DNA from: Ectothiorhodospiraceae bacterium
GTDB taxonomy: Bacteria > Pseudomonadota > Gammaproteobacteria > Nitrococcales > Halorhodospiraceae
Assembly (NCBI GenBank): GCA_003552625.1
Contig: PUNM01000095.1
Location: 1-64,000, forward strand
Length of the DNA stretch: 64,000 nt
Reading direction: 5' to 3'
Shown: positions 1-64,000 of the stretch, in pieces
How positions within the stretch are numbered: the first letter of the stretch is position 1
How the letters are laid out: every line of letters begins with the position of its first letter
Notes under the pieces: model-generated
Databases searched by the model: none
The model's input: the letters and a program-made list of their open reading frames with translations, nothing else
Told to the model about the DNA's origin: nothing
Translations under genes and position numbers: made by a program

Positions 1-86
1 AGCTCGCCGGCCGGCAGATCGAGATCAAGGCCCTGCAGGTTGTGCTGGCGGGCGCCGCGGATTCGGATGGGTTCACGCACGATCAC
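1..86 (-). CDS. uvrA: UvrA-type excinuclease ATPase, N-terminal fragment (cut by window edge)
   Basis: Only the first 28 or so codons are in the window. They read VIVREPIRIRGARQHNLQ and continue GLDLDLPAGEL, which matches the opening strand of UvrA proteins (the IxVRGARxHNL motif just before Walker A). UvrA is the DNA-damage-recognition ATPase of nucleotide excision repair. The start chosen is the GTG at 86; there is no strong Shine-Dalgarno. The fragment cannot separate true UvrA from the UvrA-like paralogues found in some bacteria. A stable hairpin separates it from glcB upstream. Confidence 0.6.
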   Translation of the reverse strand, partial: MIVREPIRIRGARQHNLQGLDLDLPAGE

Positions 87-102
87 GCTTCCAGAGACAA
101 GT

Positions 103-133
103 CGGCGCCGACAGCCCGGGGCTGCCGACGCCG
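103..133 (-). terminator. Terminator-like hairpin between glcB and the uvrA-type gene
   Basis: On the minus-strand RNA, bases 133-120 pair with 116-103 to give a 14-bp stem with two G-U wobbles and a 3-base loop. It lies 34 bases after the glcB stop. A second, smaller GC stem (152-156 with 161-165) sits directly behind the stop. There is no long U run, only a pyrimidine-rich stretch, so termination efficiency is uncertain. Confidence 0.4.
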
Positions 134-166
134 GCACGGTTCAAGGGATCGCGGCCGGGAGGCCGG

Positions 167-2350
167 TCAGGCGTACTTCGCCTTCGCCTCCTGGCGACGG
201 CGGTGGAGAACCGGCTCCGTGTAGCCGGAGGGCTGCTCCCGCCCCTTGAAGACCAGATCGCAGGCCGCCTGGAAGGCGACGCTAGCGTCGAAGTCCTCCG
301 CCATGGGCCGGTAGTTCGGGTCGCCGGCGTTCTGCTCGTCCACGACCTGAGCCATGCGCTGGAGGGTCTCCATAACCTGGTCCTCACTGACCACACCGTG
401 GTAGAGCCAGTTCGCGATGTGCTGACTGGAAATCCGCAGCGTGGCGCGGTCCTCCATCAAGCCCACGTTGTTGATGTCCGGAACCTTGGAGCAGCCGATG
501 CCCTGATCGATCCAGCGCACCACGTAGCCGAGGATGCCCTGGCAATTGTTGTCGAGCTCCTGCTGAATCTCCTCCGCACTCCAATCGGTACTCGGCGCCA
601 GCGGGACCGTCAGGATGTGATCCAGGTCCGAACGCCAGCCCTGCTCGGCGATCTCCTTCTGCACCCCGGCGACATCGACCTGGTGGTAGTGGATGGCGTG
701 CAGGGTCGCGGCCGTCGGCGACGGTACCCAAGCGCAATTGGCGCCTGCCTTCGGGTGCGCAGCCTTGGTATCGAACATCTCGCGCATCTTGTCCGGTTTG
801 GGCCACATTCCCTTGCCGATCTGCGCCTTGCCCTTGAAGCCGGAGGCGAGGCCGACGTCCACGTTCCAGTCCTCATAGGTCGTCATGAAGGCGGCGCCCT
901 TCATGTCCGCCTTGCGGATAACCGGGCCGGCTTCCATGGAAGTGTGGATCTCATCGCCGGTGCGATCGAGGAAGCCGGTGTTGATGAAGATCACCCGGTC
1001 CTGGGCTTGGGCAATGCAGGCACGCAGGTTGACGGTGGTCCGCCGCTCCTCGTCCATGATGCCGACCTTCAGGGTGGCACGGTCCAAGCCCAGGGCATCC
1101 TCGACACGCTCGAAGATCTGGACGGTCAGGGCGACCTCCTCCGGCCCGTGCATCTTCGGCTTGACGATGTAGACGCTGCCGGTCTTCGAGTTGCACACCT
1201 GGCCCAGCCCCTTGAGATCGTGGACTGCGCAGAGGACCGTCATCATGGCGTCGAGCATCCCCTCGGGGATCTCGTTGCCATCGCCGTCGAGCACCGCCGG
1301 GGTGGTCATCAGGTGGCCGACGTTGCGCACCAGCATCAGCGAGCGCCCCGGCAGGGTCAGCGAGCCGCCGTCCGGCGTCGTGTAGGTGCGGTCGGCGTTG
1401 AGCCGCCGCGTAAACGTCTCCCCGCCCTTGCTTACCGGCGTCTCCAGAGTCCCCTTCATCAGGCCCAGCCAGTTGCGGTAGACACGGACCTTGTCCTCGG
1501 CGTCCACCGCAGCCACGGAGTCCTCGCAATCCTGGATGGCGGTCATCGCCGACTCCATGACCACGTCCTTCACCCCGGCCGGGTGGTCCTTGCCAATCGG
1601 ATCGTTGGGATCAATGACAATCTCGGCATGGAGACCGTTATGGCGCAGCAGGATGGATCCAGGCTGGCCCGGTTCACCGGTGTAACCGACGAAACGTGTC
1701 GGATCGGCCAGTTCCGTCTCGCTGTCGTCGCTGAGGGTGATACGCAGCTGGCGCGGGGTCTCCTCGCTGATCCGGTACGCCTTGACCTCGTTATGAACGC
1801 CGTGGGCGAGGGGTGCGACCTCATCCAGGGTCTCGCCGGCAAGCTCCATGACCTTCTGGCCACGCGCCGGATTGTAGGAGCGGCCCTTCTCCAGGCCATC
1901 GCCCTCCGGGATCATGTCCGTGCCGTAAAGGGCATCGAAGAGACTGCCCCAGCGGGCATTGGCGGCATTGAGCGCAAAGCGCGCGTTATCCACCGGAACG
2001 ACAAGCTGCGGGCCCGCCACGGTCGCAATCTCCGGATCGACGTTGGTCGTCGTGATCTCGAAGTCGCCGACCTCCGGCTGGAGGTAGCCGATGCTCTGGA
2101 GGAACGACTTGTATTCGTTAAAGTCGTAGCCGTCGAGCCGCTGCTTGTACCAGTCGTCGATCTGCTGCTGCAGGCTCGCGCGCTTATCGAGCAGCTCGCG
2201 GTTTCGCGGCCCCAGATCATTGACGAGGCGACCGAGCTCAGCCCAGACGTGGTCGGCATCGATACCGGTGCCCGGCGCCATCTCCTCCGACACCAGGTCG
2301 TACAGTTCGCGGGCGACCTGTAGCCCCCCGACTTGAACCCGTTCGCTCAT
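167..2350 (-). CDS. glcB: Malate synthase G
   Basis: It condenses glyoxylate with acetyl-CoA to malate in the glyoxylate bypass or glycolate utilisation. The 727-residue length matches the single-chain G isoform (about 720) and not the shorter A form of about 530. Recognisable family blocks include [19 protein letters not shown] near residue 275 and [14 protein letters not shown] near 475. The ATG at 2350 follows a GGGAGAG ribosome site. It lies 108 bp downstream of the DUF1499 gene on the same strand, so it could be co-transcribed or have its own promoter in that gap. With citrate synthase and isocitrate dehydrogenase nearby, acetate or glycolate assimilation is plausible; isocitrate lyase is not in the window. 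Confidence 0.97.
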
Positions 2351-2443
2351 GGAACTCTCCCTCGTTGGCTTCCGATCAGCGGATGACCGGCGATATTACA
2401 AGGCGGCCCGGCCCCTTCGCCAGGTTGCCGCACGCTAACCCCT

Positions 2444-2457
2444 CGCCGGATCCGGCG
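2444..2457. repeat. Perfect 14-base palindrome between DUF1499 gene and glcB
   Basis: The sequence cgccggatccggcg is fully self-complementary and begins one base beyond the DUF1499 stop codon. It could be a weak terminator stem without a loop, a protein site, or chance in GC-rich DNA. It has no T run. Confidence 0.3.
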
Positions 2458-2458
2458 C

Positions 2459-3205
2459 TTACTCGTTCAGGACCGCCTCCAGCTCGGCGAAAAAGGCTTC
2501 TATACGCCGCGCGTTCGCCCCCAGATCGTGCTGCCCGACCCGCGAAGCCGAGCGCACGTCCACGCGCCGCTCGCCGGGACCCTCGTCGCGGATCCGGACC
2601 GCCACGTCATCCACGAAGGCGAACCAGTCGCTGCGGGCAGCGGCTTCGAGCCCGCCTTGCTCGTCCGTGCGCGCGACCGTCCAACCCTGGGACCACGCCA
2701 CCTGCTGAGCGGCAGCGAGCAGGTCGGCGACGTTGTGCGAATAATAGCGCGCTTCGATCTCCGGATAGGCCTGCCGCTGCTTTTCCGCAACCTTCTCGCC
2801 CGGATGCTCCAGCGGGTTATCGCCGCGGGCACGGGCCGCGGCCAGAGCGTCGAAGGCAGGCGGATTGTCCAGGTCGGTGCTGACATCATGGATAGCCGGG
2901 AGCGTGAACGCGGCGTAGAAGTGGGGTGCGGTCACGGTGACCACGGCGCCGCCGAGAAGGAGAGCCAGAAGTGCGCGACCCCGCCCCCGCTTGCCGTGGA
3001 GGCCCAGGGTGGCCAGGAACCCCGGGACCGCAAGCAGCAGCGCCACGCCTGCAGCCGCTGCCCCGCTGACGACCATGACCATCGCCGGCTCCAGCTCGAT
3101 CCAGCGTACGCGGTAGAGCGGCCCGGCAACGGCGGCGCAGGCGGCCCCGAGGGCCGCAGCCAGCGCTGCCGTCGTGGCCAGCCGGGAGACCGGCGCTTGG
3201 AACAT
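2459..3205 (-). CDS. DUF1499 family membrane protein
   Basis: The protein has 248 residues. Three hydrophobic segments (about 8-30, 41-68 and 77-97) are followed by a soluble DUF1499 domain starting at IHDVSTDLDNPPAF (about 105) and running to the end. The function of DUF1499 proteins is unknown; many are membrane anchored and face the periplasm. The ATG at 3205 is preceded by GGAGGG, but both lie inside a perfect 14-bp inverted repeat (see 3203-3237), so translation may be controlled by RNA structure. Upstream on the same strand, 94 bp away, is the small MgtE_N-like gene. A 14-base palindrome (2444-2457) lies directly behind the stop. Confidence 0.88.
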   Translation of the reverse strand: MFQAPVSRLATTAALAAALGAACAAVAGPLYRVRWIELEPAMVMVVSGAAAAGVALLLAVPGFLATLGLHGKRGRGRALLALLLGGAVVTVTAPHFYAAFTLPAIHDVSTDLDNPPAFDALAAARARGDNPLEHPGEKVAEKQRQAYPEIEARYYSHNVADLLAAAQQVAWSQGWTVARTDEQGGLEAAARSDWFAFVDDVAVRIRDEGPGERRVDVRSASRVGQHDLGANARRIEAFFAELEAVLNE

Positions 3206-3237
3206 AATCCCTCCAGCCTTTGCCTGGAGGGATTATG
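3203..3237 (-). promoter_or_regulatory. Perfect 14-bp hairpin burying the Shine-Dalgarno and start codon of the DUF1499 gene
   Basis: Bases 3203-3216 (cataatccctccag) and 3224-3237 (ctggagggattatg) are exact inverted repeats around a 7-base loop. In the minus-strand mRNA the 3' arm contains the GGAGGG ribosome site and ends with the ATG, so both would be base paired. This is the layout of a translational switch such as an RNA thermometer, a riboswitch output stem or an autoregulatory site. No T run follows, which argues against a terminator. The geometry is directly visible; the regulatory role is inferred. Confidence 0.6.
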
Positions 3238-3299
3238 CGGGTGACGCCCTGCAGGTCCAAGCCTGGCCGTGGCACCAGGCGTTGGAGGAACGGCTACAC

Positions 3300-3674
3300 T
3301 TACTGCAAACGCCCGGAAAGGACCGTCTCAACACGGCTGCGCTTGAGCGGGCGCAGGTTGCGGACAATATCGTCCCGGCACTCGGGATCCATGTGGCCGA
3401 GGACACGGGCGAGGGTATTGAACGGCAAACGATTAGCCAGGCGGCAAGCGCGGCCGCGGTTCATGTGCTCGAGCACGCTGGCCTGACCCTCCGGGCGCAT
3501 CTCGAGGAATGCGGCGAGGCGTTCGCCATCGGGCATCGCCTCAAGCGCAGCGGGGCGGTCCGTCGGATCCATCCGCAGGATGCGCCGTGCAGCGGCTGCG
3601 GGCAGGCGGTCTGCGAACTCGGCACGCGTGGTGGTGGCCACGCCGACGTCTTGACGCTCGGTGGTGATGGTCAT
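3300..3674 (-). CDS. Small stand-alone MgtE_N-like helical-repeat protein
   Basis: A 124-residue soluble protein. Residues 24-117 show repeated short helices with the pattern of the MgtE intracellular N domain superhelix (for example AAARRILRMDPTDRPAALEAM and later LARVLGHMDPECRDDIVRNL). No membrane segments or CBS domains follow, so it is not a transporter. In MgtE the equivalent domain senses Mg2+; whether this one does is unknown. The ATG at 3674 is chosen over an upstream ATG at 3848 because it has an excellent GGAGG site and the domain starts after it. That site lies in a perfect hairpin, and a promoter at 3857-3885 would give a leader of about 175 nt. The next gene downstream is DUF1499. 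Confidence 0.65.
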   Translation of the reverse strand: MTITTERQDVGVATTTRAEFADRLPAAAARRILRMDPTDRPAALEAMPDGERLAAFLEMRPEGQASVLEHMNRGRACRLANRLPFNTLARVLGHMDPECRDDIVRNLRPLKRSRVETVLSGRLQ

Positions 3675-3723
3675 CTCTGCCTCCTTTTGATCGGGTGCCC
3701 GTCCCAGGGCACCGGAGGCAGAG
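3675..3723 (-). promoter_or_regulatory. Composite hairpin sequestering the ribosome site of the MgtE_N-like gene
   Basis: In the minus-strand RNA the 10 bases at 3723-3714 (ctctgcctcc) are the exact complement of 3684-3675 (ggaggcagag), which ends directly before the ATG. Between them a second 7-bp stem (3713-3707 with 3700-3694) closes a 6-base loop, leaving a 9-base bulge cgatcaaaa on the 3' side. The whole Shine-Dalgarno is therefore paired. This looks like the output stem of a translational riboswitch or a thermosensor. I saw no match to a riboswitch class I know. Confidence 0.6.
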
Positions 3724-3739
3724 GAGCCACGAGACTCCG

Positions 3740-3823
3740 TCAGGCTTCGCCGGAAACCCAGGGGCGGGCGTTGGTTCGCGGTACAGCGTCGCTGTTTGAC
3801 GTACTGCAATAACCGTCCGGCAT
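3740..3823 (-). CDS. Possible 27-residue leader peptide (upstream ORF)
   Basis: ATG at 3823 with a GAGG eight bases upstream opens a 27-codon frame (MPDGYCSTSNSDAVPRT, then NARPWVSGEA) ending at TGA 3740-3742, inside the leader of the MgtE_N-like gene. There is no run of one amino acid as in classical amino-acid attenuators. It may be chance; comparing related leaders would decide. Confidence 0.22.
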   Translation of the reverse strand: MPDGYCSTSNSDAVPRTNARPWVSGEA

Positions 3824-3856
3824 GACGGCAACCTCGTGTGGCTGACACGCAGCGTT

Positions 3857-3885
3857 AATCTATGTGGGGGTGCGCATCCTGTCAA
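3857..3885 (-). promoter_or_regulatory. Sigma-70-type promoter for the MgtE_N-like gene
   Basis: Reading the minus strand, TTGACA (3885-3880) is followed after exactly 17 bases by TAGATT (3862-3857). The -35 box is a full consensus match. The predicted start point is near 3850, about 175 bases upstream of the ATG. It is back to back with the rpmE2 promoter. Confidence 0.65.
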
Positions 3886-3908
3886 GGCGTGGAGGGGCCT
3901 CGCGTACC

Positions 3909-3937
3909 TTGACCCCCCTGGGCGCGGTGGATACTAT
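3909..3937 (+). promoter_or_regulatory. Sigma-70-type promoter for rpmE2-gltA
   Basis: TTGACC at 3909-3914 and TACTAT at 3932-3937 are separated by 17 bases. The start point would be near 3944, giving a leader of about 44 bases before the rpmE2 ATG at 3988, which has a GAGGGAG ribosome site. Confidence 0.65.
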
Positions 3938-3987
3938 CCGCGCTCAAATACTCGTCTTACGCGCGACGATAAGTCGCAGAGGGAGCT

Positions 3988-4251
3988 ATGAAGAAAGAGA
4001 TTCACCCCGAGTATCGTGAGGTCGTCTTCCAGGACATCTCGACGGATTTCTCCTTCCTGACCCGCTCGACGGTGCAGACCGACGAGACCATTACCTGGGA
4101 AGACGGCAAGGAGTACCCTCTGGTTAAGGTCGAGGTCTCCAGCCGGAGCCACCCCTTCTTCACCGGTAAGCAACGCGTCGTGCACTCTGGTGGCCAGGTC
4201 GATCGCTTCCGCAAGCGTTTCGGCATGACCCGCGGTTCCTCGGCCAACTGA
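3988..4251 (+). CDS. rpmE2: 50S ribosomal protein L31 type B (zinc-independent)
   Basis: The 87-residue protein opens [18 protein letters not shown] and contains [12 protein letters not shown] and VDRFRKRFG, all typical of L31 type B. It lacks the CxxC zinc-binding cysteines of the standard L31, and is longer (type A is about 70). In many bacteria such C-minus paralogues replace the zinc form when zinc is scarce. The only L31 in the window is this one; whether a type A copy exists elsewhere cannot be seen. It is followed after 48 bp by gltA on the same strand, with a 10-bp hairpin overlapping its stop codon. No Zur box was identified by eye. Confidence 0.95.
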
Positions 4252-4274
4252 TCCCCGACGCCCCGTCGGGGATC
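4250..4274 (+). terminator. 10-bp hairpin across the rpmE2 stop codon
   Basis: gatccccgac (4250-4259) and gtcggggatc (4265-4274) are perfect inverted repeats around the loop gcccc. The stem includes the last two bases of the TGA stop. There is no T run, so it may be a partial terminator, an mRNA 3'-end stabiliser or a processing site that sets the ratio of rpmE2 to gltA message. Confidence 0.45.
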
Positions 4275-4299
4275 CCCACGGCAGTAGCGGAGGGGCGTC

Positions 4300-5598
4300 A
4301 TGACCTCGAGAACCGTCACCGTAACCGACAACACCACTGGCAAGAGCGTCGAGATGCCCGTCCGCGAAGGGACGCACGGCCCGCCGGTTGTCGATATCCA
4401 CAACCTTTACAAGGAATTCGGCTACTTCACTTACGATGCGGGATTTACCGCCACGGCAAGCTGCCAGAGCGATATCACCTTCATCGACGGCGATCAGGGC
4501 ATCCTCCTCTACCGTGGCTACCCGATCGAGGAACTCGCGGCCAACAGCAATTTCCTCGAGGTCTCCTACCTCCTGCTCCACGGTGAGCTGCCCACGCGGG
4601 ACGAGCTTGACGTCTTCAACCGGGCGGTCACCGAACATGCGATGATCAATGAGTCGTTGAAAGACTTCTTCGACGGCTTCCATTACAACGCCCACCCGAT
4701 GGCCATGCTCACCGGCGTGGTGGCCTCGCTCTCGGCCTTTTACCACGACGCAATCAACATCGGTGATCCGCGGAACCGCATGCTCACCTGCCACCGGGTG
4801 CTGGCAAAGATGCCGACCATCGCAGCGGCGGCCTACAAGCACATGGCCGGCGAACCCTTTGTCTATCCGCTCAACCGGCTCTACTACACCGAGAACCTGC
4901 TCAACATGCTGTTCTCCCGGCCGACCGAGCCGTACGAGATCAATCCGATTCATGCCCGCGCGCTCGATCAGCTGTTGATCCTGCACGCGGATCACGAGCA
5001 GAACGCGTCCACCTCCACGGTCCGCCTGGCCAGCTCCACCGGTACCAACCCGTTCGCCTCCATCGCCTGCGGCTGCGCCGCCCTGTGGGGCCCGGCCCAT
5101 GGTGGCGCCAACGAGGCGGTGCTGAACATGCTCCACCAGATCGGCGACATCAGCCAGGTGCCCAAGTACTTGGAGAAGGCCAAGGACAAAGACGACCCGT
5201 TCCGCCTGATGGGCTTCGGGCACCGGGTGTACAAGAACTTCGACCCGCGGGCGCGGATCATCCGCAAGACGTGTCATGAGGTCCTCAACGACCTGGGCAT
5301 CGAGAACGACCCGCAGCTGGAACTGGCCATGGAACTCGAGGAGCGGGCGCTGCAGGACGACTACTTCGTCGAGCGCAAGCTCTACCCGAACGTGGACTTT
5401 TACTCGGGCATCATCTACCGGGCCCTGGGGATCCCGACCGACTTCTTCACCGTGATGTTCGCGCTCGGCCGGACGCCGGGCTGGCTGGCCCAGTGGAACG
5501 AGATGGTCTCCGATCCCGAGCAGCGGATCGGCCGCCCTCGCCAGCTCTACACGGGCGCACCGACGCGCGAGTACGTCCCCATCGACCAGCGCGGCTGA
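4300..5598 (+). CDS. gltA: Citrate synthase
   Basis: It condenses oxaloacetate with acetyl-CoA, the first step of the TCA cycle and glyoxylate bypass. The 432-residue length fits the type II hexameric enzyme of Gram-negative bacteria (E. coli 427). Catalytic blocks are clear: [16 protein letters not shown] around residue 228, [11 protein letters not shown], and the signature [14 protein letters not shown] around 307. The ATG at 4300 has a GGAGGGG site. It may be read from the rpmE2 promoter, or from one too weak to see in the 48-bp gap. A strong bidirectional hairpin follows. Confidence 0.98.
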
Positions 5599-5604
5599 CC
5601 GCAT

Positions 5605-5648
5605 CCCCTCCCCCTCCTGGCCCGGTGTCGCCAGGGGGGTGGGGGGTG
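5605..5648. terminator. Convergent terminator hairpin after gltA
   Basis: The stretch ccccctcctggc (5609-5622) can pair with gccaggggggtgggg (5630-5645) around a short loop. It lies in the 59-bp gap between the ends of gltA (plus) and the 207-residue gene (minus), so it could stop transcription from both sides. Its outer arms are C-rich and G-rich instead of T-rich. Confidence 0.5.
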
Positions 5649-5657
5649 TGGCGGTCG

Positions 5658-6281
5658 TCAGCTCGCAGCCCGTTCCTCCACCAGCGCCCTCACCTCCGCG
5701 ATACCAGCACGCTCCATAGCGCCGCCGTGGACATCACTGCGCGGCGGCTCGCGCAGTCCGGCCTCACTGAACACGGTCAGATCCACCTCGGTGTCACCCG
5801 CCAGAAAACGAAAGACCGGCTGGATCGACCAACCGTCGCGTCCGAAGCGCATGCGCCGCTCGTCGCTGTCAAAGGGAATGCTGCGATCCATCAGGAAGAA
5901 CAGCACCGCCTCCGGCGTGTCGGCGAAGAGGTGGAGCTGCACCCCGGACTCCCGATCCGCGGTGCCGGCGAGGACGGGGCCGACCAGACGGGGCCGGAAG
6001 TCGGCGAAAAACTCCATCGCCTCCAGCGCACGCCGCCTTAGATGCTGCAGATCGGCCTCATGCTCCGCCCCGCCAAAGACGGCCTGATGCTCCAGCAATG
6101 CCTGGTGAATCTCCTGATTGCGGGGCAGGTTGCGCGTGTCACTCGCACCGAGCCGTTCCGCGGCCTTGCGCTTGGCAACCAGGTAGTCGCGAACACCCTC
6201 CTCAGCCATCAGCCGGGCCGCCTCGCGGATCAGGCTGAGCCGCATGCGCTGATCTCTCATGCTTGCGCCACGCCGTGCCAT
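5658..6281 (-). CDS. Conserved hypothetical protein, nucleotidyltransferase-like
   Basis: The protein has 207 residues: a helical N-terminal part (about 10-95, rich in Arg and Glu), then FRPRLVGPVLAGTADRESG followed by VQLHLFADTPEAV and a late EVDLTVF. That spacing of an acidic strand after a GxVxxGTA-type turn, with a later D-x-T strand, resembles the minimal nucleotidyltransferase fold. No substrate can be assigned. It lies 37 bp after mrcA on the same strand with a GGGGGTGA ribosome site, so it is probably co-transcribed with PBP1A. The same kind of short protein is annotated as hypothetical in many gammaproteobacteria. Confidence 0.7.
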   Translation of the reverse strand: MARRGASMRDQRMRLSLIREAARLMAEEGVRDYLVAKRKAAERLGASDTRNLPRNQEIHQALLEHQAVFGGAEHEADLQHLRRRALEAMEFFADFRPRLVGPVLAGTADRESGVQLHLFADTPEAVLFFLMDRSIPFDSDERRMRFGRDGWSIQPVFRFLAGDTEVDLTVFSEAGLREPPRSDVHGGAMERAGIAEVRALVEERAAS

Positions 6282-6318
6282 TTGTCACCCCCGCTGTGTG
6301 CCGTACCCCAGGAACTGG

Positions 6319-8727
6319 CTAGAAGAGCTCACGCTCCGCCTCACCTCCGCGACGCCGCCGATCCCCGTCCTCGCGTACCGGGACCGCGCCCTCGCGGAAC
6401 GTCTCGAAGATGGCATCCGGGTTGTCGGCGCTGGTCGCCCGTCCCGTCTCCGGATCAATGCGCACGGTGACCAACCCCTCCGGTCGCGGCAGGCTACGCT
6501 CCTCGACACCATCGAGAGCGCGTGCCATGAACCGGGACCAGATCGGCAGCGCGGCCGTAGCCCCTGTCTCGCCAGCACCGAGCGTTCGCTGATCGTCGAA
6601 TCCGATCCACGCCGCCGCCACCAGATCCGGGCTGTGACCGACGAACCAAGAGTCCCGAAGGTCGTTGGTGGTGCCGGTCTTCCCGGCCAGGTCACCGCGC
6701 TGAACGACGCGCTGCGCACCCCGCCCGGTACCCCGCTGAATGACGTCCTGGAGCATGTCGTTCATGACCCAGGCGTTCTCCGGGGCGACCGCCCGCTCGG
6801 CGGCGGGCGGCAGATCGAACAGCCCGTAGCGATCCCCCGGCACCGAGGCCATCAGCAGATCGTCCTGGCACAACTCGCACGCTTCCGGGAACTCCGGCCG
6901 GAATACGACGTCGCCGTCGGCATCGACAACCCGTTCAATGACATTCGGTGTAATGCGAAAGCCGCCATTGGCAAAGCTCGCAAAACCCGCGGCCATCTGT
7001 AGCGGGGTCGCACTGTTGCTGCCCAGGGCCAGAGAGAGGTCGCGCGGCATGCTCTGCCGCTCGAAGCCCATCGATTCAATATGGCGGATGGTGGGTTCAA
7101 GCCCGACATCACGCAATACCCGGATCGATACCAGGTTGCGTGAAAAGACCAGGGCCTCGCGCAACCGGGTCGGCCCGTAGAAACGCCCGCTGTAATTGCC
7201 CGGGCGCCAATAGCTCTCCAGGGCATCATCGCGGAAAACCACCGGGGCGTCGTTGATCAGGGTCGCCGGCGTATAGCCATTCTCGAGCGCCGCCGAGTAG
7301 ATGAACGGCTTGAATGCGGAGCCGGTCTGGCGTTGCGCTTGCACCGCCCGATTGAAGGAACTGCGCCGGAAATCGAAGCCGCCGCTGAGCGCTCGGACAC
7401 GGCCGTCCCGCGGATCCACGGCAACCAGCGCCCCCTCCACATCGGGGACCGCGGTCAAGGCACCCTGCCCCTCGCTACGGCGCTGCACACGGACAATATC
7501 CCCAATGGCGACGACGTCACCGGCCTCCTCCGGCGCCGAGCCGCGCCGGTTCGCGTCGATAAAACGCCGGGCCCACTCCATGGTCTCGAAATCGACCTGC
7601 ACCACGTCCCCGCCGCGCAGCCAGACCCAAGCTGCCTCCGGCTCCACCGCGAGCACCACACCGGCATCGAGGCCGCCGAAGCGGGGATGGTCGGCCAGGG
7701 CCGCGTCCATCGCCTCCGCCTCGCCGACGCGCTCCGGATCCATCTCTCCTTCCGGCCCACGGTAGCCGTGGCGGTGATCGTATGCCCGCAGACCACGGCG
7801 CAACGCATCGTTCGCGGCCTGCTGACGATCACGCTCCACGGTGGTGTAGACGGTGTAACCACCGGTGTACGCCTCCTCGGTCCCGTAGCGCTCCACCATC
7901 GTCCGGCGCACCATCTCCGCCACGTAGTGGGCCTCAACCCGGCTGCGCGGGGCATGGAGGCTGGCCGTCACCGGCGCCGCCATCGCCTCCTGATAGCGCT
8001 CGGGACTGATAAACCCTTCGTGCAGCATTCGGCCGAGGACGTAGCCCCGCCGCTGCAGCGCACGCTGCGGGTTACGGATCGGATTGAAGAGCGACGGCGC
8101 CTTGGGCAGCCCGGCGATCATGGCCATCTGCGCCAGATCGAGCTCGTCGAGGTCCTTGCCGTAGTAGACCTGCGCGGCGGCTGCCACGCCGTAGGCGCGA
8201 TTACCGAGGTAGATCTTGTTGAGATAGAGCTCGAGGATTTCGTCCTTCGAAAGGGTCTGCTCGATCTGCAAAGCGAGCAGGATCTCGTTGACCTTGCGCA
8301 GGATGGTCTGCTCACGTGAGAGGAAGAAATTCCGGGCCACCTGCATGGTAATGGTGGAACCACCAGGGCCGAACTCACGCTCGCGCAGCACGTGGGCGAC
8401 GGCGCGCGCCATTCCCTGGTAATCGACGCCGGGGTGATCGTAGAAGCGGTCATCTTCAGCGGCCAGGAAGGCCAGCACGAGATCGTCGGGAATGTCGTCC
8501 ACGCCCACCGGATCGCGGCGCTGTTCCCCGTACTCGGTGATCAGCTCGCCCTCGGCACTGACCACCCGCAGTGGCTGTTGGTAGCGAACGTCACGCAGCG
8601 AGTCGGCGTCCGGCAATTGCGGCGCGAGTACGATCAATGCGTACGCCAGGGCGACAAGCGTAAGCGCCACGCCGGCGCCGAAGACCGTAACAGCGCCGTA
8701 TAGGAGGAACCGGCCGATTCGCTTCAT
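6319..8727 (-). CDS. mrcA: Penicillin-binding protein 1A (bifunctional peptidoglycan synthase)
   Basis: It polymerises and cross-links peptidoglycan at the inner membrane. The chain has 802 residues: one N-terminal membrane anchor (about 7-35), the glycosyltransferase family 51 domain with catalytic Glu91 in AAEDDRFYDHPG and GGSTITMQ near 122, an OB-like insertion around 320-440, and the transpeptidase domain with SAFK (Ser470), SRN (529-531) and KTG (683-685). All catalytic motifs are intact. As in many gammaproteobacteria it is divergent from the pil-type locus. A likely -10 (TATACT on the minus strand, near 8772) lies in the shared 149-bp gap. Confidence 0.98.
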   Translation of the reverse strand: MKRIGRFLLYGAVTVFGAGVALTLVALAYALIVLAPQLPDADSLRDVRYQQPLRVVSAEGELITEYGEQRRDPVGVDDIPDDLVLAFLAAEDDRFYDHPGVDYQGMARAVAHVLREREFGPGGSTITMQVARNFFLSREQTILRKVNEILLALQIEQTLSKDEILELYLNKIYLGNRAYGVAAAAQVYYGKDLDELDLAQMAMIAGLPKAPSLFNPIRNPQRALQRRGYVLGRMLHEGFISPERYQEAMAAPVTASLHAPRSRVEAHYVAEMVRRTMVERYGTEEAYTGGYTVYTTVERDRQQAANDALRRGLRAYDHRHGYRGPEGEMDPERVGEAEAMDAALADHPRFGGLDAGVVLAVEPEAAWVWLRGGDVVQVDFETMEWARRFIDANRRGSAPEEAGDVVAIGDIVRVQRRSEGQGALTAVPDVEGALVAVDPRDGRVRALSGGFDFRRSSFNRAVQAQRQTGSAFKPFIYSAALENGYTPATLINDAPVVFRDDALESYWRPGNYSGRFYGPTRLREALVFSRNLVSIRVLRDVGLEPTIRHIESMGFERQSMPRDLSLALGSNSATPLQMAAGFASFANGGFRITPNVIERVVDADGDVVFRPEFPEACELCQDDLLMASVPGDRYGLFDLPPAAERAVAPENAWVMNDMLQDVIQRGTGRGAQRVVQRGDLAGKTGTTNDLRDSWFVGHSPDLVAAAWIGFDDQRTLGAGETGATAALPIWSRFMARALDGVEERSLPRPEGLVTVRIDPETGRATSADNPDAIFETFREGAVPVREDGDRRRRGGEAERELF

Positions 8728-8784
8728 GGGGACTCAGGGACGAGGGTCTGTTCGCGTATCTTTGGGCAGTATACCGACCACCAC

Positions 8785-8812
8785 TTGAACGAGCGAGTTC
8801 CCGCCTTATAGT
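8785..8812 (+). promoter_or_regulatory. Sigma-70-type promoter for the PilMNO-like/secretin/dgt operon
   Basis: TTGAAC (8785-8790) and TATAGT (8807-8812) are spaced by 16 bases. The transcript would start near 8819 and carry a small leader hairpin (gggcc 8829-8833 with ggccc 8841-8845) before the AGGGAGGAG ribosome site and the ATG at 8877. Confidence 0.6.
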
Positions 8813-8876
8813 AGGGGCGAAAGAAACGGGGCCGGGATTCGGCCCGAGCGCGTGAACGTCTCAGGGAGGAGACGCG

Positions 8877-10250
8877 ATGCCTATGCTGAGCCGCCGTGCG
8901 GTGGGGGTCGTCCTCGCCCACGGGCGTGTACACGTCTGCCTGCGCCGCGGCCCGGATCGATGGGAAGCGGCATCCGAACCGCTAAAGACGTCAACCACCT
9001 CCGGGCGTATCCAGGCGCTGCGAACCGCCTGCCGCAAGCTCGGCGCCGGCCGGGCAGCGGCCGCCACCGTACTGCCCGACAGCCGCCTCCAGCGACACCG
9101 GCTTGAACTCCCCGAGTTGCGCTCCCGTACCGAGTACCAGGCCGTGCTTCGGCTCCACCTTCGCCGCTGCCTGCCGCCGCCGGCAAGCGCCTGGCGGTAT
9201 ATCGTGGAAGCCGATGCGGGCTCCCGACATCCCCGGGTGATCGCCCTCCACCAACAGGATCTGGACCAGGCCCAAGCGTTGCTCAAGGGAGCCGGGCTAC
9301 GCCCCCGCGGACTGCTCCCGGCGCGTTCAGCAGCCCGCACGGCCCGCCGAACCCGCCCCCCTTGCGGCAGCGCGGGACAGGCGGTGCAGCCGGCCGACCG
9401 CCTGGCCGCGGCTCTGGCCGATCGGGCGCGGCACCGGCCACCGGACAACCTTCTGCGCAGTGAGCCGCTGGCGCCCGGCCAGGGCTCGGCGATCGATCCC
9501 CGCCGCACGCTGGCGGCCACCGCTTCGGCAGCCGCACTCGTTGCTCTGAGCGGCTACCACCTCGACCTTTGGCCGCCGACCTCGGATATCCAGACCCCGC
9601 CTCCACGGCCGGATCCCCCACCCCCCGCGCCAGCGCCATCCGCAGTTGAAAGTGCCCCCTCGACGCAGGACGCGCCGGCGGCGCTGCCCGCCAATGCCCG
9701 CCGCCGGGCCGCCCCGGGGTGGCTCGATGCTTTGGCCAGCACCCGGCCGCCACGAGCCCGGCTACTGGAGGTGGAACTCGGCGAGCGAATCGAGATCACC
9801 GCGGTGACCGCCAACCATGCAGTGGCCGACGGCTGGCTCGGCGAGCTGCGGCGCTGTGGTTTTGAGAAGGTGCAACTCCACCGCCTCGCGGACACGGGGG
9901 ATGGCCACCTCCGGCTCCGTTTCTCCGCCACGCCCCCGCCTCCGGAACCTGCGCCATCGCTACTGCCGCTCGAGAGCATCGGGGACCAGATCGGCGGGAT
10001 CGCCGCCGGGGTCGATGCATCGGGCATCGACCTGCTCGACCTGGAACGCACCGAGCAGGAGGCGCACCAGGCCGGTGTATCGCTGCGCATCCAGGGAACA
10101 TATCCCGAGGTTTACGACTGGCTGCAGAGACTGTCATACAACCCATCCCGCCGCGGCCTTCGGCACGCCAGCCTGCGGCGGGACGAACCGCGGGAGATCG
10201 AAGCCCACCTGCAGATGGTCGTCCACAGCCCGTTACCGGGGGCACCGTGA
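8877..10250 (+). CDS. Fused PilM/PilN/PilO-like inner-membrane assembly protein
   Basis: The protein has 457 residues. The N-terminal part (1-205) starts SRRAVGVVLAHGRVHVCLR, resembling the first strands of PilM/GspL-type actin-like domains but degraded. One membrane segment lies at 211-228, then a Pro-rich linker (233-255). Residues 275-352 (RLLEVELGERIEITAVTANHAVADGWLGEL region) resemble the PilN periplasmic domain. Residues 365-452, with RIQGTYPEVYDWLQRLSY, resemble the PilO/GspM ferredoxin-like domain. It sits where pilMNOP normally stands, between mrcA and a secretin, whose GTG overlaps its stop (GTGA). The domain assignment is by pattern and context, not by search; a GspL-GspM-like reading is equally possible. 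Confidence 0.6.
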   Translation: MPMLSRRAVGVVLAHGRVHVCLRRGPDRWEAASEPLKTSTTSGRIQALRTACRKLGAGRAAAATVLPDSRLQRHRLELPELRSRTEYQAVLRLHLRRCLPPPASAWRYIVEADAGSRHPRVIALHQQDLDQAQALLKGAGLRPRGLLPARSAARTARRTRPPCGSAGQAVQPADRLAAALADRARHRPPDNLLRSEPLAPGQGSAIDPRRTLAATASAAALVALSGYHLDLWPPTSDIQTPPPRPDPPPPAPAPSAVESAPSTQDAPAALPANARRRAAPGWLDALASTRPPRARLLEVELGERIEITAVTANHAVADGWLGELRRCGFEKVQLHRLADTGDGHLRLRFSATPPPPEPAPSLLPLESIGDQIGGIAAGVDASGIDLLDLERTEQEAHQAGVSLRIQGTYPEVYDWLQRLSYNPSRRGLRHASLRRDEPREIEAHLQMVVHSPLPGAP

Positions 10251-11374
10251 GTCACCGATTCGGCCGTCTGGGAGGTATTGCGGTCGCCGCCAGCCTGGTC
10301 CTGGCCGTGCTTGGCAAGCCAGCCGCCGGGGAGCCGGCGGAGGACCCGTTCTTCGGCGCCCTTCCGGAGGCGGAGAATCCCCCGGAGCTGGCGACTATTC
10401 CCCTGGCCCACACCGATGCGGCGGATGCCGCCGAGCGAGTGCGCAGCGAACTCGGCCTGCTCTCCGAGAACGGCACCATCAGCGCCGACCCGCGGACCAA
10501 CACCCTGATCCTCTACGACACGCCCGAGCATATCGCGCGCACCCGCGAACTCCTCCAGGGGCTCGACCACCCCCGGCGACAGGTCATGATCGAGACCCGC
10601 ATCGTCCTTGCCACAGGGGACTACGCGCGGGAGCTCGGGACCCGGCTCGAACTCACCGCAGAGCGTGGCAGCGGCAACGTAACCCTGCGCTCCCTGAGCG
10701 CGGAGGAGGACGCCGACGATGAAGGCGGGGATCCGCTGATGGCAGAGCTCCCCGCCGTCGGCCCAGCCTCCGGGCTCGGGGTCTCGGTAGGGGAGGTGGG
10801 CGAGCAGCTGCTTCAGTTCGAACTGCTTGCCATGGAAGCGGAGGGCCATGGGCGGATCGTATCAACGCCCCGCGTGATGACCAGCGAACGCGAGGAGGCC
10901 CGCATCGAGCAGGGCGTCCAGATCCCCTATCAGGAGACCGCGGAGTCCGGCGCCACCGCGGTGGCCTTCGAGGACGCTGCGCTTTCGCTGACCGTGACGC
11001 CGGAAGTGACCGACGATGACGCGGTGATCCTCGACCTGAAGGTGACCAAAGACGCGGTCGGCGCGGTCTACGACGGTGTACCGAGCATCGAAACCCAGTC
11101 ACTGACCACGCAGTTGCGCGTCGGGGCCGACGAGACGGTCGTGCTCGGCGGTGTCCAGGAGCAGGAACAGCACGAGCAGCAGTCCCGCACACCCTGGCTC
11201 GCCGAGCTGCCCCTGCTCGGCTGGCTCTTCCGCAGCACCACTCAACAATCCCGCCAGCACGAACTGCTGGTCTTCGTCACACCGCGCCTGGCCGACCTGC
11301 CCCCACCCGTTGACGCCGGCGCAACGGACCCCCAAATTGACCCCCTTCCTGGAGCCGCCGAGGTGGAGCCGTGA
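10247..11374 (+). CDS. Short secretin (PilQ/GspD-like outer-membrane channel)
   Basis: The protein has 375 residues, far below the usual 650-750 of PilQ. A signal peptide (about 1-27) is followed by a single N1-type repeat (about 48-108, ADPRTNTLILYDTPEHI) and the secretin domain (112-352) with RIVSTPRVMTSEREEARIEQG, an IPYQE strand and the signature TPWLAELPLLGWLFRS. AMIN and N0 domains are absent. It starts with GTG overlapping the stop of the PilMNO-like gene and ends overlapping dgt (GTGA), so the three genes form one translationally coupled unit. It is probably an outer-membrane pore for a reduced pilus or secretion device; no pilotin, pilin or ATPase gene is in the window. Confidence 0.85.
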   Translation: MSHRFGRLGGIAVAASLVLAVLGKPAAGEPAEDPFFGALPEAENPPELATIPLAHTDAADAAERVRSELGLLSENGTISADPRTNTLILYDTPEHIARTRELLQGLDHPRRQVMIETRIVLATGDYARELGTRLELTAERGSGNVTLRSLSAEEDADDEGGDPLMAELPAVGPASGLGVSVGEVGEQLLQFELLAMEAEGHGRIVSTPRVMTSEREEARIEQGVQIPYQETAESGATAVAFEDAALSLTVTPEVTDDDAVILDLKVTKDAVGAVYDGVPSIETQSLTTQLRVGADETVVLGGVQEQEQHEQQSRTPWLAELPLLGWLFRSTTQQSRQHELLVFVTPRLADLPPPVDAGATDPQIDPLPGAAEVEP

Positions 11375-12534
11375 CCGTCCACGCCCCGACCCTGCGCCCC
11401 TGCGCCGTCACCGAGACCAACAGCCGCGGCCGCCGCCATCCCGAACCGCACCCGGGCCACCGCAGCCAATTCCAGCGTGACCGGGACCGCATCATCCACT
11501 GCGGCGCCTTCCGCAGGCTCGAGTACAAGACGCAGGTCTTCATCAACCATGAGGGGGATCTCTACCGCACGCGGCTGACCCACACCCTCGAGGTCGGACA
11601 GATTGCCCGCACCTGCGCGCTGGCTCTAGGGCTCAACGTGGACCTGGTTGAGGCGATCGCCCTGGCCCACGATCTGGGTCATACCCCCTTCGGGCACGCC
11701 GGCCAGGATGCGCTGGCCGAACAGATGGGAGAGCTGGGCGGATTCGAGCACAACATCCAGTCGTTACGGGTGGTGGATCGCCTCGAGGCGCGCTATGCAG
11801 AGTTCGACGGACTCAACCTGACCTTCGAGACCCGGGAGGGACTGCTCAAGCGCTGCCCGCCCGAGACGGCCAGACAGCTCGGGCCGGTGGCCGCGCGCTT
11901 CGTCAGCGACGGCCAGCCCACGCTTGAGGCCCAGCTGGTCAACGTCTGCGACGGGATCGCCTACAACAGCCACGACGTGGACGACGGGCTGCGTTCCGGC
12001 TTGATCACGGTCGATCGCTGCCGCCAGACAGCGCTCCTCGGGCCGCTGTTTGACGAGGTCGAACGCGCCTATCCGGCGCTCGATCAACGACGCACCATTT
12101 ACGAGGTGGTCCGCCGCATGATCAACGTCCAGGTCCACGATCTGATTCGCGAGTCCGCAGCGCGCATCGATGGCTCCGCCCCCGAATCCGTCGATGACGT
12201 CCGTCAGCTCGATGCCCCCTTGATCGCCTTCAGTCCGGACATGGCGGAGCGCCACGAGGATCTGAAACGCTTCCTTTTCGACCACCTTTACCGCCACTTC
12301 CGCGTGGCCCGAATGGTCCGCAAAAGCCAGGGCGTGATCCGCGAGCTCTTCGGTGTCTTCCTGGAGGAGCCGCAGCTGATGCCGGACCAGCCGCGCCGGG
12401 CCGCCGAGCTGGGTGAGCAGCGCCGCGGGCTCCCGGGCCGCGCCCGGGCGGTGGCCGACTACATTGCGGGCATGACCGACCGGTTCGCCATCGAGGAGTA
12501 CCGGCGTATCTTTCGGCCAGAGGAACGCACCTAA
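11371..12534 (+). CDS. dgt: dGTPase-like HD-domain triphosphohydrolase
   Basis: The family removes triphosphate from deoxynucleoside triphosphates. The protein has 387 residues and fits the shorter dGTPase-like type 2 group. HD-domain residues are intact: RLTHTLEVGQIAR around 70 and HDLGHTPFGHAGQ around 97. The N-terminal HRSQFQRDRDRIIHCGAFRRLEYKT block, split here around residue 30-55, is typical. The GTG start overlaps the secretin stop by 4 bp. Only 6 bp separate its stop from the convergent aroB. Substrate preference within the dNTPs cannot be told from sequence. Confidence 0.93.
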   Translation: MTVHAPTLRPCAVTETNSRGRRHPEPHPGHRSQFQRDRDRIIHCGAFRRLEYKTQVFINHEGDLYRTRLTHTLEVGQIARTCALALGLNVDLVEAIALAHDLGHTPFGHAGQDALAEQMGELGGFEHNIQSLRVVDRLEARYAEFDGLNLTFETREGLLKRCPPETARQLGPVAARFVSDGQPTLEAQLVNVCDGIAYNSHDVDDGLRSGLITVDRCRQTALLGPLFDEVERAYPALDQRRTIYEVVRRMINVQVHDLIRESAARIDGSAPESVDDVRQLDAPLIAFSPDMAERHEDLKRFLFDHLYRHFRVARMVRKSQGVIRELFGVFLEEPQLMPDQPRRAAELGEQRRGLPGRARAVADYIAGMTDRFAIEEYRRIFRPEERT

Positions 12535-12540
12535 CGCCGA

Positions 12541-13605
12541 TCAGGGGTGTGTCGCGAGCGTCCGGTCCAGAGCTGCAGGGTCGAAGTCCGCCGTTACCAC
12601 CGCATCACCGACGCCCTGGAGCAGCACCAGGCGCAGCCGACCGCCGCGACTCTTCTTATCCACGCTCATCAGCTCGCGGAACTGCGCCTCCGGGATCGGT
12701 GGTGGCTCGGTGGGCAAGCCGAAACGCTCAAGCAGCCGACGAGTCCGCTCCCACTCCGACTCGGCAAGCCAGCCCAGCTCCACCGACATCCGCGCCGCCA
12801 TGCACAAGCCCACGGCGACAGCTTCCCCGTGAAGCCAGCTGCTGTACCCGGTATACGTCTCAATGGCGTGCCCAAAGGTGTGGCCGAGATTGAGCAGGGC
12901 ACGCTCCCCGGCCTCCCGTTCATCGGCGGCGACCACGGCCGCCTTGTTGCGGCAGGACTCGGCCACGGCGTGGGCCAGCGCCTCCGGATCCCGACGCAAC
13001 AGCGCCTCGGCCTCGGCCTCCAGCCAGTCGAAGAAAGGGCGATCGCGGATCAGCCCGTACTTGACCACCTCGGCCAGGCCGGCGGCCAGTTCTCGGTTGG
13101 GAAGCGTCGCGAGGACGTCCGTATCGGCGATTACCGCGCGCGGCTGGTGAAAGGCGCCGATCATGTTCTTGCCCTTGGGGTGGTTGACGCCGGTCTTGCC
13201 ACCGACCGAAGAGTCCACCTGGGCGAGAAGCGTGGTCGGTATCTGGATATAGCCGACACCGCGCTGGTACGTCGCCGCACAGAAGCCGGCGAGGTCACCG
13301 ATAACCCCGCCGCCGAGGGCGACGATGGTCGCCGACCGATCAAAACGCCCCTCGATCAGTGCGTCGTAGACACGCTCACAGGTCTCAAGCCGCTTGTACC
13401 GCTCGCCGTCGGGCAGGATTACGCGCTGCACGTCGATACCGGGCAACGCCAAGCGGTCGGCATACAGAGGGGCGACGGTCTCGTTGCTCACCAACAGAGC
13501 CCGATCGGTCACCACGTGCTCGGCACCGATACCGGAAGACAGAAGGCCGCCCCCGATGTAGATCGGGTAGCTGCGCTCGCCAAGCGCCACTTCCAATTTG
13601 CGCAT
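12541..13605 (-). CDS. aroB: 3-dehydroquinate synthase
   Basis: The second step of the shikimate pathway: cyclisation of DAHP to 3-dehydroquinate with NAD and a divalent metal. The length of 354 is standard. Family blocks include ALGGGVIGDLAGFCAATYQRG (split about 95-115), VDSSVGGKTGVNHPKGKN around 130, and metal ligands in NLGHTFGHAIE around 245. It is 12 bp behind aroK on the same strand, the usual aroK-aroB pair. Unusually the pair points against the pil-type genes, with dgt in between. Confidence 0.98.
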   Translation of the reverse strand: MRKLEVALGERSYPIYIGGGLLSSGIGAEHVVTDRALLVSNETVAPLYADRLALPGIDVQRVILPDGERYKRLETCERVYDALIEGRFDRSATIVALGGGVIGDLAGFCAATYQRGVGYIQIPTTLLAQVDSSVGGKTGVNHPKGKNMIGAFHQPRAVIADTDVLATLPNRELAAGLAEVVKYGLIRDRPFFDWLEAEAEALLRRDPEALAHAVAESCRNKAAVVAADEREAGERALLNLGHTFGHAIETYTGYSSWLHGEAVAVGLCMAARMSVELGWLAESEWERTRRLLERFGLPTEPPPIPEAQFRELMSVDKKSRGGRLRLVLLQGVGDAVVTADFDPAALDRTLATHP

Positions 13606-13617
13606 AATCGCTCCGTC

Positions 13618-14151
13618 TCAGTCCCCGGCCCCTTGCAGGGCCGCCACAATCCGCCGGGCCACGCTGCGCGCGCGTCCCCCCGAGGTCTCCACGACGATAT
13701 CGGCCACCTCCCGGTAGAGCGGATCCCGCTGCTCAAGCAGCTCCCGCAGCCGCGCTTCCGGGTCCGGCGCCTGGAGCAGCGGGCGGTTGGGATCCTGCCG
13801 CGTCCGCGCCAACTGCACGGAGACCGGAGTATCCAGATAGACCACCACACCGCGAGCACCGAGGACATCGCGGTTCCCGGGGGTGGTAACCGCTCCGCCG
13901 CCGGTCGCCAGGACCAAACCCTCCCGCGCCGTCAGCTCATCGATCACGGCAGCCTCGCGGGCACGAAACCCGGCCTCACCCTCCAGATCGAAAATCCAGG
14001 GGATGCTGACGCCGGTGCGCTCCTCGATCTCATGATCGCTGTCCACGAACTCGAGACCGAGCAGCTCCGCCAACTCCCGCCCCACGGTGCTCTTGCCGGC
14101 GCCCATGGGACCGACGAGGAAGACCCGTTTCGGAATACGCCAATGTGCCAT
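13618..14151 (-). CDS. aroK: Shikimate kinase
   Basis: It phosphorylates shikimate at the 3-hydroxyl using ATP. The 177-residue protein has Walker A GPMGAGKSTVGRELA (15-29), the shikimate-binding DSDHEIEERTG block, FRAREAAVIDEL and the GGGAVT loop. It is followed by aroB after 12 bp. The ATG at 14151 is preceded by a 53-bp divergent gap with kdkA. Confidence 0.97.
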   Translation of the reverse strand: MAHWRIPKRVFLVGPMGAGKSTVGRELAELLGLEFVDSDHEIEERTGVSIPWIFDLEGEAGFRAREAAVIDELTAREGLVLATGGGAVTTPGNRDVLGARGVVVYLDTPVSVQLARTRQDPNRPLLQAPDPEARLRELLEQRDPLYREVADIVVETSGGRARSVARRIVAALQGAGD

Positions 14152-14204
14152 GCGCGCACTTTACCACCCCCCGCCTGCGCCCCGGTATGGCACAGTAATG
14201 GGCC

Positions 14205-14951
14205 ATGGATCCGCGGCAAATCGATCAGCACGGCGCCCACATCCTCTACGATGCAGATCGCCTGACCCCGCCCGATGAGCGCCTCTTTGACCCCGAGGCA
14301 CTCGCCCGGAGTGGACGCCTGATCGGGCGCCCCGGCGGCGGCCGCGGCAGCGCCTGCTTCCTTGAGGTGGAAGGTATCCCGGCGGTACTGCGACCTTACC
14401 GTCGCGGCGGCGTGCTGGCTCCCTGGCTCGGGGACCGTTATCCGCGCGGGCGCCTCGCCACCTCCCGCCCCTGGCGCGAGTGGCACCTGCTGGCACGGCT
14501 CTACACGGAGGGGTTTCCCGTGCCGGCCCCTCTCGCCGCCCGCGTCCGCCCCCGGGGCTGGCTCTATCGCGGCGATCTGCTCATCGAGCGCCTCACCGCG
14601 CAGACCCTCGTCGAGCGTCTGCGCGAATACCACCTCGACCCCGAACTCTGGGCCCGGATCGGTCACTGCATCGGCCAACTCCACCGGCGGGGCGTCGATC
14701 ACGCTGACCTCAACGCCCACAACATCCTGATCACGCCCGACGAGACCGTCTACATCATCGATCTTGATCGCGCCCGCCTGCGGCGAGCCGGCTCCTGGTG
14801 CCGTCGAAACCTGGACCGCTTGCGGCGCAGCCTGGTCAAGCTCCAGGGCGACGGCTCCGGCTTACCGCCGGTGGCGCCCGAGGACTGGAAATCCCTGGAA
14901 GAGGGCTGGCAGGCCGCACTGAAGGAGGACGCCACTCCCCATGGCCGCTAG
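14205..14951 (+). CDS. kdkA: 3-deoxy-D-manno-octulosonic acid (Kdo) kinase
   Basis: It phosphorylates the 4-hydroxyl of Kdo in the inner core of lipopolysaccharide at the cytoplasmic face of the membrane. The protein has 248 residues and a kinase-like fold: GRPGGGRGSACFLE glycine loop (about 44-57), the catalytic HADLNAHNILI around 166, and IIDLDRARLR around 184. It overlaps the next gene, a heptosyltransferase, by 11 bp, in keeping with a shared core-assembly role. Single-Kdo lipid A cores, as in Haemophilus, need this kinase, so the cell may have such a core. Confidence 0.9.
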   Translation: MDPRQIDQHGAHILYDADRLTPPDERLFDPEALARSGRLIGRPGGGRGSACFLEVEGIPAVLRPYRRGGVLAPWLGDRYPRGRLATSRPWREWHLLARLYTEGFPVPAPLAARVRPRGWLYRGDLLIERLTAQTLVERLREYHLDPELWARIGHCIGQLHRRGVDHADLNAHNILITPDETVYIIDLDRARLRRAGSWCRRNLDRLRRSLVKLQGDGSGLPPVAPEDWKSLEEGWQAALKEDATPHGR

Positions 14952-16008
14952 TGCCTCCGCCACACCGCCCGCTTCGCTCTGTCTGCTGCGTCTGTCGGCT
15001 ATCGGCGACTGCACCCACGTGGTGCCCATCGTCCGCACCCTGCAGCACCACTGGCCGCAGACCACCATTTCCTGGGTTATCGGGCGGACCGAGTACCAGC
15101 TCCTCGGCGACCTGCCCGGCGTCGAGTTCATTGTCGTCGACAAGGGCGATGGACTCCTCGGCGCAGCCCGCAAGCTGCGCTATACGCTCAAGGACCGGCA
15201 TTTCGAGACCCTGCTGCACATGCAGGCCTCGTGGCGGGCCAACCTCCTAGCGGCGGCCATCTCCGCTGACACCCGCGTGGGCTTCGATCGCGCGCGCGCG
15301 CGCAACGGCCAGGCCTGGTTCACCAATCAGCGCATAACGGGCGATGCCCGTGTCCATGTTCTCGATGGCTTCTTTCAGTTCCTGGAGACCATCGGCCTGC
15401 CGGAGCGCGAGCTTCGCTGGGAGATCCCGATCCCGGAAACGGCGCGCGCCGAAGCCGATCGCCTCCTGCCGACCGCCCCCTTCCTGGCGATCAGCCCGTG
15501 CAGTTCCGCCCGGGCGCGCAACTTCCGGAACTGGTCCGCCGAACGCTACGCCGCCGTGGCCGACCACGCCTACCGACACCACGGGCTGCAGCTGGTCCTC
15601 ACCGGCGGCCCTACCGCACTCGAACGTGACTACGGCCAGGCGATCCGCGCCGCAGCCGCCGCGCCGACCACGGACCTGATCGGGCAGACCAGCCTCAAGG
15701 GGCTACTCGCCGTGTTGGAGCGCGCCGCGTCCTTCGTCGGCCCCGATTCCGGCCCACTACACCTGGCAAACGCCTGCGGGACGCCGGTCATCGGGCTGTT
15801 CGCCACCTCCAATCCACAGCGCACGGGGCCATACCTGCACCGCGAACGGACCGCCAACCGCTACCCGGATGCGGTGGCCGCAGAGTTCCAGCGCAGCGTG
15901 GATCAGTTGCGGTGGGGGCAGCGGGTCCGCCGCCCGGATGCCATGGAGCGGATCCAGATCGCCGACGTCACCGCGCAGCTCGATGACGCCCTGGCGGCGC
16001 GGGGCTGA
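14941..16008 (+). CDS. Lipopolysaccharide heptosyltransferase (glycosyltransferase family 9)
   Basis: It transfers heptose from an ADP-heptose donor to the lipopolysaccharide inner core. The protein has 355 residues with two Rossmann-like halves. The N-terminal LCLLRLSAIGDCTHVVPIVR is typical of GT9, and the C-terminal donor site GPDSGPLHLANACGTPVIGLF lies near residue 264-284. It resembles heptosyltransferase I/OpsX more than II, given its pairing with a Kdo kinase, but this is inferred. Its 11-bp overlap with kdkA indicates coupling. The donor pathway enzyme HldE is the convergent neighbour, with 3 bp between stops. Confidence 0.88.
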   Translation: MAASASATPPASLCLLRLSAIGDCTHVVPIVRTLQHHWPQTTISWVIGRTEYQLLGDLPGVEFIVVDKGDGLLGAARKLRYTLKDRHFETLLHMQASWRANLLAAAISADTRVGFDRARARNGQAWFTNQRITGDARVHVLDGFFQFLETIGLPERELRWEIPIPETARAEADRLLPTAPFLAISPCSSARARNFRNWSAERYAAVADHAYRHHGLQLVLTGGPTALERDYGQAIRAAAAAPTTDLIGQTSLKGLLAVLERAASFVGPDSGPLHLANACGTPVIGLFATSNPQRTGPYLHRERTANRYPDAVAAEFQRSVDQLRWGQRVRRPDAMERIQIADVTAQLDDALAARG

Positions 16009-16011
16009 CTG

Positions 16012-17448
16012 CTAGGACCCGCCGCCCCCCCGGCGAATCCGCTCAATCAGCGCTGTGGTGGACGCCCCCTCGACGAGATCGAGCACCTCGACCTGGCCAC
16101 CGTGCCCCGTTACGGCATCGTAACCGGCAATATCCTCAGGGCGGTAATCCCCGCCCTTGACCAGCAGATCCGGCAGGACGCGACCGATCAGCGCCGCGGG
16201 CGTATCCTGGCTGAAGGAGACCACCCAGTCGACGCAATCGAGCGCCGCGAGAACGCTCAGGCGCTGCGCCAGCGGCGTCACCGGGCGCTCCGGTCCCTTC
16301 AGACGGGACACGGAGGCGTCATCATTAACCGCTACAATCAGCCGATCCCCGCGCTCGCGTGCCCGCTGCAGGTAATCCACGTGCCCGGCGTGCAGAAGGT
16401 CAAAGCAGCCATTGGTCATCACAATCCGCTCGCCGGACTGCCGCGCCCGGTCCACGGCTGCAAGCAGACCGACCTCATCGACGACCCCGCGGCCGCTCGC
16501 CGCCTCGCCCCCCAGGGCACGCTCCAGCTCCGTCCGACTTGCCGTGGCGGTGCCGAGCTTGCCAACAACCACGCCGGCCGCGGCATTGGCGAGCATCGCA
16601 GCGTCGGCCATCGGCGTGTCCACGGCAAGCGCCGACGCCAGAGTAGCGATCACGGTATCGCCGGCCCCGGTAACATCAAAGACCTCGCGGGCGCGGGTCG
16701 GCAAATGGACCGCACATCCAGAATGCGGCACCAAGGTCATGCCCGCCTCGCCGCGGGTGACCAGCAGCGCCTCCAGATCGAGGGCCGCCGCCAGTGCGGC
16801 GCCGCGCTCTGCAATCGCCTCGCTATCCGGGCAGGGCCCCACCACCGCCTCGAACTCGGCCAGATTCGGCGTCAACAGGGTCGCACCACGGTACCGTTCG
16901 TAATCGACCCCTTTCGGATCGATCAGCACCGGAACCGCCGCAGCGCGAGCCGCCTGGATCAGACGCTGCGGGTCAGGCAAGGCCCCCTTGGCATAGTCCG
17001 AAAGGACAAGTACGTGGGCCCAGTCCAGCGCCTCCGCCAGCAGCCGCACCATGGACGCGCCATCGAAACCGGGGAAGCCACGCTCGAAGTCGAGCCGCAG
17101 CAGCTGCTGCTGACGGCTGATCACACGCAGCTTGGTGATCGTGTCGCCCCCGGCAATACGCTCGAAGCTGTGGCCGACCCCCGCGGCCTCCAGCAGTTGG
17201 CCGAGCCGGTCCGCCGCCTCGTCCGCACCGGTCGGCCCGAAGACTGCTGCCTGCCCGCCAAGCGCGGCAACGTTGAGCGCGACGTTGGCAGCGCCGCCGG
17301 GTCGCTCCTCCGAACCGTCAACACGAACCACCGGAACGGGAGCCTCCGGCGAGATCCGCTGCGCCCCGCCGTGCCAGTAGCGGTCGAGCATCAAGTCACC
17401 GGCAACGGCGACGCGCGCTTGATCCAAAGGGGGCAGAGCCGGCTTCAT
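16012..17448 (-). CDS. hldE: Bifunctional D-glycero-beta-D-manno-heptose-7-phosphate kinase / 1-phosphate adenylyltransferase
   Basis: It makes ADP-heptose for the lipopolysaccharide core. The protein has 478 residues: a ribokinase-type kinase domain (about 1-320, with [15 protein letters not shown] near 265) and a nucleotidyltransferase domain (about 345-478, with [19 protein letters not shown], the HxGH motif). The start chosen is ATG 17448 ([20 protein letters not shown]); a longer frame to 17517 adds a non-conserved Arg-rich extension. The length equals the E. coli protein within a few residues. Confidence 0.96.
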
Positions 17449-17572
17449 GAGGGACCTTCGGCAACGGAAAAGTCGGCGGATTATAGCCCCGCAGCCCCCC
17501 GGGACAGAAGGCGACAAAGGGGCAGCTCGACCCGTATTCTGGAGCTCTATTCAGTAACGTGCAGGCGGAGCC

Positions 17573-18022
17573 ATGTTTCAGACCCCGGAGCCGACGACCA
17601 CGGAACTCACCCTCTCCTCGCCGGCGCTTCTCTTCCCGGCGATCTCGCTGCTGCTCCTGGCCTACACCAATCGTTTTCTCGCGCTCGCTTCCCTGATCCG
17701 GGATCTCGAGTCCAAGTATCGAAGCACCCACGACACGAGCCTGCGGGCACAGATCGAGAACCTGCGCAGCCGCGTGGTACTCATCAGGAACATGCAGGTC
17801 GCGGGCGTCGCCAGCCTCTTCTTCTGTGTGCTGTGCATGCTGGTGCTGTTCGTCGGCTGGCCGCTGGCCGGCAAGATCCTCTTTGCCACCAGCCTGATCC
17901 TCATGCTGGCCTCGCTCGGGATCTCGCTGCGGGAGCTGCAGATCTCGGTGGGCGCACTGAACGTGCAGCTCCAGGACCTGGAAGAGCGCAACGAAGGCTC
18001 CCGCGACGCGCGGGAGCGCTAG
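17573..18022 (+). CDS. DUF2721 family membrane protein
   Basis: The protein has 149 residues with a first hydrophobic segment at about 18-43, a charged helical stretch (about 44-75, RDLESKYRSTHDTSL), then two membrane segments (about 78-102 and 104-126), and a charged C-terminal tail. This is the layout of DUF2721 proteins, whose function is unknown. Its stop shares the palindrome CTAG with the stop of the convergent 272-residue gene, a 4-bp tail-to-tail overlap. Confidence 0.82.
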   Translation: MFQTPEPTTTELTLSSPALLFPAISLLLLAYTNRFLALASLIRDLESKYRSTHDTSLRAQIENLRSRVVLIRNMQVAGVASLFFCVLCMLVLFVGWPLAGKILFATSLILMLASLGISLRELQISVGALNVQLQDLEERNEGSRDARER

Positions 18023-18837
18023 TCGCGGACAGAGTGGTAAGTGGGAAGCGCCTCGCGCTCAATGAACTCCACCGCGAGGCGATGGCGACTCGCCGGGGCA
18101 TCGTGGTGGGCTTGGTACTCGGCACGCAGGCGCCCGAGCGGCTGATTGTAGAACTCGGAGCCGACCACGAAGGCAAGGGCCTGACGCCAATCCTTCGGCC
18201 GTTCACTCTCCCGCGCAGCATCCAGCGCCTCCAGCGCGGCCCGGACGGTGCGCAGCTTAAGCCCCGGGGCCCGCTCAACGAGCGCCTCGTGGACGAGTCC
18301 GACGGCCAGCCCCTCGAGCCCGCTTGCGCCCCCCGGACTGGTGTGGAGCAGTGTCCCCGCCCAACCACGGGGCACCATCTGCAGCCCCATGCCGCGCGCC
18401 AGATCCCGCAGATAACCCTCGTGGGCTTCCGGGAAGTCGGCCACCGCGGCGATGAGCCAAACACCGACCAGATCGCTGAGGAGGCTGCGCGAGTCGCCGC
18501 CCTCTCCGCCCGCCGTGCCGTCATTCTCCAGTGCAATACAGGCCGCGCCCAACGCCGCGGTGGCGTTCTCGTGGTGCAGGAACGGTGTCCCCGCCTCATC
18601 GAGCCCGCGCTCGATGAGCAGCACCGGGGCATCGAAGCGATCCTGCTCGAGCAGGCCCAGCAGCGTCGCCAGCGCCACGCCGGGCGCCTCGTGCATCAGG
18701 TCGATCACCGGCACCGCCTCCCGGGAGCGGGGAGCACCCAGACGCACCGCATCGCGATAGGCCGTCTCGCCGGTCCAGGCCCAAAGCTGTGTGCGCAGCA
18801 GGTGAATGCGGTTCGGACGTGGGGTCTCTTGACTCAC
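18019..18837 (-). CDS. Hypothetical protein of unknown function, 272 residues
   Basis: I do not recognise this protein. It is soluble, acidic, and largely helical, without a signal peptide or membrane segment. Patches that may be conserved are LWAWTGETAYRDAVRLG near the N-terminus, LIERGLDEAGTPFLHHENATA around 75-95, and FVVGSEFYNQPLGRLRAEY around 228. Third-position GC is like that of its neighbours, so there is no sign of recent transfer. Start ATG 18837. It is convergent with the DUF2721 gene and divergent from the CHCC zinc-finger gene. Confidence 0.65.
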   Translation of the reverse strand: MSQETPRPNRIHLLRTQLWAWTGETAYRDAVRLGAPRSREAVPVIDLMHEAPGVALATLLGLLEQDRFDAPVLLIERGLDEAGTPFLHHENATAALGAACIALENDGTAGGEGGDSRSLLSDLVGVWLIAAVADFPEAHEGYLRDLARGMGLQMVPRGWAGTLLHTSPGGASGLEGLAVGLVHEALVERAPGLKLRTVRAALEALDAARESERPKDWRQALAFVVGSEFYNQPLGRLRAEYQAHHDAPASRHRLAVEFIEREALPTYHSVRD

Positions 18838-18921
18838 GCGGCGGATCCGTTTGGACTAGCAGCGATAGATTACGCCGCAGCCGCGCTTGAGACAATCCGC
18901 AGCCTGTTACGGGAGCGAACC

Positions 18922-19176
18922 GTGCCAGATCCCGAGACCCACGATCGCAACGATCTGATCCAACCGAACGCGGCCAACCGCTACGAGGTCACCGCGAAGG
19001 ACCTGCCGCTTTCGTGCCCGATGCCCGGGATGTACCTGTGGAACTCGCACCCGCGGGTCTACCTCCCCGTGCACGAGGAGGGCCAAGTTATCTGCCCTTA
19101 CTGCGGGGCCACCTATGTGCTGCGCGATGACGATCGGCTCGCCGTGGACCTCGGCGGTCGGCGGGAGTGGAAATAG
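18922..19176 (+). CDS. CHCC-type zinc-finger protein
   Basis: The protein has 84 residues. The C-terminal half has CPMPGMYLWNSHPRVYLPV followed by CPYCGATY, the C-x8-H-x-C-x2-C pattern of the zf-CHCC domain related to the NDUFS6 subunit of complex I. In proteobacteria these small proteins are widespread and poorly characterised. The GTG at 18922 is chosen because GGGAG stands eight bases upstream and the conserved region begins soon after. It is followed after 44 bp by rfaH. Confidence 0.85.
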   Translation: MPDPETHDRNDLIQPNAANRYEVTAKDLPLSCPMPGMYLWNSHPRVYLPVHEEGQVICPYCGATYVLRDDDRLAVDLGGRREWK

Positions 19177-19220
19177 CCGGCGACCCGGTATCCAACGGGT
19201 CACCGACAGGGAGGAACGGG

Positions 19221-19751
19221 ATGCACGATGAGGAGCTGTTCGAGAAGCGTTTCACCGCCGATGCCTGGTATCTGGTCTACAGCAAGCCCAAGCAGGAGGA
19301 ACGGGCTTGGTGGAACCTGGATCGGCAGGGCTTCCGCTGTTTCCTGCCCTTCGCCCGCTTTCAGCGGCGTCGCCAGCGCCGCTACCAGACGGTGACGGAA
19401 CCCATGTTCCCCCGCTATCTCTTCATCCGCCTGGCGGCCGGCGCCGAGGACTGGAGCCCGATCCGCTCCACGACAGGTGTCAGCAAGATGGTCCGCTTCG
19501 GCACCTGGCCGGCGCGGGTACCTGATGAGCTGGTGGAGGCGATCCGCGAGCGAACCCAAAATGGGTTCTGCGACCTCTCCCCCGACCCCATCCAGCCTGG
19601 CGAGCGCGTTCGCGTCATCGACGGCCCCTTTGCAGCCTACGAAGGCATTTTCCGGGCCACCCGCGGCGATGAGCGGGCGATGATCCTGCTCGATGTCTCC
19701 GGCAGGCACACCAATCTGACCGTCTCCCAGCATCAGCTGGAACGGGCCTGA
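19221..19751 (+). CDS. rfaH: Transcription/translation antiterminator RfaH (NusG family)
   Basis: RfaH joins RNA polymerase at ops sites and lets it read through long operons, often for lipopolysaccharide, capsule or pili. The protein has 176 residues: an NGN domain (about 10-105: WYLVYSKPKQEERAWWNLDRQ, MFPRYLFIRL) and a KOW-like C-terminal domain with GERVRVIDGPFAAYEGIF. The ATG at 19221 follows a GGGAGGAACGGG ribosome site. Lipopolysaccharide genes just upstream fit a role in core expression, but I did not find an ops element by eye. The 3' end overlaps the convergent elyC frame by 137 bp. Confidence 0.9.
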   Translation: MHDEELFEKRFTADAWYLVYSKPKQEERAWWNLDRQGFRCFLPFARFQRRRQRRYQTVTEPMFPRYLFIRLAAGAEDWSPIRSTTGVSKMVRFGTWPARVPDELVEAIRERTQNGFCDLSPDPIQPGERVRVIDGPFAAYEGIFRATRGDERAMILLDVSGRHTNLTVSQHQLERA

Positions 19752-20556
19752 CGGCCGCTTCCCCCGTCCACCCCCGTAACCGCGCCCAGAGGATCCCGAG
19801 GTATTCATGGAACGCTCGTTCGCTCATGCGCACGGCGTGGCTGCTCGGCCGCAGGGCGTGGCCGGGATGGTGGGCCGCTCCGGGCTCGTGGGCCCGGACA
19901 CGGTGTCCGGTGGGCGCCGGCACCGGATCGAGGCCCTGCCCACGAAAAAGAGCCATGGCCCGCGGCATGTGTGAAGCCTCGGTCACCAGGATCAGGGTTC
20001 CCGCCTCGTCCTGCTCCGCCCGCCGCTCGGCGACCGCCGCCGCCTCTTCCGCGGTATTCCGCGGATGATCGAGACGCGCCACCGGACCGACATCCACCTG
20101 CAAAGCCTCCAGCAGCCGGTAAATGACCGCCGAGTTCGGGGTGTCGCCGCGGACCGCGCCGCCGGTCAGAGTCAGGCCGGCCTCCGGGAAGAGACGCTGG
20201 AGCCTGACCCCTTCGAGGACGCGGGTTACCCCGTCGGCGTTTGCTTGTGCGGTGATCGGCAGGCGTGGATCAAGCCGATGACCGTGGCCAAGGACGACGA
20301 TCTCATCGACTGCTTCCTCGGCAAGCTGCTCCCGCGGCTCCAGCAGGGGAGCGTACTGCTCCTCCAGCGGCTCCAGTAGGCGCGCGGCGAACGGTTCCCA
20401 GGCCAGCAGGTAAAACGCCGCCAGGGTCACCATGAGCAGGTTGCGGCCCCAGCGCCAGCGGCGGGTGAAGAGCAGCAGCAGCCCCAGCAGGCCGGCAAGG
20501 AGGATCAGGCTCAGCGGCATCAGCAGGGCCCCGAGAAGTTTCGTGAGCTCAAACAC
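19615..20556 (-). CDS. elyC: ElyC/YdcF family (DUF218) envelope protein with unusual C-terminal tail
   Basis: ElyC-type DUF218 proteins act in undecaprenyl-phosphate recycling and envelope biogenesis. Two N-terminal membrane segments (about 8-30 and 38-55) precede the domain with VDEIVVLGHGH, GLTLTGGAVRG, HPRNTAEEAAAVAE and ASHMPRAMALFRGQGLDPVPAPT. The normal end of the family, AFHEYLGILWARLRG, is reached at residue 262. A further 51 residues rich in Arg and Trp follow, and most of that lies antisense to the end of rfaH. The extension probably arose by loss of a stop codon or a frameshift, or reflects a sequencing slip. The domain call is firm; the true 3' end is less so. Confidence 0.85.
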   Translation of the reverse strand: MFELTKLLGALLMPLSLILLAGLLGLLLLFTRRWRWGRNLLMVTLAAFYLLAWEPFAARLLEPLEEQYAPLLEPREQLAEEAVDEIVVLGHGHRLDPRLPITAQANADGVTRVLEGVRLQRLFPEAGLTLTGGAVRGDTPNSAVIYRLLEALQVDVGPVARLDHPRNTAEEAAAVAERRAEQDEAGTLILVTEASHMPRAMALFRGQGLDPVPAPTGHRVRAHEPGAAHHPGHALRPSSHAVRMSERAFHEYLGILWARLRGWTGEAAVRPVPADAGRRSDWCACRRHRAGSSPAHRRGWPGKCLRRLQRGRR

Positions 20557-20583
20557 AGTGCTCCCTCCGATTACCCAGACGAA

Positions 20584-22851
20584 TCACACCATCTCCGTCG
20601 GATCGATATCCAGCGACCAGCGAACGCGACGCGCGCCTTGCAGCTGATCGAGCCCCGGCGCCCAGGCGTCGAGAAAGCGATGCAGTCCTCCCCGCTCCTC
20701 GGCGCGCACCATCAATTGCGCGCGGTGGCGGCCTTCCCGGCGCTCCATCGGCGCCGGCACGGGACCGAGCAACTCCACGCCACCGTCGCTTCCGGAAAGG
20801 ACCGCGTGCCCACTTTGTGCCGCCCCCTCCAGGAAGAGGTAGGGGGCTTGAGCGTCCACGGACTCGGCGCGCAGCAGTGCCAGCGCCGCAAAGGGAGGCA
20901 GGCCAGCCGCCTGCCGTTCGGCCAGGTGCGCTGCAGCAAAAGCGCCGTAGCCGCTTTCGAGCAGTGTCCGCAGCAAGGGGTGCTCCGGATGCCGCGTCTG
21001 CAGCAGGACCTCCCCGGGGTGATCGCCGCGTCCAGCCCGCCCCGCGACCTGGACAACCACCTGCGCCAGACGCTCGGCGGCCCGGAAGTCTGCGCCGAAG
21101 AGCCCCTGATCCACATCGACAATCGCCACCAGCGTCACCGCGGGCAAATGGTGCCCCTTTGCGAGCATCTGCGTTCCGATGAGCAGCTGTGCATCGCCAC
21201 GCTGCGCCGCATCCAGGCGAGCCTCGAGCTCGCCGCGGCGCCGGGTCGTGTCCCGGTCGATGCGCACCTGGGGGACCTCGGGGAAGGCCTCTGCCAGGGC
21301 CTCCTCCAAGCGTTCCGTGCCCGGCCCCAACGGGCGGAGCTCCCCGGCGCCGCATTCCGGGCAGGCAACGGGGCGCCGGACCGCGGAGCCGCAGTGATGG
21401 CAGCGCATCTCATTGGCGGATTGGTGCAGCGTCAGACGTGCATCGCATCGGTGGCAGGCCGCCACCCAGCCACAGGCGTGGCAGGTCAGAACCGGGGCGT
21501 AGCCGCGGCGGTTGAGAAAGACGAGGACCTGCTGCCCCGCCTCCAGGTGGCGCCGCAGCGCCGCTTCCAGGGGTGCGGAGATGCCCCCGCGCAGGGGGCG
21601 GCTGCGAATATCGACGAGGTGAACCGCTGGATTGCGGGCGGTACCGGCGCGCTGGGGCAGAGAAAGGCGTTGGTAGCGCCCCGAGCGGGCGTTGTGAAGA
21701 CTCTCCAGGGACGGCGTCGCAGAACCGAGGACCACCGGCACCTGCAGCGCCCGCGCCCGGTAGACGGCCAGGTCACGGCCCGAGTAGCGAAACCCATCCT
21801 GCTGCGCCAGCGACGGATCGTGCTCCTCATCGACGATAATCAACCCGGGCCGCGGCAGCGGCGTGAAGACAGCCGAGCGCGTGCCCAGCACCACCTGCGC
21901 CTCGCCGCGAGCAGCCGCCAGCCAGGCCTCGCTGCGCTCGCCACCCCCGCGCCCGGAGTGGATCACCGCTACCGGCGCCGGTAAGCGGTGCCGGATCCGC
22001 TCCAGGAATTGCGGTGCCAGGCCGATCTCCGGAACAAGGATCAGGACCTGCTGGCCACGCTCCAGGGCCCGGGCAGCGGCGCGCAGGTAGACCTCGGTCT
22101 TGCCGCTGCCAGTGACCCCCTCAAGGAGGAAAGGTGTGAACCCCGTCGCCGCCTCCAGCGCCGCAACCGCCTCTTGTTGCCGGTCCCCCAGCACTGGCGG
22201 TTCGCTCGCGGGCAAGGGCGGCACGGTTCCCGCCCCGCCGGTGACCGGGTGGCTTTCCCGGTGCAGGAGACCGCGCTGCTCCAGCACTCGCCCGGCGCGC
22301 TGCCACGCAGGTTCCAGTGCATTGAGCTCGGCGCACGGGGCGGCACCTCCGCGCTCGAGGAGATAGGCGCGCAACTCCGCCTGGCGCGGTGCACGCCGGA
22401 CCGGCTGATCGTCGGCAACAAGCTCCGGATCCAGCCGCCACCACGGCTCCTGCCGTTGCACGGACTCGCCGCGACGCAGACGGGCCGGCAGCGCCGCCGC
22501 CAAAACGGCACCGATCGGATGGCGGTAGTAGCGGGCGGCCCACTCGAGGGTCTGGAGCAACTCAGGGGTCAGCACGGGCTGCTGATCCAGCCACGCCTCG
22601 ATCCGGCGCAACCGCGCCTGCGGGACAGCGGACGCCTGACGTTCGGCAACGACGATGCCGATGGTCCGGCCACGGCCAAGGGGCACGCGGACCCGGCACC
22701 CGACCGGATCGTCAGGCACCGTACCAGCCACCGCGGCCCGGTAGTCGAGGAGGCCCTGCAGCGGTCGTGGCACGGCAACGGCAAAGATCCGGCTCGCCTG
22801 GGCAGCCGGGGGCTGACCCGGGGTCCTGGGAGCGCTAGAGTCAGGTCCCAT
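20584..22851 (-). CDS. priA: Primosomal replication protein N' (helicase PriA)
   Basis: PriA restarts collapsed replication forks by loading the replisome. The protein has 755 residues: an N-terminal 3' DNA-binding domain (FAVAVPRPLQGLLDYRA), superfamily 2 helicase with Walker A GVTGSGKTEVYLRA and the DEEH box in IIVDEEHD, a zinc module with four CxxC pairs around residues 445-490, and the C-terminal domain. The start at 22851 is the most upstream ATG; it overlaps the divergent start codon of the DnaJ-related gene by two bases. The family-conserved region begins only at about residue 20, so an internal start is possible. Confidence 0.95.
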   Translation of the reverse strand: MGPDSSAPRTPGQPPAAQASRIFAVAVPRPLQGLLDYRAAVAGTVPDDPVGCRVRVPLGRGRTIGIVVAERQASAVPQARLRRIEAWLDQQPVLTPELLQTLEWAARYYRHPIGAVLAAALPARLRRGESVQRQEPWWRLDPELVADDQPVRRAPRQAELRAYLLERGGAAPCAELNALEPAWQRAGRVLEQRGLLHRESHPVTGGAGTVPPLPASEPPVLGDRQQEAVAALEAATGFTPFLLEGVTGSGKTEVYLRAAARALERGQQVLILVPEIGLAPQFLERIRHRLPAPVAVIHSGRGGGERSEAWLAAARGEAQVVLGTRSAVFTPLPRPGLIIVDEEHDPSLAQQDGFRYSGRDLAVYRARALQVPVVLGSATPSLESLHNARSGRYQRLSLPQRAGTARNPAVHLVDIRSRPLRGGISAPLEAALRRHLEAGQQVLVFLNRRGYAPVLTCHACGWVAACHRCDARLTLHQSANEMRCHHCGSAVRRPVACPECGAGELRPLGPGTERLEEALAEAFPEVPQVRIDRDTTRRRGELEARLDAAQRGDAQLLIGTQMLAKGHHLPAVTLVAIVDVDQGLFGADFRAAERLAQVVVQVAGRAGRGDHPGEVLLQTRHPEHPLLRTLLESGYGAFAAAHLAERQAAGLPPFAALALLRAESVDAQAPYLFLEGAAQSGHAVLSGSDGGVELLGPVPAPMERREGRHRAQLMVRAEERGGLHRFLDAWAPGLDQLQGARRVRWSLDIDPTEMV

Positions 22852-23437
22852 GGACTTTGAAGACGCCGTCGCCGAACTGCAGGTCGCCGTCGAGCCCCTG
22901 CTTTACGAAAATCCGCAAGGCCTGACCGAGCTGACGCTGATGGATGCACTGGCCGACGCCGGCCACCCACTGTTTCAGCGCAGTGAGCGGCGGGAGCCCG
23001 CCGCGCTCTATTACGCGCACTTCCTGCTTTTTCACGCGCTCTACCGGCTGCGACCGGCTCTCGCCGAGGCCGGGCTGGAGCTGCGGATCCACTGCCTGGA
23101 GATCCGCCTGCTGCACGGTGCCGAGGCGAGCACTGCCGAGGGAGCGCTGCGCGAGCACGACCCACTCGCCGCGTTTTACCTCGACCCGGGCAATCTGGAA
23201 GGGATGGATAACGACGCTGTAGAGCGGCTCATCGCCGACGGGCTGCAGCGGGCCCTCGCGCCGGGCCGGCAGGAGGAGGCGCTGGCCACCCTGGGGCTGG
23301 AGCCAGGCGCGAACCGCTCCACCATCCGCCGGCGCTACCGGCGCCTGGCGATGCAGCACCACCCCGACCGGGGCGGCGACACGGCGACGCTGCAGCGAAT
23401 CAATGACGCTTACCAGCAGCTCATGGCCGGCCCGTAA
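22850..23437 (+). CDS. DnaJ-related protein with C-terminal J domain
   Basis: The protein has 195 residues. The N-terminal part (1-125) matches the DNAJ-related domain found in a group of gammaproteobacterial proteins (VEPLLYENPQGLTELTLMDAL and later LYYAHFLLFHALYRL). The J domain is at the C-terminus (about 140-195) with RRYRRLAMQHHPDRGGD, which carries the HPD motif needed to stimulate DnaK. It is probably a specialised Hsp40 co-chaperone. The ATG overlaps the priA start codon on the other strand, leaving no intergenic promoter; regulatory sites must lie inside the neighbouring gene or one start is misplaced. Confidence 0.88.
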   Translation: MDFEDAVAELQVAVEPLLYENPQGLTELTLMDALADAGHPLFQRSERREPAALYYAHFLLFHALYRLRPALAEAGLELRIHCLEIRLLHGAEASTAEGALREHDPLAAFYLDPGNLEGMDNDAVERLIADGLQRALAPGRQEEALATLGLEPGANRSTIRRRYRRLAMQHHPDRGGDTATLQRINDAYQQLMAGP

Positions 23438-23478
23438 ACCGGCGCCCGGCTGCAGGCTTCGGCGGACCGCAACGGCCA

Positions 23479-24921
23479 CTAAGCCGCCCGGCCGGGCCGC
23501 AGCCGACCCCGGCCCCCATTCGGAACCATCCGGCCGAAGTAGAGGAAGCCGAGAAGCAGCCACCCCAGGGTGATCACAGCGGCGAGGATGAGCACCGGAA
23601 CCGGCCCGAACTGATAAATCAGCGGCACGGATGCGGCGGTAAAGAGCCCGCCGCCGACGATCGGCTCGAAGAGCAGCTGCTTGTAGCCGAAGCTCTCCAG
23701 CGCCCCGGAGCGGTTGGTGGGATCGGCCATCCGCATGAGGAGCACACCGGTCACCGTAACGCCCATGGACTGGCCGAAGTCGCCGACGCCCCGCTCGAAC
23801 CAGTCGAAGGGGATCACGCGCGGGGCGATGACGATCAGCACGAACAAGGACCAGGCGATGCCGGTGGCCGCGAGCAGCAGGAACGGCACCAAGTTCTCGC
23901 CAAGGGCAGTCAGCGACAGGGTCGCCAGGGCAGCAACGATGGTGAAGTCGAGTGCCGTGCCGGAGATCCGCGCCATGGTCCGCTCCGATACGTAATCGGC
24001 GTAGCCGGCACGGGCGACGAAGACCTGGAGCGCGACGCCGCCGAGCATCGCCATCGGGAAGAGCGGCACGTGGGCCAGGATCTCCACGCCGTCGCCGCCG
24101 CGGCCCCAGGTGACGGCCTCGATCCACTGCAGCCCTTGCAACAGCAGCCAGCCCAGCAGGACCGCCAGGGCAACCAGGCCCAGATGGACGGTGAGCGGAT
24201 CCGTGGTGCTGCCCTCTTGCCGGCGGTCCCGCTTGAGGATGTACCACTCGCGCTCGCTGAAACGCTCCTGCGCATCGGCCGGCCCCCCGGCACCCTCCGG
24301 GGAGTCGATGATGCCGCGGCGCACCGCCAGGTTGATCATCACCGTACCGACAACGACACCGCCGACCAGGCCCACCGTGGCCAGGCCCAGGGCGAGGTCC
24401 GCGCCGACCGCGAAGCCAAGGTCCTCAAAGGTACCTGCCATACCCGCGGCGGTACCGTGCCCGCCTTCAAAGCCGATCTCGATCAGCGCCCCGGCCATCG
24501 GGGAGAGACCGAAGACAGGGGTCAGGACCAGCAGCGCGAGGAGAATGCCTACCACATACTGCCCCCAGGCCATGGTCTGGCCCACCACCACCTGGGGACC
24601 CGCCCGCAGCCAGATCTCGCGCAGACCGGGGATCGGCTTGCCCAGGAACAGGGCCGCGAAGACGACACTGATGAGCAAGCCGGGAAGCGCCGTCCACGTC
24701 TCGTAGACATAAGCCGGGAACAGCCCCTGGCCCTCCTCGAACGGGCTCGTAATCCAGCGCCCGAGCACTTCCGGACCAAGGAACAAACCCACCGCACCGG
24801 CGATGATCGACGCCGGCAAGAAGAGCCGACGGGCCCAGAGCGTGTAGGCGCGGAGCACGGCACTGCCAAGCACGAGCAGGCAGAGGACCAGGATGCCGAT
24901 GAGGATCTCAGCGACAGACAT
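23479..24921 (-). CDS. GltS-like sodium:glutamate symporter family protein
   Basis: An integral membrane protein of 480 residues with about 11-12 hydrophobic segments. The hallmark GltS signature GFEGGHGTAAGM lies around residue 148, and a second conserved pore block is near VGDFGQSMGVTVTG (about 380). A long cytoplasmic loop (about 205-245) with EREWYILKRDRR interrupts the two halves. GltS proteins import glutamate with sodium, but substrate is not certain from sequence alone. It lies 60 bp behind the RimK-like ligase on the same strand, so a glutamate-linked theme is suggested for the cluster. Confidence 0.85.
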   Translation of the reverse strand: MSVAEILIGILVLCLLVLGSAVLRAYTLWARRLFLPASIIAGAVGLFLGPEVLGRWITSPFEEGQGLFPAYVYETWTALPGLLISVVFAALFLGKPIPGLREIWLRAGPQVVVGQTMAWGQYVVGILLALLVLTPVFGLSPMAGALIEIGFEGGHGTAAGMAGTFEDLGFAVGADLALGLATVGLVGGVVVGTVMINLAVRRGIIDSPEGAGGPADAQERFSEREWYILKRDRRQEGSTTDPLTVHLGLVALAVLLGWLLLQGLQWIEAVTWGRGGDGVEILAHVPLFPMAMLGGVALQVFVARAGYADYVSERTMARISGTALDFTIVAALATLSLTALGENLVPFLLLAATGIAWSLFVLIVIAPRVIPFDWFERGVGDFGQSMGVTVTGVLLMRMADPTNRSGALESFGYKQLLFEPIVGGGLFTAASVPLIYQFGPVPVLILAAVITLGWLLLGFLYFGRMVPNGGRGRLRPGRAA

Positions 24922-24981
24922 TCCGGGCTTCCCTTGAGCTTCGACCGATGCGCAATGCTAAGGCGCTCCGTCGCTACGCCG

Positions 24982-25941
24982 TCAAGCGCCGACGGCGAAT
25001 TGCTCCATCGCGAAGGCCACGCGCGCCTGCGCCGTCTCGTGCGGGCGATCCAGGGCTTCGATGGCCTCAAGGCGCGGGACCAGTCCGCGGCCATTGGCAA
25101 TCTGCACGGAGAGGCCGGGGCGGGCATTGAGTTCGAGCAGTTGCGGACCACGATCGCGGTCCAGGACCAGATCGGCGCCGAGGTAGCCGAGCCCGCTCAT
25201 TTCCTGGCAACGGGCGGCGAGTTCAAGCAGGGACTCCCAATCCGGGATGTCGATCTCGTCGAGGACTACCCCCGTATCCGGGTGCTGACGGATGCGCTCG
25301 TCAAACTGCACAGCATAGGCGCAACGCCCGCTGCCAATATCGAGCCCGACGCCAACGGCGCCCTGGTGAAGATTGGCCTTGCCACTGGAGGCTCGGGTGG
25401 AGAGGCGGAGCATGGCCATGACCGGGTAGCCGCGGAAGACGACGACCCGGATATCCGGGATCCCCTCGTAGGAAAAACGCTCAAAGCGGGGATCGAGACG
25501 GATCCGGTCCTCAAAAATGGTCACGTCGGGGGTCCCGGCGAGGGAGTGGAGGCCGGCCAGGGTATTGGTGACGTGGCGCTGGATATCCACAAGCCGGAAC
25601 TCGCGCTCCCCGCCACTGAGGAAGCGCTCGCCGCGCCTGCCGGAGATGACCTGGATCCCCTTGCCGCCCGCCCCCTTAGCCGGCTTGATCACGAATTCAT
25701 CCACGCCGCGCAGGCGCTCGCCCAGGTGGGTGACCTCGTGCTGCTGACGGACGGTAAACCGCAGTGAGGGTGTACCGATGCCGTGCTTCTCGGCGAGAAG
25801 CTTGGTACGCAGCTTGTCATCGACCAGCGGGTAGAGGCGGCGGTCGTTGTAACGCCCAATGTAGTGCACGTTGCGCCGGTTCATGCCGAGGATGCCGGCG
25901 GCCCGGAGCCTCCGGGCGGTCTGCCAGTGACGCAGGATCAC
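24982..25941 (-). CDS. RimK-like ATP-grasp amino-acid ligase (alpha-L-glutamate ligase-related)
   Basis: The protein has 319 residues. ATP-grasp features include EFVIKPAKGAGGKGIQVI (lysine and glycine-rich loop, about 82-99), the DIRVVVFRGYPVMAMLRLSTR strand (about 183), and GADLVLDRDRGPQLLELNARPG with the Mg-binding ELNAR (about 267). The family adds amino acids, often glutamate, to proteins or peptides. It overlaps the stop of the 7TM transglutaminase-like gene by 4 bp (ATGA) and belongs to a recurrent three-gene set with that protein and a retropepsin-like protease. The target is unknown; peptide modification at the membrane is the usual guess. Confidence 0.88.
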   Translation of the reverse strand: MILRHWQTARRLRAAGILGMNRRNVHYIGRYNDRRLYPLVDDKLRTKLLAEKHGIGTPSLRFTVRQQHEVTHLGERLRGVDEFVIKPAKGAGGKGIQVISGRRGERFLSGGEREFRLVDIQRHVTNTLAGLHSLAGTPDVTIFEDRIRLDPRFERFSYEGIPDIRVVVFRGYPVMAMLRLSTRASSGKANLHQGAVGVGLDIGSGRCAYAVQFDERIRQHPDTGVVLDEIDIPDWESLLELAARCQEMSGLGYLGADLVLDRDRGPQLLELNARPGLSVQIANGRGLVPRLEAIEALDRPHETAQARVAFAMEQFAVGA

Positions 25942-27455
25942 CGCGATGCCTCCTGGAACGCGGAGAACCGGCGCAACTCGGTGAGTCGGTAGCCGGTGTA
26001 CTGGCCCATCAACATGATCAGAGCGACGACCACCAGGTTGAGTTCGGGGAAATTGAAGGTCAGGTGCTCGGCCAGGGGCCGGCTCATGACCAGGTAGGCG
26101 GCCAGCGCCACAATCAGGCTGCCACCGCCCTGAACCAGGACCTCGCGCGGGCCCTCTTCCTCCCAGAGGATCGACATGCGCTCGATGGTCCAGGCAATGA
26201 TGATGATCGGGAAGAAGGCCAGCGTCATGCCGGTGGCGAACCCGAGTTGGTAACCCACCAGGCTAAGCAGCCCGATCATGAAGACGACGATAACGATCAC
26301 GGTAGCGATCCGCGCAACCAGCAGCAGATTCAGCCGTGAGAGGTAGCTGCGCAACAGCAGGCCCAACGCGACGATGCTGACGAAACTCACCAGTCCGGAG
26401 GCGAGCTCCGTCTGCAGGAAAGCCAGGGCAATGAGCACCGGCATGAACGTCCCCGAGGTACGGATCCCCACGAGGATGCGCAGGAAAACCGTCACCAGCG
26501 CTCCGAGCGGAAGCAGCAAAAGCAGCTTGAAAGCGGTCTGCTGCTCGATCGGAAGCTGATGAACGCTGAGCACGCTGAGCAGTCCGGCGGACTCCTCCAT
26601 CTGCGCCAGCTGCTCGGCGGGGACGTTCTGCTGATTCATGGAGAAGGCCACACGGGCGTTGTATCCTCCGAAGAGATCGATCAGCGACGCGCCGCCCCGG
26701 TACCAGAGCAGCATGTTGTCCTCGAGCCCCTGGTGGCCGGTCTCCGGGTTGTAGGGCAACCAGTGGTCGTCGATGAAGATCTCGACCAGCTGGACGGGGG
26801 TCTGATTGCGGCGGCCGTCCTCGAGTTCCAGCCCAAGGGACGTCCGCGCCGGCACGCCAGCGTCGTGGAGCAGGCGCTCGATGGCCTCGGCCCGGTTGTA
26901 GCTGTCGAGCAGCAGATCGGCATTGTCGTCGCGATCCCCTCGGAAAGCCTCGATCAGCTGCCGGGTTAGGCTCTGCTGCGTACTGGAGGCCTGCCGGGCA
27001 CGCTCCAGGATCTGCTCGGCGGCCGTCTCTTCGGCACCGGACCAGGTCGGGGCGGAAGGAGGATCCGGTGGCTGCTCCACAGGAGCATCGCGGTGGTCGG
27101 TGCCGTCGGGGGTCACATGGACCTTGTAGTAGAGGGTCTGATCCCCCTCCGCTTCCTGGATCGTCCACTCACCACGCAGCACCCCCCCTTCGCGGACGGT
27201 GGCGAACCCGTAGCCGGGAGAAGCGGTGTGTTCCAGGGATACTTCGTAGCCGGGCGGGTTGTCGGGGACATTGAAACTCGCCAGCACCGAGTCCCCGTCA
27301 GCGACGAAATCGATCCGGGCCTCGACCAGCCAGACCGGCTTCTGAGCGCCGGGCAGGATCGGGACCCCCGTATCAATATGCCGCCACGCTGCGGTCGCCA
27401 GGCCGATGAGCACGAGCAGCCCGACGAGAAAGAAAAAGACGCGTTGTGCGCTCAA
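25938..27455 (-). CDS. Inactive transglutaminase domain fused to seven membrane helices
   Basis: The protein has 505 residues. A signal-anchor (about 5-25) is followed by a periplasmic domain (30-150) and a transglutaminase-like fold (about 155-255, AIERLLHDAGVPARTSLGLEL and LVEIFIDDHWLPYNPETG). No catalytic cysteine is in place, as expected for the inactive group. About seven membrane helices fill 305-500. This architecture is known from comparative genomics and always travels with a RimK-like ligase and a retropepsin-like protein. The role is probably binding of a peptide on the outer face of the inner membrane. Confidence 0.88.
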   Translation of the reverse strand: MSAQRVFFFLVGLLVLIGLATAAWRHIDTGVPILPGAQKPVWLVEARIDFVADGDSVLASFNVPDNPPGYEVSLEHTASPGYGFATVREGGVLRGEWTIQEAEGDQTLYYKVHVTPDGTDHRDAPVEQPPDPPSAPTWSGAEETAAEQILERARQASSTQQSLTRQLIEAFRGDRDDNADLLLDSYNRAEAIERLLHDAGVPARTSLGLELEDGRRNQTPVQLVEIFIDDHWLPYNPETGHQGLEDNMLLWYRGGASLIDLFGGYNARVAFSMNQQNVPAEQLAQMEESAGLLSVLSVHQLPIEQQTAFKLLLLLPLGALVTVFLRILVGIRTSGTFMPVLIALAFLQTELASGLVSFVSIVALGLLLRSYLSRLNLLLVARIATVIVIVVFMIGLLSLVGYQLGFATGMTLAFFPIIIIAWTIERMSILWEEEGPREVLVQGGGSLIVALAAYLVMSRPLAEHLTFNFPELNLVVVALIMLMGQYTGYRLTELRRFSAFQEASR

Positions 27456-27491
27456 ACCCGTGCGCCTGTCACCGGCTCCGGTGTACCGACG

Positions 27492-28427
27492 TCAACCCTC
27501 GCCGTTGTCTTCGTCGTCACCATTGCCCTCCTCCCCGGCGTTGTCATTGTCGTCGTCGAGGTCCTCTCCCTCGTCGTCTTGTTCATCTTCATCGTCTTCA
27601 TCGTCATCGTCCGGCGCGATTTCCTCGATGTGATCGTCGGCATCAATGGCCTCGAGGTCTTCGTCGGCCGGGGCGACCGGCTCCGTCGCGCGCTTCAGGC
27701 CGACATCGACGAGAGCGACATCACGCAGGATATTGCGCCCGATAAGCACCGGATAGGTCAGGTGCTCGCGGTCGGTCAGGGTGAACTCCGCCACTTCGGA
27801 AAACTCACCGATCGTGACGTGCAACTCCACCACCGGGCGTGCATCGCTACCGGACGCCTGGCGAATGCTCGCCTCCCGCACCTGCGGACGCTCGATGGCC
27901 AGGCGCTGGTCGCTTTCCGGGTCTTCCATCTCGAAGCGCACCCAGGGATCGCCGTCGCGCTCGAACTCCTGGATTTCGCGGGCGTCCACCGACGAAGTAG
28001 TCGCACCGGTGTCGATCCGGGCGTCGAAGACCAGCCCCGGCGGGTCGAGCTGCAGCGACTCAACCTCGCCAAAGACGAACATGCCTTCGGCGCTGAGTTC
28101 CTGGCCGCTACGTAGCCGGTCGTCCGGGCACTCCGGCTCCGGGCAGTCATCCTCGAAGGTTTGAGGGCGCAACGGTACCAGCCACCGGTTGGCAGTCTGC
28201 TGCTCCATTGCCCCGGCAATCCGCGCAAGGTGGGCCTCTTGGGCGGCCTGGTCCGATTGCTCGACGGCCTTCGTCAGCGCGTCGATACGTTCATCGACCG
28301 TACCGAGGCGCTCGTCAAGCCGCTCATACTCCGCCTCGTCCATCAGCAGGTACCCCGGCGCGCAGGCGGTCAGGATCAGGAGCGCAGGCGCGAAGCCGAG
28401 AAGGCGGAATGGATGTTTCAGGGCCAT
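27492..28427 (-). CDS. Retropepsin-like protease lipoprotein with poly-acidic tail
   Basis: The protein has 311 residues. A lipobox LLILTAC puts the lipidated Cys at 22. A coiled-coil-like stretch (30-75) precedes the aspartyl-protease-like domain with ARIDTGATTSSVDA (catalytic-type Asp139-Thr-Gly) and LIGRNILRDVALVDVG (about 228-243). The family is often annotated as ATP-dependent zinc protease (RimB-like), a misleading name. From residue 255 to the end, 35 of 57 residues are Asp or Glu. It starts 10 bp inside the TIGR02444 gene and is followed by the 7TM protein after 36 bp, so it is part of the same operon. Confidence 0.87.
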   Translation of the reverse strand: MALKHPFRLLGFAPALLILTACAPGYLLMDEAEYERLDERLGTVDERIDALTKAVEQSDQAAQEAHLARIAGAMEQQTANRWLVPLRPQTFEDDCPEPECPDDRLRSGQELSAEGMFVFGEVESLQLDPPGLVFDARIDTGATTSSVDAREIQEFERDGDPWVRFEMEDPESDQRLAIERPQVREASIRQASGSDARPVVELHVTIGEFSEVAEFTLTDREHLTYPVLIGRNILRDVALVDVGLKRATEPVAPADEDLEAIDADDHIEEIAPDDDDEDDEDEQDDEGEDLDDDNDNAGEEGNGDDEDNGEG

Positions 28428-28975
28428 GCCCTTTTGACCTCCTCGACCACAGTATCCATGGCCAGTTCATCACAGGCTTCCGACAGGATGCGTGCGATCG
28501 CGGAGACAGCTTCCGGGTCACAGGTCGGACACTTGCGCCGTACCACCACACCGGCATTCCATGCGGCATCCCGCCATCGCTCTCCGGCTGGCGAGGCGAC
28601 CAGATCCGTTGGCAGGTCGCGCAGGAAGAGTTCCTGCTCAATCGCTTCGGCGTGCAGTTCTGCGGCGATCAGCCGCTTGCGCAGTGCGTAGGTCTCATCG
28701 GCCACGTCGGCCGGCGGGTGAAGTTTGATATGGCGCCGCAAGGCACGGAGCGGATCGATGACTTCCCGATCCCACTCCTGCCCGCGACGGATGGCACCTT
28801 CGGCCGAGGAGACACCGAGCCGTCCCCGCCCCTCCAGGCCGCTCCAGATAGCGGCCAGGAGAAGCGAGATCGACAGCCCGTAGCGGGCTTGGAGCTTGAG
28901 ACAAGCGGCCTCGACCCCGGGCCGGGCGTAGATATCCTCGGCGAAGCGCCAAAGCCGCTCGGACTCATCGACCAA
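28418..28975 (-). CDS. TIGR02444 family protein
   Basis: The protein has 185 residues, soluble and helical. It matches the TIGR02444 family by its opening LWRFAEDIYARPGVEAACLKLQ and the LSISLLLAAIWSGLEGRGRL block. Function is unknown. A C-terminal CPTCDPEAV might bind metal but has only one CxxC pair. It lies 30 bp behind pntB and overlaps the retropepsin-like lipoprotein gene by 10 bp, linking the transhydrogenase and ligase clusters into one minus-strand run. Confidence 0.8.
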   Translation of the reverse strand: MVDESERLWRFAEDIYARPGVEAACLKLQARYGLSISLLLAAIWSGLEGRGRLGVSSAEGAIRRGQEWDREVIDPLRALRRHIKLHPPADVADETYALRKRLIAAELHAEAIEQELFLRDLPTDLVASPAGERWRDAAWNAGVVVRRKCPTCDPEAVSAIARILSEACDELAMDTVVEEVKRAWP

Positions 28976-29005
28976 GCTCGCTGCCTCCAGACCGGACGGT
29001 GCCGG

Positions 29006-30400
29006 TCACATGCCCTTGACGGTCTGAACCATCTCCGAGACCACCTTTTGGGCGTCTCCGAAGACCATACGCGTATTGTCGCGGAAGAAGAGTTTGTTCT
29101 CCACACCGGAGAATCCGGCTCCGCGACCCCGCTTGACCACCAGGACCTGATCGGCGTAATCGACATTGAGGATCGGCATGCCGTAGATGGGGCTGCCCTC
29201 GTCCTCGCGTGCGGCCGGGTTGACCACGTCGTTGGCGCCGATCACCAGGACCACGTCGGTATCCTCGAACTCCTCGTTGATCTCGTCCATATCGAAGATC
29301 ATGTCGTAGGGGACACCGGCCTCGGCCAGAAGCACGTTCATGTGGCCCGGCATCCGACCCGCCACCGGGTGGATCGCGAACTTGACGTCCACGTCGTGCT
29401 TCTGCAGCAGCTCCACCATCTCCCAGAGCTTGTGCTGCGCCTGCGCGACGGCGAGACCATAACCCGGCACGATAATAACGCGGTCCGAGTAGCCCATCAT
29501 GTAGGCACCGTCTGCGGCACCGACCTCCTTCATCTCCCCTTCCGCTTCGGACTCGGCGCTCGGCGGCGCGGCCCCGAACCCACTGAAGAGGATGTTGACC
29601 AGGGAGCGATTCATTGCCTTGGCCATCAGGAAGGTCAGCAGCAAGCCCGCAGCACCGACCACGGTACCGGCAATGATCAGCGCCAGGTTGCCGAGCACGT
29701 AGCCCTTGAAGCCGACCGCCAGGCCGGTCAGCGCGTTGAACAGCGAGATGACAACCGGCATGTCCGCACCGCCGATCGGTACCGTGATGAAGATACCGAG
29801 CGCCAGCGCCGCCACAAAGAACAGCAGAATCGGCAGCCCCGAACCGGTGTGAAAGACCCAGAAGGCCAGGATCAGGGTGATCACCGCCAGGGCAATGTTC
29901 CACTGCTGGTGCTTCTCCACCAGGGTGGAGCGCTTGAGCCGCTCATCGAGCTTGGCCCAGGCCACCATGGAGCCGGAGAACGCCACGGAGCCAATCACGG
30001 CGCCGAGCAGGGCCAGCAGAGCCACGTCCGAGCCCATGGCCGCAGCCACCGAACCCTCGTCGGAGCGGGCGCCCTGCATCAGCGAAACCGCCGCGATGGC
30101 GCCGGCGGAACCGCCGCCGAGACCATTGTAGACGGCGACCATCTGCGGCATCTCGGTCATCTGCACCTTGACCGCCGTGTACCAGGCGAAGGCACCGCCA
30201 ATGGCCAGGGCAATCAGGATCAGCGTGAGGTTCTCCATCCCCACGCTGGGATGGCCGAAGGTCGCCACCGTCGCCAGCACCATGCCGACGCCGGCCCACA
30301 TGACGCCCTTGCGCGCCGTGACCGGCGAACTCATCGCCTTCAGCCCAAAGATGAACAGGATGGAGGCGACGAAGTAACTGAGTTGGACGAGGACACTCAT
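29006..30400 (-). CDS. pntB: NAD(P) transhydrogenase subunit beta
   Basis: It forms the NADP(H)-binding and membrane-domain half of the proton-translocating transhydrogenase, which makes NADPH from NADH with the proton gradient. The protein has 464 residues with about nine membrane helices (1-260) and the cytoplasmic domain III (285-464), which has the MGYSDRVIIVPGYGLAVAQAQ loop and GANDVVNPAAREDEGSPIYGMP. It starts 2 bp after the pntA membrane subunit. Complete and conserved. NADP-linked isocitrate dehydrogenase also lies in this window as a second NADPH source. Confidence 0.97.
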   Translation of the reverse strand: MSVLVQLSYFVASILFIFGLKAMSSPVTARKGVMWAGVGMVLATVATFGHPSVGMENLTLILIALAIGGAFAWYTAVKVQMTEMPQMVAVYNGLGGGSAGAIAAVSLMQGARSDEGSVAAAMGSDVALLALLGAVIGSVAFSGSMVAWAKLDERLKRSTLVEKHQQWNIALAVITLILAFWVFHTGSGLPILLFFVAALALGIFITVPIGGADMPVVISLFNALTGLAVGFKGYVLGNLALIIAGTVVGAAGLLLTFLMAKAMNRSLVNILFSGFGAAPPSAESEAEGEMKEVGAADGAYMMGYSDRVIIVPGYGLAVAQAQHKLWEMVELLQKHDVDVKFAIHPVAGRMPGHMNVLLAEAGVPYDMIFDMDEINEEFEDTDVVLVIGANDVVNPAAREDEGSPIYGMPILNVDYADQVLVVKRGRGAGFSGVENKLFFRDNTRMVFGDAQKVVSEMVQTVKGM

Positions 30401-30402
30401 GT

Positions 30403-30702
30403 TCAGCCGTCCTCCTTCTTGCTGCTCTTGAACATGTCGAGCATGCGCTCGGTGACGACGTAGCCGCCGACGGCGTTGGCTGCACCGAGAAGCACGGCGA
30501 TGAATCCGACCGCCTGCTCCATCGGGGTCTCGGCGACACCGAGAGCGACCATGGCGCCGACGACGACGATGCCGTGAATGAAGTTGGACCCGGACATCAG
30601 GGGTGTATGCAGGATGACCGGAACCCGGGTGATGACCTCATACCCGGCAACCGCCGCGAGCATGAAGACGTAGAGCGCTACGAGCCCGCCGACCTCGATC
30701 AT
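30403..30702 (-). CDS. pntAb: NAD(P) transhydrogenase subunit alpha, membrane part (PntA2)
   Basis: The protein has 99 residues with three or four hydrophobic helices (about 1-22, 30-50, 55-85). It corresponds to the C-terminal membrane part of E. coli PntA, here a separate gene as in Rhodospirillum and many others. The ATG overlaps the stop of the soluble alpha subunit by 4 bp, and pntB follows after 2 bp, so the three subunits are translationally coupled. Confidence 0.95.
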   Translation of the reverse strand: MIEVGGLVALYVFMLAAVAGYEVITRVPVILHTPLMSGSNFIHGIVVVGAMVALGVAETPMEQAVGFIAVLLGAANAVGGYVVTERMLDMFKSSKKEDG

Positions 30703-31838
30703 GACTTACCTCCTTCCAGGCGTTCACGGGTCGCCCCGTGCCGAACCTGACCGTCGTGCGTCAGGCAGGTATCGGCGATGACCTGGTCATCCCAGTTCAG
30801 GTTGAGCTCACCTTCCTCAACCATCAGCGTGAGCAAGTTGTACAGGTTCTTGCTGTACATCTCGCTGGTGTGGACGGCGACGCTGGACGCCAGGTTCTTC
30901 GGCCCGACAACCAGGACGCCGTTGTGGGTGACATCCTTGCCGGCCTTGGTCAACTCGCAGTTGCCCCCGGTCTCCGCCGCCATGTCGACGATCACCGTGC
31001 CGCCAGCCATGCGCTCGACGGTGGCCTTGTCGATGATCTTCGGCGCCGGCCGCCCCGGAATGGCGGCGGTGGTGACCACTACATGGGCGTTGGCAATGTG
31101 GTTGGCGAGGACCTCGGCCTGCTGGTTGCGCTCTTCCTCGGTCAGCTCCCGGGCATACCCGCCCTCACCCACAGCCGACACGCCGGTGTCGATGAATTTG
31201 GCACCGAGCGACTCGACCTGCTCCTTGGTTTCCGGGCGGACGTCGTAGCCTTCGACCTGGGCCCCCAGCCGGCGGCAGGTGGCGATGGCCTGCAGGCCGG
31301 CGACACCCGCGCCCACCACCACGGCCTTGGCCGGGCGGATGGTTCCGGCTGCGGTGGTGAGCATTGGGAAGAAGCGCGGTGAGCGCTCCGCGGCGATGAT
31401 GGCGGCCTTGTAGCCAGCCGCAGCGGCCTGAGAGGAGAGTGCGTCGATGGACTGGGCGCGGGTAATCCGCGGCACCAGCTCCATGGCGAAGCTCGTGACC
31501 TTGCGCTTGCAAAGGGTCTGGATGCGCTCGTCCCCCTCGTGGGGCGTCATGAAGCCGATGGCCACCGCCCCTTCCTTGAGCTGGCCGGCCTCCTTGACCG
31601 AGGGCGGCTGCACACTCAGGACCACGTCGGCTTCCTTGAGCAGTTCGTCCCGCGACTGGACGATGCGGACACCGCCCGCCTCGTAATCGGCATCATCGAA
31701 CCCGGCGCTCTCCCCCGCTCCCGTCTCCAGGAGCAGCTCGACACCGAGTTTGCCGAACTGCTTCAGGACCCCCGGGACGAGCGCGACACGCCGCTCGCCG
31801 GGCCGGGTCTCCTTCGGCACGGCAACCTTGATGGCCAT
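30699..31838 (-). CDS. pntAa: NAD(P) transhydrogenase subunit alpha, NAD-binding part (PntA1)
   Basis: The protein has 379 residues, equal to the soluble domain I of transhydrogenase. It opens MAIKVAVPKETRPGERRVAL, which is the start of domain I, and contains RITRAQSIDALSSQA, the NAD-binding VVVGAGVAGLQAIATCRRLGA and the mobile loop region. The ATG at 31838 with an upstream GGGGG is chosen; an in-frame extension to 32117 is Ser/Arg rich and not conserved. The promoter should be in the 267-bp gap to the HNH gene. Confidence 0.96.
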   Translation of the reverse strand: MAIKVAVPKETRPGERRVALVPGVLKQFGKLGVELLLETGAGESAGFDDADYEAGGVRIVQSRDELLKEADVVLSVQPPSVKEAGQLKEGAVAIGFMTPHEGDERIQTLCKRKVTSFAMELVPRITRAQSIDALSSQAAAAGYKAAIIAAERSPRFFPMLTTAAGTIRPAKAVVVGAGVAGLQAIATCRRLGAQVEGYDVRPETKEQVESLGAKFIDTGVSAVGEGGYARELTEEERNQQAEVLANHIANAHVVVTTAAIPGRPAPKIIDKATVERMAGGTVIVDMAAETGGNCELTKAGKDVTHNGVLVVGPKNLASSVAVHTSEMYSKNLYNLLTLMVEEGELNLNWDDQVIADTCLTHDGQVRHGATRERLEGGKS

Positions 31839-32105
31839 GGTTTGTTCCCCCGTTTTCGGCAGTTGAGAGCCGTTGGTAATCCGTGACGGCTGGGCATGAG
31901 CCGCCGTTCCTACACTCGACCGTGCGGCCCCGGCAATTGATCCGCGGGCGCGGCCGAACGGGCAGATGCTAGCGAATCGGCCCCGGGGTGTGAAGCCGCG
32001 TTGCACTGCGGCAGACATGTGCTCCCGGCGAACACCACTTGTCAAGAGGCGTGCCAACCGGCTATAAGAGGTGCAGCCCGAGCCTTGACGAAATGGGGGT
32101 GGGCC
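31839..32105. other. Divergent intergenic region between pntAa and the HNH endonuclease gene
   Basis: The 267 bases carry the HNH promoter (32039-32068) and presumably the pnt promoter. On the minus strand TTGCCG and TAGGAA with 18 bases between (about 31940-31911) is a weak candidate. No small gene or RNA could be recognised. Confidence 0.4.
32039..32068 (+). promoter_or_regulatory. Sigma-70-type promoter for the HNH endonuclease gene
   Basis: TTGTCA (32039-32044) and TATAAG (32063-32068) are separated by 18 bases. The transcript would begin near 32075, about 30 bases before the GTG start. Confidence 0.5.
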
Positions 32106-32690
32106 GTGTTCGAGCATCGGATCCTGCGTACCGATGTCTCCGGGATGCCGCTTGAGTGGGTCGGTTTCGAGGAGGCGGTACGCTACTACTACCTGGGCCA
32201 GGTCGCCTACGCGTGCGGCAGCACGCTCTACCGGGTGCGGGGCGGTTTCAACTCAGCCACGGGGCGAAGGTCGTACATCGACCTCAACTCGATTATCGCC
32301 ACCGAAGGCTCCCGCCAGGCATCGATGAAAGGACGAGCGGGCTATACACCGCCCCTCAACAACCCCACCCTCTTCCGCCGCGACGCTCACCTTTGCCTCT
32401 ACTGCGGGAAACGCCTCCGCACCTCCGAGCTCTCCCGTGACCACGTCACGCCGGTCAGCCGCGGCGGCGCGGACATCTGGAACAACGTCGTCACGGCCTG
32501 CAAGCGGTGCAACAACCACAAAGGGGATCGTACGCCGGAGCATGCCGGCATGGAGCTGCTCGCGGTGCCCTTCACCCCCACCCACGCGGAATACGTCTAC
32601 CTGCAGGGCCGACGCATCCTCGCGGACCAGATGGAGTTCCTCAAACAGCACTTCCCGCGCCGCAGCCCGTTGCGGGTCCGGCACCCCTGA
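32106..32690 (+). CDS. HNH endonuclease
   Basis: The protein has 194 residues. The HNH core lies at about 94-140: CLYCGKRLRTSELSRDHVTP, then SRGGADIWNNVVTACKRCNNHKGDRTP, with two CxxC zinc pairs, the HV histidine and the central Asn. The N-terminal ILRTDVSGMPLEWVGFEEAV is shared with a widespread chromosomal group of HNH proteins. The GTG at 32106 is chosen because it is behind a G-rich site and a good promoter. It is not beside a methylase or phage gene, so a house-keeping or genome-maintenance role is more likely than restriction. Confidence 0.87.
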   Translation: MFEHRILRTDVSGMPLEWVGFEEAVRYYYLGQVAYACGSTLYRVRGGFNSATGRRSYIDLNSIIATEGSRQASMKGRAGYTPPLNNPTLFRRDAHLCLYCGKRLRTSELSRDHVTPVSRGGADIWNNVVTACKRCNNHKGDRTPEHAGMELLAVPFTPTHAEYVYLQGRRILADQMEFLKQHFPRRSPLRVRHP

Positions 32691-32714
32691 CCGGGACACC
32701 GGGCCAGCGGCTGC

Positions 32715-35159
32715 TCACTCCCGCTGTTCGCGAAGCCGACGCAACTCCTCGAACAAGATGTAATCCTGGAGCTGCTGGGCGGAGTGCACCGCGCCGAGGC
32801 GGCTTCCCTCGTCCTCGACCAAGGGCCCCCGGGGGTGACCGTCGCCTGCAGAGCGCTGCAGCCACTGCCAGGTCAACGGCCCCGGATAGATCAACGTCAC
32901 TTCGGTCCACGCCGCTTCCGCCTCGTCCAGGTCACCGTCGGTGTAGCGGGCGGTCAGGTCGGCATCCCCCGCGGCTTGGCCGCCGTCCGGATCCTCCAGC
33001 CCCAGGGTCAGCGGCAACGACACACGATGCCAGCGGCTACCGACGCCCTCGTGGACTGAGAAGGCGACGTCGTATGTGCGGCCGGGGCGCAGGTCGTGGC
33101 TTTCACGACTGTCCGGGGCCTCGAGGCTGCGGGTCAGGCGGATCCGCCAGGCGCCGTCGCTATAGCCCCCGGTAGAGCGAATCGCGCTCCGGTTTCCCTC
33201 CGGTTCGCGCAGCAGGCGCTGTGGCAGGGCATCGCCACTCTCCCAGTCGTGCTCGGGATCAAAAGGTTTGGCAGCAGCCTCGGTGAGGTAGTAGGGGTCG
33301 TCTTGCCCGTAATCCCCGCGCTCCAGCCCATCCAGGCTCAAGGCGCGAAAACCGGCCGCATCCGGATCGTACATATAAGCCGGTTGCTCGGCCTCTTCAT
33401 CCCAGTTCAGCGTGTCTGTCCCGCGGCCGGAAGCCGGGTGCCGCGCCTCCAGGATCGAGCCGCTGTCGGCGTGCCCCACCGGGTGGGACCGGTGCGCGCG
33501 CCACTCCCAGAGATCCAGAAAATCCCCGGCGTCGCGCAGGGCCTCCAGTTCATCGCGAGCGCGAACGTCGTCCCAAGCCGCGTTTTGCGTATCGCGACGG
33601 CTCTGCGGAAGGTACGGGTCCACATCCTCGCGGCCGAGACGTTCACCAAGGTGTGGATGGCTGACCACCTCCTCCGGGTCGGCAGCCGAAGGGAACCCAC
33701 GCACCCCCTCGTGCGCGATGAGAAAGCCGCCGTACTCCCTCAGCCCCAGTTCATTGGCGTCGATGAGCATGGCGATGCGATCCTCATAAAGTCCACGCGG
33801 GTCCGGCGGCGGACCGCCGGACCCGTAAAGTTCCCAGCGACCCTCCTGATGGCGCCGCCGCTCATCGTAGACCCAGTACTGGTGGTACCAGGACGGCTCG
33901 TCGGTCTTGAGTACATAACGAATCTGGATGGCGTCGTCGTTGTAAACGGCTCCGACCTGGAGTGTGCGCTGAAGCTCATCGCGCGGGGGGATATAGACCT
34001 GGCGGTCGCGATCCACCGCCAGCGGTTCGCCAGGCACTAACCGCCGATCCAGCAGATCCGAAGCGGCGCGCCAGATTCGATAGGTATCGAGCAGACCGGC
34101 ATCGAGCTCCACATGGGCAAGCCCTGAGCTCTCCCGCACTCTCGCGTCGGGAAGCGCAGATTCCAGGGCTCGGCTGTGACTGGCAGGGACGACCGGGTCG
34201 TTGCTGCCGTGGACCAGGAGCACCTGCGGCGGGAAGTTCCGCCAGCGCTGACTGGAGGGGTCGAGGCGATCCAACTTGTCGCGCATCGACTCCGGGAGCG
34301 CTCCGTAGCGCTCTTCAAAGGCCTCCGGTTCCTCGTTCTCCAGCAGCGCGACCACGCTCTGGCCAGCCTCGCTGAGCGACGCCCGTTCGGCGCTGATATC
34401 GGCCTCCGGGTCCTGGATGCGGCGGTCGGCAAGGCGCCGCAGCCAACGCCGATCCTCCTGCGCCTCCATGTGCTCGGCCAGCGTCCGCAGCAGTACCCAT
34501 CGCCCCTGCGCCAGCGGCGCCGGCTGATCCTGGGTTTCGGCCAGTGGATCGTAGCCAGTGGTCAGATACTGGAGCCATGCCTGCAGGTCGTAGTAGCCGC
34601 CGATCAGGGCCACACTATCGACCCGACGCTGCAGCTCCTCATCCCGCACGGCCAGTAGCACTGGACCGCTCATCAGGCTGAACGTCGCGACCTTCAGGGG
34701 CTTGCCGCGGCTCTCGGGCCGCTCCGCCATATGGCGCAGGGCGTCGGCAACGTCCTCACCGGCATCCGGATCCCAGCGGCTCTCCCGCAGCGACTCCACA
34801 TCCGGCACCAGAACCCGATAGCCGGTCCGGCTCAGGCTCTCGGCGAACGCCACCAGCCGCTCATCGTCCTTGCCGTCTTCGGTCAGGCCGTGGACGAGCA
34901 CGAGATTGCCGAGCGCCTCCCCTTCCGGCCGATAGAGATCCGCACGCCGCTCACCAGCGCCGAGATCGTAACGAACCGTCTCCGATTCCGGATCACCGCC
35001 CCGGCGTTGCAGGCGAGTTTCCGCATCGGGCTCGGCCTCCAGATCGCTGAGCAGGAGTGCGGCCTCGTACTCACGCTCGACGCTGGCACAGCCGGTCAAG
35101 CCAGCAGCCCCAAGCAGCAAGGCTCCAGCAATGGCAGGAAAGGGCTTAAGACGCATCAT
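32715..35159 (-). CDS. Lipoprotein fusing an alpha/beta hydrolase to an ethylbenzene-dehydrogenase-type haem-binding domain
   Basis: The protein has 814 residues. The lipobox LTGC places Cys24 as the lipidation site. Residues 60-375 look like an alpha/beta hydrolase: LVLVHGLTEDG (oxyanion loop), VATFSLMSG at the nucleophile position (Ser161, but a degenerate GxSxG), HGSNDPVVP (Asp322) and GLAHVEL (His349). Residues 400-725 match the EB_dh haem-binding domain: LYEDRIAMLIDA, WEWRAHRSHPVGHADSG, GNRSAIRSTGGYSDGAWRI, LTRSLEAPD and YDVAFSVHEG, ending in WHRVSLPLTLGL. No CxxCH is present, so any haem would be non-covalent. Start is one of two adjacent ATGs. A fusion of these parts is new to me. Confidence 0.75.
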   Translation of the reverse strand: MMRLKPFPAIAGALLLGAAGLTGCASVEREYEAALLLSDLEAEPDAETRLQRRGGDPESETVRYDLGAGERRADLYRPEGEALGNLVLVHGLTEDGKDDERLVAFAESLSRTGYRVLVPDVESLRESRWDPDAGEDVADALRHMAERPESRGKPLKVATFSLMSGPVLLAVRDEELQRRVDSVALIGGYYDLQAWLQYLTTGYDPLAETQDQPAPLAQGRWVLLRTLAEHMEAQEDRRWLRRLADRRIQDPEADISAERASLSEAGQSVVALLENEEPEAFEERYGALPESMRDKLDRLDPSSQRWRNFPPQVLLVHGSNDPVVPASHSRALESALPDARVRESSGLAHVELDAGLLDTYRIWRAASDLLDRRLVPGEPLAVDRDRQVYIPPRDELQRTLQVGAVYNDDAIQIRYVLKTDEPSWYHQYWVYDERRRHQEGRWELYGSGGPPPDPRGLYEDRIAMLIDANELGLREYGGFLIAHEGVRGFPSAADPEEVVSHPHLGERLGREDVDPYLPQSRRDTQNAAWDDVRARDELEALRDAGDFLDLWEWRAHRSHPVGHADSGSILEARHPASGRGTDTLNWDEEAEQPAYMYDPDAAGFRALSLDGLERGDYGQDDPYYLTEAAAKPFDPEHDWESGDALPQRLLREPEGNRSAIRSTGGYSDGAWRIRLTRSLEAPDSRESHDLRPGRTYDVAFSVHEGVGSRWHRVSLPLTLGLEDPDGGQAAGDADLTARYTDGDLDEAEAAWTEVTLIYPGPLTWQWLQRSAGDGHPRGPLVEDEGSRLGAVHSAQQLQDYILFEELRRLREQRE

Positions 35160-35269
35160 AATCGGGGGTCGACCTCGGCTGAACGCCCGGGGGCGCGGTT
35201 GAGTCAAGGCGCAATATTCTGCACGTTGTCCCCTGCGGATCCGACCCCCGGCGGCCAACGAGGTGCCCC

Positions 35270-36157
35270 ATGAAGCTACAGGAGCGTATCGAGGCAGCCA
35301 TCCAGGCCGCCACCGGCGAGGCCTTCGGGCCTGGCGAACGCCGGGGCGCTGGCGGTGGCTGCATCCACGACGCCTTTCTCCTCGGCGACGGCCGACGCCG
35401 TTATTTCGTAAAGATCAACGACGCTACGGCCGCCGCCATGTTCGAGACCGAAGCCGATGCGCTTACAGAACTGGCGCGGTGCGGGGCCCTGCGCGTGCCG
35501 CGTCCGATCACGCACGGCGAGCACCAGGGCCAGGCCTTTCTCGTCCTGGAGTACGTGGACCTCTCGGGCCGGGGTGACCGGAGCAGCTACCGCCGTCTGG
35601 GCGAGGGCCTGGCCCACCTGCACCAGGCGACGGCCAGCCAGCACGGCTGGCACCGCGACAATTTCATTGGCTCGACGCTGCAGCCCAACGGGTGGTGGTC
35701 GGACTGGGTCGATTTCTTTCGCGAGCAACGCCTGCGCCACCAGCTTCGCCTGGCCGTGGACAGCGGCGCCGGCTCCCGGCTAAGAGACCGGGGCGAGCGC
35801 CTTGCGGAACGGCTGGGCGGGCTCTTCGCCGGCTACACGCCGCTGCCGTCGCTGCTCCACGGCGATCTGTGGGGCGGCAATGCCGGTTTTTCTGCCGACG
35901 GCACGCCGGTGATCTACGACCCGGCGACCTACTATGGGGACCGGGAGACCGATCTCGCCATGAGCGAACTCTTCGGCGGCTTCCCGGAACCCTTCCACAC
36001 AGGCTACGACGAGGTCTGGCCCCGGGATTCCGGGTACCCGGTCCGCCGGGACCTCTACCAGCTCTACCACGTCCTCAACCACTTCAACCTGTTCGGGGGA
36101 ATGTACCGGAGCCAGGCTCAGCGACTGATCGACCGCCTGCTCGCCGAACTCAACTGA
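35270..36157 (+). CDS. Fructosamine-3-kinase family protein
   Basis: The family phosphorylates ketoamines formed by glycation so that they break down, repairing proteins or free amino acids. The protein has 295 residues. Kinase-like motifs are RRYFVKINDA (about 44), LVLEYVDL (about 93), the catalytic LLHGDLWGGNAGF (about 198) and the metal-binding IYDPATYYGDRETDLAM (about 216). The ATG at 35270 follows GAGGTGCCCC. It ends with an 8-bp convergent overlap with the squalene-synthase gene. Confidence 0.92.
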   Translation: MKLQERIEAAIQAATGEAFGPGERRGAGGGCIHDAFLLGDGRRRYFVKINDATAAAMFETEADALTELARCGALRVPRPITHGEHQGQAFLVLEYVDLSGRGDRSSYRRLGEGLAHLHQATASQHGWHRDNFIGSTLQPNGWWSDWVDFFREQRLRHQLRLAVDSGAGSRLRDRGERLAERLGGLFAGYTPLPSLLHGDLWGGNAGFSADGTPVIYDPATYYGDRETDLAMSELFGGFPEPFHTGYDEVWPRDSGYPVRRDLYQLYHVLNHFNLFGGMYRSQAQRLIDRLLAELN

Positions 36158-37223
36158 TCCCCTGGGAGCGCCCTGAGCGCACCAGCGGCCGCGGCAGACC
36201 GCGGCCACTCCAGGCCAATGCCACGCGCATCGCCCAGTCCCGCTCTGCACCATAGGCCGACAGGCCGGCAAGACGGCGCACCTGCCGACGGCTGATCTTG
36301 ACCTCGTCGCCGGAACAAAAGCCGGGTCTCCTGTGGATCTCGCGCAGGGTGGCGAGGGACATGGTCGCCGCCCAGGCGCAGAAGCGACGGATCCCCGGCT
36401 CGGTGGTCGGTATGCGCAGGATGTAGGAGCGCGCCGCCTCCATGTGCTCCACGCCGATGGTCACCATCTCGGCGATACCCCGGGCGAAGGCCGGATCACC
36501 GGCCCACTCCGCATCGGGATCGAGGGGGCAGCCGGCCTCGGTAAAGACATCCCGGGGCAACCAGCAGACCCCCCGCTGGCGATCCGCCCAGACATCCTTG
36601 ATCACGTTCGTCGCCTGCAGCCCCAGCCCGAAACGGCGTCCGAGATCCATCATCTCCGGATCGCCGGCCGACGGGAAGCCCTCCACCTCGAGCCCGAACA
36701 GGTCGGTAAGCATCTCGCCGACGACGCCAGCCACGTAGTAGCAGTAGGCCTCGAACTGCTCCCGGTCCCGCAACCCGGCCGGCGAGCGGCGGCGCTGGAA
36801 ATCCGCCATCCCTTCGCCCATCACCGAAACACAGCGGATCACCGGCTCACGGTGAGCCTCCGGCAGGCCGCCGGTGACATCGACCAGCCGCGGCAGCCCG
36901 ACAACCAGATCGCGTTCCGCGGGCGGGGTATCCCAGTCGAGAACCTTCTGAATCGCACTGGAGAGCTCCGACGGGTCCCGCCTGCCCTGCAAGGCCTCCT
37001 TGAGCCCGATCATCAGGTCGTGTTTGGCGTCCGGCTCGGCCCGGGAGTGATCCTCCACCGTATCGGCCACCCGGCAGAGGAGATAGGCGTTGGTCACCGT
37101 ATCCCGCAGCGCCACCGGAAGCTCGGGGATGGTCAACGCGAACGTGCGGGAGACCCCCGGCAGAGCGGCCTCCTGATAGGCCCGGTTCACCGCCCAGCGG
37201 TAGGCCCGGTGCCGCTCACTCAT
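36150..37223 (-). CDS. Squalene/phytoene synthase family protein, squalene-synthase type
   Basis: The family joins two C15 or C20 isoprenyl diphosphates head to head. The protein has 357 residues. The first Asp-rich motif is in LLCRVADTVEDH (about 53-64) and the second in NVIKDVWADRQRGVCWLP (about 207-224), with SRTFALTIPELP near the start. The wording resembles the longer eukaryote-type squalene synthases more than CrtB or HpnC/HpnD, so squalene is the likelier product. The ATG at 37223 overlaps the stop of the flavin reductase by 8 bp. The reductase could supply electrons for the NADPH-dependent second half-reaction, but that is speculative. Confidence 0.8.
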   Translation of the reverse strand: MSERHRAYRWAVNRAYQEAALPGVSRTFALTIPELPVALRDTVTNAYLLCRVADTVEDHSRAEPDAKHDLMIGLKEALQGRRDPSELSSAIQKVLDWDTPPAERDLVVGLPRLVDVTGGLPEAHREPVIRCVSVMGEGMADFQRRRSPAGLRDREQFEAYCYYVAGVVGEMLTDLFGLEVEGFPSAGDPEMMDLGRRFGLGLQATNVIKDVWADRQRGVCWLPRDVFTEAGCPLDPDAEWAGDPAFARGIAEMVTIGVEHMEAARSYILRIPTTEPGIRRFCAWAATMSLATLREIHRRPGFCSGDEVKISRRQVRRLAGLSAYGAERDWAMRVALAWSGRGLPRPLVRSGRSQGIS

Positions 37224-38217
37224 GGCTGAAGTGGAACGCATCGAAGAACAGCTCCTCCGCGTCCAGGCCGTGCTCCGTGAACGCGGCTGCCGCCGCGTCG
37301 GTCATCGGCGGCGGGCCACTCATGTAGACCTGATAGCCAGCGAGATCGGGATAGTCGGCGAGCACCGCCTCGTGGACCCAACCGGTCCGCCCGGCCCAGG
37401 CATCATCAGGCTGCGGTTCCGAGAGCACCGGCGTGTAGATGAGGTTAGCGTGCGCCTGCGCCAGGGCCTCCACGTGCTCGTGCATGTAGAGCCCGGCCCG
37501 GTCCCGGGCACCCCAGAAGAGATGGAGCGGCCGCTCGACGCCTTGGTGAAAGGCGTGATCGAGGATGGCCTTTAATGGCCCGAAGCCCGTTCCGCCCCCG
37601 ACCAGGATGGCCGGCCGCTCGCTACTGCGCAGGTAGAACTGGCCCAGCGGCCCCTCGATGCGCAGCGGAGTGCCCGGTTTCAGGCTGCTGAAGACATACT
37701 CGGTAAAGCGCCCGCCCGGGACATGGCGGATATGCAGCTCCAGGTAGTGATCATCTTCTGGCGCATTCGCGAGCGAGAACGAGCGCCGCCCACCATCACT
37801 GAGCAGAACATCGATATATTGCCCGGCACGGAAGGGAAGACGCTGCCCCTCCGGCAGGCTCAGGAAGACCTGGTAGACGTCTGGGGCCAGCTGCTCCATA
37901 TGCGCCACCCGTGCCGCCAGGGTCCGCGGCTGCGCTGTCGCCTCCGTCGGCGTGACATCGATGACCAGGTCGCTGAGCGGACGGGCCTGGCAGAGCAGGG
38001 TATAGCCCGCGGCCTGCTCCTCATCGCTGAGCCCTTTCGGCTGGCCCTCGGGGTAGCGCACGCTGCCACGCGTCACCGGCGCCATGCAGCTGCGGCAGAC
38101 ACCGTTGCGACACCCGTAGGCCAGCCCAATTCCTTCCCGCAAAGCGGCATCCAGGATCGACTCCCCCTCGGCGACGGATAGCTCGGTCTCATCGCGAAAG
38201 CGTACGCGGTGCGTCAT
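37216..38217 (-). CDS. 2Fe-2S ferredoxin/FAD/NAD(P)H oxidoreductase (CDP-6-deoxy-delta-3,4-glucoseen reductase-like)
   Basis: The protein has 333 residues. The N-terminal plant-type ferredoxin domain (1-92) has CRNGVCRSCMAPVTRG and a later LLCQA, giving the four cluster cysteines. It is followed by a ferredoxin-reductase FAD domain (about 100-195, RRSFSLANAPEDD) and an NAD(P) domain with AILVGGGTGFGPLKAIL and the C-terminal YMSGPPPM. In many gammaproteobacteria such a gene follows ubiD. The ATG at 38217 is chosen; the longer frame to 38448 is a read into ubiD. It is coupled to both neighbours: 22 bp after ubiD and overlapping the squalene-synthase-type gene. Confidence 0.9.
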   Translation of the reverse strand: MTHRVRFRDETELSVAEGESILDAALREGIGLAYGCRNGVCRSCMAPVTRGSVRYPEGQPKGLSDEEQAAGYTLLCQARPLSDLVIDVTPTEATAQPRTLAARVAHMEQLAPDVYQVFLSLPEGQRLPFRAGQYIDVLLSDGGRRSFSLANAPEDDHYLELHIRHVPGGRFTEYVFSSLKPGTPLRIEGPLGQFYLRSSERPAILVGGGTGFGPLKAILDHAFHQGVERPLHLFWGARDRAGLYMHEHVEALAQAHANLIYTPVLSEPQPDDAWAGRTGWVHEAVLADYPDLAGYQVYMSGPPPMTDAAAAAFTEHGLDAEELFFDAFHFSHE

Positions 38218-38239
38218 CGTTTCCCCTGTTGTTGGCGGC

Positions 38240-39715
38240 TCACTCGGGATCGTCCAGGCCCAGTTCAGCCCAGTAGGCATCGACCCGGGCACGGGTCTCT
38301 GCGTCCATCGTCGCCGGCCGACCCCACTCCCGGTCTGTTTCCCCGCGCCACTTATTGGTGGCATCCACGCCCATTTTCGAGCCGAGACCGGAGACCGGTG
38401 AAGCGAAATCGAGGTAGTCGATCGGGCTGTGATCGACAAAGGTGGCATCCCGGCGCGGGTCCGAGCGCGTGGTCAACGCCCAGATCACCGACTTCCAGTC
38501 CCGCGCATCCACGTCGTCATCGGTAACAATGATGAACTTCGTGTACATGAACTGACGAAGGAACGACCAGACGCCAAGCATGACGCGTTTGGCATGCCCG
38601 GCGTACTGCTTGCGGATGGTCACCACCGCCAGGCGGTAGGAACACCCCTCCGGCGGCAGGTAGAAGTCGACGATCTCCGGGAACTGCTTGCGCAGGATGG
38701 GCACAAAGACTTCATTGAGCGCTTCGCCCAGCACCGCGGGCTCATCCGGCGGGCGCCCCGTGTAAGTGGAGTGGTAGATCGGATCGCGGCGATGGGTAAT
38801 TCGCTCTACGGTGAGCACCGGGAACGTCTCCACTTCGTTGTAGTAGCCGGTATGGTCGGCGAAGGGGCCCTCTTCAGCTTGGTCGTCGGGGTGGATGTGT
38901 CCTTCCAGGACGATTTCCGCCGAAGCCGGCACTTGCAGATCCGAGCCGCGGCACGGGACCAGCTCCGTCCTGGAGCCCCGCAGCAACCCGGCGAAGGCGT
39001 ACTCGCTGACGTTATCCGGCACCGGGGTGACCGCGCCGAGGATGGTCGCCGGGTCCGCACCCAGCGCCACAGCGACCGGGAACGGCTCCCCCGGGTAAAG
39101 GCGCTGATGGTCAGCGAAGTCGAGTGCACCGCCGCGGTGGGCGAGCCAGCGCATGATCACGCGGTTGGAGCCGATCACCTGCTGTCGGTAGATCCCCAGG
39201 TTCTGGCGCTCCTTCTCCGGCCCGCGGGTGATCACCAGTGCCCAGGTAATCAGCGGTCCGGCATCGCCAGGCCAGCAGGTCTGGATGGGCCACTGGCGCA
39301 GGTCCACCTGGTCCCCCTCCAGCACCACCTCCTGGCAGGGCGCGCGGCGCACGGTCTTCGGCGCCATGTCCAGAACACGCCGGAAGATGGGCAGCTGGCT
39401 CCAGGCATCGCGCATGCCGCGCGGCGGCTCAGGCTGCCGGAGGAAGGCGAGCAGCTCACCGATCTCGCGCAATGCAGAGACGTTCTCCGCCCCCATGCCC
39501 AGGGCCACGCGGCGTGGCGTACCGAAGAGGTTGCCGAGCACCGGGGTGCGGTAGCCGCGCGGATTCTCGAAGAGCAGAGCCGGCCCGCCGGCGCGCAGGG
39601 TACGATCACAGACCTCGGTCATCTCCAGATGGGGATCCACCGGGTGCGTGATCCGTTTGAGTTCACCCTGCCCCTCCAGATGATGGATGAACTCGCGCAG
39701 GTCACGGTACTTCAT
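38240..39715 (-). CDS. ubiD: 4-hydroxy-3-polyprenylbenzoate decarboxylase
   Basis: It uses prenylated FMN, made by UbiX, for the decarboxylation in ubiquinone synthesis. The protein has 491 residues, the usual length. Recognisable blocks are [22 protein letters not shown] at the start (split here at residue 20), [16 protein letters not shown] around 214, [13 protein letters not shown] around 283 (the conserved Glu of the active site), and the C-terminal [18 protein letters not shown]. The ATG at 39715 is natural. It heads the operon with the Fe-S flavin reductase and the squalene-synthase-type gene. UbiX is not in the window. Confidence 0.97.
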
Positions 39716-39747
39716 GGATGTTCCTTCCCGTCAGCGTCCGGGCGGCT

Positions 39748-40515
39748 TCAGCCGTTAAACACGGCAACCGCCGGCGCGTGGTCGGACGGTCGCTCCCAGC
39801 GCCGCGGCTCGACATCCACGGTGCTGGCGGTGCACCGCCCGGCCAGGGCCTGGCTGGCCAGGATCAAGTCGATTCGCAGGCCGCGGTTGCGGCGAAAGCT
39901 GTTGACACGATAATCCCACCAGGAGAAGACGCCCTCGGGTTGCTCGAAAAGCCGGAACGTATCCACCAGACCCAGATCCAACAACCGGTGCAGCGCCGCA
40001 CGCTCGCGCTCGCTGAACAGCACTTTCCCGGCCCACTCCTGCGGGTCGTGCACATCCGCCGGCTCGGGGGCGATATTGAAATCCCCCACCACGACCAGCT
40101 CCCCATGTTGCTGCATCTCGTCGGCAATCCAGCGCTGCAGCGCCTCCAGCCAGCGCAGCTTGTAGGCGTACTTTTCCGAGTCAACCTCCTGGCCATTGGG
40201 CACATAGAGGTTGATCACGCGCACCCCACCCACCGTGCAGGCGAGAACACGGCGTTGAGTATCGGCAAACCCCGGGAGCTCGGTGACCAGGTCACGGGGC
40301 TCGCTGCGAGCGAGCACGGCCACGCCGTTGTAGGTCTTCTGTCCGGTGTAGCAGGCCGTATAGCCGCTCTCCTGCAGCGCCTTGAGCGGGAACTGCTCAT
40401 CCGGGACCTTGGTCTCCTGCAAAGCGATCACGTCAGGCTCGTGCTCCTCCACCCACGCCTTGACCTGCGGCAGCCGGACCTTCAGCGAATTGACATTCCA
40501 CGACGCGATCTTCAC
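39748..40515 (-). CDS. xthA: Exodeoxyribonuclease III
   Basis: An AP endonuclease and 3'-5' exonuclease for base excision repair. The protein has 255 residues with the full endonuclease/exonuclease/phosphatase fold: MKIASWNVNSLKVRLPQV, ALQETKVPDEQFP, VVGDFNIAPEPADVHDP, FRLFEQPEGVFSWWDYR, RIDLILASQALA, and the catalytic SDHAPAVA at the end. All catalytic residues (Glu in LQET, Asp-Asn in GDFN, His in SDH) are present. It is 32 bp upstream of the ubiD ATG on the same strand. Confidence 0.97.
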   Translation of the reverse strand: MKIASWNVNSLKVRLPQVKAWVEEHEPDVIALQETKVPDEQFPLKALQESGYTACYTGQKTYNGVAVLARSEPRDLVTELPGFADTQRRVLACTVGGVRVINLYVPNGQEVDSEKYAYKLRWLEALQRWIADEMQQHGELVVVGDFNIAPEPADVHDPQEWAGKVLFSERERAALHRLLDLGLVDTFRLFEQPEGVFSWWDYRVNSFRRNRGLRIDLILASQALAGRCTASTVDVEPRRWERPSDHAPAVAVFNG

Positions 40516-40702
40516 CGCGACCTCCTTGCTCGATCATCGCCGACAGCTTAACGACTCCGCCGCAACACCACGACCCCATTCACGACACGGGCTCTAACCC
40601 TTGCCGGGACACCGCCGCGCGCCGGAGACTGGACGCGCACACGCCGGAGCGCGAACCGCCTGCGCCGAAGCGGCGATTCCGACAACCAAAGAGGAGCTTC
40701 CC

Positions 40703-41743
40703 ATGGAGTATCGTGAACTGGGCAACAGCGGCCTGCGGGTGAGCGCGATCTGCCTGGGCACCATGACCTGGGGCGAGCAGAACGATGAATCGCAGGCGCA
40801 CGCCCAACTCGACCTGGCCAGCGAGCACGGGATCAACTTCATCGACGCCGCCGAGATGTACCCGGTTCCGCCACGCAGGGAGACCGCTGGGCTCACGGAG
40901 CAATACCTGGGGAATTGGCTGGCGCGCAGCGGCCAGCGCGACAACGTCGTCCTGGCGACGAAGATCGCCGGCCCCGGCCTCGACTCGATCAATGAAGGCC
41001 AGCGGGCCTACACCCAGAAACAGCTTCGCGAGGCGGTCGAAGGTTCCCTGCGCCGCCTGCGCACGGACGTGATCGACCTCTACCAACTCCACTGGCCCGA
41101 ACGGCCGGCAAATTACTTCGGCCGCCTGGACTATCCATGGCCAGAGCCTGAAGAGGACGAGCGCGACCGAATCCGCCGCACCCTGGAGGGGCTCCACGAC
41201 CTCGTCGAAGCGGGCCGAATCCGCCATGTGGGGCTGTCCAACGAGACCCCTTGGGGGGCCATGCGCTTCATCCACGAGGCCGAGCGGCTGGGGCTGCCGC
41301 GGATCGTCTCCATCCAGAACCCGTACAACCTGCTCAACCGCACCTACGAGGTCGGACTCGCCGAAGTCTCCCGGCACGAGGGCTGTGGACTCCTTGCCTA
41401 CTCACCCCTGGGCTTCGGGGTCCTCAGCGGCAAGTACCTGGACGGTCGGAAGCCGGAGGGAGCCCGGCTGACGCTCTTCGAGCGCTTCGCCCGCTACACC
41501 GGCGAGCGCGGCCAGCAGGCTACCCGAGCCTACGTCGAGCTGGCCCAGCGCCACGGCCTGGATCCGGCCCAGATGGCGATCGCTTTCGCGACCCAACGTC
41601 CGTTCACAACAAGCACCATCGTGGGGGCCACCACCACGGAGCAGCTGCGCACTAACATCGAGGCCGGGGCACAACCCCTCGGCGACGAGCTCTTGCAGGA
41701 GATCGACGCCATTCACCGCTCCAACCCGAACCCCTGCCCTTAG
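40703..41743 (+). CDS. Tas-like aldo/keto reductase
   Basis: The protein has 346 residues and fits the Tas/YajO-like NADP(H)-dependent aldo/keto reductases. Motifs include GLRVSAICLGTMTWGEQNDE, the catalytic Asp-Tyr region FIDAAEMYPVPP (about 47-58), VVLATKIAGPG with the Lys, IDLYQLHWPERP and GLSNETPWG. The ATG at 40703 has an AGAGGAG site; a longer frame to 40601 is not conserved. It lies alone after a 187-bp divergent gap and is followed closely by nfi. Substrate unknown. Confidence 0.92.
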   Translation: MEYRELGNSGLRVSAICLGTMTWGEQNDESQAHAQLDLASEHGINFIDAAEMYPVPPRRETAGLTEQYLGNWLARSGQRDNVVLATKIAGPGLDSINEGQRAYTQKQLREAVEGSLRRLRTDVIDLYQLHWPERPANYFGRLDYPWPEPEEDERDRIRRTLEGLHDLVEAGRIRHVGLSNETPWGAMRFIHEAERLGLPRIVSIQNPYNLLNRTYEVGLAEVSRHEGCGLLAYSPLGFGVLSGKYLDGRKPEGARLTLFERFARYTGERGQQATRAYVELAQRHGLDPAQMAIAFATQRPFTTSTIVGATTTEQLRTNIEAGAQPLGDELLQEIDAIHRSNPNPCP

Positions 41744-41758
41744 ACGCGGGCGGCGGCC

Positions 41759-42448
41759 ATGCAGCTCCGGTTCTCCCACCCGTGGGTGGTGGACAGCCGG
41801 CAGGGAGCGGCAATTCAGCGGGAGCTCGCCGAAGCCGTCCGCCTGGAGCGGGCGTGCGGGCCGGTTTCGCATATCGCCGGGATCGACTGCGGGTTTCGCA
41901 ACGGCGGCACGCGAGTCTGCGCCGCCGTCACCCGGTTCACCTGGCCCGGCCTCGAGTTTGTCGAATCCCACCGGGTCTACCGGCCCGTCGAAATGCCCTA
42001 CCGGCCGGGCCTGCTCTCTTTTCGTGAGCTTCCGGCCGTCCTCGACGCGCTGGCCGGACTCAGCGAGCCAGCGGACCTGATCCTCTGCGACGGCCAGGGA
42101 ATCGCCCACCCGCGCCGCCTGGGCATAGCCGCCCACCTCGGCGTTCTCCTTGATCGGCCGGCCCTGGGGGTCGCCAAGTCGCGCCTGGTGGGTGAACACG
42201 CCCCGGTCGGCGAGCGCCGCGGCGCGGCAGCCCCGCTCTACGCCGGCGAGGAGCGCATCGGCACCGTTCTGCGGACCCGGGACCGGGTACGCCCGGTGTA
42301 CGTCTCACCGGGTCACCGCTTAGACTGCGCCACGGCGGCGGAGTGGGCGCTCGCCTGTTGTACGCGCTATCGTCTGCCGGAACCCATCCGCAAGGCCGAT
42401 CACCTGGCCGCCAAGGCCTCGGACCCAGTCATGCAGGAGCAGTCATGA
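41759..42448 (+). CDS. nfi: Endonuclease V (deoxyinosine 3' endonuclease)
   Basis: It cuts DNA near deoxyinosine, the product of adenine deamination. The protein has 229 residues. Motifs are IAGIDCGF (catalytic Asp, about 42), PYRPGLLSFRELPAVLDAL, LILCDGQGIAHPRRLGIAAHLGV (second Asp, about 112) and GVAKSRLVGEH (about 140). The usual DVAY is DCGF here and a strand of the DGHG motif reads DGQG; the metal-binding acids stay. Its stop overlaps the next ATG by 4 bp (ATGA). Confidence 0.93.
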   Translation: MQLRFSHPWVVDSRQGAAIQRELAEAVRLERACGPVSHIAGIDCGFRNGGTRVCAAVTRFTWPGLEFVESHRVYRPVEMPYRPGLLSFRELPAVLDALAGLSEPADLILCDGQGIAHPRRLGIAAHLGVLLDRPALGVAKSRLVGEHAPVGERRGAAAPLYAGEERIGTVLRTRDRVRPVYVSPGHRLDCATAAEWALACCTRYRLPEPIRKADHLAAKASDPVMQEQS

Positions 42449-42828
42449 ACCTTGAGAAGGTCGTTTTCGGCTTCTTCATCCTCCTCGCCCTGACCCTGAA
42501 CTTCGGTTTCGTCTACGGCGAGATCGACAACCCCGCACACCACGCCTCCTGGGAGCTGTTCGCAGCCATTGTGGTCAACCTCGTCGCGACAGTGCTGAAA
42601 TTCGGCGAACGGACCCAGATCGGCGCCATCCTGCTGGCCGCCAGTCTCGTGGCCGATCTCCAGTTGATCGCCGCGGCCATCCTCTGGGGCGTGGCGCTTT
42701 ACGGGACCGGGGCCGGCCTGACCGAGATGACCATGGCCAGCATCGTCTCCCTGGCCGGGGGCGCGCTGGTGGCCAACATCGTGTCGGTGACGCTGCTGAT
42801 CATCGAGACGGTGCGCATCCACCGTTAA
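42445..42828 (+). CDS. Small membrane protein paired with the potassium channel (DUF6394-like)
   Basis: The protein has 127 residues with four hydrophobic helices (about 5-27, 36-57, 62-85, 96-122). Its opening MNLEKVVFGFFILLALTLNF and place directly before a TrkA-N channel gene suggest the DUF6394 family, whose function is unknown. The ATG overlaps the nfi stop, and the channel gene follows after 15 bp. It may be an accessory subunit of the channel; this is inferred from gene order only. Confidence 0.72.
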   Translation: MNLEKVVFGFFILLALTLNFGFVYGEIDNPAHHASWELFAAIVVNLVATVLKFGERTQIGAILLAASLVADLQLIAAAILWGVALYGTGAGLTEMTMASIVSLAGGALVANIVSVTLLIIETVRIHR

Positions 42829-42843
42829 ACCGGGGCAGCCGCC

Positions 42844-44541
42844 ATGGACAACGCCGCCTTTTACATGGTGCTGCGCCGCATGCGCGGCCCGTTCCTGGTG
42901 CTTATCGGTAGCTACGCACTCGGTATTTGCGTGCTGATGGCCATCCCCGGCGAGCACCCGGATGGTGAAACGTGGCGCATGAACTTCGTCGACGCCCTGT
43001 ACTTCCTCACGTACACGGCGCCGACCATCGGCTTCGGTGAGTACCCGTACGAGTTCAATTACGCCCAGCGGCTCGGCTACATGCTAGCCATTTACCCGCC
43101 GGTGATCGCCTGGTTCTACGCCATCGTGACCATCGTGGGCTTGATCCAGGATCCCGTCTTCCGGCGCACGGTGGAGGCGGGCCGCTTCAAACGGCAGGTA
43201 CGGCGACTCTCGGAGCCGTTCTGGATCGTCTGCGGCTACGGCGACACGGGTTCCCTGCTCGTGCGCTCGCTCACCGAGCGGGGCTGGGAGGCGAGCGTCC
43301 TCGATGTCGATGAGCAGCGCATTAACCATCTCAGCACCCGCGATCTGCGGCTTTTCGTGCCTGGCTGGTGCGCCGACGCCAACCGCACTGAGAACCTGCG
43401 CGCCGCGGGACTCGACCATCCGCGCTGCGCCGGCGTGCTTGCGGTCACGAACGACGACCATACCAATCTTCAAGTCGCGATCTCGGTCAAGCTCCTGCAC
43501 CCGCGGCTGCGCGTCATCTGCCGGGCGGAGAACCGCGCCACGGCGGATAACATGAACTCCTTCGGCACCGATCACGTCGTCGATCCCTTCGCCTCGTTCG
43601 CTGACCGGCTGGCTCTGGCGATCACCAAGCCGGAGATGCACCGCGTCTACGAGTGGCTCTCGGGAATGCCCAACACACCGCTTTTCGAACCGCCACGGCC
43701 TCCGGACGGACGCTGGCTGATCTGCGGCTACGGGCGCTTCGGCAAGGCCGTCTGCCGCCGCCTGGACAAGATCGACGTCCCCTACACAGTCATTGAGCGT
43801 ACGCCGGAGCGGACCAGCGCACCGGAGGGAACCATCCACGGCAAGGGAACCGAAGCGGTGACCCTGCGCGAAGCCGGCATCCAGAACGCCGCCGGCGTCC
43901 TCGCCGGGACCGACGACGACGCGGACAACCTTTCCATCGTCATGACCGCCCGGGATATCCGGCCCGATCTCTACCTGGCCGCCCGGGAAAACCAGATGGC
44001 TCAACGGCCGCTGTTCAAGGCCGCGGAACTGCAGATGCCGGTGGAACCGAGCTACCTGATCGCCACGCGCATGCTCAGCCTGATCACCGCGCCACTGCTT
44101 CCGGAGTTCCTGCGCATCGCCCGCGGCTACGACCGCAGCTGGCACGCGGCAGTGGCGCGCCGGATCCGCGAAGTCAGCGGCGGGGTCGTCCCGGAGATCT
44201 GGACGATCACCGTCGGCGACGATGAGTCGCCCGCACTGATGGAACTGCGCTCGGAAGGGCAGGACATCGCTCTGCAGGACCTGCTTACGGACCCGCAGGA
44301 CGAGGAGAAACGGCTGAACGCGGTCACCCTGCTCCTGGTCCGCCCGGAGGCGGTGGTTCCCCTCCCCGACCCAAAGGTGCCGCTGGAACCCGGCGATCGA
44401 CTCCTTTGCTGCGGCACCCCCGAGGCCCGCTCGCAGCTGCGCTGGACCCTTTTCCACCGCAACACGCTGCGCTACCTCGCCACCGGCGAGCAGCGACCGG
44501 ATGGTTCGATCTTCCGATGGCTGGCGCGGGGTTCCAAGTGA
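42844..44541 (+). CDS. Potassium channel protein with two RCK (TrkA-N) modules
   Basis: The protein has 565 residues. Two N-terminal membrane helices (about 14-36 and 82-103) flank a pore loop with filter-like TIGFGE (61-66). RCK 1 begins at WIVCGYGDTGSLLVR (about 127) and RCK 2 at WLICGYGRFGKAVCR (about 290); both keep the GxGxxG-type nucleotide loop, with a C-terminal TrkA-C-like part after about 450. It probably moves potassium under control of nucleotides or Ca2+ and would be important in a halophile. The filter has Phe where many channels have Tyr, a common variant. It is coupled to the MFS gene by a 4-bp overlap. Confidence 0.88.
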   Translation: MDNAAFYMVLRRMRGPFLVLIGSYALGICVLMAIPGEHPDGETWRMNFVDALYFLTYTAPTIGFGEYPYEFNYAQRLGYMLAIYPPVIAWFYAIVTIVGLIQDPVFRRTVEAGRFKRQVRRLSEPFWIVCGYGDTGSLLVRSLTERGWEASVLDVDEQRINHLSTRDLRLFVPGWCADANRTENLRAAGLDHPRCAGVLAVTNDDHTNLQVAISVKLLHPRLRVICRAENRATADNMNSFGTDHVVDPFASFADRLALAITKPEMHRVYEWLSGMPNTPLFEPPRPPDGRWLICGYGRFGKAVCRRLDKIDVPYTVIERTPERTSAPEGTIHGKGTEAVTLREAGIQNAAGVLAGTDDDADNLSIVMTARDIRPDLYLAARENQMAQRPLFKAAELQMPVEPSYLIATRMLSLITAPLLPEFLRIARGYDRSWHAAVARRIREVSGGVVPEIWTITVGDDESPALMELRSEGQDIALQDLLTDPQDEEKRLNAVTLLLVRPEAVVPLPDPKVPLEPGDRLLCCGTPEARSQLRWTLFHRNTLRYLATGEQRPDGSIFRWLARGSK

Positions 44542-45941
44542 GCCATTCCGAGACCACCAAGCCGAATCAGGACCCCTACACCGGGCTGCGGGTCTATCTC
44601 CATCCGCGAGTCCTCGCAATGGCGTTCCTCGGCTTCTCCGCCGGCCTGCCGCTGTTGCTCGTCGGTGGCACCTTCACCGCCTGGCTGCGCGATGTCGGCG
44701 TGGAGCTTGCCGCCATCGGCTTTCTCAGCTGGGTCGGCGTGGCCCACAGCATCAAGGTGGTCTGGGCCCCGTTCGTCGACCGCCTGACATTGCCCGTGCT
44801 CGGGCGCCTTCTGGGGCGGCGCCGATCCTGGATGCTCCTCGCCCAGGGCACCGTGGCGACAGGCCTGCTGGGAATGGCGCTGATCGATCCCACCGCGCAC
44901 CTGGGCTGGATTGCCGTCTTTGCCGTCCTCGCCGCCTTCGGCTCGGCAACGCAGGACGTCGCCATCGACGCCTACCGGGTCGAGGCCGCCGCCCGCCACC
45001 GCCAGGCGGCGATGGCCGCTACCTACGTCTTCGGCTACCGCATGGCACTGCTCGTCGCCGGTGCTGGCGCCCTGCATCTGGCCGCCTGGGGCAACTGGAC
45101 GGTCGCCTACAGCGCCATGGCCGTTCTCATGGCCGTCGGCCTGATGACGACGCTGATCATCCGCGAGCCACGGGTTACCGTCACCGGTGCCACCGAGCAG
45201 ATGGAGCAGCGCGTGGTGGATTACCTGGAGCGCACGCCCCACCAGGGCCTGCGTCGGCGGCTGACAGCATGGATCATCGGCGCCGTGGTCTGCCCCTTTG
45301 CCGACTTCTTCAAGCGCTTCGGACTCCCCGTCGCGCTACTGGTTTTGCTGTTCGTGGCCACGTTCCGGATCAGCGATATCGTCATGGGGGTCATGGCGAA
45401 TCCGTTCTATCTGGATCTCGGCTTTACCAAGGACCAGATCGCCAATGTGGCCGCAGCCTTCGGCCTGGCCATGACGCTGACCGGGGCGGCGGTCGGTGGC
45501 GTACTGGTCAGTCGGCTCGGCATCGCCCCTTTGCTGGTGGCGACCGCTTTGCTGGCGCCGCTGACCAACCTCACCTTCTCCTGGCTGGCCACTCTGGGCC
45601 CGGAAATCTACGGCCTCGTGGCGGCGATCGCCGCCGACAACCTGACCGGTGGCATGGCCATCGCCGTCTTCCTCGCCTACCTGGCCAGCCTGACCAACAC
45701 CGCCTACACGGCCACCCAGTACGCCCTGTTCAGCTCACTGATGACGCTGCCCGGGCAGTTCCTGGGCGGCTTCACCGGGGTGCTCGCCGAGCACGTGGGC
45801 TGGGTGCTCTTCTTCATCATCTCTGCAGCGGCGGGCCTGCCCGCCATCCTCCTGGCGCTGCTCCTGCTGCGCTTCGCGCACCCGGACCGTATCCGCCGGC
45901 CAGGCCGGGAGCCGATAGAGGACGACGAGTCAGCGCGCTAA
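44538..45941 (+). CDS. MFS transporter, AmpG-like
   Basis: The protein has 467 residues with about 12 helices. The opening YLHPRVLAMAFLGFSAGLPLLLVGGTFTAWLRD and the SATQDVAIDAYRVE block are typical of AmpG-type muropeptide permeases, which import anhydromuropeptides for cell-wall recycling. Two starts are possible: GTG 44538, overlapping the channel stop, or ATG 44517; GTG is preferred for its coupling and because the conserved region begins at about residue 20. AmpG substrate is likely but not proven by sequence. Confidence 0.87.
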   Translation: MSHSETTKPNQDPYTGLRVYLHPRVLAMAFLGFSAGLPLLLVGGTFTAWLRDVGVELAAIGFLSWVGVAHSIKVVWAPFVDRLTLPVLGRLLGRRRSWMLLAQGTVATGLLGMALIDPTAHLGWIAVFAVLAAFGSATQDVAIDAYRVEAAARHRQAAMAATYVFGYRMALLVAGAGALHLAAWGNWTVAYSAMAVLMAVGLMTTLIIREPRVTVTGATEQMEQRVVDYLERTPHQGLRRRLTAWIIGAVVCPFADFFKRFGLPVALLVLLFVATFRISDIVMGVMANPFYLDLGFTKDQIANVAAAFGLAMTLTGAAVGGVLVSRLGIAPLLVATALLAPLTNLTFSWLATLGPEIYGLVAAIAADNLTGGMAIAVFLAYLASLTNTAYTATQYALFSSLMTLPGQFLGGFTGVLAEHVGWVLFFIISAAAGLPAILLALLLLRFAHPDRIRRPGREPIEDDESAR

Positions 45942-45946
45942 CATAA

Positions 45947-46987
<1,041 letters not shown>

Positions 46988-47096
46988 TCCGCCCGGGGGG
47001 GTGGTCGAGAATGGGCGGACTCACGGAGGCGCCGGGGCCGCAGGCCACAAGCCGAGTCCGGCCGCGCCGCCCAATAAGAATGGAGCGGGAGGAGCG

Positions 47097-48866
47097 ATGA
47101 CCCAACAGATCCACTACCCTGAGGGTGGCGAAAAGATTACGGTCGGAGACGATGGCCGGTTGCAGGTGCCGAACAACCCGATCATCGGCTACGTCGAGGG
47201 GGACGGCATCGGGCCGGATATCAACCGGGCCTGCATGCGCATCTGGGATGCCGCTGTGGAGCAGGCCTACGGTGGATCGCGCCGCATTCACTGGGCGGAG
47301 CTGTTCATGGGCGAGAAGGCCGCCGCCCTCTACGACGGCCACTACTTCCCCGACGAGACCAAGGCCGCTCTCAAGGATCTGTTGATCTCCATCAAGGGGC
47401 CGCTGACGACCCCGGTCGGCGGTGGCTTCCGGTCGCTGAACGTATCGCTTCGCCAGGAGCTGGATCTTTACGCCTGCGTCCGCCCAGTGCGTCACTACGC
47501 CGGTGTGCCGTCGCCGCTGAAGCGGCCGGAGGACATCGACGTCGTCATCTTCCGGGAGAACACCGAGGACGTCTACGCGGGCATCGAGTACCAGTCCGGC
47601 TCCGCGGACAACCAGAAGGTCGCCCGCTTCCTGCGCGAGGAGATGGGCGAGGACTTCTTCGAAGACGCGGGCATCGGCGTCAAGCCGATCAGTCCCTTCG
47701 GCACCAAGCGCCTGGTCCGCAAGGCGATCGAGTACGCCATCGAGCACGATCGCGAGAGCGTGACCCTGGTGCACAAGGGGAACATCATGAAGTTCACGGA
47801 AGGCGCCTTCCGGACCTGGGGTTATGAGGTTGCCCGGGAGGAGTTCCCCGACCAGACCATCACGGAGGAGGAGCTCTACGCCACCTACGGCGGCAAGCGC
47901 CCCGAGGGCAAGATCGTCATCAAGGACCGCATCGCGGACATCATGTTCCAGTTGATGCTGCTGCGGCCCAATGAGTTCGATGTCCTTGCCACCATGAACC
48001 TCAACGGCGACTACCTCTCCGACGCCATCGCCGCAGAGGTCGGCGGCGTCGGCATCGCGCCGGGGGCGAACATGTCGGACAACGTGGCCGTCTTCGAGGC
48101 GACCCACGGCACGGCGCCGAAGTACGCCAACCAGGACAAGGTCAACCCCGGATCCCTGCTCTTCTCGGGGGTTATGCTCCTCGAGCACATCGGCTGGACC
48201 GAGGCCGCGGACCTGATCAGCGCCGCCTACGAGAAGGTGGTCGGCGCCGGCATCGTAACCTACGACTTCGCCCGCTCCCTGGAGGGAGCCACCGAGGTCA
48301 AGACGAGCCAGTTCGCCGACGCGATCATCGACCAGATGCGCGGTACGATCGACATCGAGCGGATCCGGCGCGAGCGCGAAGCAGCCATCGAGGCCGAGCG
48401 CCAGGCCCGCGAGCAGCGCCGTGTCGTCGCCCCGCTCGAGGAGATGGTCGCCTCCGGGCGCGTTCCGCACACCGTGGCGGACCTGATGAACCCGAACCTG
48501 GTGACCATGGCCGGCGACACCAGCGTCGAAGACGCCATGCACCTGATGCGGGAGCGGCGGATCTCTTCCGTCGTGGTGCAGCCCGCAGCGGACGAAGAAG
48601 ACGGCATGGGGATCATGACCCAGCGCGACGTCATCAGCCGGGTCGTCTCCGCCACCCGCCAGCCGAGCCAGGTGCGCATCTCCGAGGTGGCCAGCCGGCC
48701 ACTGATCACGGTGCCGGAAGACACCTCGCTGCTCGACTGCGCCGAGCAGATGGGCGCGGAGAACATCCGGCGCATGGTGGTCATCGACACCCAGGGCCGT
48801 CCGATCGGGATCATCTCCGATACGGACATCTTCGCCAGCGTCGAGCAGTTCGGCCTCCCCGAGTAA
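47097..48866 (+). CDS. icd: NADP-dependent isocitrate dehydrogenase with C-terminal CBS-domain pair
   Basis: The protein has 589 residues; ordinary bacterial IDH has about 416. Residues 1-416 are a full IDH of the E. coli type: [11 protein letters not shown], the substrate loop [15 protein letters not shown] with Ser113 (the AceK phosphorylation site), [24 protein letters not shown], and HGTAPKYA with Lys342-Tyr343, which marks NADP specificity. A charged helical linker (418-448) joins two CBS motifs (about 457-515, [13 protein letters not shown], and about 525-585, [16 protein letters not shown]). CBS pairs usually bind adenosine ligands, so allosteric control by energy state is inferred. 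ATG 47097 follows GGGAGGAG. Confidence 0.95.
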
Positions 48867-48938
48867 TCGGGAGGCCGATCCGCCGCCGGGGGCGGTGAAC
48901 GGCCGAAGCAGCGCACACAGGCAGGGCGTAAGAGGACG

Positions 48939-51590
48939 ATGGACGAAGAGCAGAATGGCGATGGCGCCCTGCGCGAGGACATCCGGGAGCTCGGTGAGCT
49001 ACTCGGAGAGACCCTCCAGGAGCAGGGCGGCCGCCCCTTGTTCGACACCGTCGAGCGCGTCCGCGGCCTGGCCAAGGCAGCCCGGGCCGGGGATGAGACG
49101 GCAGCACGGGAGTTGGAGCGCATCCTCTCCGAACTTCCGCCGGAGCAGGTCATCCCCGTCGCCCGCGCCTTCTCCCAGTTCCTGAACCTGGCCAACATCG
49201 CGGAGCAGCACCACCGGGTTCGCCGCAGCCGGGAGTGGGCCCGCAGCCCGGAGACGCCCCCGCTGATCGGCTCCCTGTCGGAGACCCTTCCCCGGCTGGC
49301 CGGACAGATGGAACCGGAGGCGCTCCACGAGGCGGTCTGCAATCTGGACATCAACCTGGTCTTCACCGCACACCCCACCGAGGTGCAGCGGCGGACCATG
49401 CTTCAGAAGTACAACCGCATCGCCGGGCTGCTCGATAACCGCGACCGCTTTGGCCAGACCCCGAACGAAATGGCGGAGACGCGGCTCGCCCTGAAACGGG
49501 AGATCACCGCCGCGTGGCACAGCGATGAAGTTCGACGGCGGCGTCCGACCCCGCAGGACGAAGCCCGCTGGGGCCTGGCTGTCGTCGAGCAGACCCTCTG
49601 GGACGCAGTACCGCGCTATCTGCGCAGCCTCGATCATTCGCTGCGCCAGCACACCGGGCGTCCGCTTCCCCTGGACTGTGCGCCGATCACCTTCGGTTCG
49701 TGGATGGGCGGAGACCGGGACGGCAATCCGAACGTCACTCACCGGGTGACACGCGACGTCGCCATGCTCTCACGCTGGATGGCCGCCTACCTCTACGAGC
49801 GTGATATCCAGCGTCTGGTCTCCTCGCTTTCCCTGCAGGTCTGCGACGACGAGCTGCGCGCCGAGGTCGGCGGAGACGCCTGGGAACCGTACCGGGTCAT
49901 TCTCAAGCGTCTGCGTGCCCGGTTGCGTCAAACCCTGCGCTGGGCCGAGGCGAAGATCCAGGGCGGACGGCCCCCTGAGGGCGACATCCTGCTCGACGTC
50001 GAAGAGCTCCGCCAGCCACTTCTGCGCTGCTACTACTCGCTGCAGCGGGTCGGCGCCGGTGTCGTGGCGGAGGGTGAACTCCTCGACACGATCCGCCGCG
50101 TGAGCTGTTTCGGGCTCACGCTGATGCCGATGGATATCCGCCAGCACGCGGAACGCCACACCGCGGCCCTCGACGCCATCACGCGCGCGGTGGGCCTTGG
50201 CGGCTACGCGGACTGGGATGAGGAAACCCGCCAGCGCTGGCTGCTCGAAGAGCTCTCCCATCGGCGCCCCCTGATCCCGCTCGATTTCGAAACCGACAAG
50301 GACGTCCAGGAAACCCTCGACACCTTCCGGATCATCGACGAGATCGGGCCCGACGCCGTCGGCGCCTACATCGTCTCCCACGCCGCGCGCCCTTCGGACG
50401 TGCTCGCCGTGGAGCTTCTGCAGAAGGAGTGCGGGGTGCAGCACCCGGCCCGGGTCGTCCCGCTTTTCGAGACCCGGGATACGCTGGTCGCCGCCGATCA
50501 GACGATGGAGACGCTCTTCGAGAGCAGCTGGTATCGAGAGCGGATCGCCGGGCGCCAGGAGATCATGATCGGCTATTCCGACTCCACCAAGGACGCCGGG
50601 CACCTGACGGCCAACTGGACCCTCTTCCAGGCGCAGGAGAAGCTCGTCGCCCTCTCCCGGCGCCAGCGGGTGGAGCTCACGCTCTTCCACGGTCGCGGCG
50701 GCAGCGTAGGCCGCGGCGGTGGACCCACCCACTCGGCAATCCTTGCGCAGCCCCCCGGCTCCGTGGACGGTACGCTGCGGGTTACGGAGCAGGGCGAGGT
50801 CATCCAGGCCAAGTTCGGCCTGCCAGGCATCGCACTGCGCAACCTTGAGCTCTACACGTCGTCAGTGCTCGACGCCACGGTCCATCCACCGGCCTCTCCG
50901 TCACCGCGCTGGCGGGAGATCATGCACCGGCTCAGCGATCGGGCCATGTCGGCCTATCGCGGGACGGTCAAGGAGCGCCCGGAGTTCATGGACTACTTCC
51001 GGGCCGCTACCCCGATCGACGAGATCTCGCGGCTGACCATCGGCAGCCGTCCGGCCAAGCGCACGCCGGACCAGATGACCGTGGATAGCCTGCGTGCCAT
51101 CCCCTGGGTCTTTGCCTGGACTCAGACACGCCTGATGCTGCCGGCCTGGCTCGGCGTCGGCGAGGCCCTCGAGGAAGCCATCGAGGAAGGCCTGGCTGAA
51201 GAACTGCAGCAGATGTTCGAGCAGTGGCCCTTCTTTGAGGCGTTCCTGGAGATGGTGGAAATGGTGGTCGCCAAGGCGGAGCCAGGGGTCAACCGACTCT
51301 ACGAACGGACCCTGGTCGACGAGGAACTCCACGGCATCGGCGACGAATTGCGGGAACGCTTCGAGCGTACCCGTCAGGCCCTGCTCACGGTGACCGGACA
51401 CGACGCTCCCCTGGCGAACTTCCCGGTGGTCCGCCGCGCCGTGGCGGTGCGCAACCCCTACGTCGATCCGCTCAACCTCCTTCAAGTCGAACTATTGCGT
51501 CGCTCGCGGCTTTGTGAAGACGACTCGCTGCGCCGCGGATTGCAGGTGGTGATCAACGGCATCGCCGCCGGCATGCGGAATACGGGATAA
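48939..51590 (+). CDS. ppc: Phosphoenolpyruvate carboxylase
   Basis: It makes oxaloacetate from phosphoenolpyruvate and bicarbonate, refilling the TCA cycle. The protein has 883 residues (E. coli 883). Catalytic blocks are NLVFTAHPTEVQRRTMLQK (His about 145), GSWMGGDRDGNPNVTHRVT, EIMIGYSDSTKDAGHL, TLFHGRGGSVGRGGGPTH and the C-terminal AAGMRNTG, which forms the allosteric Asp-site end. All are intact. It follows icd by 72 bp and precedes pyrE by 23 bp on the same strand. No strong promoter was seen in the gaps. Confidence 0.98.
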   Translation: MDEEQNGDGALREDIRELGELLGETLQEQGGRPLFDTVERVRGLAKAARAGDETAARELERILSELPPEQVIPVARAFSQFLNLANIAEQHHRVRRSREWARSPETPPLIGSLSETLPRLAGQMEPEALHEAVCNLDINLVFTAHPTEVQRRTMLQKYNRIAGLLDNRDRFGQTPNEMAETRLALKREITAAWHSDEVRRRRPTPQDEARWGLAVVEQTLWDAVPRYLRSLDHSLRQHTGRPLPLDCAPITFGSWMGGDRDGNPNVTHRVTRDVAMLSRWMAAYLYERDIQRLVSSLSLQVCDDELRAEVGGDAWEPYRVILKRLRARLRQTLRWAEAKIQGGRPPEGDILLDVEELRQPLLRCYYSLQRVGAGVVAEGELLDTIRRVSCFGLTLMPMDIRQHAERHTAALDAITRAVGLGGYADWDEETRQRWLLEELSHRRPLIPLDFETDKDVQETLDTFRIIDEIGPDAVGAYIVSHAARPSDVLAVELLQKECGVQHPARVVPLFETRDTLVAADQTMETLFESSWYRERIAGRQEIMIGYSDSTKDAGHLTANWTLFQAQEKLVALSRRQRVELTLFHGRGGSVGRGGGPTHSAILAQPPGSVDGTLRVTEQGEVIQAKFGLPGIALRNLELYTSSVLDATVHPPASPSPRWREIMHRLSDRAMSAYRGTVKERPEFMDYFRAATPIDEISRLTIGSRPAKRTPDQMTVDSLRAIPWVFAWTQTRLMLPAWLGVGEALEEAIEEGLAEELQQMFEQWPFFEAFLEMVEMVVAKAEPGVNRLYERTLVDEELHGIGDELRERFERTRQALLTVTGHDAPLANFPVVRRAVAVRNPYVDPLNLLQVELLRRSRLCEDDSLRRGLQVVINGIAAGMRNTG

Positions 51591-51613
51591 ACAAGGCCCA
51601 AGAGTCTGGACCC

Positions 51614-52261
51614 ATGCATGACTACCAGGAAGATTTCATTCGCTTCGCCCTCGACCGTGGCGTACTGCGTTTTGGCCGCTTTACGCTAAAGTCCGGCCGC
51701 GAGAGCCCCTATTTCTTCAACACTGGGCTTTTCAACAGCGGCACAGCCCTGAGCAAGCTCGGCCGTTGCTACGTGGAGGCGCTAACCCGGGCCCAGGTGG
51801 ACTTCGACCTCGTCTACGGCCCCGCGTACAAGGGCATCCCGCTGGCAACCGGCCTCGCCATGGCGCTGGCGGAGACCCGGGGTCGTGACGTGCCCTACGC
51901 TTTCGACCGCAAAGAGGAAAAAGACCACGGCGAGGGAGGCCGGCTGGTCGGCGCCCCGGTCGAGGGTCGCCGCGCCGTCATCGTCGATGACGTGGTCTCC
52001 TCAGGGCAGTCCATCCGGGAGGCAGCCGAGCTCATTCGCGCCGCCGACGGCACCATCGCCGCCGTGGCCATCGCTCTGGACCGCAAGGAGCGCGGCGAGG
52101 ACGCTGTCTCCGCCGTCCGCGAGGTGGAGCAGCGGCTCGGGGCACCCGTCATCCCGATCATCACCCTCGACCACCTTGAGGAGTACTTGAGCGACCAGGG
52201 CGGACGTGACGATACCCTTGAGGCGATTCGGACCTATCGGCGGCGCTACGGGGCCGAGTAA
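51614..52261 (+). CDS. pyrE: Orotate phosphoribosyltransferase
   Basis: It adds ribose phosphate from PRPP to orotate, the fifth step of pyrimidine synthesis. The protein has 215 residues with FTLKSGRESPYFFNTGLFN at the start, the flexible loop Lys region FDRKEEKDHGEGG (about 96-108) and the PRPP motif RRAVIVDDVVSSGQSI (about 119-134). It is close behind ppc. In Pseudomonas and others pyrE stands near the coaBC-argB cluster, which here lies 6 kb further on. Confidence 0.97.
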   Translation: MHDYQEDFIRFALDRGVLRFGRFTLKSGRESPYFFNTGLFNSGTALSKLGRCYVEALTRAQVDFDLVYGPAYKGIPLATGLAMALAETRGRDVPYAFDRKEEKDHGEGGRLVGAPVEGRRAVIVDDVVSSGQSIREAAELIRAADGTIAAVAIALDRKERGEDAVSAVREVEQRLGAPVIPIITLDHLEEYLSDQGGRDDTLEAIRTYRRRYGAE

Positions 52262-52346
52262 AGCGCCGGCGCGTTGGCAAGGGGAACGGCGACGGTTAGG
52301 ATGGGGACCTGATTCCTCGTTCAGTAACGGCACCCACACCGACGGC

Positions 52347-53486
52347 ATGGACGCACCCCACCTCTCCCCCTGTACGCAAGCGCCGTCGGCTCGCCGGCTC
52401 AGAGCCCTGAGAACCGGCGCCACCCTTGCACTCGCAGTACTGCTCAGCGCCGCCTGCGATGTCATTGAGGAGCCCGAGGCGCCGGAACCGGAGCCGAGGC
52501 CGGTCAAGACGCTCAAGCTTGAGGCCCCCGACCAGCTCGCCGAGCGCCGCTTTACCGGTCGTATCCAGTCTCAGCACCGGGCCTGGGTGTCGTTCCGGGT
52601 CGGAGGCGAACTCGAGGCGATGCACGCGGACGTCGGCGACCACGTGGAGGCCGGCGCGGTCCTCGCTGAGCTGGATGACGAAGACTACGCCCGCGAGGTC
52701 GAAGAGCTCGAGGCCCGGCTGGAGGCGGCCAAAGCACGCCACGCCTTCGCGGCCACCGAGTATCTGCGCGCCGCAAGCCTGGTCGAGGAGGAGGCGATCA
52801 CCCGCTCTGAGTACGACCAGGCTGCCCGGCAGCGCGATGAAGCCCGCGCCGAGGCCGCATCGCTGCGCGCCGGACTCGCTCTGGCGCGGGATCAGCTCGC
52901 CTACACCCGGCTTGAGGCGCCCTTTGACGGCGCGATCGCCGAGCGGCGCTTCGACCCCCATGAGGCCGTGCCCCCTCAGGAACCTGTGTTCATGCTCGAG
53001 GATCTGGAGCAGCTCGAGGTGGAGGTAGGGATTCCGGAGGAGCTCATGGCCTTCCGGGACCGGATTCGCGATGTCCGCATACGCGTGCCGGCGCTGGATG
53101 CCGTCTACCCCGGCCTGCTGCGCACGGTCGGCGTCGATATCATGCCGGAGCGTCAGACCTACCCCATCCGCGCCGGGATCACCGAGCCGGATGAGGCCCT
53201 GCTGCCGGGGATGACCGCGGAGGTCATTCTCGAGGCCGACCTGAGCCCGGACGAGCATTTCCGGATCCCGCTGACCGCCGTTCATGAGCACGACGGGGAG
53301 CGTAAAGTCTGGATCCGCGACAGCGACGGGCAGGTCTACCGCCGTGCGGTCGAGATCGCGGCCCTGGACCGGGACAGCGCCCTTGTCCACAGCGGTCTGG
53401 AGGCGGGCGATGAGGTGGTCACTGCCGGCGTCCACCACCTGCAGCCGGGTCAGCCGACACGCCGCCTGGAGCCGGAGGGGCCGTGA
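52347..53486 (+). CDS. RND efflux periplasmic adaptor lipoprotein
   Basis: The membrane-fusion partner of the pump that follows. The protein has 379 residues, with a signal and lipobox LSAAC (Cys about 36), a lipoyl-like half (RAWVSFRVGGELEAMHADVGDHVEAGAVLAELD, residues split around 62-95), an alpha-helical hairpin (about 100-170), the second lipoyl half (DQLAYTRLEAPFDGAIAERR) and beta-barrel and MP domains. The ATG at 52347 is chosen as it begins just before the signal; a longer frame reaches into pyrE. It is coupled to the pump gene by GTGA. No outer-membrane TolC-like gene is in the window. Confidence 0.93.
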   Translation: MDAPHLSPCTQAPSARRLRALRTGATLALAVLLSAACDVIEEPEAPEPEPRPVKTLKLEAPDQLAERRFTGRIQSQHRAWVSFRVGGELEAMHADVGDHVEAGAVLAELDDEDYAREVEELEARLEAAKARHAFAATEYLRAASLVEEEAITRSEYDQAARQRDEARAEAASLRAGLALARDQLAYTRLEAPFDGAIAERRFDPHEAVPPQEPVFMLEDLEQLEVEVGIPEELMAFRDRIRDVRIRVPALDAVYPGLLRTVGVDIMPERQTYPIRAGITEPDEALLPGMTAEVILEADLSPDEHFRIPLTAVHEHDGERKVWIRDSDGQVYRRAVEIAALDRDSALVHSGLEAGDEVVTAGVHHLQPGQPTRRLEPEGP

Positions 53487-56400
53487 ACCTCGGCGCCTGG
53501 AGCCTGGCCCGCACGCGACTCATTGCCTTCGCGACGGTCGTCCTCGCGCTCTCCGGGGTCTGGGCCTACGGGCAACTCGGCCAGCTGGAAGACCCGGATT
53601 TCACCATCCACACGGCCCTGGTTCAGGCCGAGTATCCGGGGGCCCGGGCCGAGCGCGTCGAGCGCGAGGTCACGGAGGTTCTCGAGCGCCATATCCAGCA
53701 GCTCGAAGAACTCGAGGAGCTGGAGTCGGTCAGCCGCGATGGCGACACCATCATTTACGTCGATGTGGACGAGCGCTACACCGGGGCCCGCCTCCGGCAG
53801 ATCTGGGACGAGCTGAATAAAAAGGTCCACCGCGCCGCCCGGGAACTGCCCGACGGGGTGCGCGGCCCCGTGGTCGATGACGACTACGGCGACGTTTTCG
53901 GCCTGCTCTTCGCGGTTACCGGCGAAGGTCACTCCCTGCGCGCCATCGATGACTACGCCGATGAGTTGCGCCGGGAACTCCTTCGCGTCCCCGGCGTGGC
54001 GCGCGCCGAGCTCTTCGGGCGTCAGGGGGAGCGGATCTTCGTTGAAATCAGCCGGGAACGGGTGGCGGCGCTGGGCCTTCACCCGGGGCAAATCGCCCAG
54101 ACCCTGCAGCGCCAGAACGTCATCGCTCCCGGCGGCGCCATCGACCTCGACGATCAACGCCTCGGACTCTTCGTCAGCGGCGTCTTCGACACCGTTGAGG
54201 ACGTCCGCGAAGTCTCCATTCGCAATCCGGAGACCGACGAGCGCATCTACCTGCGTGATATTGCCGAGGTACACCGCGGCTTCGCCGATCCGCCAGAGCG
54301 GATCTTCCGCCACGAAGGGGAACCGGGCGTGGCACTGGGCATCTCCCCCGCCCCGGGCACGAACGTGGTCGAACTCGGCGAGCGGGTCCAGCAGCGCCTG
54401 GCGGAGCTCGAGCCGGAGCGCCCCGTGGGAATCGAGCTGCACACCGTCAATGACCAACCGCAGACAGTGCGCGAGGCCATCACGGAGTTCATGACGAACC
54501 TCGGCACCGCGGTGGCCATTGTCCTCGGCGTGCTGCTCGTCGCCCTGGGCTGGCGCAGCGGCCTGATCGTCGGCATCGGCGTACCTCTGACCATTCTCGG
54601 CACCTTCGTGCTGATGGTCATCACCGGCATCGATCTCCACCGGGTATCTCTGGGCGCGCTCATCGTCGTCCTCGGCATGCTGGTGGATAACGCCATTGTG
54701 GTCGCCGAGCTGACGATGACCCGCATCCAGCGCGGGGTTGCGCGCGCTGAAGCGGCCCGCCAGGCCGTGGGCGAGACCGCCGGCCCCCTGCTCATCGGTA
54801 CGGCCATCGCTGCCCTTGCCTTCTCGCCGATCAGTTTCACCCCCACGGCCGTTGGCGAGTTCACCAGTTCCCTGTTCTGGGTGGTGGCCTTCGCTCTGGT
54901 GATCAGCTGGCTACTGGCCGTGACACTGACGACACTGCTCGCCTACCGCTTCCTCCCCGCTCCTCAGGACGGCGAAGCGCAGGATCCGCACGACACCTTC
55001 ATCCACCGCGCCTACCGCCGGGTCCTGCGGGGAATGCTGCGCTACCGCACAACGACCCTGACCATCACGCTGGCACTGGTTCTGGCCGCGGTGGCCGCCT
55101 TCACGCTGGTCCCCCGGATCTTCTTCCCGGCCGCTGACCGGGAGCAGTTCCTCATCGATCACTGGCGCGGCGAGGGGACACGGATTGAAGCCGTCGCCGA
55201 GGATACCGCCCGCATCGAGGCGTTCCTCCACGCGCACGAGGACGTCGCGGCGGTCACCACCTTCATCGGCGAAGGCGCCCCCCGCTTCTACCTTCCGATG
55301 ATCCCGGAGCTGCCCAACCCGGCCTATGCGCAATTGCTGGTCGCCACGGAGCCGGGCAGTGATCTGCAGGCGGTCATGGCCGACGTGGAAGCTTGGCTCG
55401 ACGACCGCTACGCCGACGCGGAGCCGCGCGTGCGGCCGCTCATGCTTGGCGACCCGGTCCGCTACCCGGTCGAACTGCGAATATCGGGCCCCCGGGACCA
55501 CGCCGAACTGCGCGCCGTCGCCGAGGAGGTCCGGGACTGGCTTGCCGCCCGGCCGGAGACCCTGGGCACGCGGCACAACTGGCGTCAAAAGGCGATCTCC
55601 CTGGATATTGACGTGGATCAGGAGCGGGCCCGCGCGGCCGGCCTGTCCACTGAGGAAATCGCCGAGACCCTGGAGATGGCTTACGACGACGGACCGATCG
55701 GCGTGCTGATCGACGGTGATCGCCGCCTGCCCATCCACTGGTATCTACCGGAAACCGATCGCGGCGACTTATCCCGGCTCGATACCCTGGCCATATGGCC
55801 CCGCGATGGCGAGCATCCGATCCCACTGCGCCAGGTGGCGTCCATCGAGCCGGCGTGGGAGGAGCGCAGCATCTGGCGCCAGGACCGAGTGCCGACAGTA
55901 ACCGTCCAGGCCGACCTGGTGCCCGAGGCGACCGCCGAAGGGCTGGTGGAGGCTGTAGACGATGAGCTGCGCCAACTCGACCTGCCGGATAACGTGGAAC
56001 TCGCCTGGGGCGGGGAGGCCGAGGCAGCTTGGCAGGCCCGCACCGATGTGCTGGTTTTTGTCCCCCTGGTCCTGGCGATCATGGCGCTCCTGCTCGTCGG
56101 CCAGTTCAACAGCCTGCGCGATGCCGCCGTTGTGGCGCTGACCGTGCCGCTGGGGTTGATCGGTGTGGTGGTCGGCCTGCTCGCCTTTCAACAGCCCTTC
56201 GGCTTCATCGCGATGCTCGGCGCTATGAGCCTCGCCGGAATGCTCATCCGCAATGCCATCGTCCTGGTGGAGCAGATCCGCCTGCATCGGGCGGACGGCA
56301 TGGACACCCTGGCGGCGATTACCGAGGCCGGTGTCGGACGCATGCGCCCCGTTCTGCTCACCGCAGCGACGACCATCCTGGGCATGATCCCGCTGGCCCT

Positions 56401-56572
56401 ATCGGGCCCGTTCTGGGCACCGATGGCCATTGCCGTCATGTCCGGGCTAGCGTTCGGAACGGTCCTGATCCTCGGTCTGGTACCCACCCTTTACGCGCTT
56501 CTGCACCGCGCGGAACGCCCACAGGGGCCGCCACCGGAGCCAGCCGGCGGCGCACCGGAACGAACAGTGTGA
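53483..56572 (+). CDS. RND family multidrug efflux pump inner-membrane protein
   Basis: The protein has 1029 residues: 12 membrane helices with two large periplasmic loops (about 35-335 and 545-850), typical of the hydrophobe/amphiphile RND class. Proton-relay positions differ from AcrB: helix 4 reads MLVDNAIVVAEL with Asp402-Asn403 where AcrB has Asp407-Asp408, and helix 10 reads GMLIRNAIVLVEQ with Arg923 where AcrB has Lys940. The same changes occur together in other members, so they are probably functional. GTG start overlaps the adaptor stop. Substrate is unknown. Confidence 0.93.
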   Translation: MNLGAWSLARTRLIAFATVVLALSGVWAYGQLGQLEDPDFTIHTALVQAEYPGARAERVEREVTEVLERHIQQLEELEELESVSRDGDTIIYVDVDERYTGARLRQIWDELNKKVHRAARELPDGVRGPVVDDDYGDVFGLLFAVTGEGHSLRAIDDYADELRRELLRVPGVARAELFGRQGERIFVEISRERVAALGLHPGQIAQTLQRQNVIAPGGAIDLDDQRLGLFVSGVFDTVEDVREVSIRNPETDERIYLRDIAEVHRGFADPPERIFRHEGEPGVALGISPAPGTNVVELGERVQQRLAELEPERPVGIELHTVNDQPQTVREAITEFMTNLGTAVAIVLGVLLVALGWRSGLIVGIGVPLTILGTFVLMVITGIDLHRVSLGALIVVLGMLVDNAIVVAELTMTRIQRGVARAEAARQAVGETAGPLLIGTAIAALAFSPISFTPTAVGEFTSSLFWVVAFALVISWLLAVTLTTLLAYRFLPAPQDGEAQDPHDTFIHRAYRRVLRGMLRYRTTTLTITLALVLAAVAAFTLVPRIFFPAADREQFLIDHWRGEGTRIEAVAEDTARIEAFLHAHEDVAAVTTFIGEGAPRFYLPMIPELPNPAYAQLLVATEPGSDLQAVMADVEAWLDDRYADAEPRVRPLMLGDPVRYPVELRISGPRDHAELRAVAEEVRDWLAARPETLGTRHNWRQKAISLDIDVDQERARAAGLSTEEIAETLEMAYDDGPIGVLIDGDRRLPIHWYLPETDRGDLSRLDTLAIWPRDGEHPIPLRQVASIEPAWEERSIWRQDRVPTVTVQADLVPEATAEGLVEAVDDELRQLDLPDNVELAWGGEAEAAWQARTDVLVFVPLVLAIMALLLVGQFNSLRDAAVVALTVPLGLIGVVVGLLAFQQPFGFIAMLGAMSLAGMLIRNAIVLVEQIRLHRADGMDTLAAITEAGVGRMRPVLLTAATTILGMIPLALSGPFWAPMAIAVMSGLAFGTVLILGLVPTLYALLHRAERPQGPPPEPAGGAPERTV

Positions 56573-56649
56573 CTTGCAAGCCTGGCGGAAAAGCCGGAGA
56601 CTCCCGCCCCTGACGAATCGTTCACCCTCCAGGCGTAACCGGATACCCC

Positions 56650-57804
56650 ATGCCGTTACCGCAGCTTGCGATCACCCTTTACTGCACCATCCTCGCCTAC
56701 TCCACGATCTACGCCCCGCAGCCGCTGCTACCGGCACTCCAGGGCGTCTTCTCGGTCAGCGAGCCCAAGGCATCGCTGCTGATGACGGTCACGCTGCTGC
56801 CCCTGGCCATTGCTCCCATCGTTTACGGCTTCGTCCTGCAAAGGGTCTCCACCCGGCGCCTTTTGACCGTAGCCACCGGACTGCTCGCGTTGACCCAGCT
56901 GGCTCTGGCAGCTGCTCCCAGCTTCGAGGCTCTCCTTGCCCTTCGCCTGATGCAGGGCCTGCTGATCCCGGCGATCCTGACCGCCCTGATGACGTACCTG
57001 GCCGCCAATGCCGGGCCCAGCCGAACCACCCGGGTCATGGCGGGTTATGTGGCGGCAACGGTGATGGGCGGCTTCCTGGGACGGGCCATCTCCGGTGCCG
57101 TGGCGACAGCCTGGGGCTGGGAGGCGGCCTTCTTCCTCTTCGGTTTGGGCTTGGCGCTGTGCGCCGCGCTACTGCTGCGCCTCGACGCCGACCCGGAGGC
57201 AGGTTTCCGGCGGCTGCGCTGGCAGGCGGTCACGGAGATCCTCCGCCAGCCCCGGGCACTGCGCGTCTACGGGGCGATCTTCTGCGCCTTCTTCGTCTTT
57301 GCCTCTTTGCTGAACTTCCTGCCGTTTCGCCTGGTGGAGCTGGATACCGGGCTCAGTGAGCTCGGCATTGCCCTGATGTATACCGGCTACCTGATGGGAG
57401 TGGTAACGGCCCTCGGGTCCCTGCAGGTCGCCGAGCGTGTCGGTGGACTGGTCAGCGCCATGCTGCTGGGTACGCTGATCTTCGCCGGCTCCCTGCTGTT
57501 CTTTATCGGGCCCTGGGTGGCAGTAATGGCCGCGGGGATGTTCGTCTTCTGCGCCGGGATGTTCCTGATCCACTCGTTGGCGCCGGGGTTCCTGAACCGG
57601 AACACCGAGGGGGAGACTGGGGTGATGAACGGGCTCTACATCGCCTTTTACTACGCCGGCGGCGCGGTGGGATCCTGGCTGCCGGGCTACCTCTACTACG
57701 GCTACAGCTGGGAGCTCTACGTGGCCTCGTTGGCGGCCATGCTGGCGGTGGCGGCCCTTCTGGTCCACGGGCTGCGCAGCGACCGGGCCCCGGCCGGCAC
57801 GTAA
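56650..57804 (+). CDS. MFS transporter (YnfM-like)
   Basis: The protein has 384 residues with about 12 hydrophobic helices. Opening TLYCTILAYSTIYAPQPLLPAL, the RRLLTVATGLLALTQLALA block and GYVAATVMGGFLGRAISGAVATAWGW are typical of the YnfM-type drug-resistance subgroup. It lies 77 bp after the RND gene on the same strand, so it may share a transcript, though substrates are unknown. It is convergent with argB across a 37-bp gap. Confidence 0.88.
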   Translation: MPLPQLAITLYCTILAYSTIYAPQPLLPALQGVFSVSEPKASLLMTVTLLPLAIAPIVYGFVLQRVSTRRLLTVATGLLALTQLALAAAPSFEALLALRLMQGLLIPAILTALMTYLAANAGPSRTTRVMAGYVAATVMGGFLGRAISGAVATAWGWEAAFFLFGLGLALCAALLLRLDADPEAGFRRLRWQAVTEILRQPRALRVYGAIFCAFFVFASLLNFLPFRLVELDTGLSELGIALMYTGYLMGVVTALGSLQVAERVGGLVSAMLLGTLIFAGSLLFFIGPWVAVMAAGMFVFCAGMFLIHSLAPGFLNRNTEGETGVMNGLYIAFYYAGGAVGSWLPGYLYYGYSWELYVASLAAMLAVAALLVHGLRSDRAPAGT

Positions 57805-57841
57805 CCCGGGGAAACGGCCACCGCTTTCGAGGGCGGGCCTC

Positions 57842-58750
<909 letters not shown>

Positions 58751-58757
58751 TTAGGTT

Positions 58758-60152
58758 TCAGGGTTCGGGGATGACCAGGCCGGGGCGCACGCTGGTGAGC
58801 AGCTCCTCAAAGGCGGCCCGGATGCGGGCCAGCCCCGGATCATCGTCCGCCTCGAAGCGCACCACCAGCACCGGAGTGGTATTGGAGGCGCGGACCAGGC
58901 CCCAGCCGTCAGGCCACTCCACGCGAATGCCGTCGATCGTGTGGATGGTGGCGTCGGTGAAACGGCGCTGGCCTTCCGCCACCAGGGCCGCCATGAGCTC
59001 GGATTGCTCGCCCTCCTGGACATGGACTTTGAGCTCGGGAGTGGAGACTCCCTCGGGGAGTTCTGCGAAGATCCCGGCACTGGGCCGGCCATCGGCGGCG
59101 ACGATCTCTACCAGTCGCGCCCCGGTATAGAGACCATCGTCAAAGCCGTACCAGCGCTCGGCGAAGAAGGTGTGGCCGCTCATCTCCCCGGCCAGGGGCG
59201 CACCGGTTTCGCGCAGGGTCGCCTTGATTAACGAGTGACCGGTCCGCGACATCTGCGGTTTACCGCCCGCCGCCTCGATCACGCGTTTGAGGTGCATGCT
59301 GCACTTGACGTCGAAGACCACCGGCTCACCGGGCCGGCGGCTGAGCACGTCGCGGGCGTAGAGCATCAGCTGCCGGTCAGGCCAGATGATGTTGCCGGCG
59401 GAGTCCACCACTCCAAGCCGGTCGCCGTCCCCATCGAAGGCCAGACCCAGGTCAGCTCCGCTTTCGCGGACCCGGGCGATGAGGGTCTCCAGGTTGTGCG
59501 GCTCGGCCGGATCGGGATGGTGATTCGGGAAATCCCCATCGACGTCGCAGTAAAGCGCCTCCACCGTGCACCCGAGCGCCTCGAACAGACGCGGCGCCAC
59601 CGCGCCCGCCACGCCGTTGCCGGCATCGAGGACCAGCGAAAGGCGCCGTGCCGGCCGGATATCCCCGCAGATGCGCTCGATGTAGCGATCCACGAGGTCG
59701 TCGCGGTACTCGGTGGTGCCCTCACCGCTGGCGAGCCATCCCTCCTGAAGGCGCCGGTAGAGGTTGGTGATCGCCTCTCCCGAGAGCGTATCGCCGCCAA
59801 CCATGATCTTCATGCCGTTGTAGTCCGGCGGATTGTGACTGCCGGTGATGACAATGCCCGACCCGGTCTGCAGCTCATGGGTGGCGAAGTACATTACCGG
59901 CGTTGGCGCCTGGCCGATATCGATGACGTCACACCCCGCCTCGTTGAGCCCGGCGGCCGCGGCGGCAGCCAGCTCCTCGCTGGAGTGGCGGCCATCCCGC
60001 CCGACCACCAGCTGCCGAACCCCTCGCTCGCGGGCCTCGCTGCCCACGGCGCGGCCGATCCAGCGGGCGATGGAGGCGTCCAGCGTCTTCCCGACGACAC
60101 CGCGAATGTCGTAGGCACGAAAAATGGAACCCGGTACCTGCTCTGCCCTCAC
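58758..60152 (-). CDS. algC: Phosphomannomutase/phosphoglucomutase
   Basis: It interconverts hexose 6- and 1-phosphates for polysaccharide and lipopolysaccharide sugars. The protein has 464 residues with the four family domains: IFRAYDIRGVVG, the catalytic phosphoserine loop GIVITGSHNPPDYNGMK (Ser about 106), the metal loop LAFDGDGDRLGVVD (about 239) and the sugar loop GEMSGHTFFAE (about 324). The start is GTG 60152, directly behind AAGGAGG; a longer frame to 60221 lacks conservation. It is in the typical order dut-algC-argB. Confidence 0.95.
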   Translation of the reverse strand: MRAEQVPGSIFRAYDIRGVVGKTLDASIARWIGRAVGSEARERGVRQLVVGRDGRHSSEELAAAAAAGLNEAGCDVIDIGQAPTPVMYFATHELQTGSGIVITGSHNPPDYNGMKIMVGGDTLSGEAITNLYRRLQEGWLASGEGTTEYRDDLVDRYIERICGDIRPARRLSLVLDAGNGVAGAVAPRLFEALGCTVEALYCDVDGDFPNHHPDPAEPHNLETLIARVRESGADLGLAFDGDGDRLGVVDSAGNIIWPDRQLMLYARDVLSRRPGEPVVFDVKCSMHLKRVIEAAGGKPQMSRTGHSLIKATLRETGAPLAGEMSGHTFFAERWYGFDDGLYTGARLVEIVAADGRPSAGIFAELPEGVSTPELKVHVQEGEQSELMAALVAEGQRRFTDATIHTIDGIRVEWPDGWGLVRASNTTPVLVVRFEADDDPGLARIRAAFEELLTSVRPGLVIPEP

Positions 60153-60233
60153 GGATGCCTCCTTGGATATTGAATGGCTGCTGCGGCCAACGCCCAGTAT
60201 GCTCTTGCCCGGAAAGGGCACGCAGCAGCGGCT

Positions 60234-60695
60234 CTACTGGCGGCCGCTGTGCCCGAACCCGCCGGCGCCCCGCGTCGTCTCGGAGGCGAAGGCCTCGACA
60301 TAGGCAAGCTCCACCTGGACCACCGGCTGAATCATCAGCTGCGCGATCCGCTCGCCCGGCTCGATCGTGTAAGGCGCGGTGCCGTCATGGGCCAGGATTA
60401 CGCCGATCTCCCCATGGTAGTCGGAATCGATGACCCCGATACCCTGTGCGACGCGCAAACCGTGCTTGAGGGAAAGCCCCGAGCGCGAGGCGACAACGCC
60501 GACGTAGTGCGGGTCCGCGATGTCGATCGCCATGCCGGTGCCGATCAACTGGCGCTGCCCCGGCTCCAGCGTCAGCGGCTCATCGAGGCAGGCGCGCAGG
60601 TCGAGCGCCGCGGAGCCCTCGGTGGCGTAGCTCGGCAACGGGATGGTGTCGCCGATCCGGGAATCGAGGATACGGGCTTCGATCGTGCGCGGCAT
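60234..60695 (-). CDS. dut: dUTP diphosphatase
   Basis: It hydrolyses dUTP to dUMP, keeping uracil out of DNA and feeding dTMP synthesis. The protein has 153 residues with all five trimeric dUTPase motifs, including [32 protein letters not shown] (motif 3, split at about residue 71-90), [21 protein letters not shown] and the C-terminal [10 protein letters not shown] arm. The usual GTGGFGSTG arm reads slightly differently but keeps the key Phe. It is 63 bp after coaBC and 81 bp before algC. Confidence 0.97.
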
Positions 60696-60758
60696 GGGGT
60701 TTCTCCTTTGCTCGACGGGGGAGCATTCTAAGGGGCCGGCGATCGACAGGCCAGGCTC

Positions 60759-61961
60759 TCATCCGGCCGCGTAGCCGGCTCGTACAGCCACCACCGCCAG
60801 CAGCTCTCGCGCCAGGGAGCGCTTGTCCTGACGCGACAATGCCGTGGCGCCACCCTCCCAGATCACCTGGAGGGCGTTGTCGTCGGTATCGAACCCCTCG
60901 CCCGGGCCGACACGGTTGGCCGCGATCACGTCGAGCCCCTTGTCGCGAAGCTTCTGTCGCGCGTGGCGCTCGACATCGCAGGTTTCAGCGGCGAAACCGA
61001 CCACGAACGGACGCGGGCTGTGCGCCGCTACGGCGCGCAGGGTGTCCGGGGTCGTCTCCAGAGCCAGTTCCAGGCGGTCACCGCTTTTCTTGATCTTCTC
61101 CGGCGCCTCCTGCCGCGGCCGGTAGTCGCTGACAGCGGCCGCGCCGATGAAACAATCGGCGTCCCCGAGCCGCTGCATTACGGCATCGTACATCTCGGCC
61201 GCCCGCTCCACATCGACACGCTTAACACCAGCGGGGGTCGGCAGGGCACTCGGCCCGGTGACCAAACAGACCCGTGCCCCGGCGGCCGCAGCGGCCTCCG
61301 CGAGGGCAAACCCCATCCGTCCGGAGCTGCGATTGGTCAGGTAACGGACCGGGTCGAGCGGCTCCCGGGTCGGCCCTGCGGTGATCACCAGGGAGCGCCC
61401 CCGCCAGCCACTCAGCGCCGTATTGTCCGACGCCTGGGGCGCGCCGAGCAAAGCGGCCGCGATCGCCTCGGGCTCACTCATGCGGCCCGGCCCGTGCTCG
61501 CCGCACGCCTGCTCCCCCGACTCGGGACCGATGACGACGATCCCGCGGCGGCGAAGGATGGCAAGATTCTCCTGGGTCGCCTGCGCCTCCCACATGACGT
61601 TGTTCATGGCTGGCGCCACGTGAATCGGCGCCCGCGTGGCAAGGCAGAGGGTCGTAGGGAGGTCATCGGCAAGCCCATGGGCGAGCCGGGCGATGAAGTC
61701 CGCAGTGGCCGGGGCGATCACCACCCGATCGGCCCAGCGGGCCAGTTCGATGTGCCCCATGGACGCCTCCGCTTCGGCATCAAGGAGTTCGGTGGGCACG
61801 CGCCGCCCGGAGAGGGCCTGGAAGGTCAGCGGCGTCACGAACGTTCGGGCCGCCGCCGTCATCGTTACCTGGACTTCGGCGCCGCCGCGACGCAGCTCGC
61901 GGACCAGCTCGGCGGCCTTGTAAGCGGCCACCCCGCCGGTCACCACGAGCAGGATTCGCAT
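60759..61961 (-). CDS. coaBC: Bifunctional phosphopantothenoylcysteine decarboxylase / phosphopantothenate-cysteine ligase
   Basis: It catalyses two consecutive steps of coenzyme A synthesis. The protein has 400 residues. The N-terminal flavoprotein CoaC domain (1-185) has LLVVTGGVAAYKAAELVREL, ATADFIARLAHGLADD and APAMNNVMWE; the CoaB domain (about 195-400) has VITAGPTREPLDPVRYLTNRSSGRMG (split at 201-226) and AAVSDYRP. The ATG at 61961 is preferred; ATG 61982 adds MYPTTDP and cannot be ruled out, as neither has a clear ribosome site. It heads the coaBC-dut-algC-argB run. Confidence 0.96.
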   Translation of the reverse strand: MRILLVVTGGVAAYKAAELVRELRRGGAEVQVTMTAAARTFVTPLTFQALSGRRVPTELLDAEAEASMGHIELARWADRVVIAPATADFIARLAHGLADDLPTTLCLATRAPIHVAPAMNNVMWEAQATQENLAILRRRGIVVIGPESGEQACGEHGPGRMSEPEAIAAALLGAPQASDNTALSGWRGRSLVITAGPTREPLDPVRYLTNRSSGRMGFALAEAAAAAGARVCLVTGPSALPTPAGVKRVDVERAAEMYDAVMQRLGDADCFIGAAAVSDYRPRQEAPEKIKKSGDRLELALETTPDTLRAVAAHSPRPFVVGFAAETCDVERHARQKLRDKGLDVIAANRVGPGEGFDTDDNALQVIWEGGATALSRQDKRSLARELLAVVAVRAGYAAG

Positions 61962-62045
61962 TGGATCAGTGGTCGGGTACATACGCGTATTGTCGCAGAA
62001 GCGTCCAAACGACGCTGCATGGGGACACCCTGTCGGCGCCAGGGG

Positions 62046-62073
62046 TTGCGTGCGATCACGCATCGGATAATGT
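62046..62073 (+). promoter_or_regulatory. Possible promoter for the 131-residue membrane protein gene
   Basis: TTGCGT (62046-62051) and TAATGT (62068-62073) are separated by 16 bases, about 40 bases before the ATG at 62112. The match is moderate. Confidence 0.35.
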
Positions 62074-62111
62074 CATGGCAGAGGGTACACGGTGGACTAA
62101 CGGAGGCGGAC

Positions 62112-62507
62112 ATGAGTCGCAACACCGACCCACAAGCGGAGAACGACACCACCATGGAGCAAAGCGCAGACGCCACCGGCTATGACGCCACGACCGAGCC
62201 GGAGCGCAGCGAACTCGGCGAGAAGATGCGCGATATGTTCGGGGTGGTGGACAGCGGCTTCGAGAGCTATGAAGCCCTGGACCAGCACATCAAGCGGACC
62301 CAGATCAGCGCCGTCATCGGCATGGTGGTCATCCCGTTGGCCGCGCTGATGGTGGTGGGGTTCCTTTATATGGTCGGCGCGCAGCAGTACGCCATGGCGC
62401 TTGCCATCCCGCTGCTGTTCGTTGCCGGCATCTCGATGATGTCCACGAATATCGGCCGGAACCAGCTCGCCAAGCTCAAGCAGCAGCGGGACAACTGGAC
62501 GGAGTAA
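62112..62507 (+). CDS. Small two-helix membrane protein of unknown function
   Basis: The protein has 131 residues. An acidic, polar N-terminal half (1-66, with GEKMRDMFGVVDSGFESYEALDQ split around 36-58) is followed by two hydrophobic helices (about 68-90 and 93-112) and a basic tail KLKQQRDNW. I do not recognise a family. The ATG at 62112 has a GGAGG site. It lies between coaBC (divergent) and radC (54 bp downstream, same strand). Confidence 0.7.
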   Translation: MSRNTDPQAENDTTMEQSADATGYDATTEPERSELGEKMRDMFGVVDSGFESYEALDQHIKRTQISAVIGMVVIPLAALMVVGFLYMVGAQQYAMALAIPLLFVAGISMMSTNIGRNQLAKLKQQRDNWTE

Positions 62508-62561
62508 CCGCCCGCGGCAAGCGGGCGCTTCAATCACCGACACCGCCAGGGAGGGCGTGTC

Positions 62562-63236
62562 ATGTCGATCCGTACCTGGCCGCGGGAAGAGCGGCCGCGC
62601 GAGCGTCTGCTCCAGATCGGCGCCGAGGCGCTATCGGATGCGGAGCTTCTCGCCATATTCCTGCGCACCGGCCGCCGCGGCCAGTCGGCCGTCGATCTGG
62701 CGCGGGAGCTTCTCATTTGCTTCAACGGCCTGCGCCCCATCCTCGAGGCCGATCGCAAGAGCTTCTCCGAACGCCCAGGCCTCGGGGATGCCAAGTACGC
62801 GCAGCTTCAAGCCGTGCTCGAAATGGGCCGCCGGCAACTGCGCGAAGAGCTACAGCGCGGCCCGGCGCTGACCAGCCCACTGGACACTCGCCGCTACCTC
62901 GCCGCCGAGCTGCGTGCCTGCCCAAACGAAGTGTTTGCCGGGCTCTTTCTGGACAATCGCCACCGGGTCATCGGCTTCGAAGAGCTTTTCCAGGGCACCA
63001 TCGACGGCGCCAGCGTCTACCCGCGAGAGGTGGTACGCCGTGCGCTGGCCCGCAACGCGGCCGCCGTGATCGTCGCTCACAATCACCCATCGGGGGTTGC
63101 CGAACCCAGCCCCGCCGACACGGCACTGACCCAGCGCCTGCGTGAGGCGCTGGATCTGGTCGATATCCGCCTACTGGATCACTTCATTATCGGGGATGGG
63201 GTGCCGGTCTCGCTGGCAGAGCGCGGCGTACTCTAA
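62562..63236 (+). CDS. radC: RadC family JAMM-domain protein
   Basis: The protein has 224 residues. An N-terminal helix-hairpin-helix-like part ([25 protein letters not shown] region) leads into the JAMM/MPN+ metalloprotease-like domain: [18 protein letters not shown], then [15 protein letters not shown] with the HxH...S...D metal pattern (about 172-186). RadC was once thought a DNA repair protein; its true role is unclear. It stands next to the coaBC operon as in many gammaproteobacteria. Convergent with rpoH over a 15-bp gap. Confidence 0.95.
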
Positions 63237-63251
63237 CCGTCGCCGACCGCC

Positions 63252-64000
63252 TCAGGCGGCGACGGCTTTGCGCAGCTTGCCAAGGGCGTTGTTCTCGAGC
63301 TGACGGATGCGCTCGGCAGAGACACCGTAGCGGTCCGCCAGCTCCTGCAGCGTCTGGCGCTCCTCGGCCAGCCACCGGGCACGGAGGATCGCCTGGCTGC
63401 GCTCGTCGAGCTGGCCGAGAGCCTGATGCAGGGCGTCATCGCGGTGATGCCCCCAGTCATCGCTCTCGACGAGTTCCGCTGGATCGAAGCGACGGTCCTC
63501 CAGATACGCCGCCGGGGCACGGACCGGCTCCTCCTCGTCATCGCTGGCGAGCGGGTCGAAGCCGATATCCTGACCGGAGAGACGGGACTCCATCTCCAGC
63601 ACCGTCTCCGGCTGAACGCCGAGATCGTCGGCAACGGCCTCGACCTCCTCGCGGTTCATCCAGCCAAGGCGGCGCTTGGCGCTGCGCAGATTGAAGAAGA
63701 GCTTGCGCTGCGCCTTCGTGGTAGCAACCTTCACGATCCGCCAGTTGCGCAGGATGTACTCGTGAATCTCGGCACGGATCCAGTGCACCGCAAAGGAGAC
63801 AAGCCGGACGCCGACCTGCGGGTCGAACCGCTTTACCGCCTTCATCAGGCCGATGTTCCCTTCCTGGATCAGGTCGCCCAGGGGCAGACCGTACCCCCGG
63901 TAGCCACGCGCGATGTGCACCACGAAACGCAGATGGGACATGACCAGCTGCCGGGCGGCATCCAGATCCCCCTCGTCGTGGCACCGCCGGGCCAGCTCCT
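63252..64000 (-). CDS. rpoH: RNA polymerase sigma-32 factor, C-terminal portion (cut by window edge)
   Basis: About 249 codons are visible; the N-terminus lies beyond the window. Region 2 ([25 protein letters not shown], continuing [18 protein letters not shown]) is followed by [18 protein letters not shown], the sigma-32 RpoH box region ([20 protein letters not shown]) and region 4.2 ([22 protein letters not shown]). The QRKLFFNLR stretch is diagnostic of RpoH versus other sigma factors. It directs heat-shock transcription. The frame is open to the window edge. Confidence 0.96.

Follow-up and report, generated by a model that had tools for sequence, protein, structure and literature searches.

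In the parts of the sources used here, the toiL-topAI leader of E. coli (PMC12121999) and the erm leaders (PMC11264731) are described as uORF-regulated leaders with hairpins at the start site. Translational coupling offers a second point of comparison, and the portion of a review on that subject used here (PMC12548453) quotes rpmI-rplT (+52 nt) and phage f1 VII-IX as examples. For the protein family concerned, the relevant part of PMC11870540 presents FlgY as a flagellar protein with a predicted signal peptide. Here we describe a candidate translational control leader upstream of an MgtE_N-domain gene (mgtE_N) within a 64,000-nt window, the whole stretch of DNA that was analysed.

The start-site hairpin of the MgtE_N-like gene

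The start region of the MgtE_N-like gene carries a two-part hairpin on the minus strand (Table 1). Its outer stem is a perfect 10-bp complement between CTCTGCCTCC and GGAGGCAGAG, with an offset of 39 nt between the starts of the arms, exactly the pairing that the first-pass annotation had reported for the ten bases before the ATG. A 7-bp inner stem, GGTGCCC with GGGCACC, gives the minus-strand order CTCTGCCTCC-GGTGCCC-TGGGAC-GGGCACC-CGATCAAAA-GGAGGCAGAG-ATG (ATG at 3674-3672). The same annotation had this inner stem stacked inside the outer one, which is true of the 5' side, where stacking is direct, but not of the 3' side, where a 9-nt bulge that it did not mention, CGATCAAAA, interrupts the helix. 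The hairpin folds at -33.5 kcal/mol (z = -5.6), and 0/200 shuffles folded equally well.

The start was then ranked within a set of 50 window ORFs treated as genes, of which six were set by hand and the others chosen by an automatic rule. By extremeness of folding, the MgtE_N-like start region ranked second (z = -3.9). Its mean accessibility from -14 to +3 was just the 13th lowest, and the predicted unpaired values were 0.33 for AAGGAG and 0.73 for the ATG, so that the ATG and some of the SD are predicted to be open and the earlier description of the ribosome site as fully paired is overstated. The SD of this gene has an anti-SD energy of -11.6 kcal/mol.

An intrinsic terminator or transcription attenuator was rejected: the hairpin is followed at once by the start codon and the coding region, with no T run there, so the U run is absent 3' of the hairpin. 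No second copy of the hairpin DNA was found elsewhere in the genome, the next-best matches being 14-19 bases.

Table 1. Positions in the window of the leader elements, the MgtE_N-like gene and the neighbouring DUF1499 start hairpin.
Feature	Positions	Strand	Basis or remark
-35 element TTGACA, leader promoter	3880..3885	-	promoter motif in 9/10 relatives
-10-like element TAGATT	3857..3862	-	aligned across leaders
SD-like GAGG of uORF	3832..3835	-	anti-SD -5.9 to -8.9 kcal/mol in 9/10 (not L007)
Putative 27-codon uORF (MPDGYCSTSNSDAVPRTNARPWVSGEA)	3740..3823	-	ATG position common to 10/10
SD-like GGAG right behind uORF stop	3735..3738	-	anti-SD energies at uORF end
Outer stem, 5' arm CTCTGCCTCC	3714..3723	-	fold; covariation
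Inner stem, 5' half GGTGCCC	3707..3713	-	fold; inner-helix covariation
Inner stem, 3' half GGGCACC	3694..3700	-	fold
9-nt 3'-side bulge CGATCAAAA	3685..3693	-	fold
3' arm GGAGGCAGAG, SD and spacer of MgtE_N-like gene	3675..3684	-	fold; anti-SD energy
MgtE_N-domain protein, 124 aa	3300..3674	-	Pfam PF03448, E 8.4e-11
DUF1499 start hairpin, outside the conserved leader	3202..3238	-	-10-like CATAAT in 5' arm, 3237-3232

Conservation and covariation of the hairpin

Ten orthologous leaders were compared, from nine Halorhodospira species-level genomes (that of the window included) and one genome of a sister genus. All ten carry a hairpin at the equivalent place, with differing sequence. In a MAFFT alignment made blind to structure, 87.1% of cells were paired, against 76.4% after shuffling (0/500), double changes occurred in 12 cells against 4.8 (0/500), and the covariation score was 0.295 against 0.142 (0/500), with shuffles that leave the relatedness among the leaders in place. 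The covariation analysis proposed in the first-pass annotation thus backs the pairing. Sliding the partner positions gave at most 54.5% of cells paired, a comparison that favours the tested structure, which was the consensus of the same alignment (1 of 15 hairpin pairs omitted). The measures were not uniformly outstanding, since the double changes seen in 6/14 hairpin pairs were reached by 28/500 shuffles and the 11 further pair types by 172/500. Across the 10 sequences, 88% of cells in the inner helix were paired. At one pair, C-G has become U-G in three rows; such C-to-U changes opposite G fit an RNA structure better than a DNA palindrome.

Folding of single leaders gave z values of -2.7 or below in 9/10, with L009 at -1.5. 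The SD is not paired in every relative: its core is open to about one half or more in L006 (0.66 unpaired), L007 (0.68) and L010 (0.47), where the spacer/ATG zone is closed instead. The constant feature across the ten leaders is a hairpin whose end falls at or over the ATG. Because the hairpin recurs in 10/10 relatives with compensatory changes, the absence of the pairing from close relatives, which had been named beforehand as grounds for discarding the idea, did not occur.

Strong hairpins are common at high G+C, and a start that is merely 13th of 50 window genes in accessibility would also fit a chance pairing or an annotation artefact. The compensatory changes and the folding z values across 10 leaders stand against such an origin, the covariation result contradicts chance, and we consider this explanation very improbable. 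Judged by comparison of the aligned leaders, the hairpin is a conserved RNA structure rather than a product of chance.

The encoded protein and the distribution of the leader

The initiator Met of the MgtE_N-like protein is aligned across 10/10 orthologues, indicating that the start codon is soundly placed. The SD is very strong across the leaders (-8.4 to -13.8 kcal/mol). The AlphaFold model of the protein is helical (pLDDT 83), and the top PDB matches in a Foldseek search with it were MgtE cytosolic domains, the best at E 2.9e-3, with no match at E 0.001 or better; a sequence search of solved structures with the protein returned nothing at E 0.01. A second, distant MgtE_N protein (L019, G002:C58), approximately 33% identical over the match, occurs in genome G002; its reading frame extends beyond the MgtE_N domain, and it is possibly a frame-broken MgtE transporter.

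Orthologues of mgtE_N are present in 8/8 other genomes searched from the window's genus and in 1/3 searched from two sister genera. R1, a sequence model for the leader, gave exactly one match per genome, at 75-94 bits and before mgtE_N, in 10/12 genomes of the family; the mgtE_N gene is missing from the two genomes without the leader. No other copies were found among 54 genomes of the order, all non-leader matches to R1 scoring about 21 bits or less. In these searches, the leader is restricted to Halorhodospira and one sister-genus genome, and stands ahead of mgtE_N only. Of three Rfam scans, one gave a single match (E 3.7), one gave none and one gave two (E 0.58 and 3.6), all far below the gathering scores of the families, and a known Rfam leader or riboswitch family was rejected. 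Literature searches on Halorhodospira leaders and MgtE_N, mostly at the level of result listings, yielded nothing on the mgtE_N leader, and a search on T4 gene 38 yielded nothing.

Promoter-like sequence and putative upstream open reading frame

Upstream of the hairpin, the sequence listing reads TTGACA-N17-TAnnnT in 9/10 relatives, L010 being without it. By eye, a promoter-like TTGACC-N17-TACTAT of rpmE (L31) lies on the plus strand within 3880-3990 and diverges from the minus-strand leader promoter, so that the two stand back to back within a short intergenic region.

The putative uORF is 24-30 codons long across the leaders, with an MPD-like N-terminus (MPDxYCS) followed by a PRxxAR block. 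At or near its end, the anti-SD energy is -5.6 kcal/mol or stronger in 8/10 leaders (not L002 or L009). The uORF stop lies 4-18 nt from the first 5' partner base of the hairpin and, in linear distance, 65-79 nt from the mgtE_N ATG. Parsimony changes per codon position were 10/9/16 (L008 left out; p = 0.087), a weak coding signal, and 3/3/6 (p = 0.18) in the L001-L004 rows, which were counted as a group though the protein tree puts L007 and L008 among them. The frame is changed by 1 nt in L008, and L005 ends in a different frame, indicating that the uORF peptide is not strictly conserved. In L008 the shift comes from a 1-nt deletion, while the RNA sequence CGCGAGTCAACGCTCGC remains similar; it may reflect a sequencing error or a constraint at the RNA level.

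These features also bear on the possibility that the leader senses a ligand or ion, as a riboswitch, or temperature, as an RNA thermometer, with the apparent uORF serving as the aptamer and the hairpin as the expression platform. Mean column identity is higher in the uORF region (73%) than in the hairpin region (53%), the motif CGCGAAnCAnCGCnCGC is much alike even in the frame-shifted L008, and a helix closing the whole uORF region is possible, with 91.6% of cells paired. This helix, however, has double changes at two pairs only and modest shuffle support (30-63/500 over five measures), Rfam offers no match near a gathering score, and the ATG, SD-like site and stop placement of the uORF are all retained. 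For a thermometer in particular, the perfect CCUCC/GGAGG stem, at -33 kcal/mol, is far more stable than is typical of such elements. We regard a sensor of this kind as unlikely.

Less probable still is control of initiation by a protein bound to the leader, either the MgtE_N protein acting on its own mRNA or a global regulator, for example CsrA. The CsrA motif is ANGGA, and by eye an ANGGA-like motif (ACGGA, ATGGA or AAGGA) follows the uORF in most leaders, but L009 and L010 have lost it; the main SD has its GGA within a stem, not in a loop, and no RNA-binding family is recognised in the MgtE_N-like protein.

The DUF1499 hairpin

The first-pass annotation had set this hairpin beside one at the neighbouring DUF1499 gene and proposed that the two adjacent genes share a type of control. 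The DUF1499 start is the most extreme of the 50 window ORFs by folding (z = -5.1). Its palindrome is nevertheless absent from L002, L003, L004 and L010, the four relatives that have DUF1499 downstream; other sequences occupy that place in them. Within the 5' (left) arm, CGCATAAT is invariant in 5/5 and the remainder of the palindrome is not conserved. By eye, a TTGnCC/TTGGAC-like sequence lies 16-17 nt upstream of CGCATAAT in L001-L004. As read from the sequence, CGCATAAT is probably the -10 box of a promoter before DUF1499, in which case most of the 5' arm would be missing from the transcript of that promoter; transcripts reading through from mgtE_N would retain the arm.

Shared control of mgtE_N and DUF1499 was therefore rejected, for lack of conservation of the DUF1499 hairpin and because CGCATAAT, invariant within its arm, is likely a -10 box. 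The proposal of translational control holds up for the MgtE_N-like gene, whose start-site hairpin is found in all ten relatives with compensatory changes, and fails in its extension to DUF1499. Two neighbouring hairpins that look alike by eye thus differ in kind: one is very likely regulatory and conserved, the other local to a single genome.

Upstream of DUF1499, the CATAAT box of L002 and L003 is flanked by the arms of a near-perfect inverted repeat, TCCGGCC-GCATAAT-nGGCCGGA. This repeat could be an operator over the DUF1499 promoter.

Proposed control of mgtE_N translation

The proposal starts from what was observed: a covarying hairpin, a promoter-like sequence and a uORF start that are both conserved, and a leader that accompanies this gene one-to-one. 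Since paired substitutions in the two arms have preserved the hairpin, which follows a promoter and a probable uORF, it is very likely that the mgtE_N leader genuinely serves translational control. More specifically, we propose that a lineage-specific 5' leader of approximately 180 nt controls mgtE_N translation and is probably coupled to translation of the uORF, a tentative reading to which we give slightly less than an even chance.

Under uORF coupling, transcription from a sigma-70-type promoter would produce an mRNA that presents the short uORF first. A stable hairpin beginning about 4-18 nt past the uORF stop would close the SD, the spacer and the start, its 3' foot reaching or enclosing the ATG, and would reduce initiation on mgtE_N. 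While it translates the uORF or terminates there, a ribosome could then alter the hairpin, whether by unwinding it, by re-initiating across it, or through competition of the uORF end for its 5' half.

Two lines of modelling bear on these routes. Cognate duplexes between the uORF end and the hairpin were stronger than swapped ones (p = 0.002, in a permutation that ignores relatedness), and column counts for the same helix were not significant (81/500). When a ribosome footprint was blocked at each uORF codon, equilibrium pairing of the start site changed little in most species; the window stayed at 0.33-0.36, and larger shifts appeared in L004, L007 and L009. Equilibrium folding thus gives no support in most species to erm-like switching by a stalled ribosome. 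Taken together, the duplex tests and the small footprint effect lead us to prefer coupling to the uORF, or a hand-over from it, to switching of the erm type.

The stability of the hairpin at all modelled ribosome positions in most species is also what would be expected if it were a constitutive set-point, lowering mgtE_N expression or stabilising the mRNA without any signal, the uORF being incidental or a small-protein gene. The weak coding signal of the uORF agrees with this, and the very strong mgtE_N SD could offset the hairpin. Yet the order of promoter, uORF and hairpin and the uORF start in 10/10 leaders are conserved though such a set-point would not need them, and we hold it to be a serious but unlikely alternative. 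The set-point and the riboswitch are the main rivals to uORF coupling.

A variant would have the hairpin act as a bridge rather than a lock, with the uORF ribosome re-initiating across it on mgtE_N. Approximately 50-65 nt would be folded out, bringing the uORF stop and the GGAG behind it close enough to the mgtE_N ATG for initiation. We consider this variant improbable.

If coupling to the uORF is correct, the leader family of these halophilic phototrophs is tied one-to-one to an MgtE_N protein that stands alone, and would provide a natural test case for a uORF that signals to a hairpin beyond its stop codon.

Comparison with known systems

The 124-aa protein resembles the ARM-like domains of MgtE, FlgY and FliG through its MgtE_N domain and the match of its helical model, and differs from them in standing alone, without CBS or membrane domains. 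At the RNA level, RNA thermometers and translational riboswitches hold the SD in a stem, as the mgtE_N leader does; this leader, in contrast, comes near no Rfam gathering score, and its stem is much more stable than those of thermometers.

Translationally coupled pairs that work by unfolding or re-initiation, as presented in the part of the review used here (PMC12548453), likewise have their stop codon close to a structure that inhibits the following start. In the mgtE_N leader, however, the stop and start are 65-79 nt apart, and it is the hairpin rather than an overlap that brings them together. The layout also resembles that of the toiL-topAI and erm leaders, in which, on the portions of PMC12121999 and PMC11264731 used here, a short uORF is followed by a hairpin over the start region of the regulated gene. 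The mgtE_N leader departs from both in that modelled stalls hardly open its hairpin in most species, and from toiL, whose uORF itself pairs with the start region in the part of that account used here, in that its hairpin lies entirely 3' of the uORF stop.

Follow-up and report, generated by a model that had tools for sequence, protein, structure and literature searches.

Two sets of described proteins lie closest to the fusion analysed here. Acylaminoacyl peptidases, monoglyceride lipases and feruloyl esterases are alpha/beta hydrolases whose nucleophile elbow carries the canonical GxSxG motif. EbdC, the gamma subunit of ethylbenzene dehydrogenase, and NxrC, subunit C of nitrite oxidoreductase, belong to the type II DMSO-reductase family (PF09459/TIGR03477) and hold haem b through a methionine and a lysine (PMC8840923, PMC8387239), which in NxrC are Met155 and Lys305 (PMC8387239). 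In the open-access literature, we found ethylbenzene dehydrogenase, alpha/beta hydrolase and lipoprotein nowhere treated together, and ethylbenzene dehydrogenase nowhere in connection with H. halophila. Here, we describe a lipoprotein that joins an alpha/beta hydrolase to an ethylbenzene dehydrogenase-type (EB_dh) domain, encoded in a 64,000-nucleotide stretch of DNA from an Ectothiorhodospiraceae bacterium (contig PUNM01000095.1; the window). The protein shares with EbdC and NxrC the fold, the EB_dh profile, an AVW/AVH-like strand motif and a W-x-W motif. In contrast to them, it has no molybdenum or Fe–S partner genes in the inspected neighbourhood, is fused to a hydrolase and carries a predicted lipid anchor, and the Met and Lys ligands are replaced in its family by invariant His426, Met596 and His711. 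The hydrolase plus EB_dh architecture is established, and the protein is a new domain combination built from known parts.

A fusion gene at a conserved locus

The gene is a minus-strand open reading frame (35159..32715) that begins with ATG and translates to 814 residues, in agreement with the coordinates originally predicted, and the motifs quoted in that prediction are present in the protein (Table 1). By inspection, its signal peptide ends in the lipobox LTGC (residues 21–24), which marks the protein as a bacterial lipoprotein, as had been proposed. Among the hydrolase relatives, the lipobox Cys column holds Cys in 24 of 34 and a gap in eight.

Table 1. Features of the fusion gene and its two neighbours, in window coordinates.
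Feature	Coordinates	Strand	Basis
Whole gene: lipoprotein, alpha/beta hydrolase + EB_dh fusion	32715..35159	-	814 aa, Pfam, related genomes
Signal peptide, residues 1–23, ending in the lipobox (LTG, then C)	35091..35159	-	Sequence inspection
Cys24, predicted lipid anchor	35088..35090	-	Sole Cys of the protein
Alpha/beta hydrolase domain, residues 25–372	34044..35087	-	Pfam, predicted model, PDB fold match
Ser161, predicted nucleophile	34677..34679	-	Invariant in 34/34; elbow of strand 155–160 and helix 161–170 (model)
Asp321, predicted catalytic acid	34197..34199	-	Invariant in 34/34; after strand 312–318 (model)
His349, predicted catalytic base	34113..34115	-	Invariant in 34/34; after strand 339–344 (model)
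Inter-domain junction, ~10 residues (373–382)	34014..34043	-	End of stand-alone hydrolases, start of mature EB_dh proteins
EB_dh domain, residues 383–723	32991..34013	-	PF09459, predicted model, fold matches
His426, candidate haem ligand	33882..33884	-	Invariant in 81/81
Met596, candidate haem ligand	33372..33374	-	Invariant in 81/81
His711, strongest candidate haem ligand	33027..33029	-	Invariant in 81/81; common to many distant EB_dh classes
HNH endonuclease gene, convergent neighbour, one locus edge	32001..32690	+	PF14279, E 9.2e-19; syntenic
Fructosamine kinase (FN3K) gene, divergent neighbour, other locus edge	35270..36157	+	PF03881, E 1.1e-105; syntenic

We searched 59 related genomes for the full-length protein. 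The fusion is a single unbroken frame in four genomes of the Halorhodospira group, purple bacteria of salt lakes (the window genome G000, G004, G006 and G007), and the copies in the related genomes are 61–62% identical to the window copy. In the order's other families, the two halves are separate genes, far apart within the same genome. Most EB_dh relatives are stand-alone exported proteins without an attached enzyme, and only one of the 80 named loci with such a relative is fused, on a 10,780-bp contig matching that of G004, which bears out the claim of a rare architecture. The phylogenetic spread that the original prediction had proposed to examine is thus four genomes with the fusion, with the halves separate and unlinked in other relatives. 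The same prediction had allowed for two genes joined by a frameshift. The existence of the halves as separate genes in most relatives would suit a frameshift, a chimeric contig or a mis-called joint reading frame; against these stands an in-frame fusion common to four independent genomes at the same locus. One of these genomes (G006) is complete, and its fusion lies on a single contig of 2,678,452 bp, which excludes an assembly error. We therefore reject an artefact as having almost no chance of being correct, and treat the hydrolase–EB_dh fusion as genuine.

HNH and FN3K genes flank the fusion in all four genomes, and across relatives the slot between them holds the fusion, holds the hydrolase alone or is empty. 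In G009, of the sister genus, it contains only the hydrolase (HNH 1742–2341, hydrolase 2359–3459, kinase 3570–4448). G008 has a stand-alone hydrolase separated from HNH by one extra gene, presumably lpxD from our reading of its translation. Three same-genus genomes (G001, G003 and G005) have an empty slot, with 108, 41 and 97 bp, respectively, between the two neighbour matches. In a phylogenetic tree, the EB_dh domains of the fusions group as a single clade (support 100/99), nested among stand-alone proteins that come mostly from organisms of soda and salt lakes; outside the fusion, this clade has no close sister. Because the slot holds the fusion, the hydrolase or nothing, the EB_dh sequence was probably added to the 3′ end of a resident hydrolase lipoprotein gene; later loss of the whole gene in some lineages is the simplest reading of the empty slots. 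Purifying selection acts on each of the two halves, with dN/dS at 0.08–0.12 in both among three close fusion species, and 0.26–0.36 against the window copy, at which distance synonymous change is near saturation. The low ratios in both halves indicate that both are maintained. Downstream of the kinase, all fusion genomes also share a conserved block (36150–39715 in the window) with a squalene/phytoene synthase gene, a ferredoxin-type flavin reductase gene and a UbiD-like gene.

The hydrolase half

The predicted hydrolase domain is borne out by a Pfam match above the cut-off (Abhydrolase_1 at residues 86–346; 30.3 bits versus 25.8, E 4.4e-7) and by a serine-hydrolase fold. Its model has a mean pLDDT of 89.2, and the best PDB match is the acylaminoacyl peptidase 3o4j_A (Z 22.0, rmsd 3.0, 261 residues aligned), with monoglyceride lipases and feruloyl esterases the next folds after the acylaminoacyl peptidases. 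All three groups share the alpha/beta hydrolase fold at Z ~20–22 but differ from the window hydrolase in sequence, at 10–20% identity. Many alpha/beta hydrolases fall within about 2 Z units of the best match, so the fold match names no substrate.

The triad of Ser161, Asp321 and His349 occupies canonical places after the expected strands of the model and is invariant in all 34 relatives, in keeping with the Asp and His considered plausible at the outset. The elbow lacks the canonical GxSxG, reading TxSxM in the window protein, and the original prediction had noted this stretch (TFSLMSG) as an altered nucleophile elbow. An impairment is not supported: across the 34 relatives, the elbow is [A/G/T]xSx[A/G/M/S] with an invariant Ser, and in the model it is a regular strand–Ser161–helix turn. 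The TFSLM elbow is a family variant, not a loss or decay. With the triad invariant, we rejected a degenerate hydrolase; sequence conservation and the model together indicate an enzyme that is likely to be catalytically competent. Stand-alone lipoprotein alpha/beta hydrolases of Gammaproteobacteria (Abhydrolase_1/Hydrolase_4) have the same lipobox and triad and an AxSxx elbow, and those of G008 and G009 occupy the fusion's genomic slot; they differ in stopping at residue ~372, without EB_dh. A search of plasmid records returned only weak hydrolase matches.

The EB_dh half and its candidate haem ligands

The profile search and structure prediction suggested with the original prediction both support its EB_dh domain. 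PF09459 matches residues 383–714 with 151.9 bits (cut-off 33.3; E 3.9e-44), and this part of the model, with pLDDT mostly above 90, adopts an EbdC-like fold. The best match is the ethylbenzene dehydrogenase gamma subunit (2ivf_C; Z 12.2, rmsd 2.9, 165 residues aligned), followed by subunit C of nitrite oxidoreductase (7b04_C; Z 11.7).

Conservation was read from two alignments, one for each half, because a joint alignment of all relatives placed hydrolases onto EB_dh. When the sequences are aligned by the W-x-W and GxR motifs, the places of Met155 and Lys305 of NxrC are taken by Leu541 and Trp710/His711. Met occurs at position 541 in 23 of the 81 relatives and Lys at 710 or 711 in none, and Met/Lys ligation of the EbdC/NxrC type is thus not conserved among them. 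His426, Met596 and His711 are invariant in all 81. Further afield, His711 is common to distant EB_dh classes, Met596 is replaced by Val, Leu or Ile in the paralogues L184–L186, and His426 by Asn in the more distant L204 and L205, so either of these two may be the second ligand. This invariant set, in a family without Met/Lys, makes haem binding by the C-terminal half plausible, with ligands other than those of EbdC and NxrC. Stand-alone exported EB_dh proteins of Thioalkalivibrio, Ectothiorhodospira, Wenzhouxiangella, Aliidiomarina and Opitutales are ~45–57% identical and have the same invariant residues; in contrast to the window protein, they are unfused, with their own signal peptide and no conserved neighbour.

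Other EB_dh genes appear in different settings. A distant subgroup (L098–L120, including L100:2314-4388 and L111:5908-7898; also L028:9670-11576) has terminal membrane segments and is followed by a gene for a DUF2231 membrane protein. This pairing spans Alpha-, Beta- and Gammaproteobacteria, possibly reaching further, and is probably a two-gene redox cassette. The window genome encodes a second EB_dh protein (L186:1366-3306; G000:C15), a predicted lipoprotein of 646 residues that contains one CxxCH motif and another resembling CxxxCH. The membrane-anchored, DUF2231-linked subgroup and this CxxCH-bearing protein point to redox functions of EB_dh domains in general rather than to a particular role of the fusion. 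As read from their sequences, loci of some Ectothiorhodospiraceae (L023, L025 and L026) have a stand-alone EB_dh gene directly after or near TRAP-type transporter genes, and in Alkalilimnicola (L027:7654-10938) one adjoins genes resembling arsR, an arsC-type phosphatase gene and an ACR3 arsenic efflux gene.

Possible roles of the joined domains

The computations show an EbdC-like fold, intact domains, a conserved triad, one reading frame, synteny and purifying selection. We consider the chance somewhat better than even that this genuine, selected fusion tethers two envelope activities to one lipid anchor, which is the simplest model. A lipoprotein hydrolase already resident in the periplasm of the Halorhodospira family would have been extended at its C terminus by the mature portion of an exported EB_dh protein. 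The N-terminal half would be an active serine enzyme of the esterase or peptidase type, kept in the envelope by the lipid on Cys24, with sorting to the outer membrane likely because no Asp follows this residue. The C-terminal half would bind one b-type haem, through His711 and either His426 or Met596, and its periplasmic role may be the exchange of electrons or small ligands. A haem domain that also controlled hydrolysis would be a further step beyond such tethering. Counting against this reading are the Met/Lys pair of EbdC and NxrC, which is not conserved, the CBM9 modules that match the fold at lower Z, the co-occurrence of the two halves in only 10 of 50 genomes and the absence of the gene from the empty locus of three same-genus genomes.

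With EbdC and NxrC as its nearest solved folds, the EB_dh half could instead be the gamma subunit of a type II molybdenum enzyme, from which it would receive electrons. This role we rejected as very improbable: the Met/Lys ligands are absent, TIGR03477 scores 21.1 bits, below its cut-off of 169.85, and no gene for a molybdenum alpha or Fe–S beta subunit was found among the inspected genes beside the window gene (the nearest identified being HNH, FN3K, squalene/phytoene synthase and a flavin/Fe–S reductase) or in the inspected neighbourhoods of relatives. A C-terminal domain without haem would act as a CBM9-like ligand- or glycan-binding module, targeting an esterase to a polymer on the cell surface or in the environment. 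Such a protein would follow the usual esterase-plus-binding-module design, CBM9-type chains match the same domain (4jpq_A, Z 7.8; 1i82_A, Z 6.9), the EbdC haem ligands are missing, and the protein, with its one Cys, has no c-type haem motif. However, the matches to EbdC and NxrC are clearly stronger (Z 12.2 and 11.7), the EB_dh profile matches at E 3.9e-44, the His/Met set is invariant, and most relatives are exported on their own, not joined to any enzyme; we regard a binding module as unlikely, although still deserving of weight.

The domains might also be coupled, with the redox state of the haem or a ligand such as O2, NO or sulfide opening and closing the hydrolase. The junction of only ~10 residues and the retention of the fusion across 38% protein divergence, with the halves equally constrained, would fit such coupling, but elsewhere the halves are separate genes without conserved linkage or strong co-occurrence, and the full-length model (pTM 0.63) has low confidence in its N-half. 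A hydrolase relative is present in 10 of 50 genomes that have an EB_dh relative, mostly of one genus, with five of the better matches from Thioalkalivibrio. Functional dependence of the halves is therefore not general, and we rejected this weak co-occurrence as a sign of coupling. We likewise rejected a functional link drawn from the neighbours of the separate genes, since the inspected loci of the close group show no neighbour conserved beside the stand-alone EB_dh genes and the stand-alone hydrolase of Ectothiorhodospiraceae sits among housekeeping genes. Coupling of the domains thus seems distinctly unlikely, and a lipid-anchored hydrolase that a His-ligated EB_dh haem domain switches through its redox state or gas ligand slightly less likely again; haem- or redox-gated hydrolysis is a speculation, one possibility among several. 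If true, the gated fusion would represent a new type of periplasmic sensor-enzyme made in one piece.

The locus provides an example of gene fusion in place, in which one chromosomal slot carries the hydrolase alone, the fusion or nothing in close relatives. It also draws attention to exported EB_dh proteins as a widespread family that has gone unstudied, with many members from organisms of salt and soda lakes. The family lacks the classic Met/Lys haem ligands, which makes its haem chemistry directly testable with one small protein.
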